NCBI RefSeq assembly: GCF_028618435.1
Contig: NZ_JAQISW010000003.1
Coordinates: 62,001 to 126,000 of the forward strand
Length of the DNA: 64,000 nt
Reading direction: 5' to 3'
Source: Bartonella sp. MM73XJBT.G
GTDB taxonomy: Bacteria; Pseudomonadota; Alphaproteobacteria; Rhizobiales; Rhizobiaceae
The position numbers and the translations under genes were made by a program. Each line of letters starts with the position of its first letter. The stretch's first letter is position 1. The notes under the pieces are model-generated. The model ran no database searches. It was not told where the DNA came from and saw only the letters and a program-made list of their open reading frames with translations. Below, in pieces: positions 1 through 64,000 of the stretch.

Positions 1-990
1 CATAACCCTAAATTAGCAATGCAGCACTTTTCACGCATTCCTCAACTTTCTTCTTTACCTTTTTCTGCATCACGTGGATATTACTGGATGGGACGAACAG
101 CAGAAACGCTAAGAGAACACAAAAATGCCCAACATTACTTTCATCGCGCTGCTCATTTTGGTACAACTTATTATGGTCAATTAGCCGCTGCACGACTCAA
201 TCAAAAAAAGCTTAACATCTCCTTTCCTAAACCAACAACCGCTGAACGACAGCATTTTAGTGCAAGAAAAACTATTAAAGCAATTCAACGTCTTGAAGAA
301 GCTGGCTATGCTGATTTTGCTAAAGTTTTTTATAGAGAGCTTGGAAAAAAAATAGAAAGCCCTGGTGAATTAGCCCTTTTGGCTGTTATGGCAGAAAAAA
401 ATGGTGACTATTATACCAGCCTCAAAATCGGGAAAATGGCTGTTTTTCAAGGGAAAAATGTCGGGGCACTTTCTCATCCTCTGGGCGCTATACCAGCTTC
501 TGCACATATTTCTGTAGAAGAAAAATCACTTATTTATGCTATTGCACGCCAAGAAAGCGAATTTAATCCAACAGCCATATCAAAAGCAGGTGCACAAGGT
601 ATACTCCAATTGCTTCCTACAACAGCAAAAGCACTAGCAAGAAAATACTCAATCGCATGGTCTCATAAAAAATTCAGCAGTGATACTCATTATAATGTGA
701 CATTAGGTGCTCATTTTCTCAATGAACAATTGGAACGTTTTAATGGATCCTATATCCTAACGCTCATTGGCTATAATGCGGGGCCCCGTCGAGTTAATGA
801 ATGGATAAAACGTTATGGCGATCCTCGAGGAAAATCTCTCGATAACATCGTTGATTGGATTGAGCGCATTCCTTATACAGAAACACGGAATTACGTAATG
901 CGCGTTATGGAAAATTACGGCGTCTACAAAGCAAGACTCACTGGAAAAATAGATATAAAAACCGACCTTCTTTCTGGTCGATGGAAATAA
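1..990 (+). CDS. slt: Soluble lytic murein transglycosylase, 3' part
   Basis: The reading frame is open to the first base of the window, so the N-terminus lies outside it; the Met codon at 19 is not necessarily a start. The C-terminal third is a goose-lysozyme-like SLT domain: the ARQESEFNP motif carries the catalytic Glu (codon 553-555), followed by SKAGAQGILQL and the late GYNAGPRRVNEW motif. The upstream part is alpha-helical and resembles the superhelical U/L region of Slt70-type enzymes. Such enzymes act in the periplasm, cutting the MurNAc-GlcNAc bond of peptidoglycan with formation of 1,6-anhydro ends. The gene ends alone and is followed by about 1 kb of non-coding DNA. Family is certain; the exact subfamily is inferred. 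Confidence 0.9.
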   Translation, partial: HNPKLAMQHFSRIPQLSSLPFSASRGYYWMGRTAETLREHKNAQHYFHRAAHFGTTYYGQLAAARLNQKKLNISFPKPTTAERQHFSARKTIKAIQRLEEAGYADFAKVFYRELGKKIESPGELALLAVMAEKNGDYYTSLKIGKMAVFQGKNVGALSHPLGAIPASAHISVEEKSLIYAIARQESEFNPTAISKAGAQGILQLLPTTAKALARKYSIAWSHKKFSSDTHYNVTLGAHFLNEQLERFNGSYILTLIGYNAGPRRVNEWIKRYGDPRGKSLDNIVDWIERIPYTETRNYVMRVMENYGVYKARLTGKIDIKTDLLSGRWK

Positions 991-1294
991 TATATCTTCT
1001 CAAATACGAGTAGGCTCTTAAGAGGACTTTGTTCCTTCCTAAAAAAGTACCCACATACAGCCTCACTTTTAACGTACAAGTTTAAGTGATTTAATTGATT
1101 CAGTATCAATAGAGCTGAGATAGGAAAATTCTACGCTATTCTGGGCTTTCATTCCAAATATAAAATAATGAATGATCATTATCAATCATCATGTTGCACA
1201 AATATTTCATTTCTTCTCAAGATATAAATGATAATAACATAGAAATTATCAATGTAAAAACAGTGAAACGAATAGCGTATCCTTTTACTGTTTC

Positions 1295-1424
1295 TTATTC
1301 ATCAACATTCAAGTCTTGTACAACAACACGTTTTTTCTGATTACAATATTTCTATCCCCCATAGGGGTAAGATATCACTACTATAGCTGTTTGGATCATC
1401 TCTAAAGCAAAAAGATAAACTCAT
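1295..1424 (-). pseudogene. Decayed copy of the small-ORF family (C-terminal part)
   Basis: Read on the minus strand, the end of this segment encodes CNQKKRVVVQDLNVDE then a stop at 1295-1297, which can be aligned with the CEKKAVSFKDW part of the intact 57-codon frame at 24338-24511. Upstream, the block reading GTTTATCTTTTTG, then GTGATAT, matches the block upstream of that frame. An in-frame stop lies just before the aligned Cys, so the copy is broken. The similarity is short and was judged by eye. Confidence 0.3.
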
Positions 1425-1749
1425 TGAGTAAGACAACCTTAAAGATAAAAAAATATCCTCCTGCACCTTCTCTTTTCATTCATCTTTACAACTTTTAAAC
1501 ATATTCATATCTTTTAGCAATAAAGATGAAGCTTTACCTTTTGTTTCTCTCATTTTCACATATAAGATCACCCCCTTTATATAAAATAAAATATCTGTCC
1601 CAAATAGTATGTATTTCTTATGCCTATTTTTATTTTAAAAGGTATTTTTTAATGCTCTTAAGTTCATTTCACAACGGTGAATATGAAAAGTACTTATGAA
1701 AAATCTCTCTCGAATGGTATAGCGATTAGATATATCGCTTTTAATGAGA

Positions 1750-1902
1750 TAAGAGTGATGCGCCTACCATCTCCCCTAATACCTGATATTGCAACAGCCT
1801 TTTCATTTAGAGCATTCATAAGAAATATGTTCACTCCTCAAACTTTTTACCCATGTTCTCCCTTGTGACGTCTCTTTAAGCGAATGGTTTTGATTGATTC
1901 AA
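1750..1902 (-). repeat. Degenerate repeat family 1, copy A
   Basis: On the minus strand this begins with the complement of TTGATTGATTCAA (1890-1902), reads as ESIKTIRLKR followed by GRTWVK, and later as QYQVLGEM. These match, in order, ESIN, W-I-K and YREIGGES in copy B (32.46-32.71 kb), and KSM, GRGHWWIK and FREMGE in copy C (36.86-37.14 kb). The frame is interrupted. Origin is unknown. Confidence 0.35.
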
Positions 1903-2003
1903 CGTCAAAAAAAACTAGAAAAAACTATATTTCATTCACATTATGAAATTATGAGCAATCATTCTAAACCAATATATTATCTAAACAGAAACCTTCATAA
2001 AAA

Positions 2004-2783
2004 TCAGCTAAATATCAAGGATACTCTAATCATTTTGTTTATCTTTGATGGTGGAGGGGGTGGAAAAGAGCCGACACGTTGAAGGGCTGCCATAGCCAGC
2101 CGATCAAGTTCTGGATCTCCGGCAGAAACGACGACACGGCTAGAAAAAATATTCCCCCGCTCGTGTACCCTAAACTCTAACTTCACCGTTCCTTTTGCCC
2201 GACTGGTACGTTGTCCTACAACATAATTTTTTTGCTTTTCTAATTGCGACTGTACCTTTGCTAACCACTCCATCAACACCATATCTTCAAACCCTGCTGT
2301 ACTGCCGCTCTGTCTAGCAGTAAACGAACGTGCAGTCTTCACAAGGGGGAGCTTGATAACTGTTTTTGGTCTCGTTTTTTTTTCAAATATTTTATCTTCT
2401 ACTTTATAAGGAAGAGATTCTTCCAAAGACTTTTCTATAAAATCATCTTTTTCTACAGTCTGCTGCGGCTCTTCTGGTTGAGTTTCATCCACCCTCTCCG
2501 ATATCTCAGGCTCTTGCTCAGCAAGATCTGGTTGTAATAATTCTGATTTTGCACTGACACTTGATAAGTCTGTATCATGATCTGGATTCGACGAATCTAT
2601 ATCAGCATCCAGATAGAGACTCTCTTGGGCAAGAGTTAGCATAACCGTCGAAGAGAGCGTACCGTTACTGACACCAGTCTTTCGAAAATAAAACTGTGCG
2701 CCCAATACTATATGCAAAGAAAGGGCGCCAACAAATGCACCAATCCAAAGAGCTGATAGCTGCTTCATATTTGCAAAGTTCAT
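2004..2783 (-). CDS. tonB: TonB energy-transducing protein
   Basis: This 259-residue protein has an N-terminal membrane anchor (residues about 8-30), a long acidic and Pro-containing periplasmic linker (about 65-150) and a C-terminal TonB domain containing GTVKLEFRVHERGNI and the run FPPPPPSK near the end. It passes proton-motive energy from ExbB/ExbD to outer-membrane receptors. It sits head to head with the haem receptor hutA across 242 bases, so its obvious client is HutA; exbB and exbD are not in the window. The ATG at 2783 is preceded by GGGAGA at a suitable distance. Sharing of control with hutA is likely in this genus but was not read directly from a known operator. Confidence 0.92.
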   Translation of the reverse strand: MNFANMKQLSALWIGAFVGALSLHIVLGAQFYFRKTGVSNGTLSSTVMLTLAQESLYLDADIDSSNPDHDTDLSSVSAKSELLQPDLAEQEPEISERVDETQPEEPQQTVEKDDFIEKSLEESLPYKVEDKIFEKKTRPKTVIKLPLVKTARSFTARQSGSTAGFEDMVLMEWLAKVQSQLEKQKNYVVGQRTSRAKGTVKLEFRVHERGNIFSSRVVVSAGDPELDRLAMAALQRVGSFPPPPPSKINKMIRVSLIFS

Positions 2784-2865
2784 CGTTTCTCCCGCCGCTA
2801 TTCTACGTGCAATATTGGTATTTCATCTCATTAAAACAAGCTATTTTGAAATTGCAACTTTTTTC

Positions 2866-2894
2866 TTGACTGATTTTATCATGTTTAATATGGT
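2866..2894 (+). promoter_or_regulatory. Candidate hutA promoter
   Basis: TTGACT (2866-2871) and TATGGT (2889-2894) are separated by 17 bases in the tonB-hutA intergenic region, in the hutA direction, leaving a leader of roughly 125 bases. The -10 box is imperfect. In this genus haem genes are reported to be controlled by Irr, but I could not place an operator with confidence. Confidence 0.35.
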
Positions 2895-3025
2895 TTCTCT
2901 GTGATTTTATATTGTTAAATCATTCCTGCTTGGTTGGTTAACTTTTGATAGGGTTAAGTCAGGCGTTTTTATGTAAAGTTTCAAGCTTAGAGAGGGGATG
3001 TTTTAAAAAAAGGTTATAATGTGTT

Positions 3026-5239
3026 ATGCGAATAAGACGAGAAAATATCCATAAGAGCTGTGTGATTTTAGGTGCGTTGTCGGTTTGTATACCTTCGTTT
3101 GTTTTTGCGCAAAACAGTGATAAGGATGTTGTGACTGAGCTCAAACCAATCCTTATTAAAGGAAAAAAAATAGAAGATGCTGCAAATTCAATAACCATTC
3201 TAACTGATCGTAAAACCAACGAGAATATTGATGAAAAACAAGTAACTGATGAGTATGACGTGAGTCGTCTTAATCCTTCTGTCTCTTATAACTCAGAAAA
3301 TAATAGTTTTGTTATTCGTGGTTTAGATGCGAACCGTGTTCTTACGACAATGGATGGTATTTCTCTTCCTTGGTTTAATGATGTACTGCGTGGTGGTGGT
3401 GGTGGAAACACCACTTTTGATTTCAACGCTCTTTCTGCGTTTGATACTATTCAAGGATCAGATTCTAGTCTTTATGGTTCTGGCGCCTTAGGGGGAGTAA
3501 TTGCGTTGCGTACCCTTAATCCTGAAGACCTTATAACTGAAGAAAAGAATTGGGGGAGCCTTATAAAAGGTGGTTATAACTCTGTTGATAACAGCTGGCG
3601 CATCAATCAAGCTTTTGCTGTGCGCAATTATCGAACATTCTTGCTTTTACAAGGATCTTATGTGGGGGGGAATGAACGTAAGAATATGGGAACTGAGGGA
3701 GGATATGAAGAGCGTACACGTAAAAACCCTTCTCAGTTTGACAGGAATAACTTACTTTTTAAAATTCATCAATATTTGAGTGATAATCATCGGCTTGGTT
3801 TTACTGCAGAACGTTTTAATTATGATATAAATACGCACTCCTTGAATGGATTCTCCGCTCTTGCTCCTACTGCGTATGTCCCAGGTTCTGTTTATAATAA
3901 GGACAATAAATACCGTGAACGTCTTTCTCTTTCTTATAATTATAATGGTGATGGCGGTGCGATTGTTGATGCTTTTCGTGGGCAGCTTTATTGGCAAAGG
4001 CAGTCAGATCGTGACACTATGACTGGTGTTCGTATTCGAGCACCCAAAGGGGATTATTTGAGAGATAATTTTCTGCGTAATACCAATTATGGTTTCAATG
4101 CAGATGCGCTTAAAAAAGTCGATTTTGGCACTGTAAGCCATACGTTCAAGATTGCCGCTAATGTTTCGTCATCTAAATTTCATCACTATTTGTTCGGTAA
4201 AGACAATTGCCATTTAGAAGAAAATGCGCGTGGATGCTCTATGATGCCTGCTAATCGGTCAGATTCACCAGACACAAATGGTTATAATTTAGGTTTTGTT
4301 TTTGAAGATGAAATTGGGTTGAGTGATAATCGTTTTCGTATAACATCAGGAGTTCGGTATGATTGGTACAAATATGTTCCGCAAAAAAGCTCCGCTTATG
4401 AAAAAGCTCTAATTTCTGATAGATTTCCTCCAGAAAGAAATGGATCTCGCTTTTCTCCTAAATTACGCATGGAGTGGGATATTCGTAATCAAATAACGCT
4501 CTATGCTCAATGGGCACAAGCTTTCCGTGCACCACGTATTTCAGAACTTTACGTTTCTTATATTAGACCCTCTGCTTATTACGCAAAGGGAAATCCTGAT
4601 CTTCAACCAGAAAAAAGCAATGGGTATGATATTGGTCTACGGTATGGAAATGCAAGTTTTGGTGGTTCTTTCAATGCCTTTATCAACCAATATCAAAATT
4701 TCATAGATATCGAGGATAAAGGGCCGTCAGAAGAATTCAGGTTTAAACGTCTGCATTATATAAATCGTTCACGCGTGAGAATTTTGGGTGTTGAAACAAA
4801 GGCGCGTTTAGTTCTTAAAAATGATTTTCATAGCAATGTTTCTCTTGTCTATTTACAAGGAAAAGATCTTGACAAAAAGGAATATCTTAACTCGATTCCT
4901 CCTTTGAAAGCCGTTATCGGATTAGGATATGCAAAAGAGGTTTGGGGGGGCGATATTATTCTTACTTTGGCAGCCAAACGTGACAAAGTAGCTAGAGAAT
5001 CTGATTATCAAAAAATTCCAGGATACCATGTTGTTGATATGACGGGGTGGTGGAAACCATTCGGTGAAACAGGACCTATCTTAAGAGCTGGTGTTTATAA
5101 TCTTTTCAATACAAAATATTGGAATGCATCAGATCTTCCTTCCGGTAAAAATGCAATTGCGAATAAAAATATAGCTCCGAAGGATTATTATAGCCAGCCT
5201 GGTCGTAACTTTAAGGTGTCTTTCGTACAAAAGTTTTAG
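3026..5239 (+). CDS. hutA: TonB-dependent outer-membrane haem receptor
   Basis: A 737-residue outer-membrane protein. Residues 1-28 are a signal peptide ending FVFA; a TonB-box-like stretch LKPILIKG follows, then a plug domain (about 60-180, with FVIRGLDANRV and GSDSSLYGSGALGG), and a 22-strand-type barrel ending in a C-terminal Phe. FRAP and NPDLQPE boxes typical of haem/haemoglobin receptors are present. It imports haem through the outer membrane using TonB energy and leads the hutA-hemS-hutB-hutC-hmuV cluster. The segment between FRAP and NPDL has no His, whereas characterised receptors such as HemR and HmuR carry a conserved one there; haem specificity therefore rests on the overall family and the neighbours. 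Confidence 0.93.
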   Translation: MRIRRENIHKSCVILGALSVCIPSFVFAQNSDKDVVTELKPILIKGKKIEDAANSITILTDRKTNENIDEKQVTDEYDVSRLNPSVSYNSENNSFVIRGLDANRVLTTMDGISLPWFNDVLRGGGGGNTTFDFNALSAFDTIQGSDSSLYGSGALGGVIALRTLNPEDLITEEKNWGSLIKGGYNSVDNSWRINQAFAVRNYRTFLLLQGSYVGGNERKNMGTEGGYEERTRKNPSQFDRNNLLFKIHQYLSDNHRLGFTAERFNYDINTHSLNGFSALAPTAYVPGSVYNKDNKYRERLSLSYNYNGDGGAIVDAFRGQLYWQRQSDRDTMTGVRIRAPKGDYLRDNFLRNTNYGFNADALKKVDFGTVSHTFKIAANVSSSKFHHYLFGKDNCHLEENARGCSMMPANRSDSPDTNGYNLGFVFEDEIGLSDNRFRITSGVRYDWYKYVPQKSSAYEKALISDRFPPERNGSRFSPKLRMEWDIRNQITLYAQWAQAFRAPRISELYVSYIRPSAYYAKGNPDLQPEKSNGYDIGLRYGNASFGGSFNAFINQYQNFIDIEDKGPSEEFRFKRLHYINRSRVRILGVETKARLVLKNDFHSNVSLVYLQGKDLDKKEYLNSIPPLKAVIGLGYAKEVWGGDIILTLAAKRDKVARESDYQKIPGYHVVDMTGWWKPFGETGPILRAGVYNLFNTKYWNASDLPSGKNAIANKNIAPKDYYSQPGRNFKVSFVQKF

Positions 5240-5496
5240 TCACGTCTGTTAACGATTAGATCAAAAGTCGTATCGATAAAAGGATCAGTTATTGTGTTTC
5301 TAATATCTTTAAAATTACAAAGATTTGGTAGAAAAGCCCTAATTCTTTCCGTTTTATCGTTTTTTGATTGTTCAGCTGTTGGCGGTAAAGCGTTATTTTG
5401 TGATAGATTGAACTCTTAAAAGAATTTAATCTATTGCCTTGGAATTATAAAATTTGAAAGTTAGTTTTTGAGTTAAGTAACATAAAGGTAAAGTCC

Positions 5497-6540
5497 ATGG
5501 CATATACAGCTGAAATGATTCTTCGTTTACGTGAAGAGAAAAAAGAAATGCGAAACCGCGATTTTGCGGTTTCGATTGGTATATCCGAAGCGGAGCTTAT
5601 TGCGGCCTATTGTACCATTGGAAAAGCAAAAAGACTACAAACTAATGTTGCTACTCTCTTGGAAAGTGCTCCGCGACTTGGAAAAGTCATGGTCTTAACA
5701 CGCAATGAATATGCTGTTCACGAAATAACAGGATGTTTTGAAAAAATTGTTCAAAATCAACATATTCCTATTACGTTGGGTGAAATTGATTTGCGTATTT
5801 TTACAAAACAATGGAAGTTTGGTTTTGAATATGATGTCATTATCCTTGGAAAGCCTGCAAAAAGTCTACAGTTCTTTGATGAGCATGGCGTTGCTATTTT
5901 AAAAATCTATTCTAAAGATATGACCAACATGGAAGAGTGGAATAAACTTGTTGAAAATCTCCTTCTTGAAGATCAGTCCTCTGTTCTTAACATTCTTCCT
6001 GTTTCCCTTCCAGTTCAGTGTGACATAACAGAATTGGATATTGAGAATTTTCGGGATCGTTGGCGTAAAATGACAGATGTACACCAACTTCATAAAATTA
6101 TTTCCGAATTTAGAATTAATCGGCATCATGCTGTAAAATATGCTGGCAATGAATTTGCCGATGAATTACAGGTAGATGCTGTTGAAATAATGCTGAACCA
6201 AGTCGCAAAACAAGGACTGCCCATTATGTGTTTTGTTGGGAATAAAGGGTGTATTCAAATTTTTAGTGGAACTGTAAAAAATATTAAGCAAATGGGACCT
6301 TGGCTTAATGTTCTTGATCCGAGCTTTGATCTTCATTTACTTACGTCTGGAATTGCTAGTGTATGGCATGTCCGCAAACCTACCCGTGATGGTTATATCA
6401 GTTCACTTGAAGTTTTCGATAAAAATGATGGTATGATTGTTCAATTTTTTGGGCTGCGCAAAGAAGGTCAAAAAGAGCGTGAGGATTGGCGTTCTTTATT
6501 GAAGTCTCTTCCTCCCTATCAAAAATTAGTCGTCGCTTAG
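5497..6540 (+). CDS. hemS: Haem-handling protein HemS/HmuS family
   Basis: 347 residues, the usual length for this family of tandem structural repeats. The N-terminal MILRLREEKKEMRNRDFA and later RDRWRKMTDVHQLHKI resemble HemS/ChuS/PhuS proteins, which accept haem in the cytoplasm and either store it, traffic it or support its breakdown. The two halves (about 1-170 and 180-347) look like repeats of one fold. The gene lies between the receptor and the periplasmic binding protein genes, 257 bases after hutA and 11 bases before hutB, so it probably has its own promoter and reads into hutB. The sequence does not say whether this member degrades haem. Confidence 0.92.
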   Translation: MAYTAEMILRLREEKKEMRNRDFAVSIGISEAELIAAYCTIGKAKRLQTNVATLLESAPRLGKVMVLTRNEYAVHEITGCFEKIVQNQHIPITLGEIDLRIFTKQWKFGFEYDVIILGKPAKSLQFFDEHGVAILKIYSKDMTNMEEWNKLVENLLLEDQSSVLNILPVSLPVQCDITELDIENFRDRWRKMTDVHQLHKIISEFRINRHHAVKYAGNEFADELQVDAVEIMLNQVAKQGLPIMCFVGNKGCIQIFSGTVKNIKQMGPWLNVLDPSFDLHLLTSGIASVWHVRKPTRDGYISSLEVFDKNDGMIVQFFGLRKEGQKEREDWRSLLKSLPPYQKLVVA

Positions 6541-6551
6541 AAAGATAAAAT

Positions 6552-7457
6552 ATGCCTATACTTCTTTTGCGCAGACACTTAAATTTTTTTCTTCTTTTTA
6601 TACTGCTTTTTCTTAGCTTCTTTTCTCAACGTGTCATTGCTGAACCTACTACGCATTTTTCTAAAAATGCACGAATTGTCTCTATTGGTGGTTCTCTGAC
6701 AGAAATTGTTTATGCATTAGGTGCACAAGATCAACTTGTTGCCCGTGATAGTACAAGTGTTTATCCCAAAGAATCCCTCAAGCTTCCTGTACTTGGTTAC
6801 ATGCGTGCTCTTTCACCTGAAAGTGTTCTGTCTTTTGCTCCAGAAGGTATCTTGCTCATTGAAGGAAGTGGGCCTCCTTCAACAATTGAAATTCTCAAAA
6901 AAACATCAATCCCTATCGTGATTATACCAGAAAGCTATTCTCGAGAAAGTGTTATAGAAAAAATTCGTCTCGTTGGAAAAGCCATCCATCGTGAAGAGCA
7001 AGCCGCTGCATTAATTCAAAAAGTAAGCCGTGACTTTGTAGACAATGATGCTCTTTTGGCAAAGGTAACAAAACAAAAGCGAGTCCTTTTTATTTTGTCT
7101 GTGCAAAATGGACGCGTTATGGCATCTGGAACAGATACAGCCGCTGATGGTATCATAAAACTTTCAGGTGGTCTCAATGCCATTACTGATTATAAAGGGT
7201 ATAAACTTCTCAATAACGAAGCGTTATTGAAAGCAAATCCTGATGTTATTTTGCTTATAACACACAGTGGAAAATCTGTTAATCTTGAAAAGCTTTTAGC
7301 TATACCAGCAATTCAAGCAACAGCTGCCGCCCAAAATCACGCTATTAAACAAATGGATGCTATGTACCTTTTAGGATTTGGTCCACGCACTGCAGATGCA
7401 TCAAGAGAACTTATTCATATGCTTTATGGTACAAACAAAAACGATAAAAACGGATAG
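6552..7457 (+). CDS. hutB: Periplasmic haem-binding protein of haem ABC transporter
   Basis: 301 residues with a hydrophobic signal peptide (about 1-30, ending RVIA) and a class III periplasmic binding fold: RIVSIGGSLTEIVYALG at the start, ARDSTSVYP, a long connecting helix near the middle (ESVIEKIRLVGKAIHREEQ), then the second lobe. This type (HutB/HmuT) takes haem from the receptor and hands it to the HutC permease. It follows hemS closely and is followed within 20 bases by hutC, so the three are probably one transcript. Confidence 0.93.
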   Translation: MPILLLRRHLNFFLLFILLFLSFFSQRVIAEPTTHFSKNARIVSIGGSLTEIVYALGAQDQLVARDSTSVYPKESLKLPVLGYMRALSPESVLSFAPEGILLIEGSGPPSTIEILKKTSIPIVIIPESYSRESVIEKIRLVGKAIHREEQAAALIQKVSRDFVDNDALLAKVTKQKRVLFILSVQNGRVMASGTDTAADGIIKLSGGLNAITDYKGYKLLNNEALLKANPDVILLITHSGKSVNLEKLLAIPAIQATAAAQNHAIKQMDAMYLLGFGPRTADASRELIHMLYGTNKNDKNG

Positions 7458-7477
7458 AATTGGTAGAGAAGCTGTCC

Positions 7478-8557
7478 ATGATTTATGCATCTGAAACAGA
7501 AAAACAGAAAAAAATAAAGCGTGAAAATTTAAGAAAAATACTCTTATTCGGTCTCATAATATTCCTCGTTTTTAGTATTTTAAGCGGGCTTTTAAATGGT
7601 GCTTCAAATACTTCACTCTTTGATTTTCTTTATAGCATGTTTACGCAAGAATTTTCTGTTAGTCGTAGAACACGTGATTATCTCATATTTATTGATATAA
7701 GGCTTCCTCGCGTTATCTTAGGGCTATTGATCGGAGCGTCTTTAGCTGTCTCTGGGGTTCTGATGCAAGGACTTTTCCGTAATCCTCTTGCAGACCCTGG
7801 AATTGTGGGGGTATCAGCAGGAGCCGGTCTTGGTGCTGTTTTAGCAATTGTTGTAGGGTTTTCCCTTCCTATTTCATTTGCACCTTTTCTAGAACCGTAT
7901 AAAGTTATCATAGGTGCTTTTTTTGGGGGGCTTTTATCAACGATTGTCCTCTACATAATAGCTACCCATCATAGCTTTACTTCTATTGCAACCATGTTGC
8001 TTGCCGGTATTGCCCTTGGGGCCTTAAGCAGTGCAGTTGTCGGAACGTTGATTTTTATCGCAAATGACCAACAATTACGCGATATCACTTTTTGGAGTCT
8101 TGGCTCTCTTGCAGGTGCAACGTGGTTGAAAGTATGGCTTGTTCTCCCTTTCGTCTTTGTTGGTCTTCTTTTCTCCCCCTTTTTATCAAGAGCTCTGAAT
8201 GCTCTTGCGCTTGGTGAAGCCGTTGCTGGTCATATCGGTTTTTCTGTTCAACGCGTTAAAAATATTGCTATTCCCCTTGTTGCTCTTATGTGTGGAAGTG
8301 CTGTTTCTGTCAGTGGTGGTATTGGTTTTATTGGAATTATTGTTCCTCATATTTTACGTCAGCTCATTGGTCCTGATCACCGCTATCTCATTCCTTACTC
8401 TGCTCTCTTAGGGGCAGCATTACTTATTTTTGCTGATACATTTGCACGCTTAATTGTTGCCCCAGCAGAATTGCCAATAGGAATCGTAACAGCACTTTTC
8501 GGTGCTCCCTTCTTCCTGTGGATCCTTATATGCAAACGAGGAACAAACTTTTCATGA
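7478..8557 (+). CDS. hutC: Haem ABC transporter permease (FecCD family)
   Basis: A polytopic inner-membrane protein of the BtuC/FecCD type with about ten hydrophobic segments. It has the hallmark RLPRVILGLLIGASLAVSG followed by MQGLFRNPLADPGIVGVSAG, and SGGIGFIGIIVPH near the C-terminus, the region that contacts the ATPase. Start: a TTG at 7460 is in frame, but the ATG at 7478 is preceded by GAGAAG at normal spacing and gives a usual N-terminus. It overlaps the next gene by 4 bases (ATGA), indicating coupled translation with hmuV. Confidence 0.92.
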   Translation: MIYASETEKQKKIKRENLRKILLFGLIIFLVFSILSGLLNGASNTSLFDFLYSMFTQEFSVSRRTRDYLIFIDIRLPRVILGLLIGASLAVSGVLMQGLFRNPLADPGIVGVSAGAGLGAVLAIVVGFSLPISFAPFLEPYKVIIGAFFGGLLSTIVLYIIATHHSFTSIATMLLAGIALGALSSAVVGTLIFIANDQQLRDITFWSLGSLAGATWLKVWLVLPFVFVGLLFSPFLSRALNALALGEAVAGHIGFSVQRVKNIAIPLVALMCGSAVSVSGGIGFIGIIVPHILRQLIGPDHRYLIPYSALLGAALLIFADTFARLIVAPAELPIGIVTALFGAPFFLWILICKRGTNFS

Positions 8558-9387
8558 TTGAGGCGACAAACATTTGCGTTCAGCGCGGAAAGAAACAGAT
8601 TCTTAATCACGTTAACCTTCAAGCTAAAAGTGGCGCTTTTACCATCATTATCGGTCCCAACGGATCAGGGAAAAGTACTTTTGTTAAAGCATTAAGTGGA
8701 GAAATTCCTTACAGTGGAAAAATAACTTTAAATGGTTATGATGTCCGCCAAACAAAAACTTATGAAATGGCAAAAATGCGAGCCGTTTTACCACAATCAA
8801 CAACGCTCGTATTTCCATTCTTAGTTCATGAAGTTGTGGGGCTTGGACTTTCTGTAAACCAAGTTACTATTGCCAAAGCCGAATTGCAAAATCTTATCCA
8901 AGAAGCTTTAGAACGTGTTGACCTGTCTGATTACGGTAACCTGTATTATCATCAATTATCAGGTGGAGAACAAGCACGCGTACAACTTGCGCGTGTTCTT
9001 TGCCAAATCTGGAAACCTATTTATAATGGAATTCCTCGTTGGATGATATTAGATGAACCTATTGCTAGCCTCGATATTCAACATCAAATTATCGTTATGG
9101 ACATTGCAAAACAATTTGCCCATTCTGGTGGTGGCGTTCTTGCTGTTCTTCACGATCTCAACCTTGCAGCACATTATGCAGATAACATGATCTTACTCAA
9201 GAAGGGCGAGATTTATTGTGAAGGAAATTCTTCTGCTGTTTTGACAACACAAAATCTCCACGATGTTTACCATTGTTTCTTAAATGTTTCTGAATTGCCT
9301 AAAGAAGATGTCCCGTTTGTACTCCCTCAAACAGCGTCCCCCTATGAAATGAGATCACAAAGCTATCCGCTTCAATCTAAAAATTAA
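8554..9387 (+). CDS. hmuV: Haem ABC transporter ATP-binding protein
   Basis: 277 residues from the ATG that overlaps the hutC stop. Walker A GPNGSGKST (about residue 36), signature LSGGEQARVQLARVL, Walker B WMILDEPIASLD and the H-loop in LHDLN are all present. It powers haem import with HutB and HutC. The chain is extended between signature and Walker B (QIWKPIYNGIPRW), a feature of HmuV proteins compared with FecE/BtuD. In-frame ATGs further upstream lie inside hutC and are less likely. The cluster ends here, followed by a weak terminator. Confidence 0.93.
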   Translation: MIEATNICVQRGKKQILNHVNLQAKSGAFTIIIGPNGSGKSTFVKALSGEIPYSGKITLNGYDVRQTKTYEMAKMRAVLPQSTTLVFPFLVHEVVGLGLSVNQVTIAKAELQNLIQEALERVDLSDYGNLYYHQLSGGEQARVQLARVLCQIWKPIYNGIPRWMILDEPIASLDIQHQIIVMDIAKQFAHSGGGVLAVLHDLNLAAHYADNMILLKKGEIYCEGNSSAVLTTQNLHDVYHCFLNVSELPKEDVPFVLPQTASPYEMRSQSYPLQSKN

Positions 9388-9399
9388 AATCCTTGAGAG

Positions 9400-9439
9400 A
9401 AATAAAACACGCAATATCCAAGAGTCTGTTTTATTTTTT
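9400..9439 (+). terminator. Possible terminator of the haem cluster
   Basis: AATAAAACA (9401-9409) pairs with TGTTTTATT (9427-9435) and is followed by a T run. The stem is AT-rich and the loop 17 bases, so it would be weak. It lies 13 bases after hmuV. Confidence 0.4.
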
Positions 9440-9680
9440 AATGAACTCTTTTCTCTAAATCTATAGAAGATTTATTTGTAGTTTTAGTGGCATTATTCTT
9501 TTCATAACCATGTGCTTTAGCTGTTTTTATCAATAGATAAATATTGATTTATAATAATCATTTACCACTCTCTATAGCCAATAAGAATATCAAATATGAT
9601 CACATTTTTCTTTCTCTATTTAAAATTTTTTTTGTCTCTCTTAAGTATCATATGAACCGTATAGGTTCCATCTTTATATA
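9440..9680. other. Non-coding spacer between hmuV and the phage gene
   Basis: AT-rich, without an open frame of note. AATATTGATTTATAATAAT (near 9540) also occurs near 31090; the match is short and AT-rich and may be chance. Confidence 0.4.
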
Positions 9681-9709
9681 TAAAAATAACGCGGAGTAAT
9701 TCCGCGTTA
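9681..9709 (-). terminator. Rho-independent terminator of the tail-collar gene
   Basis: TAACGCGGA (9687-9695) pairs perfectly with TCCGCGTTA (9701-9709) across a 5-base loop. Read on the minus strand the hairpin is followed by five Ts (9682-9686), so it serves the gene ending at 9754. Confidence 0.8.
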
Positions 9710-9753
9710 ACAAAATTATCAAATGACATAGATTCTGTATTTCCCAATCATAC

Positions 9754-10728
9754 TCATGACTTTATAGCATAGACGACTGTTGTATTAACAGGGCGCGTTT
9801 CAGCCTCACCCGTATGGGCAAGAGTTATCTTGTGTGTATGTGCACCAGCAGAATCTGTTGTCCCTTGCAAGGTGGCATTATAGGTATAATAATTCGGGAG
9901 TCTCCCAATATTACCAGTTGGCCATCCAACGCCTTTATACTGAAAATTGTGCGTATGTTCACCTGATTCTTCAATGATACCAATATGCGTATGCGATTTT
10001 ATGCTATCTTGTTGTTCATCGGCAAATTTTCTATTACCATCTAAGCCCCGACCATTATCAAAGCCACGTAAGAACATACCTCTAAAGTCTGGAACTTTAA
10101 AGGTTGTTTCATTGCCTTTTCCCCATTTATCACCTATAGCCTTAAATAACTGCGGATAATCTTCACGCTTATAGGCCTTACCATCACATAAAAGCCAACC
10201 GGTTGGCACTTCTTGCATAGCAAATGTTGCAATGAATCCAGCCGGAAAAAATTCTATCTTTGGTGGTGTAGGGTTTAATAAATACCAACCATCTCGACCC
10301 TCCATTAGAATATTGCCATTATATACCATTTCATAAATACCGTCTGTTTGTAGCTCTCCCCCTTCTAACGGTATAACACCTGTATTCGTCGCTTTATAGA
10401 TAGGTTTTTCTCCCATGCTATTAACTTTTATTGTCGTCGTGCCAATATTCACGCCATGGGACTTAAAGCGTATGATGATATCATTGTTATATTTCTTTAT
10501 CGGTGAAACTGTCTTTAAGGTAATTAATGTTGTTTTATCTTCCGCATTGATCATAAAGCTTGATTCAATAGATCCACCATTATCTGCAAGATATTCACGC
10601 ACGCGCTGCATCATCGCCCGCGCACTATCATTGACAGAACTAGGTGGCTGGCCTTCTGACCAATTAATAATATTATCTGAATGAGCATTTTCATCAGCCT
10701 TTAACGACCAATCGTAAATATTAGACAT
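9754..10728 (-). CDS. Phage tail-collar (tail fibre) protein, orphan
   Basis: 324 residues. The N-terminus (NIYDWSLKADENAHSD followed by WSEGQPPSSVNDSARAMMQR) is of the kind found in tail fibre proteins of phages of alpha- and gammaproteobacteria. The C-terminal half is a tail-collar domain: PTGWLLCDGKAYKREDYPQL, then FKVPDFRGMFLRGFDNGRG, several His-containing SHTH, HTHNF and AHTHKI motifs as in trimeric fibre tips, and the final TRPVNTTVVYAIK. Tail fibres contact host receptors. No integrase, terminase, capsid or other tail gene lies nearby, so it is a lone phage gene, either a relic or recruited. It has a good terminator of its own. Similar genes are often multicopy in Bartonella, which I could not test. 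Confidence 0.85.
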   Translation of the reverse strand: MSNIYDWSLKADENAHSDNIINWSEGQPPSSVNDSARAMMQRVREYLADNGGSIESSFMINAEDKTTLITLKTVSPIKKYNNDIIIRFKSHGVNIGTTTIKVNSMGEKPIYKATNTGVIPLEGGELQTDGIYEMVYNGNILMEGRDGWYLLNPTPPKIEFFPAGFIATFAMQEVPTGWLLCDGKAYKREDYPQLFKAIGDKWGKGNETTFKVPDFRGMFLRGFDNGRGLDGNRKFADEQQDSIKSHTHIGIIEESGEHTHNFQYKGVGWPTGNIGRLPNYYTYNATLQGTTDSAGAHTHKITLAHTGEAETRPVNTTVVYAIKS

Positions 10729-14859
<4,131 letters not shown>

Positions 14860-14862
14860 AAC

Positions 14863-15060
14863 ATGCAAATCTTTGTTAATGGTGAAAAAATTCAAACAGA
14901 AGCCACTTTTCTCAATCTCTTACTTGTGGAATTGGGGTATGAAGGAAATTGGCTCGCAACTGCTGTTAATGCGGAAGTTGTTCCTGTAAGTGAGCGAAGC
15001 CAATTTGTCTTGCATGAGGGAGATAAAATTGAAGTTTTAAGCCCAATGCAAGGAGGCTAA
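14863..15060 (+). CDS. thiS: Sulfur carrier protein ThiS
   Basis: 65 residues with a ubiquitin-like fold and the obligatory C-terminal Gly-Gly (PMQGG), which is adenylated and thiocarboxylated to deliver sulfur to the thiazole synthase. It begins 3 bases after thiO and ends 5 bases before thiG. ThiF is not in the window, so another adenylating enzyme must serve it. Confidence 0.93.
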
Positions 15061-15065
15061 TATTT

Positions 15066-15836
15066 ATGTTGAATCTTTATGGACGTGCATTCTCGTCCCG
15101 TCTTATGTTAGGTACAGCACAATATCCCTCCCCTGCAATTCTGCGTGATGCTATTTGTAAATCTGGTACAGAAATTATAACCGTTTCATTACGTCGAGAA
15201 AGCGCGGGGGGAAAACAAGGGGGACAGTTTTGGCAATTTCTTCAAGAGCTCGATATAACGATACTTCCCAATACCGCAGGTTGTTACACTGTTAAAGAAG
15301 CGGTGACGACAGCCCATTTAGCACGAGACCTCTTTAAAACCTCTTGGATTAAACTCGAAATTATTGGTAATCATGATACCTTACAGCCCAATGTTTTTTC
15401 TTTAATTGAAGCAGCAAAAATTTTAAACAGTGAAGATTTTAAAATCTTTGCCTATACAACTGATGATCTCATTGTGGCTGAAAAGCTTCTCGATGTTGGA
15501 TGCCAAGTCATTATGCCTTGGTGCGCTCCTATTGGCTCTGCTAAAGGCCCTCATAATATCGATGGACTGCGTTCTATCCGTGCTTACCTTCCTGATATCA
15601 CTCTTGTAATTGATGCTGGCATTGGGCGTCCATCCCACGCGGCAGTTACTATGGAACTGGGCTATGACGCAGTGCTTCTTAACACCGCAGTTGCTAAAGC
15701 AGGTAATCCTGTTTTAATGGCTGAAGCATTTTCTAAAGCTATTCAGGCAGGACGTATGGGATATAAAGCAGGTATTCTCGAAGCACGCAACGTAGCGGTT
15801 CCTTCAACACCCGTTATTGGTAAAGCGGTATTTTGA
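15066..15836 (+). CDS. thiG: Thiazole synthase ThiG
   Basis: 256 residues, TIM-barrel. Visible family motifs are [23 protein letters not shown] (with the Schiff-base Lys), [12 protein letters not shown] and [19 protein letters not shown], the phosphate-binding end. It condenses deoxyxylulose phosphate, the ThiO-derived imine and ThiS sulfur into the thiazole phosphate. The stop overlaps the thiE start (TGATG). Confidence 0.95.
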
Positions 15837-16441
15837 TGAAATTGGATCCATTCTACCTCATCGTTGACAATGCTGATTGGGTTGAACACTTAGTTCCTCT
15901 TGGTGTCAAACTCATACAATTGCGTATGAAAAATAAAGACCTTCAAATAATCAGTCAACATATCAAGCGCGCAAAAAACATCTGTGATCAATGGAGAGCA
16001 CAGTTAATTATTAATGATCATTGGCGTATAGCCATTGATGAAAAATGCGATTTTATTCATCTTGGACAAGAAGATCTACGTAATGCTGATCTTCCTGCAA
16101 TTCGCAAAAATGGTATAAGATTTGGTCTTAGCACCCATGATAACCGAGAATTGGATATAGCCCTCTCTGTTCATCCTGACTATATTGCTCTTGGTCCTAT
16201 TTATCCGACAATCTTAAAAAAAATGAAATGGCAACCTCAAGGATTAGAAAAAATCAAACAATGGAGAAAACGGATTGGTGCTTTACCTTTTGTTGGTATT
16301 GGTGGCTTAAATCCAGAACGCGCAATAGATGTTTTGAAAGCAGGGGCTAATAGTGCTGCTGTTGTCACCGATATTATCCTCCATAAAAAACCCGAAGAGC
16401 GAGTAGAACAATGGCTCAAGGTGACACAGCCATGGCGTTAA
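15836..16441 (+). CDS. thiE: Thiamin-phosphate synthase ThiE
   Basis: A 201-residue TIM-barrel enzyme joining the pyrimidine and thiazole parts to give thiamin phosphate. Motifs: VKLIQLRMKNKD (pyrophosphate site), LIINDHWRIAI, FIHLGQEDL, YIALGPIYPTILKK and FVGIGGLNPERAIDVLKAGANSA (split here only by reading). The start is the ATG overlapping the thiG stop; a TTG 3 bases upstream is less likely. The substrate loop reads LSTHDNRELDIAL, as in other short rhizobial ThiE proteins. Confidence 0.9.
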   Translation: MKLDPFYLIVDNADWVEHLVPLGVKLIQLRMKNKDLQIISQHIKRAKNICDQWRAQLIINDHWRIAIDEKCDFIHLGQEDLRNADLPAIRKNGIRFGLSTHDNRELDIALSVHPDYIALGPIYPTILKKMKWQPQGLEKIKQWRKRIGALPFVGIGGLNPERAIDVLKAGANSAAVVTDIILHKKPEERVEQWLKVTQPWR

Positions 16442-17190
16442 AGCCTTCTATTCTTATTGTGGCTGGCACCGATCCAACGGGAGGGGCTGGCATTGTTCGT
16501 GATATAGAAACAGCTGCATATTTTCACATAAAAGCCAATTTAGCCATTACCTGTGTTAACGTACAAGATGATCATCACGTTGCTGAAATTGTTCCAATGA
16601 GTGAAAGACTTGTTGCCGCACAAATGCGCTGTGCTCTAGAAGCCCATCCAGTCAGTGCAATAAAAATTGGCATGACAGGAAATCAAGCAATTATAGCAGC
16701 AATCTGTAATGTGCTTAAAGATTATCCCCATATTCCCGTTATTCTTGATCCTGTACTGGTTGCCTCGTCAGGAGGAAAACTAACTACGGAAAAAATCATA
16801 GAAATTATGATCAATCAGCTTCTCCCATATGTTACTCTTTTAACACCCAATAGAAATGAACTCGCTCTTCTTAGTCAAACCCCACTGGCATCTCATCATG
16901 AAGAGACAATACAACAAGCAAAAAAACTTTTGTCATTGGGCGCTCGTTCTATTTTAGTAAAAGGGGGGCATGCTGAAGGACCTCTTGCAATTGATAGCTT
17001 CATTGACAAAGTGGAAATTATCAATATTTCTGCTCCACGTTTAAAAAGAACAATGCGTGGAACAGGGTGTATTCTCTCAAGTGCTATTGCAGCCCATTTA
17101 GCACTCAATGAATCACTTATTTCAGCTGTAAAAAAAGCAAAAGCATACACCCACACATTGCTTTTAACCCATTGTAAAAACAGTTTTTAA
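16432..17190 (+). CDS. thiD: Hydroxymethylpyrimidine (phosphate) kinase ThiD
   Basis: A ribokinase-fold enzyme that phosphorylates HMP and HMP phosphate for ThiE. Motifs: ILIVAGTDPTGGAGIVRDIE at the N-terminus, VILDPVLVASSGG, LLTPNRNE, ILVKGGH and the anion hole RGTGCILSSAIAAHLA. The ATG at 16432 overlaps the end of thiE by 10 bases and is preceded by AAGGTG; an in-frame ATG at 16411 has a poorer site. This closes the operon; thiL is not in the window. Confidence 0.92.
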   Translation: MALKPSILIVAGTDPTGGAGIVRDIETAAYFHIKANLAITCVNVQDDHHVAEIVPMSERLVAAQMRCALEAHPVSAIKIGMTGNQAIIAAICNVLKDYPHIPVILDPVLVASSGGKLTTEKIIEIMINQLLPYVTLLTPNRNELALLSQTPLASHHEETIQQAKKLLSLGARSILVKGGHAEGPLAIDSFIDKVEIINISAPRLKRTMRGTGCILSSAIAAHLALNESLISAVKKAKAYTHTLLLTHCKNSF

Positions 17191-17499
17191 ATAATATAAG
17201 TTTATATAAAAGTAATATTTATTTATTTTATTTATACATATAGTATTAATATTAATAAAATATAAAATATTACTTTTATAATTAAATTTATTCTAAAATA
17301 ATATATAATATAATTTTTATTCATTATTAAATATAAATATAATGATCAAGATTTTATTATTTAATCACTTGCATAAAAGTGAAAGTTCTTTTACCATAGG
17401 GAAATTAATTTGTTTAAAAAGCTAAAATAACGGATCTAAGCCAATTCTTGAAGGATAATTTTTTTGATCTATAACTGTTAGATCATTAGAAAAAATAAA
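17191..17499. other. Extremely AT-rich spacer after the thiamin operon
   Basis: The first 150 bases contain fewer than ten G or C. A 16-base inverted repeat lies inside (listed separately). No gene is visible. Confidence 0.7.
17205..17280. repeat. Perfect AT-rich inverted repeat
   Basis: The arms TATAAAAGTAATATTT (17205-17220) and AAATATTACTTTTATA (17265-17280) are perfect complements, 44 bases apart, with a smaller TATTAATATTAATA palindrome between them. It lies just after thiD and could be a terminator-like or cruciform structure. Confidence 0.7.
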
Positions 17500-18339
17500 A
17501 TGTTAAACCAAACGCCGTACCCAATTTCCTATGAAGAACTCTTAAGCTTTTATAAAGAGAGTGGTGCAGATGCTGTTCTGACAGATTTACCGGTTGATCG
17601 TTTTAAGCAGTCTGCTTGTTCAGAGAGAAAATTAACACCTGTTGTGAACATTTCTCATAATCAACAAACATCCCCCAAAACATCTCCAATCGTAAAATTA
17701 AATCATCATCCACTCCATAACTCGAGGGCTATACAAAACGAACCTACTGCTATAGAAAGTGCCAAAAATGCAAAGACACTTGATGAATTAAAGTCTGCTC
17801 TTCTTGCATTTAATGGCTGTTCATTAAAATTAACAGCCAAAAATACCTGTTTTTCAGATGGAACAGCAGGAAGCCCTTTGATGCTTATAGGCGAAGCTCC
17901 AGGACGAGAAGAGGATATACAAGGACTTCCTTTTGTAGGTAAAGCAGGAATGTTATTGAATAAAATCCTCGCATCAATTGGCTTAACAAGAAATAATGTA
18001 TACATCGCCAACACTATTCCTTGGCGTCCACCAGGAAATCGTACACCAACACCAAGAGAAATTGCCTTGTGCCGCCCTTTTATTGAACGGCACATTTATT
18101 TAGCACGTCCTCGTGTGCTTATAGCACTGGGAGGCGTTGCTGCACAGTTTCTAACCGGATCTCAAAGTGGGATTATCCGAACACGAGGGAAATGGCATGT
18201 TTATGAAAGTGAGGATAATATAAAAATACCTGTTATGCCAACTTTCCATCCTGCTTACCTTCTTAGAACCCCTAGTCAAAAGAAGCTTACATGGATAGAC
18301 TTCTTAGAAGTAAAAAATCGCCTCGATAACCTTTTTTAA
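17500..18339 (+). CDS. Uracil-DNA glycosylase family protein (type 4/5)
   Basis: 279 residues. A variable N-terminal region (1-100) is followed by the UDG domain: LMLIGEAPGREEDIQGLPFVG (motif A, here quoted only in part: GEAPGREEDIQGLPFVG), NTIPWRPPGNRTPTP, and the C-terminal motif MPTFHPAYLL. The fold and motifs match Fe-S uracil-DNA glycosylases that remove uracil from DNA in base-excision repair. Cys residues at GCSLK and NTCF could be cluster ligands. There is little ribosome binding sequence before the ATG. It stands alone between the thiamin operon and pepN. Confidence 0.85.
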   Translation: MLNQTPYPISYEELLSFYKESGADAVLTDLPVDRFKQSACSERKLTPVVNISHNQQTSPKTSPIVKLNHHPLHNSRAIQNEPTAIESAKNAKTLDELKSALLAFNGCSLKLTAKNTCFSDGTAGSPLMLIGEAPGREEDIQGLPFVGKAGMLLNKILASIGLTRNNVYIANTIPWRPPGNRTPTPREIALCRPFIERHIYLARPRVLIALGGVAAQFLTGSQSGIIRTRGKWHVYESEDNIKIPVMPTFHPAYLLRTPSQKKLTWIDFLEVKNRLDNLF

Positions 18340-18408
18340 TTCTTTAATCTTCTTTGACTCTAAAATTAAATACCTTCTTTAACTCTAAAAATAGGAATGG
18401 GAGAAACT

Positions 18409-21036
18409 ATGGAACAGCCAGTAACATCTATTTATAATTTGGAAGACTACCAGCCAACCCCTTATGCTATCCCCAAAACACAACTTTTTTTCCAATTGGC
18501 ACCAACAAAAACTTATATTACAGCTATATTGTCTATTGAACCCCGTCACGAAACAAAAGAATTAATACCTCTTGTGCTCTCAGGTGATGACCTTACTTTA
18601 ATTTCTGTTGCAATTAATGATGAGACATTAGCCCCAAATACTTATCACGTTACGCCTTCACGTTTAGAAATTACAACGCCACCCGCAGTTCCTTTTATAT
18701 TGAAATTGGTTACGGAAGTAAATCCTGAAAGCAACCACCAACTTATGGGACTTTATCTTTCAAATGGTGTTTATTGCACACAATGCGAATCAGAAGGTTT
18801 TCGTCGTATGACTTACTTTTACGACCGTCCAGATGTTCTTTCTACCTATAAAGTGAAAATTGAAGCAGACTCTCAAACAATCCCAATCTTACTTTCAAAC
18901 GGTAATCTCGTGGAAACAGGAACTTTAGAAAATAATCGCCATTTTGCCGTTTGGGAAGATCCTTATCCCAAACCATCTTATCTCTTTGCTTTGGTAGGTG
19001 GTGATCTTGATAAGTTAGAAGACCATTTTACAACTGCATCTGGACGACGTGTCGAGCTTGGTATTTATGTAGAAAAAGGAAAAACTAAACGCGCTGCTTA
19101 TGCAATGGATGCGCTCAAACGTTCCATGCGTTGGGATGAACAATGTTTCGGGCGCGAATATGATCTTGATGTTTTCAATATTGTTGCTGTTTCAGACTTT
19201 AACATGGGAGCAATGGAAAACAAAGGTCTTAACATTTTTAATGATAAATATGTTCTTGTCGATCCTGAAACAGCAACCGATCAGGATTATAGAAATGTTG
19301 AACGCGTCATTGCTCATGAGTATTTCCATAATTGGAGCGGTAATCGTGTTACCTGTCGCGATTGGTTTCAACTCTGTTTAAAAGAAGGATTCACTGTTTA
19401 TCGTGATCAAGAATTTTCATCAGATCAAAATGTACGCAGCCTACAGCGAATTGAAAATGTAAAAACATTAAAGGCTACACAATTTGCTGAAGATGCAGGG
19501 CCTCTTGCTCATCCTGTCCGTCCTCGTCAATATAACCAAATTAATAATTTTTACACCACAACGGTTTACGAAAAAGGTGCTGAAGTTGTCCGCATGATAC
19601 GAACGATTTTAGGTCCCTCCCTATTTCGTAAAGGCACGGATCTTTATTTTCAACGACATGATGGACAAGCTTGTACCATTGAAGATTTTATCACCTGTTT
19701 TGCTGAAGTCTCTGGCCGTGATTTTTCTCAATTCATGCTGTGGTATGAACAAGCTGGAACCCCCAACGTAGAAATCGACAGTCATTATCATGATGGTGTT
19801 TTAACAATTCATGCAAAGCAACATATTCCCGCAACACCCCAACAAAATACAAAAAAGCCTATGCTTATCCCTATTGCATTTGGCTTATTAGGATCTAATG
19901 GAAAAAGCCTCGCTCATGAAGCAGAGACAGATATTCAATCAGAGGTTATGCTGTTGTCCAAAGAAAGCCAAACCTTTACATTAAAAGGCTTGCGTGAAAA
20001 ACCTGTTTTATCACTACTGCGTGATTTTTCTGCGCCAATCATTCTACACACGCCATTCAATGAAAGCGAACTTATTTTTCTTGCAAAACATGATGATAAT
20101 CACATTAATCGCTGGCAGTCTCTTAATCAATTAATGACACAAGCTTTGATTGAAAGTATTCAAGATAAAACACAAGCAAAAGCAACATTCCCCCCTACTT
20201 TGCTAAAGCTGATTGAAACGATCCTAACAGATGAAAGCTTAGAGCCTGAATTTCGTGCTTTCTGTTTAAATTTACCAAGTGAGGTTGAACTTGCTCATAC
20301 AATCGGTCAAAATGTTGACCCAGATCGTATTCATCATGTTCGCAATCAGTTTTTAGCTTCACTTGCAAAAACACATCAAGAGCTCCTAGCAAAGTTCTAT
20401 GAACAAATGCAAAGCCAAGAACCCTATTCACCAAATACTGAACAAGCTGGAAAACGAGCATTCAAGAATATCATCCTGGATTATCTTTCCATTGCTGAGG
20501 CTGTCCCAAATCGTGCTGCGACACAATATGCAATAGCTGATAATATGACTGACCGAATGGCGAGTATTGCTATTCTCGTAAAGCGTTTTAATGAAAGTGA
20601 GCAGGCACAAAATGCTTTAAGTGATTTTGAAAACCGCTATCGGCATGACCCTTTGGTTATGGATAAATGGTTTTCTATTCAAGCAATAGTTTCTGGCGCA
20701 TCAACACTCGAGAATGTTCAAAAGCTCATGCAACATCCCCTATTTTCAAAGGATAATCCTAATCGTGTACGGTCCTTGATCGGTGTCTTTGCCTCTCATA
20801 ACCCCACAGGTTTCAACAGAATGGATGGAGCATCTTATCATTTTCTTTGCCAAATCATTTTAGAAATTGACAAAAAAAATCCACAGCTTGCTTCACGATT
20901 ATTAACCATGATGCGTTCTTGGCGGCAATTAGAACCCATTCGGAAACAAAAACTTGAAACTGAATTAAAAACAATCGCTGCTGCACCAAAATTATCAAGC
21001 GATGTCTCTGATATCATCAATCGTCTGCTTACTTGA
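18409..21036 (+). CDS. pepN: Aminopeptidase N (M1 metallopeptidase)
   Basis: About 875 residues, the length of proteobacterial PepN. The exopeptidase motif GAMENKGLNIFN and the zinc site HEYFHNWSGNR followed by LKEGFTVYRDQEF (HExxH-18-E) are intact. PepN removes N-terminal residues from peptides in the cytoplasm. The ATG at 18409 has GGGAGA four bases upstream; the ATG at 18397 would overlap its own best ribosome site. A 13-base-pair hairpin lies 74 bases after the stop. Confidence 0.95.
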   Translation: MEQPVTSIYNLEDYQPTPYAIPKTQLFFQLAPTKTYITAILSIEPRHETKELIPLVLSGDDLTLISVAINDETLAPNTYHVTPSRLEITTPPAVPFILKLVTEVNPESNHQLMGLYLSNGVYCTQCESEGFRRMTYFYDRPDVLSTYKVKIEADSQTIPILLSNGNLVETGTLENNRHFAVWEDPYPKPSYLFALVGGDLDKLEDHFTTASGRRVELGIYVEKGKTKRAAYAMDALKRSMRWDEQCFGREYDLDVFNIVAVSDFNMGAMENKGLNIFNDKYVLVDPETATDQDYRNVERVIAHEYFHNWSGNRVTCRDWFQLCLKEGFTVYRDQEFSSDQNVRSLQRIENVKTLKATQFAEDAGPLAHPVRPRQYNQINNFYTTTVYEKGAEVVRMIRTILGPSLFRKGTDLYFQRHDGQACTIEDFITCFAEVSGRDFSQFMLWYEQAGTPNVEIDSHYHDGVLTIHAKQHIPATPQQNTKKPMLIPIAFGLLGSNGKSLAHEAETDIQSEVMLLSKESQTFTLKGLREKPVLSLLRDFSAPIILHTPFNESELIFLAKHDDNHINRWQSLNQLMTQALIESIQDKTQAKATFPPTLLKLIETILTDESLEPEFRAFCLNLPSEVELAHTIGQNVDPDRIHHVRNQFLASLAKTHQELLAKFYEQMQSQEPYSPNTEQAGKRAFKNIILDYLSIAEAVPNRAATQYAIADNMTDRMASIAILVKRFNESEQAQNALSDFENRYRHDPLVMDKWFSIQAIVSGASTLENVQKLMQHPLFSKDNPNRVRSLIGVFASHNPTGFNRMDGASYHFLCQIILEIDKKNPQLASRLLTMMRSWRQLEPIRKQKLETELKTIAAAPKLSSDVSDIINRLLT

Positions 21037-21109
21037 AACAAAAAAATATTTTAAATCAATTTATTATAATATTTTTAAATAAATTTTAAAAACATCTCGA
21101 TCACCATTA

Positions 21110-21146
21110 AACCGATAAACAGGCAATCCAAGTCTGTTTATCGGTT
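21110..21146 (+). terminator. Hairpin downstream of pepN
   Basis: AACCGATAAACAG (21110-21122) and CTGTTTATCGGTT (21134-21146) are perfect complements with an 11-base loop. The following T content is poor, so termination is probable rather than certain. Confidence 0.5.
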
Positions 21147-21320
21147 ATGTTTCAAATACTTTTTCTTTTCATATTCCACATCCGTAAAAGTAAAATACTT
21201 TTTTTTAAAAAAAGACTGGACAGAAGACTCCTGTTTTGATTCACTGCACTTTATGGGGTTTACTCATGAAGATCAAAGCAGTTTTTAAATCATATCATTC
21301 CGGAATTAAAGGAACAAGAG

Positions 21321-23642
21321 ATGACTAAATTGGACGCATATCATGCGCCAACGGAAATATATGCTGATTCAAAATCAAGCGCTCAAAGTCATAAAGCGCA
21401 GACGAAGCGTATTCATCTGCTTTATGGCTCTGCTTATCAAAAGCTTCTCTCTATTGAACCTTGGTTACGACGCTCAATTCCATTTGTTATTGTCGCATTT
21501 CTCATTGTTCTTGCAGTCATTCGTTTTGTATCAATTTATGATTGGCGCAATACAATTGATAAAAGCACGCGTTTTACCCTCGCTCTCTTAGCATCTCATA
21601 TTACCAATACTATTGATCGTGACTTATTGGTTATTTCCCAGAAAGGAAAAGTTTCTGCCCTTTCTCATAATCATTTGCAAAATATCCTCACCATTTCTCG
21701 TAATCAAGATCTTATTAATCGCAACACTTTAATCGCCATTGTTGATCAAAAAGGCAATGTCTTGGCTTCGTCCAGTTCAGAGATCGTCTTAGGAAAGCCT
21801 CTGCAAGATTTTATCTCTGAGAGCATTGCTTTACAATCTCTTGGACAACAGGCTGGAGTTATAAAAATTACAATAGGCAAGGATACCCCTGCCCTTGCTT
21901 CATTTCATCAAACAAAAAACGGGCAATATGGCGTATTCATTAGCGAAAAGATGCAAGATAGTGCTATGGAATGGCGCAATTTTTTTTCGCTTAATGTAAC
22001 CCTCTTTATTGGAACAAGCGGTATTATTCTTGCCCTTCTTTATGCTTATTATAATCAACTTTTACGAGCACGTAAGATAGATCTTATTTCTGAAAAAACT
22101 CAAAACCGTATTGATATGGCAATGATGCGTGGGCGTTGTGGATTATGGGATTGGAATATGGCAAGTGGACGTGTCTATTGGTCACGAGCAATGTATGAAA
22201 TGCTTGGCTATGTCCCTCAAGATGCATTGCTCTCCATTTCTCAAATTAGCGCCATTATCAATCCCAATGATGCTAATTTTTTTAACCTTGCTCAAGAATT
22301 AATGGGAGGCAAAAAAAAGCATATCGATATCAATGTTCCCATGCGGCATGCTGATGGCCATTATGTATGGATGCGACTTCGCGCCGAAGTTACTGAAGAA
22401 GAAGACCCCCATTTAGTTGGTATTTCCTTCGACATTAGTGAACAGCAACAATTAGCTGAACAAACAGCGCAAGCTGACCTTCGTATCCGTGACGCGATTG
22501 AAAATATTTCAGAATCTTTTGTCTTATGGGATGCTGAGGGACGTTTAGTCATGTCCAATAGCAAATTTTGCGAATATGCTGCTATTCCTAAACAAATTCT
22601 ACAATCAGGGATCCAACGTGCAACCGTCGAAGCCATGGCTCGCCCTGCGCTCAGTGAATATCCCCTCAAAGATGATGGTACCGGTAATTTAACCAGTATT
22701 CGCCAAACGGCAGATGGTTGTTGGCTTAAAATTAATGAACGGCGAACCCAAGATGGAGGATTGGTTTGTATTGGTACTGATATTTCTGAACTCAAACAAC
22801 AACAGGAAAAATTTGAGGACAGTGAAAGGCGTCTTTTTTCTTTTATTCAAGAACTCAAACGCACTAGAGGGAGTGCTCAACAACGTGCAACAGAAGTGGA
22901 AAAACTGAATAAAAGTCTGAAAGCAGAAAAAGAGCGTGCAGAAAGTGCGAATAAGGCTAAATCAGAATTTTTAGCCAACATGTCTCATGAATTGCGCACA
23001 CCTCTGAACGCTATTCTCGGCTTTTCAGATATCATGTTACAATCGACTTTTGGTCCTCTTGGTTCACAGCGCTATAAGGAATATATGCATGATATTTACA
23101 ATTCAGGAACGCATCTTCTAACTCTTATCAATGATATCCTTGATATGTCAAAAATCGAAGCCGGAAGATTTACGCTTGATTGTAAAAATACTGATCTTGA
23201 GCCCATCATTAGTGAAGCAGTACGAACACTTACACCACAGGCTCAAGAAAAAAATATTACTGTTACAACAAACATCACCCCAGAACTTCATGCTGAAGTT
23301 GATGGGCGTGCCATGAAACAGATTTTCCTTAATCTCATCTCTAATGCTGTTAAATTTACACCTTCTGGTGGAAATATTGATGTCTGCGCTTTCAAGAAAA
23401 AAGATAATCTTATTTTTAAAATTACTGATACAGGCGTTGGTATTCCGCAATCTGCCATCAAAAAACTTGGGCAACCTTTTGAACAAGTTGAAAATCAGCT
23501 TACGAAATCCCATACAGGCTCAGGTCTTGGATTGGCCATTTCACGCTCCTTATTAGAACTACACAAAGGGAAACTTGAAATTACTTCAAAAGAAATGAAA
23601 GGAACAACGGTAACGATTATAATGCCCATCACACAAAATTAA
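21321..23642 (+). CDS. pleC: PleC/DivJ-type membrane sensor histidine kinase
   Basis: 773 residues: transmembrane helix about 50-70, a periplasmic segment to about 215, second helix about 216-240, two PAS domains (about 260-375 and 395-490), a coiled coil, then HisKA with SHELRTPLNAILGFSDIM (His556) and an ATPase domain with NLISNAVKFTPSGG, DTGVGIP and GSGLGLAISRSLLELH. The stretches FGPLGSQRYKEYMHDIYNSG and LGQPFEQVENQLTKSHTGSG are typical of the PleC/DivJ/PdhS group that controls the DivK-CtrA cell-cycle circuit. No response regulator is adjacent, as expected for that group. Assignment to PleC rather than a sister is inference from length and architecture. The end overlaps the convergent gene by 14 bases. 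Confidence 0.72.
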   Translation: MTKLDAYHAPTEIYADSKSSAQSHKAQTKRIHLLYGSAYQKLLSIEPWLRRSIPFVIVAFLIVLAVIRFVSIYDWRNTIDKSTRFTLALLASHITNTIDRDLLVISQKGKVSALSHNHLQNILTISRNQDLINRNTLIAIVDQKGNVLASSSSEIVLGKPLQDFISESIALQSLGQQAGVIKITIGKDTPALASFHQTKNGQYGVFISEKMQDSAMEWRNFFSLNVTLFIGTSGIILALLYAYYNQLLRARKIDLISEKTQNRIDMAMMRGRCGLWDWNMASGRVYWSRAMYEMLGYVPQDALLSISQISAIINPNDANFFNLAQELMGGKKKHIDINVPMRHADGHYVWMRLRAEVTEEEDPHLVGISFDISEQQQLAEQTAQADLRIRDAIENISESFVLWDAEGRLVMSNSKFCEYAAIPKQILQSGIQRATVEAMARPALSEYPLKDDGTGNLTSIRQTADGCWLKINERRTQDGGLVCIGTDISELKQQQEKFEDSERRLFSFIQELKRTRGSAQQRATEVEKLNKSLKAEKERAESANKAKSEFLANMSHELRTPLNAILGFSDIMLQSTFGPLGSQRYKEYMHDIYNSGTHLLTLINDILDMSKIEAGRFTLDCKNTDLEPIISEAVRTLTPQAQEKNITVTTNITPELHAEVDGRAMKQIFLNLISNAVKFTPSGGNIDVCAFKKKDNLIFKITDTGVGIPQSAIKKLGQPFEQVENQLTKSHTGSGLGLAISRSLLELHKGKLEITSKEMKGTTVTIIMPITQN

Positions 23643-24174
23643 GTTTGTTTTTAATTTCTTCTGTTTGTTCCCGTTGTAACAAAATCTGTTTCCGTTTAAC
23701 GCCCCAACGATACCCTGAAATAAAACCATTTTTACGTACAACACGATGACAAGGAATAATGATAGCCAATTCATTACGTGCACATGCATTCGCAACTGCA
23801 CGAAAAGCATTTGGCATACCAATGTATTGCGCTAATGCTTTATAAGAAATTGTTTCACCACACGGTATATCACATAATTGTGTCCATACTTGTCGTTGAA
23901 AAACTGTACCATTTATATCTAAGGAAAAATTATATTTTTTTACCAACTTAGGCGTTTCTATCATGGCTATAATATGCGCAACCTCTTTCTTAAATGCATT
24001 GTCACCCACAACTTGTTGTACGTCACCAAAGCGTACTGTAAACTCCTGTAATAATTGCTCTGTGGTATCTCCTAACGCAGTATAACAAATCCCCTTTTGA
24101 GATTTAGCCACCAAAAGTTTTCCTATGGACACATCTTCCAGACAGAATATTTTCTTTTGCGAAATATTCAGCAT
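23629..24174 (-). CDS. ogt: Methylated-DNA-protein-cysteine methyltransferase
   Basis: 181 residues with an N-terminal ribonuclease-like domain and the C-terminal ATL domain: FQRQVWTQLCDIPCGETISY, the helix-turn-helix/Arg-finger region NAFRAVANACARN, and the active site IIPCHRVV (Cys142). It takes methyl or alkyl groups from O6-alkylguanine in a one-shot reaction. The AdaA metal-binding domain is absent, so it is not a regulator of the Ada type. It is convergent with the PleC-like gene and overlaps its 3' end by 14 bases. Confidence 0.92.
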   Translation of the reverse strand: MLNISQKKIFCLEDVSIGKLLVAKSQKGICYTALGDTTEQLLQEFTVRFGDVQQVVGDNAFKKEVAHIIAMIETPKLVKKYNFSLDINGTVFQRQVWTQLCDIPCGETISYKALAQYIGMPNAFRAVANACARNELAIIIPCHRVVRKNGFISGYRWGVKRKQILLQREQTEEIKNKLNFV

Positions 24175-24337
24175 TTTAACTTTCTCTATATTTTAAAAAG
24201 TTTTGAACATAGCCTATAAAATAAAGGGAGAATATTTACTATCTTTTAAACTCAAATATGATTATCCTGAAATTATCTTCTTCATTATGGTATTAAAATA
24301 CATCCTCACTATTTTATGGTCTGAAAAAAGACAGAGA

Positions 24338-24511
24338 TTAGCTTTCTTCTTCCCCTAAAGAACTAGGACTGCAACCAGACCAATCTTTAAATGAAACAGC
24401 TTTTTTCTCACAGTTTTCACCGTCAAACACTTCAATATAGTTCACTTCATAAACTTTCCTGACAAATCCTAGATTAAATTTTGTTACATACTCTAAACAA
24501 AAATACCTCAT
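24338..24511 (-). CDS. Small unknown protein, 57 residues
   Basis: A short frame beginning MRYFCLEYVTKF and ending SPSSLGEEES, with the middle reading KVYEVNYIEVFDG and CEKKAVSFKDWSGC. It has three Cys residues, no signal peptide and no motif that I recognise. There is little ribosome binding sequence before the ATG. Support comes from two partial relatives in this window, both on the minus strand: 31535-31700, where HKTYKVN and DSSSF align, and 1295-1424, where CNQKKRVVVQDL aligns. The block upstream (24524-24576) is also shared. It could be a real small protein or the last open copy of a decaying family. Confidence 0.35.
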   Translation of the reverse strand: MRYFCLEYVTKFNLGFVRKVYEVNYIEVFDGENCEKKAVSFKDWSGCSPSSLGEEES

Positions 24512-24523
24512 TTGTAATTTTCA

Positions 24524-24576
24524 TACTCTATATCACCGCTCTAAACAGTAGTGTTTTACAAAACAAAAAGATAAAC
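24524..24576 (-). promoter_or_regulatory. Shared block upstream of the small frame
   Basis: On the minus strand this reads GTTTAT, TTGT, AAAACACT, TGTTTAGAGCG, TGATATA and then the start region. The same elements in the same order occur at 31715-31768 and, less well, at 1370-1420. It may contain the promoter. Confidence 0.35.
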
Positions 24577-24883
24577 TGCTCATTTCATTTTACGAAACTT
24601 CATCAAAGCATAATAGTTTATGTTTTACTCCCAACGAATTCTTGAATATTCTCATTTTTCGAAACACTCTTATTTTCTTATAAAAGGTTATCCTTTTGAT
24701 ATACTGATGAGCTTATTCAACCCAAAAAAGGAATTTATTTTCAATTTCATGAAAAAAAAGCATGGAAAAGGCATTTTAGTACTTACTTTCTTTGTCACTT
24801 AACTTATAAAATGATTGTAGCCTCAAAACTTAAATATTTTTCTTGCCACAATCGTGTACGGATATTTGTCATAGGAAAAAGCC

Positions 24884-27800
24884 ATGCCCAAACGCACAGA
24901 TATAAAATCTATTCTTATCATCGGAGCAGGACCTATTATCATTGGTCAGGCATGTGAATTTGACTATTCAGGTACACAGGCCTGTAAAGCATTAAAAGAA
25001 GAAGGCTACCGAGTTATTTTGGTCAATTCTAATCCCGCCACAATTATGACAGATCCAGATCTCGCTGATGCAACTTATATAGAACCTATTACACCTGAGA
25101 TTGTTGCTAAAATTATTGCCCACGAACGTCCCGATGCCCTTTTGCCCACCATGGGGGGACAAACAGCTCTCAATACTGCTTTATCATTAAAGCGTATGGG
25201 AATTTTAGACCGCTATCATGTTGAAATGATAGGGGCCAATGCCAAAGCAATTGATAAAGCGGAAGACCGTGCTTTATTCCGCCAAGCGATGGCAAAAATC
25301 GGTTTGGAAACACCACGGTCGATGTTAGCCAATGCTACAGAACTGAAAGAAGAAAATCGCCAGCAATATGCAAAAACGCGTGCTGAATTTAAAGAAAAAC
25401 TTTCTGGTGCAGCCCTTGAAAAAGCCCTCGAAGAACTTGAACGCAATTGGCGACATACCGAAGCTGATCGCAAACAGCATTATATCGCCCATGCAACAGC
25501 AAAAGCAGTTCAAGCGCTTGATGTTGTTGGGCTTCCAGCTATTATTCGTCCTTCATTTACCCTTGGTGGAACTGGGGGTGGAATTGCATATAATCGCTCT
25601 GAATTTTATGAAATTATTGAACGAGGGCTTGAAGCTTCTCCTACGACAGAAGTCTTAATTGAAGAAAGTGTTTTAGGGTGGAAAGAATATGAGATGGAAG
25701 TTGTTCGTGATAAGAACGACAACTGTATCATTGTTTGTTCTATTGAAAACATTGATCCGATGGGTATTCATACCGGTGATTCGATCACTGTAGCCCCCGC
25801 TCTCACCTTAACCGATAAGGAATATCAATGTATGCGCAATGCTTCGATTGCGGTCTTGCGTGAAATTGGTGTTGAAACAGGAGGATCCAATGTACAGTTT
25901 GCTGTTAATCCTGAAAATGGGCGTCTCATTGTTATTGAAATGAATCCACGCGTTTCTCGCTCTTCAGCACTTGCTTCAAAAGCAACGGGTTTTCCCATTG
26001 CCAAGATAGCCACAAAACTAGCCGTTGGCTATACCCTTGATGAATTGAAAAATGATATCACAGGTGGTGCGATACCAGCATCATTTGAGCCTTCTATTGA
26101 CTATATCGTGACAAAAATTCCTCGTTTTGCTTTCGAAAAATTTCCTGGGGCATCACCTGTCCTCACAACTGCGATGAAATCTGTAGGAGAGGTCATGGCC
26201 ATTGGACGTACTTTTCAAGAATCATTACAAAAAGCACTCCGTGGACTTGAAACTGGTCTTACTGGTCTTGATGAAATTATCATCCCAGAACATGCTGAAG
26301 GTGATGAGAAAAGTTCTATACGCTCAGCCATTGCTATACCAAGTCCTGACCGTCTACGCTATATTGCTGAAGCTATGCGCGCAGGCTTACCCTTAAATGA
26401 AATCCACCAAATCAGCAAAATTGATCCGTGGTTTTTAGAACAAATAGCCTCCATCATTGAAATGGAGCAGCGTATCCGTATCCATGGACTACCTCAAGAT
26501 CGAGATAATTTACGTATGTTAAAAGCTATGGGGTTTTCAGATGCGCGATTAGCCACCCTTACCGGAAAAGAACCCGATGATATCGCCGCTTTACGAAAAT
26601 CACTAAATGTTAAACAAGTCTTCAAACGAATTGATACTTGTGCTGCTGAATTTTCTTCTCCTACAGCCTATATGTATTCAACATACGAAGTTCCCTTTGC
26701 CGGGATAGAACACTCAGAAGCACAGATTTCTGAACGCAAAAAAATTGTTATCTTAGGTGGTGGTCCAAACCGCATTGGCCAAGGAATTGAATTTGATTAT
26801 TGTTGCTGCCACGCGGCTTTTGCCCTTCGTGATGCAGGCTTTGAAGCCATTATGATTAACTGCAATCCTGAAACCGTTTCAACTGACTATGATACCTCTG
26901 ATCGTCTTTATTTTGAATCTTTAACAACAGAAGATGTTATCGCTATTTTAGAAGCAGAACAGGAAAAAGGCGATCTCGTTGGAGTCATCGTGCAATTTGG
27001 CGGACAAACACCATTGAAATTGGCAAGCGCTCTCGAAAAACACAATATTCCCATCTTAGGGACTTCACCTGACGCCATCGATTTAGCAGAAGATAGAGAT
27101 CGCTTTCAAAAACTGTTATTTAAACTTAACTTAACACAACCTAAGAATGGAATTGCCCACTCTATCGAGCAAGCACGCCTCATTGCCCATGAGTTAGGAT
27201 TCCCATTGGTTGTACGTCCCTCTTATGTTTTGGGGGGGCGTGCTATGCAAATTATCCGTGACGAGCGAAGCTTGCAAAATTATCTACTTGAAAGTGTTCC
27301 TGAATTAATTCCAGAAGATATCAAAGCTCGTTATCCCAACGATAAAACAGGACAAATCAATATACTGCTTGGTAAAAATCCTCTTCTCTTTGACACTTAT
27401 CTAACAGAAGCCATTGAAGTAGACGTTGATTGTCTGTGTGATGGCAAAGAAACACTGATCGTGGGAATTATGGAACATATTGAAGAAGCAGGGATCCACT
27501 CCGGTGATTCAGCGTGTTCTTTACCAGTCCATACGCTCTCACAGAGCATCGTCGCTGAATTAGAGCGCCAAACAAAAGCATTAGCACAAGCACTTCATGT
27601 TCGTGGCTTAATGAATGTACAATATGCCATTAAAGATGATACTATTTATGTCTTGGAAGTCAACCCCCGTGCTTCACGGACGGTTCCATTTGTTGCAAAA
27701 ACAATTGGTTGCCCTATTGCTAAAATGGCTGCACGTATTATGGCAGGAGAAACGCTGCACAATGCTCTCCAAGCTTATGGTGGATTACCTTCTTCACAGA

Positions 27801-28369
27801 AAAAACACCATATTGCCGTCAAGGAAGCCGTATTTCCTTTTGCCCGTTTTTCAGGTGTTGATACACTTCTTGGTCCAGAAATGCGCTCAACTGGTGAGGT
27901 TATGGGACTTGACTATGAGTTTGCACTTGCTTTTGCTAAAGCACAACTTGGAGCTGGTGTAAAACTCCCTAAGGAGGGAACTTTATTCGTTTCTGTAAGA
28001 GATGAAGACAAAAAACGTATCTTAAACCCTGTAAAACGTTTAACAGAGCTTGGCTTTTCTGTTGTTGCCACAAGTGGAACACAAAAATTTCTCACTGAAC
28101 ATCATATTGTGGCAAAAAAAATCAACAAAGTTCTGGAAGGGCACCCGCATATTGAAGATGCTATTCGTAATCGCCAAATTCAATTGATTTTTAATACAAC
28201 CAGTACGCCCAGTGCCATCTCAGATTCCAAATCATTGCGCTATGCAGCACTCATGCAAAATGTCCCCTATTATACAACAATAGCCGGAGCCGAAGCTGTC
28301 GTAGAAGCGATCAAAGCACTCAAAAAAAAGTGCCTCGAAGTACGTTCACTGCAAAGTTATTTCAGCTGA
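24884..28369 (+). CDS. carB: Carbamoyl-phosphate synthase large subunit
   Basis: 1161 residues, matching rhizobial CarB. It has two homologous ATP-grasp halves (about 1-550 and 560-1000), each opening with a dinucleotide-like loop ([19 protein letters not shown] and [19 protein letters not shown]), metal-site motifs [17 protein letters not shown] and [17 protein letters not shown], and a C-terminal MGS-like regulatory domain. It makes carbamoyl phosphate from glutamine-derived ammonia, bicarbonate and 2 ATP for arginine and pyrimidine synthesis. carA is not adjacent. TAGGAAAAAGCC precedes the ATG. Confidence 0.97.
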
Positions 28370-28385
28370 ATTTCTTGCTATGTGG

Positions 28386-28402
28386 AAAAGCTCACGCTTT
28401 TT
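28386..28402 (+). terminator. Possible carB terminator
   Basis: AAAAGC-TCAC-GCTTTT hairpin 17 bases after the carB stop, running into TT. The stem is short. Confidence 0.4.
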
Positions 28403-28625
28403 GATAGTCTTTCTTGATTTTTTCTTTGTATAAAATAGCAATTAAAGCTTGCTTTTTATGCTAAAGGCTTTTATACGAGTTCTATCGAATTTTCGGTTAC
28501 GTGACTTTCTTTCCTGTGCGTTCTGCACTTTTGACGAAACTTCTCCCACCTAATTTCGATCTACAACCGTATTGAAGAATTATAGCTTCAGTATACAATA
28601 TAATTATATATCTAAGGAGTTTCCT

Positions 28626-28835
28626 ATGTCTACAGGAACAGTTAAGTGGTTTAATACAACAAAAGGTTTCGGATTCATTCAGCCTAGTGATGGCAGTGCA
28701 GATGTATTCGTACACATTTCCGCCGTTGAGCGTTCTGGTCTTACCAATCTTAATGAGGGGCAAAAAATTTCTTATGATGTTCTTCAAGATCGTCGTTCAG
28801 GAAAATTTGCCGCTGGCAACCTTGCAGCTCTTTAA
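28626..28835 (+). CDS. cspA: Cold-shock protein, CspA family
   Basis: 69 residues, a single OB-fold cold-shock domain with both nucleic-acid-binding motifs (KGFGFIQP and DVFVHISA). It binds single-stranded RNA/DNA and acts as an RNA chaperone. The start is the ATG at 28626, with AAGGAG at a good distance; the frame is open further upstream, but that would give a non-standard N-terminus. The leader between carB and this gene (about 225 bases) could hold the long structured 5' leader typical of csp genes. A strong terminator follows. Confidence 0.95.
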   Translation: MSTGTVKWFNTTKGFGFIQPSDGSADVFVHISAVERSGLTNLNEGQKISYDVLQDRRSGKFAAGNLAAL

Positions 28836-28861
28836 AGTTTAAATTCTGCAATATTCTTTTT

Positions 28862-28896
28862 AAAAATCTTCGTCTATAACGACGAAGATTTTTTTT
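28862..28896 (+). terminator. Rho-independent terminator of cspA
   Basis: AAAAATCTTCGTC (28862-28874) pairs perfectly with GACGAAGATTTTT (28881-28893) with a 6-base loop, followed by more Ts. Confidence 0.9.
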
Positions 28897-30360
<1,464 letters not shown>

Positions 30361-31534
30361 AATTTTTAACCTCATCTCTTGTGATTGTTTTTGTCGAATA
30401 TCAATCTATCCAATAAAATATATTAAGGACAAAGCCTATTGATTCAGCAAAAATATTCATGAATAAACATAACGAAAAAATAGAAGCTGCAGATAAAAAT
30501 CAAAAAAGTTCAGTGATTAAATAAATAAATCAGTCTATTGTCATGAGAGATGAAAAACTTGGTGAGCTTTCTCTATCGGAAAATATAAATTTCAAGCTTA
30601 GCGAAGAAATCCACATTAAGAAATTATCTTGTTTGTCCTCTTCTCACTTAAAAAGGGGCGATGCATTCGTTGTTATAAATATACGATAAAAAATGGAATT
30701 TTGGATAAAGCTTATTATATCTATATTTTATTTTCATTTATAGGCAAAAAGCATTATTCTTGCAAGTTTTAGTTGAATTATAATCAATATTTTTCCATAT
30801 AAAGAGAGATTTCTAGAAAATAGACATCCTTATACATTAAAAAATTTAGCTGTTTTTATTGTTTTTGGACATATGTTTCATATAAGAAATTATAAACCAA
30901 AGTCTTCCAAGAAAAACTTATGTCGTATAATATTTTCTCGCAAATTTGAAAGTCTATAGAGACCTTTCATCCTCCTACGAAAATGAACTGATTTGAACTT
31001 CGATTCTCTTTATTTTCTCTAGGCGCAATATAAATCATATTATACTTTATAATCACTTAAGTTACAGTAAATGATATACAGAAAAATATTGATTTATAAT
31101 AATTTTTGGATTCTTAAATTGAATTATCCTCTTGTAAGATTCTATTATTTCAAATCTTCCTATCTGAGATCCTTTAATATCATTGTCTTACATATCAATA
31201 AGCAAGGTTAATGTGTTATAAAACACTAAAGAAAGGAGTAAAAAATATCCCCCTTCTCAAAGGTAAAAACAACCTGACTGAAAGCTGATAAAGAATGAAC
31301 ATACTCAATCTGCTTTTTTATAAGTGTAAAAATAGTTATATAGAGAATCTTATACCATTTTATCAAAACTTTTACGTGATACTGTTCACGGGTATCAGAA
31401 CATTTGGGCACATTGAACAATATTTCTTTAAATAAGCACACAAATTAATAAAATTTTCCTTCTCTATCCAATTTAGAACACTAAAAAAGACCTCGTACTT
31501 TTCAACATAATCGCCCTATAGAATGAAACATTTT

Positions 31535-31768
31535 CTATTTCTCAGCTTTCTTTTTGCCAGAAAATGAAGAAGAGTCTATCTTCTCTGTTGTGTAAATAGT
31601 TCAATTTAAGTTTTTGCTATTAACCACTTGATTAACTTTATAGGTTTTATGGACAATCTTTTACTATTCATCCTCATACTCTCATAAAAAAACACTTCAT
31701 GTATAAAGTTTTACATGTTTTATATCACGCTCCTAAAGACAGTGTTTTTATGGTACAATAGAATAAAC
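31535..31768 (-). pseudogene. Decayed paralogue of the 57-residue small protein
   Basis: The upstream block (31715-31768) and ATG region (31698-31700, MKCFF) match those of 24338-24576. After a frame change the sequence reads HKTYKVN, aligning with RKVYEVN, and ends SSSFSGKKKAEK plus stop (31535-31537). A stop and at least one frameshift break the frame. Alignment was made by eye. Confidence 0.4.
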
Positions 31769-31892
31769 CTCTCTTAAATTCCTCGTTGAGCTTTAATATA
31801 CCTAAAAAAATTTGTTGGATATTCATAAGTTTTGAAATTTTCTCTTATCCATCTTCCCATGCATCACAATTTCTAGGTGCTCTTTTAGGAAT

Positions 31893-31918
31893 AAAAAAAA
31901 GCCGGACAAATGTCCGGC
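31893..31918 (-). terminator. Strong Rho-independent terminator in gene-free DNA
   Basis: GCCGGACA-AA-TGTCCGGC (31901-31918) is a perfect 8-base-pair, GC-rich stem; on the minus strand eight Ts follow. It stands over 1 kb from the nearest protein gene on that strand, which argues for a local transcript. Confidence 0.85.
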
Positions 31919-32011
31919 AAATTTAGAAAATCCTCAGAGATAAAATCAATCTGACAGACCTTCATAAGGGAACACTCAAGAAAATGCAATGGGAGGCAAC
32001 ATAATCAAGAG
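31893..32011 (-). ncRNA. Candidate small RNA, AbcR-like
   Basis: On the minus strand a promoter-like pair GTGCTT (32040-32045) and TACAAT (32017-32022) with 17-base spacing would start a transcript near 32011. It ends with a strong terminator: GCCGGACA (31911-31918 complement), a 2-base loop, TGTCCGGC and eight Ts (31893-31900). The 120-nt product has an unpaired-looking CCUCCCA (31990-31996) near its 5' end, able to mask Shine-Dalgarno sites, and a middle UCAGA...UCUGA hairpin. Size, anti-SD motif and three-hairpin plan recall AbcR (alpha-r15) riboregulators, one of which is activated by VtlR in Brucella; a VtlR-type gene lies upstream on the same strand. No protein frame is evident. Family membership is inference. 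Confidence 0.5.
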
Positions 32012-32016
32012 ATAAC

Positions 32017-32045
32017 ATTGTATGTCATTTTATAATTAGAAGCAC
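32017..32045 (-). promoter_or_regulatory. Candidate sRNA promoter
   Basis: Minus-strand boxes GTGCTT and TACAAT with a 17-base spacer; the -10 box is one base from consensus, the -35 box is weak, which would fit an activator-dependent promoter. Confidence 0.4.
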
Positions 32046-32257
32046 AATAAAGACTTAAGCGTATCTGCTATGCAATAAACACATAGCTTTATTTTTTCAA
32101 TCTTGTATCTCTTTAATTAAATAGGAAGAGATCATCCTCATACGATTGTCTAATTTTTAATGTTATAATAGCCTTCATATTTGAACGCATTTATAAAAGA
32201 CGCTTTATCCCTTTTTGTAAAAATATTTATCCACACAAACGCCTTCCACCTTATGAG

Positions 32258-32710
32258 CTAAAATGGTTTGAGCAACCTTATAAGAGGTATCGATTTTTTC
32301 AGCAAGCTAATCCCGTAAAATAAAGTGAAACCCATACAAACAAGTTTCAAGTTTATTTTTTCTATATACTTTGACATACAGCTATCAGAAAAGTAACCAC
32401 AACCTCTAACAAAAAAATTATTGTAGGATAACAGGCACACTTGTTTTAAAGAGACATCTCTCAAGACTCTCACCTCCTATCTCACGATAGCGCCGTGTGA
32501 ATGTTATAACGATAAGGCCTTTAAATTCCTCTATCTTTACACTTGTGTAAGGAGTATAAACCGCCACTATTAAACAACACTTTACCAGCCTTAAGTATTT
32601 CGACTGTCCTTGGTACTTGAAGCAGTTCACAAAAGGCATGCTTTTTTGTACAATTTTTATCCACGTGTCTTACCCGCTTATGATGTGCTCGTAAATGAGT
32701 TGATTGATTC
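32258..32710 (-). repeat. Degenerate repeat family 1, copy B
   Basis: Minus strand, in order: the ESIN motif (TTGATTGATTC on plus, 32700-32710), AATTTTTATCCAC on plus (32652-32664) read as WIKI, FVNCFKY, IVAVY and TFTRRYREIGGESLERC (plus 32467-32495). Copy C at 36.86-37.14 kb has the same elements in order, including the identical 13-mer. A further TTTATCCAC near 32227 may begin another truncated copy. Short frames are open here but the ESIN part is out of frame with the rest. Confidence 0.45.
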
Positions 32711-32931
32711 GATATAAACAGATTTGGAATGAAAAAAGCTTAAGGTACTCAAGCTTCTAATTCAATATGAATAACGCTATATTATTATAAATCGATAAGT
32801 TGTATACTTACAGCATCATGCAACAAATGATTTTATTGATTCAATGTGGGAAAATTTGAAACAAACGAATATTATGGAGAGCCTTAAGGTGCAAAACAAT
32901 TAATTGTTGCTTATAAATTAAGGCATGAATA

Positions 32932-33837
32932 TTAAAAAGACCACTGACGGGCTTTTAAAAAAATATAATCTCGAAAAGCATTCAACCTTGCCAAGTTCTT
33001 TAAATTATAAGGATAACAAAAAAAAGTATCAAAAGAAGGAATATCAACCATATCAGGAAAAAGACGTACCAAGCGCTCATCATTATTGACGATATAATCA
33101 GGCAACACAGCAATCCCAAGATCACGCATAAGTGCATTCTTTATTGAAATAATATTGTTGATTTGTAGGACTGAAACACGCAATGATCCATCACTTCTAC
33201 CAGCCTTTTCCAACCAATTTAAACCAGACAAATAAGGAGGAACAGGTTCACCAAACGAAATAATACGATGTTCATCGAGCTCAGACAATTTTTCCGGTTT
33301 TCCATAATTTGCAATATACTTTTCCGAAGCATAAACATGCATATGGATTGTAAAGAGTTTTCTTTGTATAAGATCGGGTTGTTGGGGTTGATGGAGACGA
33401 ACAGCACAATCTGCGTGACACATTGTCAAATCAAGCTCTTCATCAGAAAGTAAAAGCTGAACCTGCATATCAGGATAAAGACTAAGAAATTCTGGCATAC
33501 GCTCTGCAATCCACCCAGCCCCCATTCCAAAGGTCGAGGTCACACGTAAATGCCCCGTTGGTTTTGCATAGCTTTCACTTAATTGCAAACGTACACTTTC
33601 AAGTTTCATCAAAACATCATGAGCCGTACGATAAAGAGTTTCTCCCTGTTCTGTAAGAATCAAACCACGCGCATGACGCAGGAATAAAGATACCCCAACC
33701 TCTTGTTCTAAAGCCGATACCTGTCGGGAAACTGCTGATTGAGATAAATGAAGCTTTTGAGCAGCATGTGTAAAAGATCCAGCTGCTGCTGCTGCGTGAA
33801 AAACCCTTAATTTATCCCAATCCAACGGTGGCGCCAC
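32932..33837 (-). CDS. lsrB: LysR-type regulator, LsrB/VtlR family
   Basis: 301 residues. N-terminal helix-turn-helix (DKLRVFHAAAAAGSFTHAA, then LHLSQSAVSRQVSALEQEVG), followed by a substrate-binding-like effector domain. The pattern LTMCHADCAVRLHQPQQPDL, KLFTIHMHVYASEKY and the end IPSFDTFFCYP with KARQWSF closely follow LsrB of Sinorhizobium/Agrobacterium and VtlR of Brucella, which govern envelope and oxidative-stress traits and activate AbcR small RNAs. The start is GTG, with AGGATTAATT before it. It lies 42 bases after trxB and is probably co-transcribed with it. Cys residues in the effector domain could sense redox state, as shown for LsrB. Confidence 0.85.
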   Translation of the reverse strand: MAPPLDWDKLRVFHAAAAAGSFTHAAQKLHLSQSAVSRQVSALEQEVGVSLFLRHARGLILTEQGETLYRTAHDVLMKLESVRLQLSESYAKPTGHLRVTSTFGMGAGWIAERMPEFLSLYPDMQVQLLLSDEELDLTMCHADCAVRLHQPQQPDLIQRKLFTIHMHVYASEKYIANYGKPEKLSELDEHRIISFGEPVPPYLSGLNWLEKAGRSDGSLRVSVLQINNIISIKNALMRDLGIAVLPDYIVNNDERLVRLFPDMVDIPSFDTFFCYPYNLKNLARLNAFRDYIFLKARQWSF

Positions 33838-33879
33838 AATTAATCCTGCCTCTAAATTTTCTATATTCTCAATGAATTA

Positions 33880-34836
33880 TTAACGCTTAAGCATATCTAA
33901 AAACCGTTCAGCTTCCAATGCAGCCATACATCCCCTTCCTGCGGCTGTTACAGCTTGGCGGAATGTTTCATCTGTTACATCTCCTGCTGCAAAAACACCA
34001 GCAATACTTGTTGCTGTTGAATCCGGTTTTGTCCATAAATAGCCGCCTCGTTTTTGTTTCAGTTGCCCTTCAAACAGAGAAACAGCAGGATCATGCCCAA
34101 TGGCAATAAATATTCCCTCTGCTTCCACTTTCATCTCATGACCTGTTTTAACATTTTTCAAACGTGCCCCTGTTACAACAGCGCCCTTTCTCCCCTGAGC
34201 TGGGAGCCCCACAATTTCCTCGACCACATGATCCCAAAGAACACGTACGTTATTACAAGCAAGTAACCTATCTTGCAAAATTTTCTCTGCCCGAAACTGT
34301 TCTCGCCGATGAACCACACTTACACTTTTTGCTATATGCGATAAATAAAGGGCCTCTTCAACGGCCGTATTTCCTCCCCCTACAACAATAACATCCTTAC
34401 CCCGATAAAAAAAGCCATCACATGTAGCGCAAGCAGAAACACCACCGCCCATAAAAGTCTGTTCACTTTCTAAACCAAGCCAGCGCGCTTGGGCTCCTGT
34501 TGCAATAATCAGTGCATTACAAGAATATTGTGTTCCTAAATCCCCATATAAAACGAAAGGATAATTCAATAAATCTGCTTTTGTAATCGTATCATAGACA
34601 ATTTTTGTCCCCATATTCTCAGCTTGTTTTGCCATTTGTTCCATCAACCATGGTCCTTGAATGGGGTCAGAAAAACCTGGATAATTTTCCACATCCGTTG
34701 TGATTGTCAATTGTCCCCCTTGCTGCAAGCCTGTCACTAAAACCGGTTGGAGCATTGCTCTTGCCGCATAAACCGCCGCTGTATAACCAGCTGGACCAGA
34801 ACCAATAATCAGCAGACGAATATGCGATTGTTCCAT
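33880..34836 (-). CDS. trxB: Thioredoxin reductase
   Basis: 318 residues. FAD-binding IIGSGPAGYTAAVYAARA, the redox pair CATC (Cys136, Cys139), NADPH-binding VVGGGNTAVEEALYLSHIA and the C-terminal FAD motif GVFAAGDVTDETFRQAVTAAG are all present. It reduces thioredoxin with NADPH in the cytoplasm. AAAGGGAATTTA precedes the ATG. The regulator gene lsrB follows on the same strand, linking redox enzyme and redox-type regulator. Confidence 0.96.
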   Translation of the reverse strand: MEQSHIRLLIIGSGPAGYTAAVYAARAMLQPVLVTGLQQGGQLTITTDVENYPGFSDPIQGPWLMEQMAKQAENMGTKIVYDTITKADLLNYPFVLYGDLGTQYSCNALIIATGAQARWLGLESEQTFMGGGVSACATCDGFFYRGKDVIVVGGGNTAVEEALYLSHIAKSVSVVHRREQFRAEKILQDRLLACNNVRVLWDHVVEEIVGLPAQGRKGAVVTGARLKNVKTGHEMKVEAEGIFIAIGHDPAVSLFEGQLKQKRGGYLWTKPDSTATSIAGVFAAGDVTDETFRQAVTAAGRGCMAALEAERFLDMLKR

Positions 34837-35104
34837 TAAATTCCCTTTATTTTTTACAATTTAATTATTTTACAACTTAATAATTCTATAAATTCTAATG
34901 GAATGTAAGTCTTTTAAAAAATATTTTTCAATAGGCTCAATTATGTTATATATACTCCTTTTCAAGTTTTATGAAAAGGTCTGGTTATCAATTCATCAAA
35001 GCATACTAATGTTAAAGGTTAATTTTCATCCTATAAAGAAAAGAACGTAAATTCTTATGAGCACAAAACCATAGTAAAAAGAGATATAAAGATAGGGAAC
35101 GGTC

Positions 35105-36550
35105 ATTTTTCAGTTTATTATCAATGTCTGTGCACGTTTTGCGTTGATCATGGGAGGAGCAATGCTTTTGCCAATTTTGGTGGATTTGCATGACAATAAC
35201 CGTAATTGGATAATCTTTCTCTATTCTTGTGCCATAACCACCATGTTAGCAACCCTAATTCTTTTAGCAACGAAGGGGGCTACTTGTCGTTTTTCAGCAC
35301 GACTTGGCTTTATGCTCACTGTTTGTCTTTGGCTTACAGGAAGCATTGTAGGTGCTTTGCCTCTTTATCTTTCCTCTCTTCCCATTTCTCTAGCAGGAGC
35401 CATTTTTGAATCTGTTTCGGGAATTACAACAACAGGCTCCACAGTCCTTTCTGGTCTTGATCATTTATCGCGAAGTATTTTGTTATGGCGCTCTCTCATA
35501 TGCTGGATTGGGGGCATTGGTTTTATCGGTTTAGCCCTCTTACTTTTGCCTTCACTCCGTGTGGGTGGCGTGCGGCTTTTTCATATGGAATCATCTGATA
35601 AATCTGAAAAAATATTGCCTCGTATCAATCAAATTGCTAACGGAATTATCATTGCTTATGTTGGACTCACATTAGCTTGTATGCTTTCTTATTTTGCTGC
35701 GGGCATGAATTTATTTGATGCCATTAACCATGCAATGAGTACAGTCGCAACTGCTGGTTTTTCAACGCATGATGCTTCTTTTGGCTATTTTTCTGATACA
35801 CCAGCCATATTAATTACTTCAACAATCTTTATGTTGCTTTCTGCTTTACCCTTCGTACTTTATGTTAAATTAATCCTTCCTGGACACTCAAAACGTTTCC
35901 TTGACCCACAAGTGATTGTTTTTCTGCATATCGTTATCCTTTTCAGCTTTGCTTTAGCAGCGTGGCTACGGTTTCATGATCATCGCGCTTTCCACTTGAT
36001 TTTTCTTGATGTCATTTTTCATATCACATCCATTATTAGCACCACAGGTTACAGCGCTGAAGATTATCAACTTTGGGGGCCCTTTGCGCTTGGAATTTTC
36101 TTAATTGTTTCTTTTACAGGCGGGTGTGCTGGTTCTACTTCTGGTGGCATGAAAATCAATCGCCTCATTATTCTTTGGCGTATTACACAAACAAATATAG
36201 AAAAACTTCTTTCTCCTAATGTTGTTGTAAAAGCGCGCTACGATCACTCAAATATATCAAACGATGTTGCTCAAGCCGTTTTGTTTTTTGTCTGTCTTTA
36301 TATGTTCTGCCTTGTTATTGGCACTGCACTTTTGCTTACAACCGGTCTTGATTTTACCTCTGCCTTTACAGGAGTCTTAACAGCACTTTCAAATGTTGGA
36401 CCAGGCTTTGGAGATATTATTGGTCCCATTGGGAACTTCTCTACAATCAACGATAATGCTTTATGGATTTTAAGTTTTCTAATGTTAGCTGGACGCCTTG
36501 AAATCATAACAATATTCGTCCTTTTTATTCCCGCTTTCTGGCGTGAATAA
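35105..36550 (+). CDS. trkH: TrkH-type potassium uptake membrane protein
   Basis: A polytopic inner-membrane protein with the four pore-loop repeats of the Trk/Ktr family: SGITTTGSTVL, STVATAGFSTHD, SIISTTGYSAEDY and LSNVGPGFGDIIG; the SFTGGCAGSTSGGMK signature is intact. It imports K+ with the TrkA regulatory subunit, which is not in the window. Start: TTG at 35144 or ATG at 35150 would cut the first membrane helix. The frame continues upstream (FQFIINVCARFALIMGGAM) to an ATT at 35105 preceded by AGGGA with 6-base spacing, then a stop at 35093. An ATT start is therefore proposed; if wrong, use 35144. It is divergent from trxB. Confidence 0.88.
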   Translation: MFQFIINVCARFALIMGGAMLLPILVDLHDNNRNWIIFLYSCAITTMLATLILLATKGATCRFSARLGFMLTVCLWLTGSIVGALPLYLSSLPISLAGAIFESVSGITTTGSTVLSGLDHLSRSILLWRSLICWIGGIGFIGLALLLLPSLRVGGVRLFHMESSDKSEKILPRINQIANGIIIAYVGLTLACMLSYFAAGMNLFDAINHAMSTVATAGFSTHDASFGYFSDTPAILITSTIFMLLSALPFVLYVKLILPGHSKRFLDPQVIVFLHIVILFSFALAAWLRFHDHRAFHLIFLDVIFHITSIISTTGYSAEDYQLWGPFALGIFLIVSFTGGCAGSTSGGMKINRLIILWRITQTNIEKLLSPNVVVKARYDHSNISNDVAQAVLFFVCLYMFCLVIGTALLLTTGLDFTSAFTGVLTALSNVGPGFGDIIGPIGNFSTINDNALWILSFLMLAGRLEIITIFVLFIPAFWRE

Positions 36551-37681
36551 TTCTAATGCATAGAGTACTTTATTCTACTATGATAAAAAATTGACAAGAT
36601 AAAAAGGCGTGAACAATACGCAGAATAATATTCAATCTTAAATCGGAAGATTTCATAAAATTTTAAATATCCTATAAATAATTAAGTGCCAACAGCTTTC
36701 AAAGCCATAACGTATAGCTACTTTACATTACATTCTTGAGCTTCTTTACCAAACAAAATGGATCCATAGAACATCCTTTTTTACGAATAATCGCTCACGC
36801 AAAAAATATGAATATTTGATGATAAAAATGTTTTTCTCTAATAAGTCATGGTCTTATAAAAAATACCTCACGGTACTCACCTCCCCCATTTCACGGAAGT
36901 CCTCACAAAAGGTATAAAATGGGCATTATTACTTTTATTTAAATAATAAGGTGCAAGTCTGTACCACAAAAAAGATATAAATTAACACCACTATATTATT
37001 TCCTTTCTGTCAAGGTTGCAACAGCTTGTATTTCAAACAATGTATAAAAGTCATCTTTATAGCTTGTCTTCAATAATTTTTATCCACCAATGCCCTCTTC
37101 CAATTTTGATGTGTAAGAAGACAGCTCTCATTGATTTAATAGCAACAACTTTGACATGTAAAAATCTTAAGATATTATGCGAATTGCAAAGGTAGATTAT
37201 CTATATGAATCAATATATTAATCTTAGATTTGTTTTATTATGAATTTATTAAAATTATGTATAACTATTTTATCCATGGAGAGACCATCATTATCTTTTT
37301 TAAGAGAAGAAAACACTTTTTTGTTCTCTATTTAAGTCTTACAAAACAAAAAAATATCAGTACAAAACTGTTAAGATAGTCCATAGATCTATAAGATTTG
37401 AGGTGAAGAATCGTTTTCTTATTCTAAAATATCACGAGAATAAAAATAGCTTTCCTCCCTTCTCGTATGCTTTCTCATATATAAGTCTCATATCGCTCTC
37501 AAGCGTATACATTTTTAATCTTTTTTATCCAAATTTTGAAAAATTCTTATAGCATTCAACTAAAGAAAAAATAAATTTTATAAAATAACATTTATATCTT
37601 TGAGCTATTTTCTTGATAAGTGCAAAATAACCTTAAGGAAAGCACTTTTTATCATTGCTTAAAAAGATTTTCGATATAATA
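36551..37681. other. Gene-free stretch with repeat copy C
   Basis: About 1.1 kb, AT-rich. Apart from the degenerate repeat at 36862-37140 nothing is recognised. The 3' end of the LPS glycosyltransferase gene abuts it and no clear terminator for that gene was found. Confidence 0.5.
36862..37140 (-). repeat. Degenerate repeat family 1, copy C
   Basis: Minus strand, in order: KSMRAVFLHI, GRGHWWIKI (plus AATTTTTATCCAC at 37075-37087), FIHCLKY, NNIVVLIY and TFCEDFREMGEVSTVRY (plus about 36870-36915). Each has a counterpart in copy B; several stops separate them, so this is a relic. Confidence 0.45.
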
Positions 37682-38740
37682 TTAAAGTATTTTTTCCGCA
37701 AACAGTCCTTCGTAAACACTTTCAATTTCGCTTGCTTCTTTTTCCAAAGGAAAATGCGTACGGACGTGGGTTAACGCTTTCTTTCCAGCTGCCAATGTTT
37801 TTTCTACATCAGCAAAATAGGGTTCAATTGCTGCGGTTAAAGCCAAACCATCTCCTGCTTTAACAACTGTTCCTGTTCCCTCTACCACCAATTCTTTAAA
37901 AACTCCTACATCACTCGCAACAACAGCTGTCTGTGATGCCATTGCCTCTAAGGGCGTCAAACCAAAGCCTTCCAAACGCGAAGGTGTTACATACAGCGAC
38001 AAGCGGCGATACCACAAAGGTGTATTAAGAAGCTCACCAAGAAAAATAATGCGCTCTTCTAAACCGGCATCAGCAATCCTTTGGCGTAATTTTTTTTCAA
38101 ATTTATAATGTTGTTCTGTCGTTCGACCAGCAATAAGTGCTGTCCACTCAGGGTAACGTGGTAGCAACGCTATCATTGACTCCACAAACAAATCAGTGCC
38201 CTTTAAATAACGCACACGGCCAAAACACCCAACAGCATATTTTCCAGGAATTCCTGAAGAAGAAAAGCGATCATCAAGAATTTTAGGTGGAGAAAAACGT
38301 CTAACATCCACACCATGCATAATAACTCTATAGGGCACTTCTAGATAAGATCCTGTCTGTACACTAGTAGCAATCACCCTATCCATACGCCGAAGCAACC
38401 ATTTGGTAAAAGACTTATGGTTACGCCGAGAAGCGGATGTAAAAACAAGTTTAAGCTTCATTTTCAAGATATCGCGCAAAAAGATCCCACAAAGCATCTC
38501 AATATTGCGCCTTGCATGCCAAATACGAAACGGCTTACCTTTCGGACTTTTCCAAAGTCCGAAAAGGTCCCGAAAACCAAGAGCTGGCAAATTCTCTGGA
38601 AGCCCAAACCCCAAAGTAGATATACGCACCCCTTGTTCTCGCTGCAATGGAACGAGTTGAATAACCGTAGATGTCACACCGGACAAACGTTTTTTAAAGT
38701 GAGGAGCAATAACCTCAGTTTCTTGCAAAGACATACGCAT
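37682..38740 (-). CDS. lpcC: LPS-core type glycosyltransferase (GT4), LpcC-like
   Basis: 352 residues of GT-B fold, family GT4. The nucleotide-sugar site is in the C-terminal half: GCFGRVRYLKGTDLFVESM, ERIIFLGEL, and VTPSRLEGFGLTPLEAMASQ with the conserved E-x7-E. The N-terminal part (WHARRNIEMLCGIFLRDIL) resembles rhizobial LpcC mannosyltransferases, which add mannose to Kdo in the lipopolysaccharide core. Acceptor and sugar are inferred from that resemblance. It begins 15 bases after greA and is probably in its transcript; no good ribosome site is seen, consistent with coupling. Confidence 0.8.
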   Translation of the reverse strand: MRMSLQETEVIAPHFKKRLSGVTSTVIQLVPLQREQGVRISTLGFGLPENLPALGFRDLFGLWKSPKGKPFRIWHARRNIEMLCGIFLRDILKMKLKLVFTSASRRNHKSFTKWLLRRMDRVIATSVQTGSYLEVPYRVIMHGVDVRRFSPPKILDDRFSSSGIPGKYAVGCFGRVRYLKGTDLFVESMIALLPRYPEWTALIAGRTTEQHYKFEKKLRQRIADAGLEERIIFLGELLNTPLWYRRLSLYVTPSRLEGFGLTPLEAMASQTAVVASDVGVFKELVVEGTGTVVKAGDGLALTAAIEPYFADVEKTLAAGKKALTHVRTHFPLEKEASEIESVYEGLFAEKIL

Positions 38741-38754
38741 AACTATTGATATAT

Positions 38755-39228
38755 TTAGATGTATTGAACCTTAATGATTTCGTAATTATGCGCACCACCG
38801 GGGGCATTCACTTCAATTACATCCCCCTCTCGCTTGCCAATGAGTGCACGTGCAATCGGTGAAGAAATAGAGATTTTACCAATCTTTACATCAGCCTCTT
38901 GATCCCCTACAATTTGATACACTTTCTTTTCTTCAGTATCCTCATCTAAAAGTTTAATAGTCGCTCCAAATTTGATTTTATCGCCTGAAAGACGAGACAC
39001 ATCTATAACTTCTGCCCTTGCTATATAATCTTCAAGCTCATTTATACGACCTTCATTATGGCTTTGTGCTTCTTTAGCAGCATGATATTCGGCGTTTTCT
39101 GACAAATCACCATGGGCACGCGCTTCAGAAATTGCTTCAATAATTCGTGGACGTTCCTGTTGTTGACGCCAACGCAACTCTTCTTTAAGACTTTCAAAGC
39201 CAGCTGTAGTCATCGGAACTTTTTCCAT
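38755..39228 (-). CDS. greA: Transcription elongation factor GreA
   Basis: 157 residues. The N-terminal coiled coil (about 8-75) contains [18 protein letters not shown], with the acidic tip that enters the RNA polymerase secondary channel; the C-terminal domain has [16 protein letters not shown]. GreA stimulates cleavage of backtracked transcripts. The ATG at 39228 is preceded by AGGGACGGATT; an earlier in-frame Met would add 14 unlikely residues. Confidence 0.96.
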
Positions 39229-39563
39229 AATCCGTCCCTTTCTATTACACGGAAGGTTTAATAAAAACACAAAAAACGGCTTCCAAAATTACTTTTGGAA
39301 TCCGAAAACTACGATCTTTTCCATTATATAGCACAGTATCCTTGTTTTCCATATAAAAATAAATAAAGAGAACAAAACATGCACTAATAGTGTTTAAAAC
39401 ATCTCATTTTGGTGCTTAAAACGTTAAACTTCGCTCTCCTCCTTAAAATCTCATAAAGAAGAAAGAATTGTAATTTTCTTTATTTTATCATAGTCTAGAA
39501 AAAGAAACCCTATGAAATGTTAAAGAGAGAAGGATAATTTTTAAAAAAGTTTTTTGCAGAAAA
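39229..39563. other. Intergenic region between divergent greA and SH3 gene
   Basis: AT-rich, no gene. TTTTGGAAGCCG and TTTTGGAATCCG-like words near 39275-39305 form a small imperfect repeat in the greA leader. Confidence 0.4.
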
Positions 39564-39884
39564 ATGAAAAAAATCGTCATTTTTTTTGTGTTTGGCTCTT
39601 TCTTTTTAGCCACAACAACATCTAAAGCAGCAGATGCCTTTGTGACAACAAATCTTAATTTTAGAACAGGACCCAGCACCCAGTATGCAGTTTGCGGCTT
39701 AATCTCTGCTGGAGAATTGGTTTTTGTTAAAAACTGTGAAGGAAATTGGTGCCATATCCGACACAACGCTCAAATAGGTTGGGTATCATCTCGTTATCTT
39801 TCATTTAAAGATGGCAATGAGCTTTATCACACCTACACAATGTCTTTAGTTCCAAAACAGGCCGTACATGATTATTCTCCATAA
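39564..39884 (+). CDS. Exported bacterial SH3-domain protein
   Basis: 106 residues. A signal peptide (about 1-22) is followed by one SH3_3 domain: FVTTNLNFRTGPSTQYAVC, ELVFVKNCEGNWCHIRH and GWVSSRYLS. Such domains bind cell-wall peptides. Two Cys residues in the domain could form a disulfide in the periplasm. It has no catalytic partner domain and stands alone. The target is unknown. Confidence 0.8.
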   Translation: MKKIVIFFVFGSFFLATTTSKAADAFVTTNLNFRTGPSTQYAVCGLISAGELVFVKNCEGNWCHIRHNAQIGWVSSRYLSFKDGNELYHTYTMSLVPKQAVHDYSP

Positions 39885-39886
39885 CA

Positions 39887-39924
39887 GCCATGATAATTTA
39901 TGCCTTCTTGAAGATCATCATGGC
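39887..39924. repeat. Inverted repeat after the SH3 gene
   Basis: GCCATGAT (39887-39894) and ATCATGGC (39917-39924) are perfect complements, 3 bases after the stop. No T run follows, so a terminator role is doubtful. Confidence 0.35.
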
Positions 39925-40143
39925 AAGAATGCAATAGTGTCCCACGAGCGACCATAAATATGTCTCCTCCAAGGAAACATTTTGAAGAGTTCATCTCACA
40001 AAAAACTTTATTAATATGCTCATGAAAAAGTCAGTAAACCACAACAAACCTGTGCAATAACATTTTGCTGCTATCGTAATGAAATTGTAAAAACTAGTAT
40101 TCCCTTTAAAATCACCAGAACTTTTCTATCAAAGGATACAACA

Positions 40144-42450
40144 ATGAAAAATGGTGTTACTGCAACTGTAGAAGCTCTTTCTGCTCTGATTGCTTCAGGT
40201 AATCCTCTTTTTAAGAATGGGGCATTATGGACACCTCACCGCCCTATTCGTCCTGAAAAATCTGAAGGTGGTATTCCATTTCAACTCGAAACATCCTTTA
40301 AAGCAGGGGGAGATCAACCACAAGCCATTAAGACTCTGGTTGAGGGAATTGAAAAAAATGAACGGACCCAAGTGCTTTTAGGGGTTACTGGCTCAGGAAA
40401 AACCTATACAATGGCAAAAGTCATTGAAAAAACGCAACGCCCAGCTCTCGTCTTAGCCCCCAATAAAACGCTTGCCGCACAACTTTACGGAGAATTTAAG
40501 AGCTTTTTTCCTCATAATGCTGTTGAATATTTTGTTTCTTATTATGACTATTATCAGCCAGAAGCCTATGTTGCACGCTCTGATACCTATATTGAAAAAG
40601 AATCCTCTACGAATGAACAAATAGACCGTATGCGCCATGCTGCAACACGCGCTGTCTTAGAACGTGATGACGTCATTATTGTAGCATCTGTGTCCTGTAT
40701 CTACGGGATTGGCTCGGTAGAAACCTATACAGCCATGACTTTACAAATAAAAAAAGGAGATAAAATCAATCAGCGAAAACTCCTAGCTGATTTAGTTTCT
40801 CAACAGTATTACCGACAAGACATAAACTTCATTCGTGGTTCTTTTCGTGTCCGAGGAGACACCATCGAAATTTTTCCTGCCCATCTTGAAGATCGTGCTT
40901 GGCGACTTTCGCTCTTTGGCGATGAAGTAGAAACAATTACTGAATTTGATCCTCTCACAGGACAAAAAACAGCAGCTCTTCAATCTATTAAAATTTATGC
41001 CAATTCACACTATGTCATACCACGGCCAACACTCAATCAAGCCATGAAAGCCATTAAAATTGAGTTGGTTCAACGTCTTGATGAATTGAATGCAGCAGGA
41101 CGCCTTTTAGAAGCACAACGTTTAGAACAGCGCACAATGTTTGACTTAGAAATGTTAGAAACAACCGGCTCATGCGCCGGAATTGAAAATTATTCACGCT
41201 ATTTAACAGGACGACAGCCTGGCGAACCACCACCAACCTTGTTTGAATATATTCCAAACAACGCTCTTGTTTTTATCGATGAAAGCCATGTAACAATTCC
41301 TCAAATTGGTGGTATGTATCGAGGCGACTTTCGCAGAAAGGCTACTCTAGCAGAATATGGCTTCCGCCTGCCCTCCTGTATGGACAATCGCCCTTTGCGC
41401 TTTGAAGAATGGGATGCTATGCGCCCACAAACCATTGCTGTCTCTGCCACACCTGGACGCTGGGAAATAGAACAATCTCACGGCATTTTTGCTGAGCAAA
41501 TTATTCGCCCAACAGGGCTTGTTGATCCACCAACAGAAGTACGCCCCGCCTCTAACCAAGTCGATGATGTTGTAAACGAAATTCGTAAAACAATTCAAAA
41601 AGGCTACCGTACCTTAGTCACTGTACTGACCAAACGTATGGCTGAAGATTTGACAGAATATCTCCACGAACAAGCTATTCGAGTACGCTATATGCATTCT
41701 GACATTGATACATTAGAGCGTATTGAGATTCTTCGCGATCTCAGGCTTGGTACCTTTGATGTTCTCATTGGCATCAACCTGCTTCGAGAAGGTTTGGATA
41801 TTCCAGAATGCGGTTTTGTTGCCATTCTAGATGCAGACAAAGAAGGTTTTTTACGCTCTGAAACCTCGCTCATCCAAACAATCGGACGCGCTGCACGCAA
41901 TGTAGACGGGCGCGTTATTCTTTATGCTGATACCATTACTGGCTCTATCGAGAGAGCATTACAAGAAACACAACGACGTCGACAAAAACAGATAGCCTAT
42001 AATGAAGAACATCATATTACTCCCACCAGTATCAGAAAAAATATCGACGATATTCTCAATTCAGGAGGAGAAACTCACCATACACCTAGAAAACTTCCTG
42101 ATTTTATTAGGCAGAATAATATGGTTGGCAATAATTTAACAACCCATATTCAATATCTCGAAAAATCAATGCGTAAAGCAGCCGCTGATCTGAACTTTGA
42201 GGAAGCAGCACGACTTCGTGATGAAATTAAAGAACTACAGAAAATAGAACTCGCATTAGCAAACGATCCTTTAACACATCATAGTGAACAATCTATCCCT
42301 GAACCCATGATACAAGCAAATCTTTTTACAAAGCCAGATCTTGATCACATGGGGCCAACAATGGATACTGGTATTTTGGAAAATCGAAAAGTAAAAAAGT
42401 TCTCAAAAAATACTCTTAACAAAACAACAAAAAACACAAGAAAACGTTAA
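40144..42450 (+). CDS. uvrB: Excinuclease ABC subunit B
   Basis: 768 residues. Walker [14 protein letters not shown], the damage-verifying beta-hairpin [35 protein letters not shown], helicase motif VI ([10 protein letters not shown]) and the C-terminal UVR motif ([15 protein letters not shown]) are all present. UvrB loads at DNA lesions with UvrA and recruits UvrC. It has about 45 extra residues at the N-terminus and a basic Lys/Asn-rich tail of about 60 after the UVR motif, extensions seen in alphaproteobacterial UvrB. AAGGATACAACA precedes the ATG. Confidence 0.97.
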
Positions 42451-42815
42451 CTCAATCAATAATCTAAAGCTGTTAAGCTTTTCAAAATAAATCTTTTTTC
42501 TCTAATATCTTAATAAGATATCATTAATAAATAACACCATTCCATAAATGAATAATCTCAATATCAATACTGCTCCAATTAAGCAAACAAAGTAAAAAAG
42601 AAATAGTGTAAGAAAATATTTCTCATAATGATCTTTTTATAAGAAGGCTATACATCTAGCTAAAATATTTCTAAACTTTAAAGCAGTAACAACCAAATCA
42701 AAAAATATCTCTTTCACATCTCCCAAACTCCCCATATGCCATAACACAAGAGAATATTCTTATGAAAGGTGCAAATAAAATAAGACTTATATCATAACAA
42801 TATAATCACCCGATA

Positions 42816-42859
42816 GCAAGAATGCTCTCTTTTTTCATGCTGCTTTCGTTCATTCTTGC
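42816..42859. repeat. Inverted repeat
   Basis: GCAAGAATG (42816-42824) and CATTCTTGC (42851-42859), perfect arms, 26-base pyrimidine-rich loop, followed by GTCTTTTAAAA. It may be a terminator or part of a small transcript. Confidence 0.4.
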
Positions 42860-43061
42860 AGTCTTTTAAAATAAAAGAAAGCTAAAAAAGATGATTTTAC
42901 ATAACACTTTATTCACAAAGAAAAAATTAATAACGATCAATACAATATTATAAATGAAAATAAGCAGAATATATTTCTCTAAAGCAAACTTTTGTCATGA
43001 TTTTATGTTCATATTCACCCAAAGAGCTTTTTATTCGTTTTATCAAAACAAATCACAAACC

Positions 43062-43078
43062 GTTCAGGTTGTGTTCAG
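43062..43078 (+). promoter_or_regulatory. GTTCAG direct repeat, possible activator site
   Basis: Two GTTCAG words with an 11-base period (one helical turn) lie about 60 bases before the BA14K start, where the -35 region would be. This arrangement is typical of OmpR/PhoB-type operators. The regulator is unknown. Confidence 0.3.
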
Positions 43079-43135
43079 TTTGATACGTTTAAAATAGGGG
43101 AAAAATGCGAATTTACATACATAAGGAGCATCGCT

Positions 43136-43891
43136 ATGAAAAAAATAATCAAATTAGCGGTATTATCAGCAATGACAAATGTAACTGTTTTTATGCCATT
43201 AAGCACAACGCTTGCAGATACCTCATGGAGTTATGAAGAAAAGACTACCACGAAGAAAATGAAGAGTATAGAAGAGGAAATAGATGAGCATATGAAAAGT
43301 GTAGAGAAAGAAATAAATGATCATATGAGGAGTGTAGACAAGGAAATAGATGATCGCATGAATCGTATGAAGAGAGAATTTGATTCCCACTTCTCTTCTC
43401 ATTCTTCTCCTCATCGTCGTCCTCTTCAACATGTAGCCTATACAGGGGGTGAACATCGTCATTTTGAGCGCAGGACATATCATTATAGTGAACGCAACAC
43501 GACAACCCATCATCATCATACCCATAAACATTATAAAACGCGTAGCAACTCAGGAGAGGCTTTAGCAGCAGGCATTCTTGGTTTTGCTGCAGGTGTAGTT
43601 CTTAATAATGTTTTCAAAAAACCAGAACAGCCACAAACACAAATCATCTATCAAAACCCACAACATCCCCAAGTAATTTATCAAGAGGTTCCTCAAGTCG
43701 TCTATCAACCAGTTCTACAAAATCAGGTTATTTATGAAGTTCAATCAACAACATATCAGCCCCTTCAGCAATCAGACACTCACAATTGGCTTCAATATTG
43801 CAAGAAAAAATACCGTTCGTTCAATCCAGAAACAGGGACTTTTCGGGGGCGTGATGGCCAAGAATATATTTGTTATGCCCCATTAAATTAA
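43136..43891 (+). CDS. Exported BA14K-type protein with coiled-coil and His-rich parts
   Basis: 251 residues in four parts: signal peptide (about 1-27); four 11-residue repeats (about 42-85) of the form MKSVEKEINDH, suggesting a right-handed coiled coil; a His-rich stretch (about 86-135, including THHHHTHKHY); a Gly/Ala membrane-like helix (AGILGFAAGVVL) with a Gln/Pro/Tyr-rich region; and at the end WLQYCKKKYRSFNPETGTFRGRDGQEYICY, quoted here only by its CKKKYRSFNPETGTF core, which is the BA14K signature. BA14K proteins of Brucella are immunoreactive and lectin-like. The coiled-coil and His-rich additions are unusual for the family. A GTTCAG repeat lies upstream and a bidirectional terminator downstream. 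Confidence 0.8.
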   Translation: MKKIIKLAVLSAMTNVTVFMPLSTTLADTSWSYEEKTTTKKMKSIEEEIDEHMKSVEKEINDHMRSVDKEIDDRMNRMKREFDSHFSSHSSPHRRPLQHVAYTGGEHRHFERRTYHYSERNTTTHHHHTHKHYKTRSNSGEALAAGILGFAAGVVLNNVFKKPEQPQTQIIYQNPQHPQVIYQEVPQVVYQPVLQNQVIYEVQSTTYQPLQQSDTHNWLQYCKKKYRSFNPETGTFRGRDGQEYICYAPLN

Positions 43892-43921
43892 TTCCCGTTA
43901 CACTTTGCTAAAAAAATTAAG

Positions 43922-43957
43922 TAACGAAAAGAACACTTGAAAGTGTTTTTTTCGTTA
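43922..43957. terminator. Bidirectional terminator between convergent genes
   Basis: TAACGAAAAGAACACTT (43922-43938) pairs with AAGTGTTTTTTTCGTTA (43941-43957) with one G-T pair; T runs occur on either strand. It serves the BA14K gene and the convergent hydrolase gene, overlapping the latter's stop codon. Confidence 0.75.
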
Positions 43958-44605
43958 TGCATTGAGTTCTTGAAGAAAAGGATTCCATTGCCGCTCATAG
44001 CCTAAGTGACTACCTGGTCCATGCCCACAGATGAAACGGACATCATCGCCTAAAGGCAAAACTTTTTCTCGAAGTGATTTCATCAACGCTTCATGAGAAC
44101 AGAAAGGGAAATCCGTCCGTCCAATAGAACCACGAAAAAGCACATCACCCAAGAGAGCAAAACGTTGTTTTTCATTGAAATAAATGACATGACCAGGAGA
44201 ATGACCAGGTGTATGAAAAACAGTGAACACATGTTCAGCAAAACGAAGAGTATCACCATCTTCCAACCATTGATCAGGAACACAATTGCGTGCATCAGTA
44301 ATACCGTAGCTTTTTGCACTCTCAAACGTAGCATCCATCACAGGTTTATCACCCTGATGTGAACCGATAATTTTAACACCAAGAGCTTCTTTTGCTTGCA
44401 TTGCCGCTCCCACATGATCAAAATGCCCGTGTGTTATCCAAATAGCTTCAACGACAACGCCCATCTTTTGGATAACTTCTTGAATTTGAAGCCAATCACC
44501 ACCAGGATCCACTAAAACCCCCACTTTTTTTTCATTATCAAAAAGCAAAGTGCAATTTTGTTGAAAAGGTGTAACCGGGATAATATGTGTACTAAAATTG
44601 CTCAT
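43955..44605 (-). CDS. Metallo-beta-lactamase-fold hydrolase, glyoxalase II-like
   Basis: 216 residues. The metal motif THGHFDHVG is followed by HTPGHSPGHV, a late Asp (LLGDVLF) and CGHGPGS, giving a complete two-metal site. Short proteins of this type (YcbL-like) hydrolyse thioesters such as lactoylglutathione, or have unknown substrates; the C-terminal glutathione-binding domain of true GloB is absent. Two ATG codons are adjacent; the second (44605) is better spaced from AAAGGA. Confidence 0.87.
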   Translation of the reverse strand: MSNFSTHIIPVTPFQQNCTLLFDNEKKVGVLVDPGGDWLQIQEVIQKMGVVVEAIWITHGHFDHVGAAMQAKEALGVKIIGSHQGDKPVMDATFESAKSYGITDARNCVPDQWLEDGDTLRFAEHVFTVFHTPGHSPGHVIYFNEKQRFALLGDVLFRGSIGRTDFPFCSHEALMKSLREKVLPLGDDVRFICGHGPGSHLGYERQWNPFLQELNA

Positions 44606-44748
44606 CATATCCTTTTCAAAGTAAATTTTTTCAACTTTATGAGAGAGAATTTCCTTCTTTATAGAGTAAAATAGCTTGCTCGACAGCTTTATGCAACTTA
44701 TGTAAACTTGAACTTTATAAAAACACCATTTTGTTAAGGTTTTGAAGA

Positions 44749-45459
44749 ATGACCGATCACGTTCAAGTTTTGTGTGATGATGCTCCTCACCTTCTTGTGA
44801 TTGATGACGACACCCGCATTCGTAATCTTTTATTGCAATTTCTCATTAAAAATGGATTTCGTGTTTCAATTTCATCTAATGCTGATGAAGCAAAACGGCA
44901 ACTTGCAAGCTTAGATTTTGATCTTCTTATAGTTGACGTCATGATGCCTGGACAAAACGGCATTGATTTCACCACCTCACTTCGTCAAACAAGAGACATT
45001 CCTATCCTCATGCTCACAGCTTTGTCAGAAACAGACAATCGCATCCATGGACTAGAAGCAGGGGCTGATGACTATCTTGCTAAGCCATTTGACCCTCGTG
45101 AGCTTCTCCTTCGCATTAACGCCATTTTACGACGTGGTTTTCCACTACAACAGCCTAAAATCGAGCAAATTGTTTTTGGACCCTATATCTTTTCCATTGC
45201 AAGGCGCGAACTCAAGAAAGGACGAGAAATTATTAAATTGACAGATAACGAACAAAAAATGATGGTTATTTTTGCCGAAAATGCAGGAGATATCATTCCA
45301 CGCCATAAATTTGCAATGGATGATAAAAATATTGGCGAACGTGCAATTGATGTACAAATCAACCGCCTTCGCCGTAAGATCGAAGAAAATCCAGCACTCC
45401 CGATATGGCTCCAAACCGTACGAGGAATAGGTTATAAACTTTCAATTGAACAAGCATAG
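44749..45459 (+). CDS. OmpR-family response regulator
   Basis: 236 residues. Receiver domain 14-125 with VIDDD acid pocket, phosphorylated Asp63 in LLIVDVMMPGQNG, Thr in MLTALSE and Lys in AKPFDP; C-terminal winged helix (about 145-232) ending VQINRLRRKIEENPALP and TVRGIGYKL. It pairs with the kinase starting one base after its stop. The pair resembles rhizobial/Caulobacter CenR-CenK type envelope regulators by sequence feel; the exact orthologue is not certain. Confidence 0.9.
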   Translation: MTDHVQVLCDDAPHLLVIDDDTRIRNLLLQFLIKNGFRVSISSNADEAKRQLASLDFDLLIVDVMMPGQNGIDFTTSLRQTRDIPILMLTALSETDNRIHGLEAGADDYLAKPFDPRELLLRINAILRRGFPLQQPKIEQIVFGPYIFSIARRELKKGREIIKLTDNEQKMMVIFAENAGDIIPRHKFAMDDKNIGERAIDVQINRLRRKIEENPALPIWLQTVRGIGYKLSIEQA

Positions 45460-45460
45460 T

Positions 45461-46801
45461 ATGATCATACCTGTAAGAGAATTTGTCCGCTGGCTGACAA
45501 AGAAGATGCCCAAACGGCTTTATGTGCGCTCTTTGATCATCATTATTGCTCCCATGGTCCTCCTACAAACAGTGATTGCTTATGTTTTTATGGAACGTCA
45601 CTGGCAAATGGTGACCGAGCGCCTTTCTACCGCTGTTGTCCATGATATTTCAGCTATTATCGATATCATTGAAACATATCCGCAACAAGATAACTACGAA
45701 GACATCAAACGTATTGCACAACAACGTATGGGATTAAACATAGCTCTCCTACCTCCTTCGCCTCTTCCTCCACCAGGTCCGAAACCATTTTTCGCAATTC
45801 TTGATTATTTTCTCAGTGAAGAAATCACCCGTCAAATTAATCGTCCCTTCTGGATTGATACAGTAGGCGATTCTGATCTTGTCGAAATCCGCATCCACCT
45901 TGGACACGGTATCTTACGAGTATTTGCACCACGTAGCCAAGCCTATGCTTCCAATACTGCTATTTTTTTAAGCTGGATGGTAGGAACAGCGCTTTTTTTA
46001 TTACTGATAGCAATTTATTTTCTGCGCAACCAAATCAAGCCAATTCAACAATTGGCTGAAGCAGCAGAAAGTTTTGGACGTGGTCGCCCTTTACCTGAGG
46101 GCTTTCAACCACAAGGAGCAGATGAAGTCCGTCGTGCTGGCATTGCTTTTTTACGCATGCGTGAACGTATTGAACGCCAAATTGAACAACGTACCATGAT
46201 GCTTTCAGGTGTAAGCCATGATTTAAGAACGATTCTCACACGTTTTAAACTTCAGCTCGCCCTAGCAAATACTGACTTTGATATTAAACCCCTTGAGCAA
46301 GATATAAGCGACATGCAAAACATGTTAGAAGATTATTTTGCTTTTGCTCGTGGTGAAGGAAATGAAAGCGTTAAAACCTTTGATTTAAACACTCTCATGC
46401 AAAAATTTTCCACCGATGCACATCTTCACAAACGTCAATTTTCCTACACCATTGAAGGTCCTACACAAATACAAGTACGTCCCCGCGCCTTCACACGCCT
46501 TGTAAGCAATCTTGTCTCAAATGCATTTTACTACGCCAACACTATCAAACTGACAGCTATATCTTACCAAGAATCATTTATATTAATGATAGACGATGAT
46601 GGACCTGGAATTCATAAAAATATGCGTACAGAAGTCTTTAAACCATTTTTTAGACTCGACAAAGCAAGGAACCAAGATGCAAGTGGAACGGGACTTGGCC
46701 TTTCTATTGCCCAAGATATAGCCCGTAGCCATGGAGGAAACATTCAACTAGAAGATAGCCCACTAGGGGGCTTGCGCGCTATTATTGATATCCCCCTATA
46801 A
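45461..46801 (+). CDS. EnvZ/CenK-type sensor histidine kinase
   Basis: 446 residues from the ATG at 45461 (a TTG at 45446 is in frame but overlaps the regulator). Transmembrane helix about 25-45, periplasmic domain to about 170 including a Pro-rich stretch, second helix about 172-195, HAMP, HisKA with SGVSHDLRTILTRFKLQ (His253) and ATPase domain with NLVSNAFYYA, DDDGPGI and GTGLGLSIAQDIARSHGG. It phosphorylates the regulator encoded just upstream. The periplasmic domain gives no clue to the signal. Confidence 0.9.
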   Translation: MIIPVREFVRWLTKKMPKRLYVRSLIIIIAPMVLLQTVIAYVFMERHWQMVTERLSTAVVHDISAIIDIIETYPQQDNYEDIKRIAQQRMGLNIALLPPSPLPPPGPKPFFAILDYFLSEEITRQINRPFWIDTVGDSDLVEIRIHLGHGILRVFAPRSQAYASNTAIFLSWMVGTALFLLLIAIYFLRNQIKPIQQLAEAAESFGRGRPLPEGFQPQGADEVRRAGIAFLRMRERIERQIEQRTMMLSGVSHDLRTILTRFKLQLALANTDFDIKPLEQDISDMQNMLEDYFAFARGEGNESVKTFDLNTLMQKFSTDAHLHKRQFSYTIEGPTQIQVRPRAFTRLVSNLVSNAFYYANTIKLTAISYQESFILMIDDDGPGIHKNMRTEVFKPFFRLDKARNQDASGTGLGLSIAQDIARSHGGNIQLEDSPLGGLRAIIDIPL

Positions 46802-46850
46802 GCAAAACTTCACAAATCGTTAAAAAAAACGCTTAACAAACTGTCGTAAT

Positions 46851-47351
46851 TTAGGCATTTCCCACAGTTTCAAACAAAGTATATTGCAGTGCCTTGTAAG
46901 CACTTTCGCCACGCCAAGCAACCATCTGAAATGCAACATAATGGCTTTCACAGACCTTTAGTGCGTGTATCAACAATGTCTCAACTTGTATATGAGATGG
47001 ATGAACCCCTCCAGCCAATAAAAGCCCTTGCCGATAAATAACCGAATTATTACTTCGCCAATAATCAAAATGCCCCAGTAACAATTTTTCATTAATTGCC
47101 AGCAATAAGCGATGTATTTCTGCCGTTTGAGCATTTTCAATAGAAAGATCAAATGCACAAGCCAAATGAAGCGCTTCCTGCTCTTCCATCCATGAAAACG
47201 CAAGGCGATAATTGGTCCGTTTTCCTTCTACACAAACACGAATTTCATCTTGTGCATCACGCTCAAACGACCAATCATATTTACAAGCAATCTGTTCAAT
47301 AAAGTCAACAGGATGCTCTTCTCTTTCTGTGGCGCAAAATGCAAGCCTCAT
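46851..47351 (-). CDS. YbjN-domain protein
   Basis: 166 residues from the ATG at 47351, which has GAGGA at 6 bases; a TTG at 47363 is in frame but weaker. The sequence (HPVDFIEQIACKYDWSFERD, LLLAINEKLLLGHFDYW, QVETLLIHALKVCESHY) matches YbjN-family proteins common in Rhizobiales, which resemble type III secretion chaperones in fold; YbjN of E. coli affects motility and stress. The role here is unknown. It is convergent with the kinase gene, 49 bases away. Confidence 0.75.
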   Translation of the reverse strand: MRLAFCATEREEHPVDFIEQIACKYDWSFERDAQDEIRVCVEGKRTNYRLAFSWMEEQEALHLACAFDLSIENAQTAEIHRLLLAINEKLLLGHFDYWRSNNSVIYRQGLLLAGGVHPSHIQVETLLIHALKVCESHYVAFQMVAWRGESAYKALQYTLFETVGNA

Positions 47352-47714
47352 TATAATCCTCAATCATATTAAAACATTTCAACAGAATACAAACCACCTC
47401 AACTGTAACAACATTTTGTTACAATCAAAGCCTTTACACCAAACAAATACACATTAAAAACATCGACAGTACACAAGTACTCGAAACTCAATCACGCTTC
47501 AAAAGTGAACCTGATAATCATAAAACGAATCATCAAGCTTTTTCAGTGTATTGATACAATTTTACAGCGCCAATCCCCCAATCTAAAAAAATGTCTTTTT
47601 TTACAAAAAACAAACAAAAATAAATGGATACTTTTCTCTAACAGACTCAAGATTAAGCATTTTTTAGTTTCAGGAATCCTACTGAAAAATTGGGGATATT
47701 TTTTCTAATAAAAA
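47352..47714. other. Non-coding spacer
   Basis: AT-rich. ATCCCCCAAT (near 47572) and ATTGGGGAT (near 47690) are inverted copies about 110 bases apart; otherwise nothing. A 67-codon plus-strand frame (47505-47708) looks spurious. Confidence 0.4.
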
Positions 47715-47978
47715 TTATTTTACTTCTTTCGTGTCTGTGTTTTTTTCCAGATCATCAAGACGTTTTTTTACATCCGCATTTTCAGCATTTACTTTGAGCA
47801 CCATTTCTTTAAAAGTTTCAAATTCTTCGCGTGAAACAAGATCAAGTTTATTTGCTATTTTTTCAGCCTGCAAACGAAAAGCCGTTCCAGCTTCACGTCG
47901 TATACCTTGCACAATATCAGCAGCATCTGTTGCTAATTTTGCCAATTCATCAAGAATACGGTTTGATCCATTACGCAT
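47715..47978 (-). CDS. ubiK: BMFP-domain accessory protein, UbiK-like
   Basis: 87 residues. The chain is nearly all helical, with a short N-terminal amphipathic part (LDELAKLATDAADIVQGIRRE) and a C-terminal coiled coil (about 45-80, LVSREEFETFKEMVLKVNAE). It matches the BMFP/YqiC family, whose E. coli member UbiK assists aerobic ubiquinone synthesis. The ATG at 47978 has AAGG upstream; an earlier frame start would add 18 unconserved residues. Divergent from lgt. Confidence 0.8.
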   Translation of the reverse strand: MRNGSNRILDELAKLATDAADIVQGIRREAGTAFRLQAEKIANKLDLVSREEFETFKEMVLKVNAENADVKKRLDDLEKNTDTKEVK

Positions 47979-48254
47979 AATGTTTTTCCTTAAATTTAAA
48001 TTATTGACGCACGCATTATAGCGTATTTTCATAACATTTAGATACTGTATTTGTTCCTTTTGCCCTGTAGATTTTGCCCTACCATCCAGATTTTTCCATG
48101 CAGATTTCGTTTTAAGTCTTTTACACTCTTTTTACCATCATAAAATTTTAACAGGAGAAACCAGTGGAAATCTACCACTCTCCCCGCTTGACCATTATAC
48201 ATTCATCTGTCATTCCTGACCATCATATAACCTAAAAGAAAAAATGCTTAACTC

Positions 48255-49133
48255 ATGAACAATCTTGTCTGTCCAGCCATTGCTTTTCCAGATTTTTTTA
48301 ATCCGGTAATTGTCCGTTTAGGTCCCTTATCTCTTCATTGGTATGGACTTGGTTATGTAGTGGGCATTCTTTTTGCTTGGTGGTATGCACAGAAGTTATT
48401 AGAAAAACAATCTCTATGGTCCGCTAAACAACCTCCTATGGATAAGCAAAAGATAGGGGATTTTGTTGTTTGGTCTGCGATCAGTGTTGTTGTTGGTGGA
48501 CGCTTAGGACAAGTGCTTGTATGGGACCCCCTTTATTATTTTAGCCATCCAAGCGCTATCATCGCAGTATGGGATGGAGGAATGTCCTTTCATGGCGGAC
48601 TCATTGGCATCATCATTGCAATGATTTGGTTTGCCCGTAAAAATAATATCAAGATACGCGCAATGTTTGATATCATTGCTTCCGGTGCCCCTATTGGTAT
48701 CGGTATTGTACGGATATGCAACTTCATTAACCAAGAATTATGGGGCAATGTTACCGCCCAGCCTTGGGCAGTTTGTTTTCCCCTAGACCCTTACTATTTA
48801 CCACGCCATCCAAGCCAACTTTATGAAGCCTTCATGGAAGGATTTCTTCTTTTTGTCATCTTATCCACTGTGATTTTTGCTTTCAAAGCATTAAAACGCT
48901 CTGGCACCGTATCAGGAATATTTATTATAGGTTACGCAATAGCACGTAGTGTTTCAGAAATTTACCGTGCTCCCCAAGAAGATCCAGAATGGTTTTCCAG
49001 CCTTTTTCATTCTACTGGCTTCACCTATGGTATGGCTCTATCCCTTCCTATGCTCCTTTTAGGGGGCTATCTCCTTTTTCAAGCTTGCAAAGACAAATCT
49101 ACAGAAAATGTCCACCCTGAAAGAAAAAATTAA
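48255..49133 (+). CDS. lgt: Prolipoprotein diacylglyceryl transferase
   Basis: 292 residues, about seven membrane segments. The family signature appears as [15 protein letters not shown], with [13 protein letters not shown] before it and [13 protein letters not shown] after. Lgt attaches diacylglycerol to the lipobox Cys of prolipoproteins; the L,D-transpeptidase at 55732-56475 is one likely client. It overlaps the next gene by 26 bases in another frame, so lgt-midA-pgeF are probably one operon. Confidence 0.96.
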
Positions 49134-50187
49134 GAAAATCATTGCCCTTCATGGTCCAATCCCTGTTAGTCAATATATGACGTTAGCGCTCACAGACCCT
49201 CAGTTTGGCTATTATCAAACACAAAAGCCCTTTGGACGCGCTGGTGACTTCATAACAGCCCCTGAAATAAGCCAATTATTTGGAGAAATGATTGGCATTT
49301 GGCTTCTTGCAAATTGGAAAGCTCATGGTTGCCCTCACCCCTTCATTATTGCTGAAATAGGCCCAGGACGTGGAACTTTAATGAGTGACATTTTGCGTAC
49401 CATGCAAAAATTATCCTCAACCGCATTTAATGCAGCTGAAATCTTTCTTATTGAAGTAAGTGAAAAGCTCAAAAAAGAACAAAAGAAATGTCTCTCACCT
49501 TATCAAAAAAAAATCCATAGCATTAAGAGTTTTGACCAAATTCCTTCAAAACCACTTTTTTTAATTGCGAATGAGTTTTTAGACACACTCCCCATCAATC
49601 AATATATTAAAATCAATGGAGAATGGAGAGAACGCCGCATTACAGTCAATGAAGAGGGAGATTTCATCTTTATTGCCGCCCCACATAAACTTTCCTCTTC
49701 TTGCTTACAATCCTATTGTTCTGAAATGCCTGATGGCACAATTTTTGAACATGCACCCTCACGCCATCAATTGATACAACAAATCAGCAAGCGTTTAGTA
49801 CAAGTACAAGGTTCTGCTTTGCTCATCGATTATGGTGCTCGAGATCTTGCCTTTGGCGATACACTACAAGCACTCTCAAGACATAAATTTCGTGATATTT
49901 TTGAGGCTCCAGGTCAACATGATTTAACATCCCATGTTGGCTTTTCCTTTTTAAAAAAAATAGCGCTTAAAGAAGGTTGTTTTGCTGAAATATCAGAACA
50001 AGGAGACTTTCTTTTAAAAATGGGACTTCTAGAACGCGCACAACAGCTTGGGTCGAATAAAAATGCTCCATTGCAACACAAAATCCGCCAAGATGTCGAG
50101 CGATTAGCTGGCCCAGATCAAATGGGAAAATTATTTAAAGTCTTACATATGAGTGATAAAAACATACCTGTACCTCCCAGATTTTGA
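49108..50187 (+). CDS. SAM-dependent methyltransferase, MidA/NDUFAF7 family
   Basis: 359 residues. The N-terminus ([22 protein letters not shown]) and SAM motif [17 protein letters not shown] identify the DUF185/MidA family, whose mitochondrial member NDUFAF7 methylates an Arg of complex I subunit NDUFS2. DYGARD and [10 protein letters not shown] follow in order. In alphaproteobacteria the gene often sits between lgt and pgeF, as here. Whether it acts on NuoD is inferred from the mitochondrial homologue. Confidence 0.9.
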
Positions 50188-50266
50188 TGCCCATAAATAT
50201 TGACAAATACGCGCATTTCATACACCATTCTCTCCTTGGAAATGACCATCTTTATGAGGAAGTTTA

Positions 50267-51043
50267 ATGAAGCCTATCTCACCTCCTATCCTTGCAAAAG
50301 AGCTTTCTGCCTTACACATACACGGGATAAAACATGGTTTTTTCACACGCCAATGCGGTATTTCAAAAAGTCTCTTTCCAAGCCTTCATGTTGGACAAAA
50401 TTTAAATGATCAATCTGCGCAAAATTACCTTTTGATCGCCGATTACTTTAGTGTTGAGGTACAAAATTTAATCATTGTCAATCAAATACACTCTTCTGAA
50501 GTTATCGTAGTGAATCAACCTTTTATGGGTGAAGTTCCCAAAGCAGATGCTCTCGTTACCACCATACCAGGACTCGTCATCGGCATTCTTACAGCAGATT
50601 GTGGCCCCGTTTTATTGGCAGATCCACAAACCGGTGTCATCGCTGCAGCACATGCTGGCTGGCAAGGAAGCTTAAAGGGAATTATAGAAAAAACAATTAC
50701 TGTTATGGAAAAACAAGGCGCCAAAAGACAATCAATAACAGCAGTTCTTGGTCCTTGTATTGGTCCTTGCCACTACGAAGTCACAGACGAATTTTACCAC
50801 CAATTTATTAAGTGCGAGAGTAAATTTCAAAAATATTTTTTAAAAACAGATAAAGTTAATCACTTTCACTTTAACCTGTGGGCATTCAATCTCAATCAAC
50901 TCAAAGAAGCAGGGGTTAGTGCTTCTTGTTTAGAACTTTGCACCTACCAAGATGAACAGCGTTTTTTCTCCTATCGGCGTGCAACGCTCCGAAATGAACC
51001 GGATGATGGACGACAATTTTCTGCGATTATGTTAACGAGATGA
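50267..51043 (+). CDS. pgeF: Polyphenol oxidase/purine nucleoside phosphorylase family (YfiH)
   Basis: 258 residues. The copper/zinc-type site of the family is visible in NQIHSSEV (His), TADCGPVLL (Cys) and AHAGWQGSLKG (His). YfiH proteins were described as laccases, and more recently as purine nucleoside enzymes or as PgeF, which removes wrongly incorporated L-serine from peptidoglycan precursors. The sequence alone cannot decide. GAGGAAGTTTA precedes the ATG; it closes the lgt operon. Confidence 0.9.
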   Translation: MKPISPPILAKELSALHIHGIKHGFFTRQCGISKSLFPSLHVGQNLNDQSAQNYLLIADYFSVEVQNLIIVNQIHSSEVIVVNQPFMGEVPKADALVTTIPGLVIGILTADCGPVLLADPQTGVIAAAHAGWQGSLKGIIEKTITVMEKQGAKRQSITAVLGPCIGPCHYEVTDEFYHQFIKCESKFQKYFLKTDKVNHFHFNLWAFNLNQLKEAGVSASCLELCTYQDEQRFFSYRRATLRNEPDDGRQFSAIMLTR

Positions 51044-51435
51044 ATAGGGCTTTTTTCATCTAAAGAGAATAGCAAAACTGCAAAGCAAAATTTTTGCTCA
51101 CAGTGAAACAAAAAACACTCTCAAACATTGTGCTTTTTATCAAAAATATTTTCTTAACAAACTAAAGTATGAAAGAACTAACTATTCTTATTCTCCAAAA
51201 TTTGTCTGTGATGGCTAAAATTAAAACAATTTTAAACATGAACTTTGCTTTATTCCTTTTATACAGAAAACTATATCCACATTGTTTTATAGAATAAAAG
51301 AAAAAATAAAACACAGAGCTCTTTTATAAGATAAAGATAAAATTGTAAAGTTTTTGTAATTGTTATCCTTGCAATCTGATAATAAGAAGTTAAAAAACTT
51401 ATCATATTCTACCGTGACGACTCAGAGGTTCCACT
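51044..51435. other. Non-coding region upstream of prs
   Basis: AT-rich; must contain the prs promoter and leader. AGAGGTTCC precedes the ATG. No gene or clear structure is visible. Confidence 0.4.
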
Positions 51436-52368
51436 ATGAAGCTTTTCTGCGGCAATTCTAATCCACGCCTTGCTGAAGATGTTACAAATTATTTAAATAT
51501 TCCCTTAGGCAAAGCAACCGTGAAACGCTTTGCTGATCAAGAAATTTTTGTAGAATTACATGAAAATGTCCGTGGACAAGATGTGTTTGTTTTACAATCC
51601 ACATCCTATCCAGCCAACGATCATTTGATGGAATTGCTCATTATGATTGATGCGCTTCGCCGCTCTTCGGCGCGTCGTATTACAGCCGTCATCCCCTATT
51701 TTGGTTACGCGCGCCAAGATCGTAAACCTGGACCACGCACCCCGATTTCTGCAAAACTTGTTGCCAACCTGATTACCGAAGCAGGAGCCCACCGTGTTTT
51801 AACATTGGATCTTCATGCCGGACAAATTCAAGGTTTTTTTGATATTCCCACAGATAATCTCTATGCTGTTCCAGTTATTTCTCGCGATGTCAAAATGCAT
51901 TACTCGCTTGAAAATGTTATTGTTGTTTCACCAGATGTTGGGGGGGTTGTACGCGCTCGCTCTCTTGCTAAGCGCTTAAATAGTTTGCTCGCTATTGTTG
52001 ATAAACGTCGCGAACGTCCTGGTGAATCAGAAGTTATGAATATCATCGGAGATGTCTCTGGAAAAGATTGTCTTTTGCTTGATGATATTGTTGATTCCGG
52101 TGGAACACTATGCAATGCAGCAAGTGCTCTCCTAAAACACGGTGCTAATAGTGTCACAGCTTACATCACACATGGTGTTCTTTCTGGAAATGCTATTGAG
52201 CGTATTACTAACTCAGAAATGAAAGAATTGGTTATTACAGATTCGATTATGCCGACAGGGGCCATTGAAAAAGCCCATAATATTCGTGTTTTACCGATTT
52301 CCGACCTGATTGGCGAGGCAATCGCTAGAACAGCAGCAGAACAATCTGTCTCAAGCCTATTTGGTTAA
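51436..52368 (+). CDS. prs: Ribose-phosphate pyrophosphokinase
   Basis: 310 residues. [20 protein letters not shown], the flexible loop [17 protein letters not shown], the PRPP loop [13 protein letters not shown] and the Mg/ATP region are intact. It makes PRPP from ribose 5-phosphate and ATP for purine, pyrimidine, His and NAD synthesis. Its stop codon overlaps that of the convergent ATPase gene by 4 bases. Confidence 0.97.
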
Positions 52369-53864
52369 AGGGGTGCTTTAGGATCCCCTGGTGCCGTTTC
52401 GACGCCAAGATCAGGGAATGCAACGATGCGTTGACCACTAAAATGTGTATGGATAACAATGAGGCCACGCTCTTCAAAATAGGTTAAAAGCCGACGTGCG
52501 CGGCTTAAAGAGTGTGTCCCATAAAGACGGGCTAAAAATGCATCGGATGGGCATGGCTTTCCGTCCAATGCGGCCTGTGCCACATTTAAGAAGACTCCTT
52601 GAACATCATCTTCCAGACTTTCTGATATCTGCAAAATATGTTTCCAATGTTCACTTACAGCTGTTTGTTCATCAACAAAAGCTTGAGCAATCGCCAATTT
52701 ACGCCGAAATTGTGAGAGATTAAAAGGAACCTTAGAGATACCATGGATACGGCAACGAACCGAAAAATCTTGATAAAGCACCGCTGTTGAACGATAAAAA
52801 GCCTCAGGATCCTCAAGAATTTCCCGAATAACATGTTCTGCTTGACTATTACGCTCAACATCAGAAAGTTCAGGAAATAAACTTAGATTTTCTTCTAAGT
52901 CCTCTTGTTTTTTATGCACCACCTCCTCTAACATCTCGTGCATTGATTTTTCTCTCACAGGCTCTCGTATTTGTTTAAATGGCGTTAAAATTTCCTCTGG
53001 TGAAGCCGTAAAAACGAGTTCTTTTGCATCTATGTGCTCTGTTGGAAGTGGCATTAATTTAGGGCTAGAAGAGCGTGCTAAAGTTTCAACCGAACCAATG
53101 ATAATTGGCAAGGGACGTCGTGATAAAGCAGGACCTAAAGCAATAAAATGTCCCCGCTCAAGATTTCTAAACATTTCCGCTTGACGACGCTCCATCCCCA
53201 AAAGATCAGCCGCACGCATCATATCAATATCTAAAAAAGTCCGACCTATTAAAAAATTTGAAGCTTCAGCAGCAACATTTTTGGCAAGCTTAGCCAAACG
53301 TTGTGTTGCAATAACACCAGCAAGTCCCCGTTTACGTCCTCGACACATAAGATTTGTCATAGCACTCAGAGAAATTTTACGCGCTTCATCGGAAACTTCT
53401 CCTGCCGCAGTTGGAGCAAACACTTGTGCCTCATCAACCACCACAAGCATAGGATACCAATAATCACGTTCCACATCAAACAGTGCCCCGAGAAAAGCCC
53501 CCACAGCACGCATCTGTTGTTCCGTATCCAAGCCCTCCAAGTTAAATACCACCGAAACCCGATGTTGGCGAATGCGATGAGCAATACGCGTTAATTCTAA
53601 TTCGCTGCGTTGAGCCTCTACAATAACATGACCAAATTTATCGGCCAAAGTGACAAAATCGCCTTCTGGATCAATCACGCAGTGCTGCACCCACTTAGCA
53701 CTTTGTTCTAAAAGACGGCGTAAAAGATGTGATTTCCCTGAACCGGAATTACCTTGTACAAGAAGACGTGTCGCCAATAATTCTTCCAAATCAAGAAGCG
53801 CTGGCATCGATTTATGCAAAGCACGACTCTCTGACATCTCACCCAAGGCAATCTCAACCTTCAT
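52365..53864 (-). CDS. HerA/FtsK-like P-loop ATPase (DUF87 family)
   Basis: 499 residues. Walker [18 protein letters not shown] near residue 40, Walker [14 protein letters not shown] near 145, and a sensor region [19 protein letters not shown] are typical of the HerA helicase central domain. The C-terminal half (about 300-490) is helical with a winged-helix-like end ([21 protein letters not shown] then ERGLIVI). Related proteins are found across Rhizobiales as plain ATP-binding proteins. HerA proteins with NurA process DNA ends; no NurA gene is nearby, so a role in DNA handling is only suggested. Confidence 0.8.
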
Positions 53865-54150
53865 AACATCTCCAGTGTTTGATTTTAAACATATTAGCGC
53901 CTATTGGTTGATTCTCCATCCGCGTAGCAATTTGTAACATTTCCTCCTTTCTAACGGTAGAAATCATCGATTTTTCCCACAACTCTTGCATCTGTGTAGA
54001 GTTTGAATTATAGAACAAACTTCTGCGTAGACACCCTTGGAGGCAACGCAGAATGGAGCAATCGCTGTTTTCTAGCGCATATCTTCATATCCATGCAAAA
54101 ACTGTTATTGTTTTTGAAGGATCTCCAATCATGTAAAAAGGACTTAAATT

Positions 54151-54780
54151 ATGAGTAAAAGCTACACTCTTAAGGCCGAAAAACGCGAGCGGGTTGGTAA
54201 GGGGTCCTCCCGTGAACTCCGCCGCAACGGTCTTATCCCTGCTGTCATTTATGGTGAAAAACAACCTCCTTTGGCAATAACAGTTCCCTATAAAGAAATT
54301 TTCTACAAAATCCAAGCCGGTGGCTTTCAGACCACCATTGCAACGATTGTTCTCGACAAGAAAAAAATTATGGTCTTGCCAAAAGATTACCAATTGGACC
54401 CTGTGCGTGACTTTCCTCTCCATGTCGATTTCTTACGCATTTCAGCAAAATCTGTTGTAGAAGTGAATATTCCTGTCCACTTCCTCAATGAAGATACAGC
54501 TCCTGGACTTAAAAAGGGTGGTGTCCTCAATATTGTTCGCCATGAAATTGAATGTACCGCTCCAGCAAATGCTATTCCTGAAGCCATTGAAATTGATCTC
54601 TCCAGCTATTCTATTGGTGATTCTATCCATATTTCAGCTGTGCAACTGCCAAAAGATGTGACACCCATTATCCAAGATCGGGACTTTACCATTGCAACCA
54701 TTGCAGCGCCTGCAAGCGTAGATGTCAGTGATGAAACTTCCGAACAAGAAAAGGATGAAGACGAGGCGGAAACTTCATAA
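54151..54780 (+). CDS. rplY: 50S ribosomal protein L25/general stress protein Ctc
   Basis: 209 residues, the long (TL5/CTC) form. The N-terminal 5S rRNA-binding domain (about 1-95, [20 protein letters not shown]) is followed by the C-terminal beta domain ([19 protein letters not shown]-like [18 protein letters not shown]) and an acidic tail ([10 protein letters not shown]). It binds 5S rRNA in the large subunit. pth follows after 76 bases with a hairpin in between, an order conserved in many bacteria. Confidence 0.95.
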
Positions 54781-54788
54781 AACTCAAC

Positions 54789-54809
54789 AGGCGGGAATTT
54801 TTCCCGCCT
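54789..54809 (+). terminator. Hairpin after rplY
   Basis: AGGCGGGAA (54789-54797) pairs perfectly with TTCCCGCCT (54801-54809), loop TTT. The T run after it is short, so it may attenuate rather than fully stop transcription into pth. Confidence 0.65.
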
Positions 54810-54856
54810 TAATTTATGAGACGTATACTCCCCTCACATTTTGACTGAAGGTACAT

Positions 54857-55438
54857 ATGTGGCTTATTGCTGGTCTTGGTAATCCTGGTTCGCAATATCA
54901 AAATAACCGCCATAATATCGGTTTTATGGCGGTTGATACTATTTATCAGTCTTTTTCTTTTTCTCCATGGTCGAAAAAGTTTCAAGCAGAAATCTCTAGC
55001 GGTTTCATAAATAATGAGAAAATTTTTCTTATGAAACCGCAAACTTTTATGAATCTCTCGGGGCAAGCTATTGGTGAAGCTTTGCGATTTTATAAATTAG
55101 ATTTAAAGAGTTTGATCATTATTTATGATGAGTTAGACCTGTCACCGGGAAAAGTCCGTGTAAAAATCGGAGGAGGAAATAATGGGCATAATGGTATTAA
55201 GTCTATTGATGCCCATTGTGGTAGCGACTATTGTCGCATACGTATAGGTATTGGTCATCCTGGAAGCAAAGAACTTGTTCATCATCATGTTTTAGGAAAT
55301 TTTACCAAATCTGATCAAGAATGGTTGCTCCCTCTCTTAGATACCATTGCAAAAAATATTGCTCTCCTTATAAAAGGTGACAAATCTCTCTTTATGAATG
55401 AAGTTTCACAAACGATAAAAAATAAAAACTTACTCTAA
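54857..55438 (+). CDS. pth: Peptidyl-tRNA hydrolase
   Basis: 193 residues. Active-site residues are seen in [18 protein letters not shown] (Asn and His) and in [16 protein letters not shown] (Asp); [10 protein letters not shown] is the substrate-binding part. It releases peptides from stalled peptidyl-tRNAs. GAAGGT lies 3 bases before the ATG region. It follows rplY; the usual next gene ychF is found 1.3 kb on. Confidence 0.96.
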
Positions 55439-55497
55439 CCTTTTATTTCTCTCACCGGTAAAATCAACATTTCTCTATAGAAACTTTATATAATATA

Positions 55498-55758
55498 TTG
55501 ATTTATAAAATTAATTTTTTTAAGCTAAATAAAAATACCAGATATCATGAGATTCATTTCAAGTCTATTGATAATGAAACAATCAAGACCATTGGCTTAT
55601 ACCTCACAAATTGGAAAAGTATACGGATAAAAACTCTTGAAAAAGAAAGATCTATACTCTTTTGTGAGAAAGAGAAGATTGAACAGCAAACCAAAATACT
55701 CAAATGGTTCTTTCCAATCTTCTCCCTAAAATTAAAAATCATTTGGCTGAATGGTTGA
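55498..55758 (+). CDS. Doubtful small reading frame
   Basis: 86 codons from a TTG with no good ribosome site, rich in Lys, Ile and Phe, with a central charged helix (KSIRIKTLEKERSILFCEKEKIEQ, here only part: LEKERSILFCEKEKIEQ). No family recognised. Its end overlaps the convergent L,D-transpeptidase gene by 27 bases. It separates pth from ychF, which are often adjacent, so it may be a relic of an insertion. Probably not expressed. Confidence 0.2.
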   Translation: MIYKINFFKLNKNTRYHEIHFKSIDNETIKTIGLYLTNWKSIRIKTLEKERSILFCEKEKIEQQTKILKWFFPIFSLKLKIIWLNG

Positions 55759-56475
55759 CTCTAGCGGATCGTAGCCATTTGATTGTTGACTGTAAACTGT
55801 AGGCACACTCCTATTGTTTTGTAACACCACGACGCGCGAACCAACGGGAACACGATCATAAAGATCAATAATATCTTGATTGAGTAAACGGATACATCCG
55901 CTTGAGATGGCACGCCCTATTGACCAAGATTCATGTGAGCCATGAATACGGAAAAGTGTATCTTTCCCATTTTTGAAAAGATAAAGTGCTCGTGCGCCCA
56001 ATGGATTATCGGGTCCTGGTGGCATTCCTTTCCCCAAATGCCCATAACGTTCTGGCTCTCGAGCCATCATTGCTGCAGTAGGAGCCCAATTTGGCCAGCG
56101 ACGCTTGCGCTGTACAACCCCCTCACCTTCAAATGCTAGACCTTCCTTACCGACCCCAATCCCATAGCGTAAAGCTTTTCCATTTTCACCAATAAGGTAA
56201 AGAAAACATTCTTGCGTATCAATAACCAATGTTCCAGGTGGATAAGATGTATAATAAATCACTTCTTGTCGCCAAAACTTTGGATCAATTGTTGCAAGAT
56301 CAACAGCAGGTAACGGATAAGTTTCATTCGTTACAGGACCGTACAAAGCCTGTATTTCTGGTGGAATGTATCGAGCTTGTTGAAAAGAAGCTGATGACAT
56401 ATCTGATTGATGTGTTGTAGCACATCCAGCTAAAGCTAAAAGTGCTGCAATTAAAAAGGCACAACGAGATAACAC
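55732..56475 (-). CDS. L,D-transpeptidase lipoprotein (YkuD family)
   Basis: 247 residues. The start is GTG; residues 1-17 form a lipoprotein signal with lipobox LAGC (Cys18). The YkuD domain holds TLVIDTQECFLYLI, the His in RIHGSHE and the catalytic Cys motif ISSGCIRLLNQD. Such enzymes make 3-3 peptidoglycan crosslinks or attach outer-membrane proteins or lipoprotein to peptidoglycan. Anchoring in the inner or outer membrane is likely. Confidence 0.93.
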   Translation of the reverse strand: MLSRCAFLIAALLALAGCATTHQSDMSSASFQQARYIPPEIQALYGPVTNETYPLPAVDLATIDPKFWRQEVIYYTSYPPGTLVIDTQECFLYLIGENGKALRYGIGVGKEGLAFEGEGVVQRKRRWPNWAPTAAMMAREPERYGHLGKGMPPGPDNPLGARALYLFKNGKDTLFRIHGSHESWSIGRAISSGCIRLLNQDIIDLYDRVPVGSRVVVLQNNRSVPTVYSQQSNGYDPLESTIQPNDF

Positions 56476-56727
56476 TCTTCTATTTTCTCCGATTAATTAT
56501 TTACGCAGATTTGCGTACCATGAAAAACTTAGCACACTATTAACATTAACTCGAAGTTTTCTTAATTATTAATTTTAAGAAGAACTTTAAAAGGTAAAAA
56601 AAGCAAATTATGCATTGCTGTAGACTTTTTTCCAACTTATCACAATACAAAGACTATAACTCTTCTGAAAATGTGCTATAAAAAACTTTTATCTTGACCA
56701 TAAAATCAATAGAAAAGAAAGATTCTC

Positions 56728-57831
56728 ATGGGCTTTAAATGCGGTATTGTCGGATTACCTAATGTTGGAAAGTCAACTCTTTTTAATGCGCTCACAAAAA
56801 CAGCCACTGCACAGGCGGCCAATTATCCTTTTTGTACCATTGAACCCAACACCGGTGAAGTTGCTGTTCCAGATTTACGAATGGAAAAAATTGCATCAAT
56901 TGCAGGTTCAAAAGAAATTATTCCTACACGCATTAATTTCGTTGATATTGCAGGGCTTGTACGCGGCGCTTCAAAAGGCGAAGGTTTAGGGAATAAATTT
57001 TTAGCCAATATCCGTGAGGTTGATGCCATTATTCACGTTTTACGCTGTTTTCAAGATGATGATATAACCCACGTAGAAGGACGCATTGATCCCCTTTCTG
57101 ATGCCACAACCGTTGAAACTGAACTCATGCTGGCGGATCTAGAAAGTCTTGAGAGACGAATCGTACAAATTCGCAAACGAGCCACTGGAAAAGATAAAGA
57201 AGCTCTCACAATTCTACCCGTTATGGAAAAAGCATTAAATATCTTGCAACAGGGAAGTCCTGTTCGATTATTGCTTAAAGATATCTCTTCCGAAGAACGC
57301 CGCATCCTTGAGAGCTTAAATCTTCTCACTTCTAAACCCGTCCTCTATGTGTGCAATGTAAGTGAAAATGACGCTGTTCATGGAAATAACTTTACACGAA
57401 TGGTCGAAAAAATGGCAGCAGAGCAAAATGCTCAAAGCATTATCATTTCCGCTTCTATCGAAGCTGAAATTACGCAACTTAATGAGACAGAAGCTTTAGA
57501 ATATCTTAATGCTTTAGAGCTCTTTGAACCAAGTCTAAACCGCCTTATTCGTGCTGGCTACTCTTTACTGGATCTTATTACTTATTTCACCTGTGGTCCG
57601 AAGGAAACACGCGCATGGACGATCAAACGTGGTACAAAAGCTCCCCAAGCAGCCGGTGTTATCCATTCAGATTTCGAACGTGGTTTCATTCGCGCTCAAA
57701 CCATCAGCTACGAAGATTATATTACCTTAGGGGGAGAAAACGGTGCAAAAGAAGCAGGCAAAGCCCGTGATGAAGGCAAAGAATATATTGTGCAAGACGG
57801 TGATGTTATGTTATTTAAACATAACACTTAA
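56728..57831 (+). CDS. ychF: Redox-regulated ATPase/GTPase YchF
   Basis: 367 residues. P-loop GLPNVGKSTLFNAL, DIAGLVRGASKGEGLGN, a helical hairpin domain (about 130-200) and the C-terminal TGS domain (FTCGPKETRAWTIKRGTKAP, then EDYITLGG). YchF (OLA1) binds the ribosome and hydrolyses ATP; it affects stress responses and translation starts at non-AUG codons. Monocistronic here. Confidence 0.96.
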   Translation: MGFKCGIVGLPNVGKSTLFNALTKTATAQAANYPFCTIEPNTGEVAVPDLRMEKIASIAGSKEIIPTRINFVDIAGLVRGASKGEGLGNKFLANIREVDAIIHVLRCFQDDDITHVEGRIDPLSDATTVETELMLADLESLERRIVQIRKRATGKDKEALTILPVMEKALNILQQGSPVRLLLKDISSEERRILESLNLLTSKPVLYVCNVSENDAVHGNNFTRMVEKMAAEQNAQSIIISASIEAEITQLNETEALEYLNALELFEPSLNRLIRAGYSLLDLITYFTCGPKETRAWTIKRGTKAPQAAGVIHSDFERGFIRAQTISYEDYITLGGENGAKEAGKARDEGKEYIVQDGDVMLFKHNT

Positions 57832-58180
57832 ATAGTCGTCCTCTCTTAATGTTTTCTGCCTTTTAAGCAAATAAAGAATGGGGATAGGATTTACAGATAT
57901 CCCTTCTATAAAATTTTAAGGATTAATATTCTGTTTGAAGTATTTTTAAGATGCACAAAACGTATAGAGTATTTTTCTTTCAAAAAAAATTGAAACTGTT
58001 TGTTCCTTTAGCTTATCAAAATCATTAAGATCTAATCTCAATTTTCCTTTGAGTTCTTAAAAAACAAAAAGAGCTTCTTGCCTAAAGTTTTTACATTTCT
58101 CAAACGCTCTGTATAAAAAAACAGTGCCATCACATGTTATGACAGCAACTGTTCTAATTGTAGACAATGGAAACACGAAA
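57832..58180. other. Intergenic region between convergent ychF and PRC-barrel gene
   Basis: No gene. GGGATA (57881-57886) and TATCCC (57898-57903) could form a short hairpin after ychF; no strong terminator is seen. Confidence 0.4.
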
Positions 58181-58621
58181 TTAGCGTGCCCAATGCCCTT
58201 CATATTTAAATGTTGGAGCGTCTTTTAAAGAATCCTTTGTGGCATTTGTAATAAGTTTCCACTTACCATAATCATTTGTCATCTGGATTGTTTCTGGAGA
58301 AACGATTACATAACTCTCCCCTATGCCAAGAAAACCGCCAACAGCAATCACAAACCCCGCAATATTATTTTCACGTAAAATAATATCTTTTACTTCACCA
58401 ATATTGTCATCTTCTATATTATAGACATTGGCGCCTATAAGACTGGAAGCAACAAAATCTGTTGCTAAAGGTGTTACATAGCGCACAGACTTATCGATCC
58501 CCACCTGTACAATACCCGTTGCAGAAATTATTTCAGGTTTAGAGGGCACTTCAAAAGACTGAGCATAAGTACTAGAAACCATCAAAATTGACATAAGAAT
58601 AGTACATACAATTTTCTTCAT
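58181..58621 (-). CDS. Exported PRC-barrel domain protein
   Basis: 146 residues. A signal peptide (1-20, ending STYA) precedes a single PRC-barrel domain (about 60-128: VASSLIGANVYNIEDDNIGE, VKDIILRENNIAGFVIAVGG, GIGESYVIV). PRC barrels are found in photosystem H subunits and RimM and mediate protein contacts. Periplasmic PRC proteins are common in Rhizobiales; the function is unknown. It lies 137 bases downstream of petC on the same strand. Confidence 0.85.
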   Translation of the reverse strand: MKKIVCTILMSILMVSSTYAQSFEVPSKPEIISATGIVQVGIDKSVRYVTPLATDFVASSLIGANVYNIEDDNIGEVKDIILRENNIAGFVIAVGGFLGIGESYVIVSPETIQMTNDYGKWKLITNATKDSLKDAPTFKYEGHWAR

Positions 58622-58758
58622 TTTAACATCTCCATTTTTACTTTGCTTTTACTTTATAAAAACTCAATGCATCATAATCAGAATTGTTCCCTACACTCTT
58701 TATACTCTTTCAAGACCAGTCTCATAATTTTTTTCTTCTAGTCTTTTGCCTTCTCCTT

Positions 58759-59616
58759 TCATTTTTCTTCTAAACTATGCCAGATATAGGCTTTTAAAAT
58801 ATAAACAAGCCCTGCAAAAATGATCAAAAATAATATAACACGAAAACCGGTTTTTTTACGAATTTCCATATGAGGATCAGCAGCCCACATTAAAAATGCA
58901 GAAACATCGCGTGCATAATGTTCAACAGTTTCTGGAGTTCCATCTTCATAAGACACAACACCATCACTCAAGGGAGGCGCCATAGCTAAAGAATTACCAG
59001 CAATAAAATAAGGATTATACCAAAAACCATCAACGATTTTTGTATTTTCTGGAGCTTCCTGATATCCCGTTAAAAGGGCTGTAATATAATCTGGACCAGC
59101 AGTATTATAATGAGTAAGCACCTCAGAAATAACAGCAGGAAATGGCAAAGATACGGCGCGTGCACGTGCTATTAATGATAAATCTGGAGGAGAAGTGCCA
59201 TTTAAAATAAATCTTGCTTCTTCTTCATTCGCAAAAGGAGAAGGAAAATAATCTGTTGAGACCCCAGCGCGCTTAAAAAACTTTCCTTCTCGATTAGGAC
59301 CATCGCGCACTTCATATTGCCCTGCAAAAGCTTTAATCTGTTCTTGATCATAGCCTAGAGCTTTTAGATCACGAAAAGCCACATATCTTAACCCGTGGCA
59401 GCTAGAACAAACCTGTTTATAAACCTTTAATCCACGTCGCAACTGTGCTTTATCATAAACGCCAAATGGCCCTGAAAAACTCCATTCCTGTTTTTTAGGA
59501 GAATGTAAGGGGAAAGAAACAAATTCCTCCTCTTTATCAGAAACAGTACCAGCAAAACTGTGAAAAGGAAAGCCTATTACTGCTATAATCATCAATCTGA
59601 TAAAAGCTTTTACCAT
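58759..59616 (-). CDS. petC: Cytochrome c1 of the bc1 complex
   Basis: 285 residues. Signal peptide (about 1-22), haem site CSSCH (Cys70, Cys73, His74), the Met ligand in NSLAMAPPLSDG, and a C-terminal membrane anchor (about 258-278, VILFLIIFAGLVYIL). It takes electrons from the Rieske protein to soluble or membrane cytochrome c. The ATG overlaps the end of petB by 7 bases. This is a stand-alone c1, unlike the fused cytochrome b/c1 of Bradyrhizobium. Confidence 0.96.
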   Translation of the reverse strand: MVKAFIRLMIIAVIGFPFHSFAGTVSDKEEEFVSFPLHSPKKQEWSFSGPFGVYDKAQLRRGLKVYKQVCSSCHGLRYVAFRDLKALGYDQEQIKAFAGQYEVRDGPNREGKFFKRAGVSTDYFPSPFANEEEARFILNGTSPPDLSLIARARAVSLPFPAVISEVLTHYNTAGPDYITALLTGYQEAPENTKIVDGFWYNPYFIAGNSLAMAPPLSDGVVSYEDGTPETVEHYARDVSAFLMWAADPHMEIRKKTGFRVILFLIIFAGLVYILKAYIWHSLEEK

Positions 59617-60866
59617 AGTTTATTTTTTTTCTTTTTCATATCTTCAGTAATGGAAGAAGGAAGAGGACGCCCTTTTTCAAAAAGAGGGAGGAGTGGCAAA
59701 ATAATCAGAAAGAATATAAAATAATAAGCGGTAGCCAATTGCGTCCATAAAAGAATGCTATCATTGATTTCCCTTGAACCTAGATAGCCAAGAAATACAA
59801 CATCAGCAATAAATGCCCAAAAGAAAATTTTATAAACAGGTCGATATCTTGCGGAGCATATTGGAGAGCGATCTAACCATGGAACACAAATCAACACAAA
59901 AACCGAACCGGCTAAGAGAATAACCCCCAAAAAAGTTGATGAAAGAGCACCAATATTAAAAGTTATGGCACGCAGTATAGCATAAAAAGGCAAAAAATAC
60001 CACTCCGGCACCACACGAAGAGGCGCCTTTAAAGGATCAGCAACGTCATAATTTTCAGCCTGTCCCATATAATCAGGCATATAAAACAAAAACCAAGCAA
60101 AAAATACGAGAAAAACAGTAATGGCAAAAATATCTTTGATAAGCGCATAGGGTGTAAAAGGAACAGTTTCCTCATCTGATTGTATTGTAAGACCCGTTGG
60201 GTTACCCTGCCCAACTTGGTGGATTGCAAAAATATGAATCCCCACGAAAAAAAGCAAAGCAAATGACAAAAGATAATGGAGCACATAAAAACGATTCAAT
60301 GTTGGTTGTCCAACACTATAACCACCAAGAAGCGTCTCATGCAACCACGTTCCTACCAAAGGAATGGCTTTGAAAAAGCCAGCAACCACTGAAGCAGCAG
60401 AAACAGACATCATCCCCCAAACCAGAACATAACCAAAAAATGCTATTGCCATCATAGTGATATAGATAAACATGCCTGTAACCCAAACCATTTCGCGCAT
60501 ATTTTTATAAGAACCATAATAAAGCCCACGTGCTACATGGATATAAACAGCAATAAAAAAGAACGACGATCCCACACTATGCCATGGACGAAAAAGCCAA
60601 CCAAACTGCCCTTCCCGCCTAAAGCGTTCACCCGTTTCAAAAGCCAAATGAACATCTGGTACATAATGCATCGATAATACAAGCCCCGTCAAAAGCTGTG
60701 ATAAAAGCATAACGGTCAAAATACCGCCGAATGTATAAAAATAATTAAGATTACGCGGTACAGGAAAAATAACAAATGCATTGTAAAAAAAGCGAGGGAA
60801 AGGCAAACGTTTATCAAACCAACGAGCAAGAGCAGTTTTAGGAAAATAGGGAGGAAATTTTGCCAT
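59610..60866 (-). CDS. petB: Cytochrome b of the bc1 complex
   Basis: 418 residues with eight membrane helices. Haem ligands lie in HSVGSSFFFIAVYIHVARG and HYLLSFALLFFVGIHIFAIH; the quinol-oxidation site motif PEWY is in VVPEWYFLPFYAILRA. The ATG at 60866 comes 4 bases after the petA stop with AGGATA before it; a GTG at 60869 is less likely. It catalyses quinol oxidation and proton translocation with PetA and PetC. Confidence 0.96.
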   Translation of the reverse strand: MAKFPPYFPKTALARWFDKRLPFPRFFYNAFVIFPVPRNLNYFYTFGGILTVMLLSQLLTGLVLSMHYVPDVHLAFETGERFRREGQFGWLFRPWHSVGSSFFFIAVYIHVARGLYYGSYKNMREMVWVTGMFIYITMMAIAFFGYVLVWGMMSVSAASVVAGFFKAIPLVGTWLHETLLGGYSVGQPTLNRFYVLHYLLSFALLFFVGIHIFAIHQVGQGNPTGLTIQSDEETVPFTPYALIKDIFAITVFLVFFAWFLFYMPDYMGQAENYDVADPLKAPLRVVPEWYFLPFYAILRAITFNIGALSSTFLGVILLAGSVFVLICVPWLDRSPICSARYRPVYKIFFWAFIADVVFLGYLGSREINDSILLWTQLATAYYFIFFLIILPLLPLFEKGRPLPSSITEDMKKKKNKLW

Positions 60867-60870
60867 CACT

Positions 60871-61419
60871 TTATCCTATTTTCAGTAAAGTATCAGAAAG
60901 AAATCGATAAGGTGGGATAGCAAGATTATAGTTAGCAGGGCCTGATCGCACTCTTCCAGCTGTATCATAAATAGACCCATGACATGGACATAACCATCCA
61001 CCAAATCGTCCCGATTGGCCAAGTGTTACACAACCAAGATGTGTACAAAGATTAATAAGAATAAGCCAATTCTCACGCCCTTTACCTGCTGAACGTGCAA
61101 AATCTGTCGCTTCTTCTTCGCCTTCAAGATTAGGATTGCGGGCTTGACGATCTCTTAGAAGGCTCAATTTGGTAGCACGCGCTTCAGCAATTTCTTTTGC
61201 AGTGCGGTTACGAATAACAACAGGTTGCCCACGCCATTTCACCGTTACCGACATGCCCTCTTCAATACCAGAAAGGTCAACCTCAACAGAAGAAGATGCC
61301 AAAACAGCCTCATCTGGACGCAATTGACGAACAAAAGGCCACGCAACAATCCCCATTCCAACTGCTCCTGCAACAGCTGTTACCAAAAAGAGAAAATCCC
61401 GCCTCGTCTGCTCACCCAT
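60871..61419 (-). CDS. petA: Rieske iron-sulfur protein of the bc1 complex
   Basis: 182 residues. N-terminal Tat-type start (TRRDFLFLVTAVAGAVG) serving as membrane anchor, and the 2Fe-2S site with CTHLGC (Cys125, His127) and CPCHGS (Cys144, His147), followed by GPANYNLAIPPY. It leads the petABC operon (minus strand), which carries quinol electrons to cytochrome c. Confidence 0.97.
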   Translation of the reverse strand: MGEQTRRDFLFLVTAVAGAVGMGIVAWPFVRQLRPDEAVLASSSVEVDLSGIEEGMSVTVKWRGQPVVIRNRTAKEIAEARATKLSLLRDRQARNPNLEGEEEATDFARSAGKGRENWLILINLCTHLGCVTLGQSGRFGGWLCPCHGSIYDTAGRVRSGPANYNLAIPPYRFLSDTLLKIG

Positions 61420-61873
61420 TGCCTTAACTTCAAAGAGACACGTTGCTACAACATCTTTTTACCATACCCTCTCCCATTGCACAATGCTTGGATTAATCAC
61501 CATTGCCTTAACCCATAAAAATACCTCTGAAAAAACTTCTACTCTTTGTATAACTAATACAAAACCTAATTTAATGATAATTAATCATTCTACAAAGGAA
61601 TAAGAAAACTAAATACCCTAGGTTTATTTCAAATCTCTGTTTCTATTCAATCAATCAAAATCTTTCCCTTACCTGATAAAACCCAAGACCCTTAAGGGAA
61701 TCCCGAATCATTAGACTCCCTTTTATCTTAAACTAATCTTTGGCCGTCACTTTTTTCCTGAAACTTAAAGTACATAAAAACTAAATACAAAAATCATATA
61801 TTTCTTGACCATATTTTTTGAATAACTTACGGCACTTCTTTACAAAGTTGAAAAAAATCATATTACAGAGAAC
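61420..61873. other. Intergenic region between divergent petA and trmL
   Basis: Must hold promoters for both. CCCTTACCTGATAAAAC and the stretch CCTTAAGGGAATCCC near 61670-61710 contain a small palindrome (CCCTTAAGGG). No gene visible. Confidence 0.4.
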
Positions 61874-62350
61874 ATGACACTTCATATAGCTCTTTTCCAA
61901 CCTGATATTGCTGGTAATACCGGAACGATTTTACGTCTTAGTGCTTGTTTTGGTTTACATGTGCATATTATTGAACCCGCAGGCTTTAACCTATCGGATC
62001 GTAATCTCAAACGCGCAGGATTGGATTATCTCGAATATGCGTCCTTAGAACGACACATTGATTGGCAACATTTTTTAAGCTCTATGAAACACTTTAACCG
62101 CCGTCTTTTGCTTTTAAGTACAAAAGCAAAAAAATGCTATACGCAGATAGATTATCAAAAAAATGATGTTTTACTTTTTGGTCGTGAATCAGCTGGCGTC
62201 CCCGATTATGTTCATGAATCTACTGATTACACATTGAAAATTCCTATGAAACCACAGGCTCGCTCTCTCAATATTGCCATGAGCGTAGCCATAACAGTAG
62301 GGGAAGCATTGCGCCAAATTGGTTATCATGAAGGAAACTGTGATCTATAA
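61874..62350 (+). CDS. trmL: tRNA (cytidine/uridine-2'-O-)-methyltransferase TrmL
   Basis: 158 residues, a minimal SPOUT methyltransferase: FQPDIAGNTGTILRLSACFG, LLFGRESAGVP and IPMKPQARSLNIAMSVAI. TrmL methylates the wobble nucleotide 34 of tRNA-Leu isoacceptors. It is divergent from petABC, an arrangement common in Rhizobiales. Confidence 0.94.
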   Translation: MTLHIALFQPDIAGNTGTILRLSACFGLHVHIIEPAGFNLSDRNLKRAGLDYLEYASLERHIDWQHFLSSMKHFNRRLLLLSTKAKKCYTQIDYQKNDVLLFGRESAGVPDYVHESTDYTLKIPMKPQARSLNIAMSVAITVGEALRQIGYHEGNCDL

Positions 62351-62746
62351 AAATACATAAACTCCGATTTTCAAATAAATAGAAAAAACCATTTTTCAGG
62401 AATTTTACAAATCTTAAAAGCGCATACTTTTCAACGATACTTCTGGAATAAAGCCTCTAAAAGCTCATAAACTATCCTATAAATATAGTTAAAGCATGTA
62501 ACACCTACCATTATAAAATAAATATTTCTTAGTGCCCATTACCTCCATTTCATATCACTACTTGTGAATGATTAAATACCTTTTATATAAAAATGCATTA
62601 ACATCCTCCTCTTTATGTTCATAAAAAATACAAACCGTTATCATTATTCTCTTTAATCTGTTCTTATTTCATATGAATAATGATAACCTATCGTAAATGA
62701 TATTTAAACTTAAAAAGTAAAAACAACTATACGTTTATACCCCATA
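62351..62746. other. Intergenic region between convergent trmL and cca
   Basis: AT-rich, no gene; contains the perfect inverted repeat at 62637-62687. Confidence 0.5.
62637..62687. repeat. Perfect 13-base inverted repeat, iron-box-like arms
   Basis: GTTATCATTATTC (62637-62649) and GAATAATGATAAC (62675-62687), 25 bases apart. Each arm resembles half of a classical Fur box (GATAATGAT). Lying between convergent 3' ends, it may instead be a terminator-like hairpin. Confidence 0.55.
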
Positions 62747-64000
62747 TTATAAATCAATTTTTTCTAATAAAGCATGACGATCCATTAAAAATCCATTTTC
62801 AATCCATATCATTTCTAGTTCTTTAAGCTTTTGTCCTAAAAGGATACCTTTTGAAAAACCTTTTTTTATTAAATCGTTACCATTAATGGGAAAAGTTGGA
62901 ATCTGCCATTTTTGAACAAGCTGATAAAGTTTGATATAATTTTCTTTTTTTTGCAAAGCCTCGCTTTTTTCTGGAGTATCTACATGTGATGCAGCAATAG
63001 ACAAGGATAATTGATCTAAAACCGGTTGTCGCCCATGAAAATAAATCAGTTTTTGCACAAAATGAGCAGAACAGTTTTGGCTTATTATTTCTAACTCTGC
63101 CCATTCTTTTAACCGTGTTGTTTCCTTATGGGATAAACGCAAACGCTTTGCCATTTCATGAAGACGCACAGGATCAGGAGGGAGAAGACTTTCTAGCCGT
63201 AACAAGGGATCAATTTTCCAACCAAGAGCCTGTTCTGTTTTCACCAATGCGTGGATTGCATCAATGCCCCATTTTTCTGTTTCAGGAAAAATGAGTGACA
63301 AAATTCTGCTTTGACGCATCCACAAAAGAGCACGTGTTGGGTCAGAAGCTAAAAGAAGCTTTTTTATTTCCGCCCAAATACGCTCAGAAGAAAGTTTTTC
63401 TAAACCGTTTTTTAAACGAACACATGCCCTCAAGCCTTCCACATCAGGTCGCCCCGCTCCATACCATGCAAAAAAGCGAAAAAAACGTAAAATACGCAAA
63501 TAATCTTCGCTAATACGATTTTCTGCAACACCGATAAAACGAACTGTTCGGTTCGCAATATCGCTCAAACCTCCTACATCATCATAAAGGTTGCCAGCCG
63601 CATCACAATAAAGGGCATTAATGGTAAAATCCCGCCGTTCGGCATCTTTTTTCCAATCACGACCAAATACCACTTTTGCATGACGACCATCTGTTTCAAT
63701 ATCACTGCGAAGCGTTGTGACCTCATAAGAACATGAATGCGCAACCACTGTTATTGTACCAAACGCAACCCCTGTAGGAATAGCTTTAAATCCTGCTTTT
63801 TCTACACGTGCGATAATCTGTTGCGGTAAGCAGGTTGTCGCAATATCAATATCACTAATAGGCTGCCTTAATAGTTGATTGCGCACCGCTCCTCCCACGA
63901 TACGCGCCTCTTCCCCCTCTAAAGATAAAATACGAAGAAGTGTTTGAATATCACTTTGTTGTAACCATGCAACCTGTTTGAAGTTCTGCCTTATATTCAC
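62747..64000 (-). CDS. cca: CCA-adding tRNA nucleotidyltransferase, N-terminus at window edge
   Basis: 417 residues are visible, with the frame open to the last base; the first codon seen is GTG, so the true start may be here or just outside. The nucleotidyltransferase head has GGAVRNQLLRQPISDIDIATT (metal Asp pair), RRDFTINALYCD and the neck motif EDYLRILRFFRF. A helical C-terminal body follows. It adds or repairs the 3' CCA of tRNAs; some bacterial relatives do only part of the job, which cannot be told from this sequence. Confidence 0.92.
   Translation of the reverse strand: MNIRQNFKQVAWLQQSDIQTLLRILSLEGEEARIVGGAVRNQLLRQPISDIDIATTCLPQQIIARVEKAGFKAIPTGVAFGTITVVAHSCSYEVTTLRSDIETDGRHAKVVFGRDWKKDAERRDFTINALYCDAAGNLYDDVGGLSDIANRTVRFIGVAENRISEDYLRILRFFRFFAWYGAGRPDVEGLRACVRLKNGLEKLSSERIWAEIKKLLLASDPTRALLWMRQSRILSLIFPETEKWGIDAIHALVKTEQALGWKIDPLLRLESLLPPDPVRLHEMAKRLRLSHKETTRLKEWAELEIISQNCSAHFVQKLIYFHGRQPVLDQLSLSIAASHVDTPEKSEALQKKENYIKLYQLVQKWQIPTFPINGNDLIKKGFSKGILLGQKLKELEMIWIENGFLMDRHALLEKIDL

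Follow-up and report, generated by a model that had tools for sequence, protein, structure and literature searches.

Positions 31893-32013 on the minus strand of the window, a stretch of 64,000 nt from Bartonella sp. MM73XJBT.G, almost certainly hold a small-RNA gene orthologous to AbcR, the family entered in Rfam as ar15 (RF02345). Taken as a whole, the region very probably represents the Bartonella AbcR orthologue, a trans-acting RNA that is probably assisted by Hfq, is placed under LsrB, and targets the ribosome-binding sites of mRNAs. Gene, structure, conservation, orthology, and a conserved promoter block are computed here, and transcription, activation by LsrB, Hfq binding, and repression of targets are expected by analogy with the AbcR RNAs of other Rhizobiales. 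An earlier note on this DNA had proposed an AbcR-like RNA of ∼120 nt on the minus strand. The proposal is upheld by the Rfam match, by genus relatives above the Rfam cut-off, by a Bartonella-built model (R1) that reaches beyond the genus, by gene order, and by an LsrB-box-like palindrome; fold and conservation place the gene at 31893-32013, with a predicted start. The features of the region are as follows.

31893-32013, minus strand: AbcR/ar15-type small-RNA gene of ∼121 nt with a predicted start (RF02345 match, model R1, conservation in the genus).
31893-31918, minus strand: intrinsic terminator, a 7-bp stem with 6 G-C pairs followed by eight T (fold, terminator scan, alignment A1).
31926-31963, minus strand: second hairpin, SL2 (fold; 8 consensus pairs, 3 of them changed on both sides).
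31968-31974, minus strand: aSD2 motif UGUUCCC, between SL1 and SL2 (conserved core UUCCC).
31975-32011, minus strand: first hairpin, SL1, with tandem U.U mismatches (fold and alignment A1).
31990-31996, minus strand: aSD1 motif CCUCCCA in the SL1 loop (sequence, conserved core CUCCC).
32020-32025, minus strand: probable -10 element ACATAC (column correspondence with relatives, relative to a predicted start).
32042-32047, minus strand: probable -35 element TTGTGC (column correspondence with relatives).
32067-32087, no strand assigned: perfect palindrome GCTATG-N9-CATAGC at about -75 to -55, a probable LsrB site judging by its conservation.
32932-33837, minus strand: LysR-type regulator with a GTG start, lsrB/vtlR orthologue (HTH_1 and LysR_substrate domains).
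33880-34836, minus strand: trxB, thioredoxin reductase, upstream of lsrB (TIGR01292, 391 bits, above cut-off).

The RNA read from 32013 to 31893 folds at -32.9 kcal/mol (z -4.3) into three hairpins, and 0 of 200 shuffled sequences fold as well. Two C-rich anti-Shine-Dalgarno (anti-SD) motifs are left unpaired, CCUCCCA in the SL1 loop and UGUUCCC in the linker that joins SL1 to SL2. The former lies on the minus strand where the earlier note had put it, and the internal hairpin and GC-rich terminator with eight T described there are confirmed by sequence, fold, and a terminator scan, which finds one terminator-like site in 31000-33000, at 31893-31918 on the minus strand, against 0.5 expected. 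The terminator pairs are kept through base changes in alignment A1. In the proposed mechanism, an RNA of ∼120 nt would start near 32013 and end at the terminator at 31893, and aSD1 and aSD2 would block the translation of mRNAs for metabolism and transport by pairing with their G-rich ribosome-binding sites.

A search with the Rfam ar15 model, proposed earlier as a check, bears out the assignment in part: ar15 is the best Rfam match in 31500-32600 and is full length (1-112), while its 28.1 bits (E 0.0018) lie under the RF02345 gathering cut-off of 40 bits, and a scan of the whole window shows no family above its cut-off. The gathering cut-off is a curator's threshold and not a trait, and the score of the window copy is read here as divergence rather than as the lack of a defining trait. 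Of the 61 intact-looking Bartonella copies defined below, 47 fall short of this cut-off. In 14 of 71 genus genomes RF02345 scores above it, with 50.9 to 59.5 bits and always at a place that follows lsrB. At E<=1, matches appear in 37 of the 71 genomes (29 downstream of lsrB, 8 elsewhere only) in a search with stricter filters, in which 3 of 14 unrelated control genomes also matched, none above cut-off. The second-best place for RF02345 in a search of the whole own genome reaches 18.5 bits, and the genome therefore contains one ar15 copy at this sensitivity.

For comparison across the genus, the sequence following lsrB was taken from the 71 genomes over a length of up to 3.5 kb (2.6 kb where one contig stopped). 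With a strict motif pattern the sRNA is found in 54 of the 71 loci, and with a slightly looser one in 55; these 55 copies make up alignment A1, from which the covariance model R1 was built. Of the 71 loci, 68 show an R1 match that follows lsrB in the same orientation; 55 of these 68 trained the model, and 13 did not. Copies with 82 bits or more are classed as intact looking (61, comprising 55 training sequences and 6 others) and those with 29 to 58 bits as decayed (7); three loci have no match. The window copy, itself within the training set, scores 146.8 bits. The two weakest decayed matches, at 29.3 and 30.5 bits, score about as high as the best off-place R1 match (30.4 bits), and these two assignments rest on synteny. 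The three genomes without an R1 match at their lsrB loci show no RF02345 match genome-wide at E<=1 either. In several genomes R1 also matches weakly on the opposite strand next to the sRNA (e.g., L079 2794-2898; up to 30.4 bits), perhaps owing to the symmetric terminator hairpin.

The comparison of this spacer among Bartonella genomes that the earlier note had called for thus finds the sRNA in 68 of 71 loci, with the hairpins kept in A1. Among the 61 intact-looking copies the aSD2 core UUCCC is present in 61 (and in 0 of the 7 decayed copies) and the aSD1 core CUCCC in 55, counts in which 55 copies were chosen by a pattern requiring both motifs; in the only six copies free of this bias, the aSD2 core is found in 6 and the aSD1 core in 0. 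In the 54 distinct rows of A1, 99.7% of the paired cells are paired in the standard way. Six of 23 pairs are changed on both sides, compared to 4.1 in shuffles (a level reached by 11 of 500), and 43 cells are changed on both sides, compared to 13.2 in shuffles and 1 to 16 in slid controls; further pair types, at 19 versus 19.1 in shuffles, show no excess. These counts reflect few events, much of them a single split between the B. apis-type clade and the rest. SL1 carries the tandem U.U mismatches in the clade of the window and A-U pairs at the same place in the B. apis-type clade.

Identity to eight relatives amounts to 92 to 98% in the sRNA, 87 to 95% in the promoter block of ∼80 nt upstream of the RNA, 52 to 88% in the spacer, and 65 to 90% in the downstream flank. 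These values bear on whether the locus is a recognizable relic that no longer works in the lineage of the window. Seven genus genomes with decayed copies, three without a match, and the score of the window copy under the Rfam cut-off would fit such a relic. It is nevertheless very unlikely, as conservation in the clade of the window is higher in the RNA than in either flank, the two motifs, the hairpins, and the terminator have all been kept, and the palindrome is perfect. A working AbcR-type gene remains the preferred reading.

Beyond the genus, the regulator was used to collect loci, and the best 80 named loci of a longer list comprise 18 from Bartonella and 62 others. Among these best 80, each of the 18 Bartonella loci has an R1 match that follows lsrB in the same orientation, as do 44 of the 62 non-Bartonella loci at E<=0.01 (51 of 62 at E<=1). 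Sixteen of the best 80, 15 of them non-Bartonella, were given to Rfam; ar15 lies above cut-off downstream of lsrB in 13 of these 16, the exceptions being L123, L140, and L115. At 12 of the 13, an R1 match coincides with ar15 to within a few bases (10 with E<=0.01; L149 and L162 weakly, with E 0.18 and 0.52), and L152 has ar15 above cut-off and no R1 match. In loci of Brucella, Phyllobacterium, and Mesorhizobium the Bartonella-built R1 hence recovers ar15 genes that Rfam confirms, and the Bartonella-derived and the Rfam-derived model converge on one and the same locus. One record titled Bacillus subtilis SK6B4 (L134) also contains lsrB and an ar15-like locus; its R1 score equals that of Pseudochrobactrum asaccharolyticum (L137), and the record is therefore probably mislabelled or mixed.

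This two-way match bears on a further possibility, a different C-rich riboregulator that has similar motifs and is not orthologous to AbcR. Anti-SD loops are known in other sRNA families (PMC3927594, in the part of that paper available), and the aSD2 motif reads UUCCCUUA here and UUCCCCUC in S. meliloti, as far as described in PMC8844928. Against these points, gene order, strand, and box position are the same as for AbcR, genus members of intermediate sequence pass the Rfam cut-off, and the own genome has no second, better ar15 locus, which makes a nonorthologous riboregulator highly improbable and leaves AbcR orthology as the reading followed here.

The adjacent regulator was earlier taken for an LsrB/VtlR-type protein, which agrees with its HTH_1 and LysR_substrate domains and its place beside trxB. 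Its identity is 69 to 71% to the protein that precedes the ar15 genes confirmed by Rfam in the Brucella-group loci L122, L125, and L139, and 63 to 74% to the non-Bartonella loci (among the best 80 of the longer list). NCBIfam shows no LsrB equivalog among the best 25 of its 55 hits for the regulator; the name lsrB/vtlR is thus drawn from synteny with trxB and the 63 to 74% identity and is a probable one. The segment SQSA[VI]SRQV is common to the window protein and the ten relatives shown, and an lsrB-type gene occurs in 71 of 71 genus genomes. The order trxB-lsrB-sRNA is published for Agrobacterium (PMC7486931, as far as that text was available). Matches resembling the cspA thermoregulator, at 34 to 61 bits (cut-off 78), turn up in 17 of 17 loci scanned (e.g., L045 1250-1654, L069 838-1218). 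The window also has an open reading frame (ORF) at 28572-28835, presumably for a cold-shock-like protein.

The distance of more than 1 kb to the next gene on the same strand, given earlier, has to be corrected to 918 nt from the lsrB stop to 32013. Among the intact-looking copies this spacer, stop codon included, ranges from 78 to 2041 nt, with ∼90 nt in many relatives. Within it, 32246-32404 and 32440-32805 are integrase-like blocks (Arm-DNA-bind_3 and Phage_integrase), similar, among the matches listed, to 48 other places in the genome at 67 to 96% identity. They look like a degraded, internally deleted remnant of a mobile element, which may account for the long spacers (365 to 2041 nt) in the clade of the window. 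Downstream of the sRNA, 31083-31246 matches part of the integrase-region block in the opposite orientation, so that integrase-type remnants may lie on both sides of the sRNA.

The promoter pair of the earlier note (32040-32045 and 32017-32022) is weak when taken alone and gives way to the homologous hexamers a few bases upstream, at 32042-32047 and 32020-32025; at the latter, the B. apis-type clade and the Brucella-group loci have GCATAT. A consensus promoter scan over 2 kb yields 10 sites, compared to 10.7 expected, with the earlier pair not among them, and was dropped as evidence because it performs no better than chance. The search for LsrB sites upstream of 32045 that had been suggested leads to the palindrome at 32067-32087, which is LsrB-box-like, conserved, and at the published position. 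Its core ATG-N9-CAT, a palindrome of the type bound by LysR-type regulators (LTTRs), occurs in 60 of the 61 intact-looking copies. In the own genome the full GCTATG-N9-CATAGC is perfect at one place, with one mismatch at 4 further places, and with up to two mismatches at 58 places, compared to 45 for a control.

In S. meliloti, AbcR1 has its own LsrB-bound promoter, and the LsrB consensus GCAT-N3-TG-N3-T lies at -61 to -49 of PabcR1, according to the part of PMC8844928 available. This exact box is found in 14 of the 61 intact-looking Bartonella copies and is absent from the window and the 46 others. The window reads GCAT-N3-AG-N3-C at the place of the box; GCAT-N3-[AT]G occurs in 60 of the 61 copies, and those without the exact box mostly have AG for TG. 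Among the non-Bartonella promoters read (29 of 62), 26 contain GC[AG]T-N3-TG-N3-T starting -57 to -61 from the model start. LsrB/VtlR would bind the palindrome at about -65 and activate a sigma-70-type promoter. Control of the sRNA by LsrB is likely by analogy with these systems.

The promoter block also bears on a reading without any promoter of its own, in which the RNA would be the 3' untranslated region and terminator of the lsrB transcript, a stable RNA perhaps being cut from it. In all 68 matched genus genomes it follows lsrB in the same orientation, in many species only ∼90 nt after the lsrB stop, and the window has no other terminator-like site between lsrB and the RNA. This origin is unlikely, however: across spacers of 78 to 2041 nt, the ∼80 nt directly upstream of the RNA are far more alike than the spacer (identities above), the block holds the palindrome and promoter hexamers common to Brucella-group promoters, and the separate promoter of S. 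meliloti AbcR1 (PMC8844928, as cited above) argues against it as well. The preferred reading is an AbcR-type gene with its own promoter.

Compared to AbcR1 and AbcR2 of Sinorhizobium, Agrobacterium, and Brucella, as far as these are described in the texts available, the window sRNA has the same length of ∼120 nt, three hairpins, two anti-SD motifs, and a terminator, the same position after trxB-lsrB/vtlR in the same orientation, and an LsrB-box-like element near -60. It differs from them in being a single copy instead of a tandem pair, in the tandem U.U mismatches of SL1 in the clade of the window, in a box with AG where the published one has TG, and in its Rfam score below cut-off. SL2 contains about 20 nt more than the RF02345 model, and the difference of aSD2 from the S. 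meliloti motif lies at its 3' side. NfeR1, an S. meliloti sRNA of 115 nt, likewise has anti-SD motifs and periplasmic binding proteins among its targets (PMC8844928, in the part available) and differs in having three identical aSD motifs; it is set apart by description, ar15 being the best among all Rfam families. The Brt1-9 RNAs of Bartonella henselae are also intergenic Bartonella RNAs; compared by description only, they differ in their length of 194 to 203 nt, in the helix-turn-helix (HTH) gene that follows each of them, and in being called genus specific (PMC5387305, in the part available).

Targets were sought among 297 genes of the own genome (the window, 20 stretches of 20 kb, and four ABC loci), a sample that supersedes a test on 63 ORFs. 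Pfam places, some of which fall outside the sample, label 14 of the 297 as ABC binding proteins or permeases; start codons were guessed, and several ABC genes are paralogous. Duplexes of aSD2 are stronger at the 14 ABC starts than at the 283 others (-10.6 versus -8.6 kcal/mol, one-sided p 0.003), and 0 of 60 shuffled motifs do as well, on guessed starts, with paralogues, and with two motifs tested. In the same sample aSD1 shows no ABC-transporter preference (p 0.52, with 22 of 60 shuffled motifs doing as well), and taking the stronger of the two motifs gives none either (p 0.24). As two motifs were tested on guessed starts and paralogues, ABC targeting gains weak support, via aSD2. Silencing of ABC-transporter mRNAs, as known for AbcR, is somewhat more likely than not for this RNA. 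An hfq gene is present in 70 of 71 genus genomes, including the own genome, and Hfq would bind the RNA as it does AbcR in other Rhizobiales.

Several single targets were weighed. Complementarity of thiG to aSD1 (-15 to -21 kcal/mol) is conserved in 30 of 30 loci read, out of 70 genomes with a match. It coincides, in the frame as read, with the C-terminal Gly-Gly codons of ThiS; the conservation is thus attributed to protein constraint, and thiG was rejected as an aSD1 target. The top aSD1 match, ORF 35144-36550, which is taken to be trkH-like, was rejected because its assumed start probably lies inside the coding sequence. In 26 of the 30 acs loci read, out of 64 genomes in which acs matched, GAGGGA directly precedes the start codon; acs is a candidate aSD2 target, although a ribosome-binding site alone could conserve GAGGGA. 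The genome-wide pattern GGGAGG-ATG, with 114 places on both strands compared to 79 for the reversed pattern, is too frequent for use.

A literature search found no report of an AbcR RNA in Bartonella among the papers within its reach, most subscription papers lying outside it; what it turned up were reviews, work on different sRNAs, and papers on unrelated subjects. The B. henselae RNA-seq paper names Brt1-9 and, in the part available, makes no mention of an AbcR-type sRNA (PMC5387305). A B. bacilliformis RNA-seq paper describes seven conserved sRNAs, none of them AbcR, and the terms AbcR and ar15 are absent from its main text (PMC7717549). In PMC3927594, seven other sRNA families are named in a sentence that includes the Bartonellaceae, and SmelC411/412 (AbcR) are absent from that main text. 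The Bartonella sRNA is considered a real, if ordinary, orthologue of a known regulator, unreported as far as the search reached. Elsewhere, double deletion of AbcR attenuates Brucella abortus in mice (PMC5461406), and AbcR1/2 rewire metabolism before symbiosis in S. meliloti (PMC8844928), both according to the parts of these papers available.

The circuit is not complete throughout the genus. Six intact-looking copies (G006, G015, G036, G043, G047, and G048) are without CUCCC; the loop still reads CUCC in G006 and G015, which is not so in the remaining four. In these four (G036, G047, G048, and G043; loci L069, L080, L081, and L076) the aSD1 loop is altered and aSD2, ATG-N9-CAT, and the terminator pattern are kept. 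The terminator pattern is found in 60 of the 61 intact-looking copies. In the decayed copies both motifs and the terminator pattern are missing in 7 of 7, and the palindrome is missing in 6 of 7. A quick trxB-lsrB tree requires two changes for the decayed and lost copies: one clade comprises G010, G037, and G042, beside G015 and G043, and the other comprises the decayed G012, G029, G038, and G041 and the unmatched G002, G007, and G008, joined by a branch with 92% support only. The sRNA is decayed or unmatched downstream of a retained lsrB in 10 of 71 genomes, and the genus can therefore live without it.

A tentative reading, rather less likely than not, is that the AbcR circuit comes apart stepwise: LsrB is kept in 71 of 71 genomes, at least two lineages have a decayed sRNA or none, and four others have lost aSD1. 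If this is true, aSD2 would be the essential targeting motif, and LsrB would have a role that does not involve AbcR and that the genus cannot do without. The Bartonella AbcR together with its promoter box offers a regulator of uptake and metabolism that can be tested directly, both in vector-borne species and in those associated with bees, and the genus, with intact, aSD1-less, decayed, and absent copies, forms a natural series for separating the parts of the circuit.
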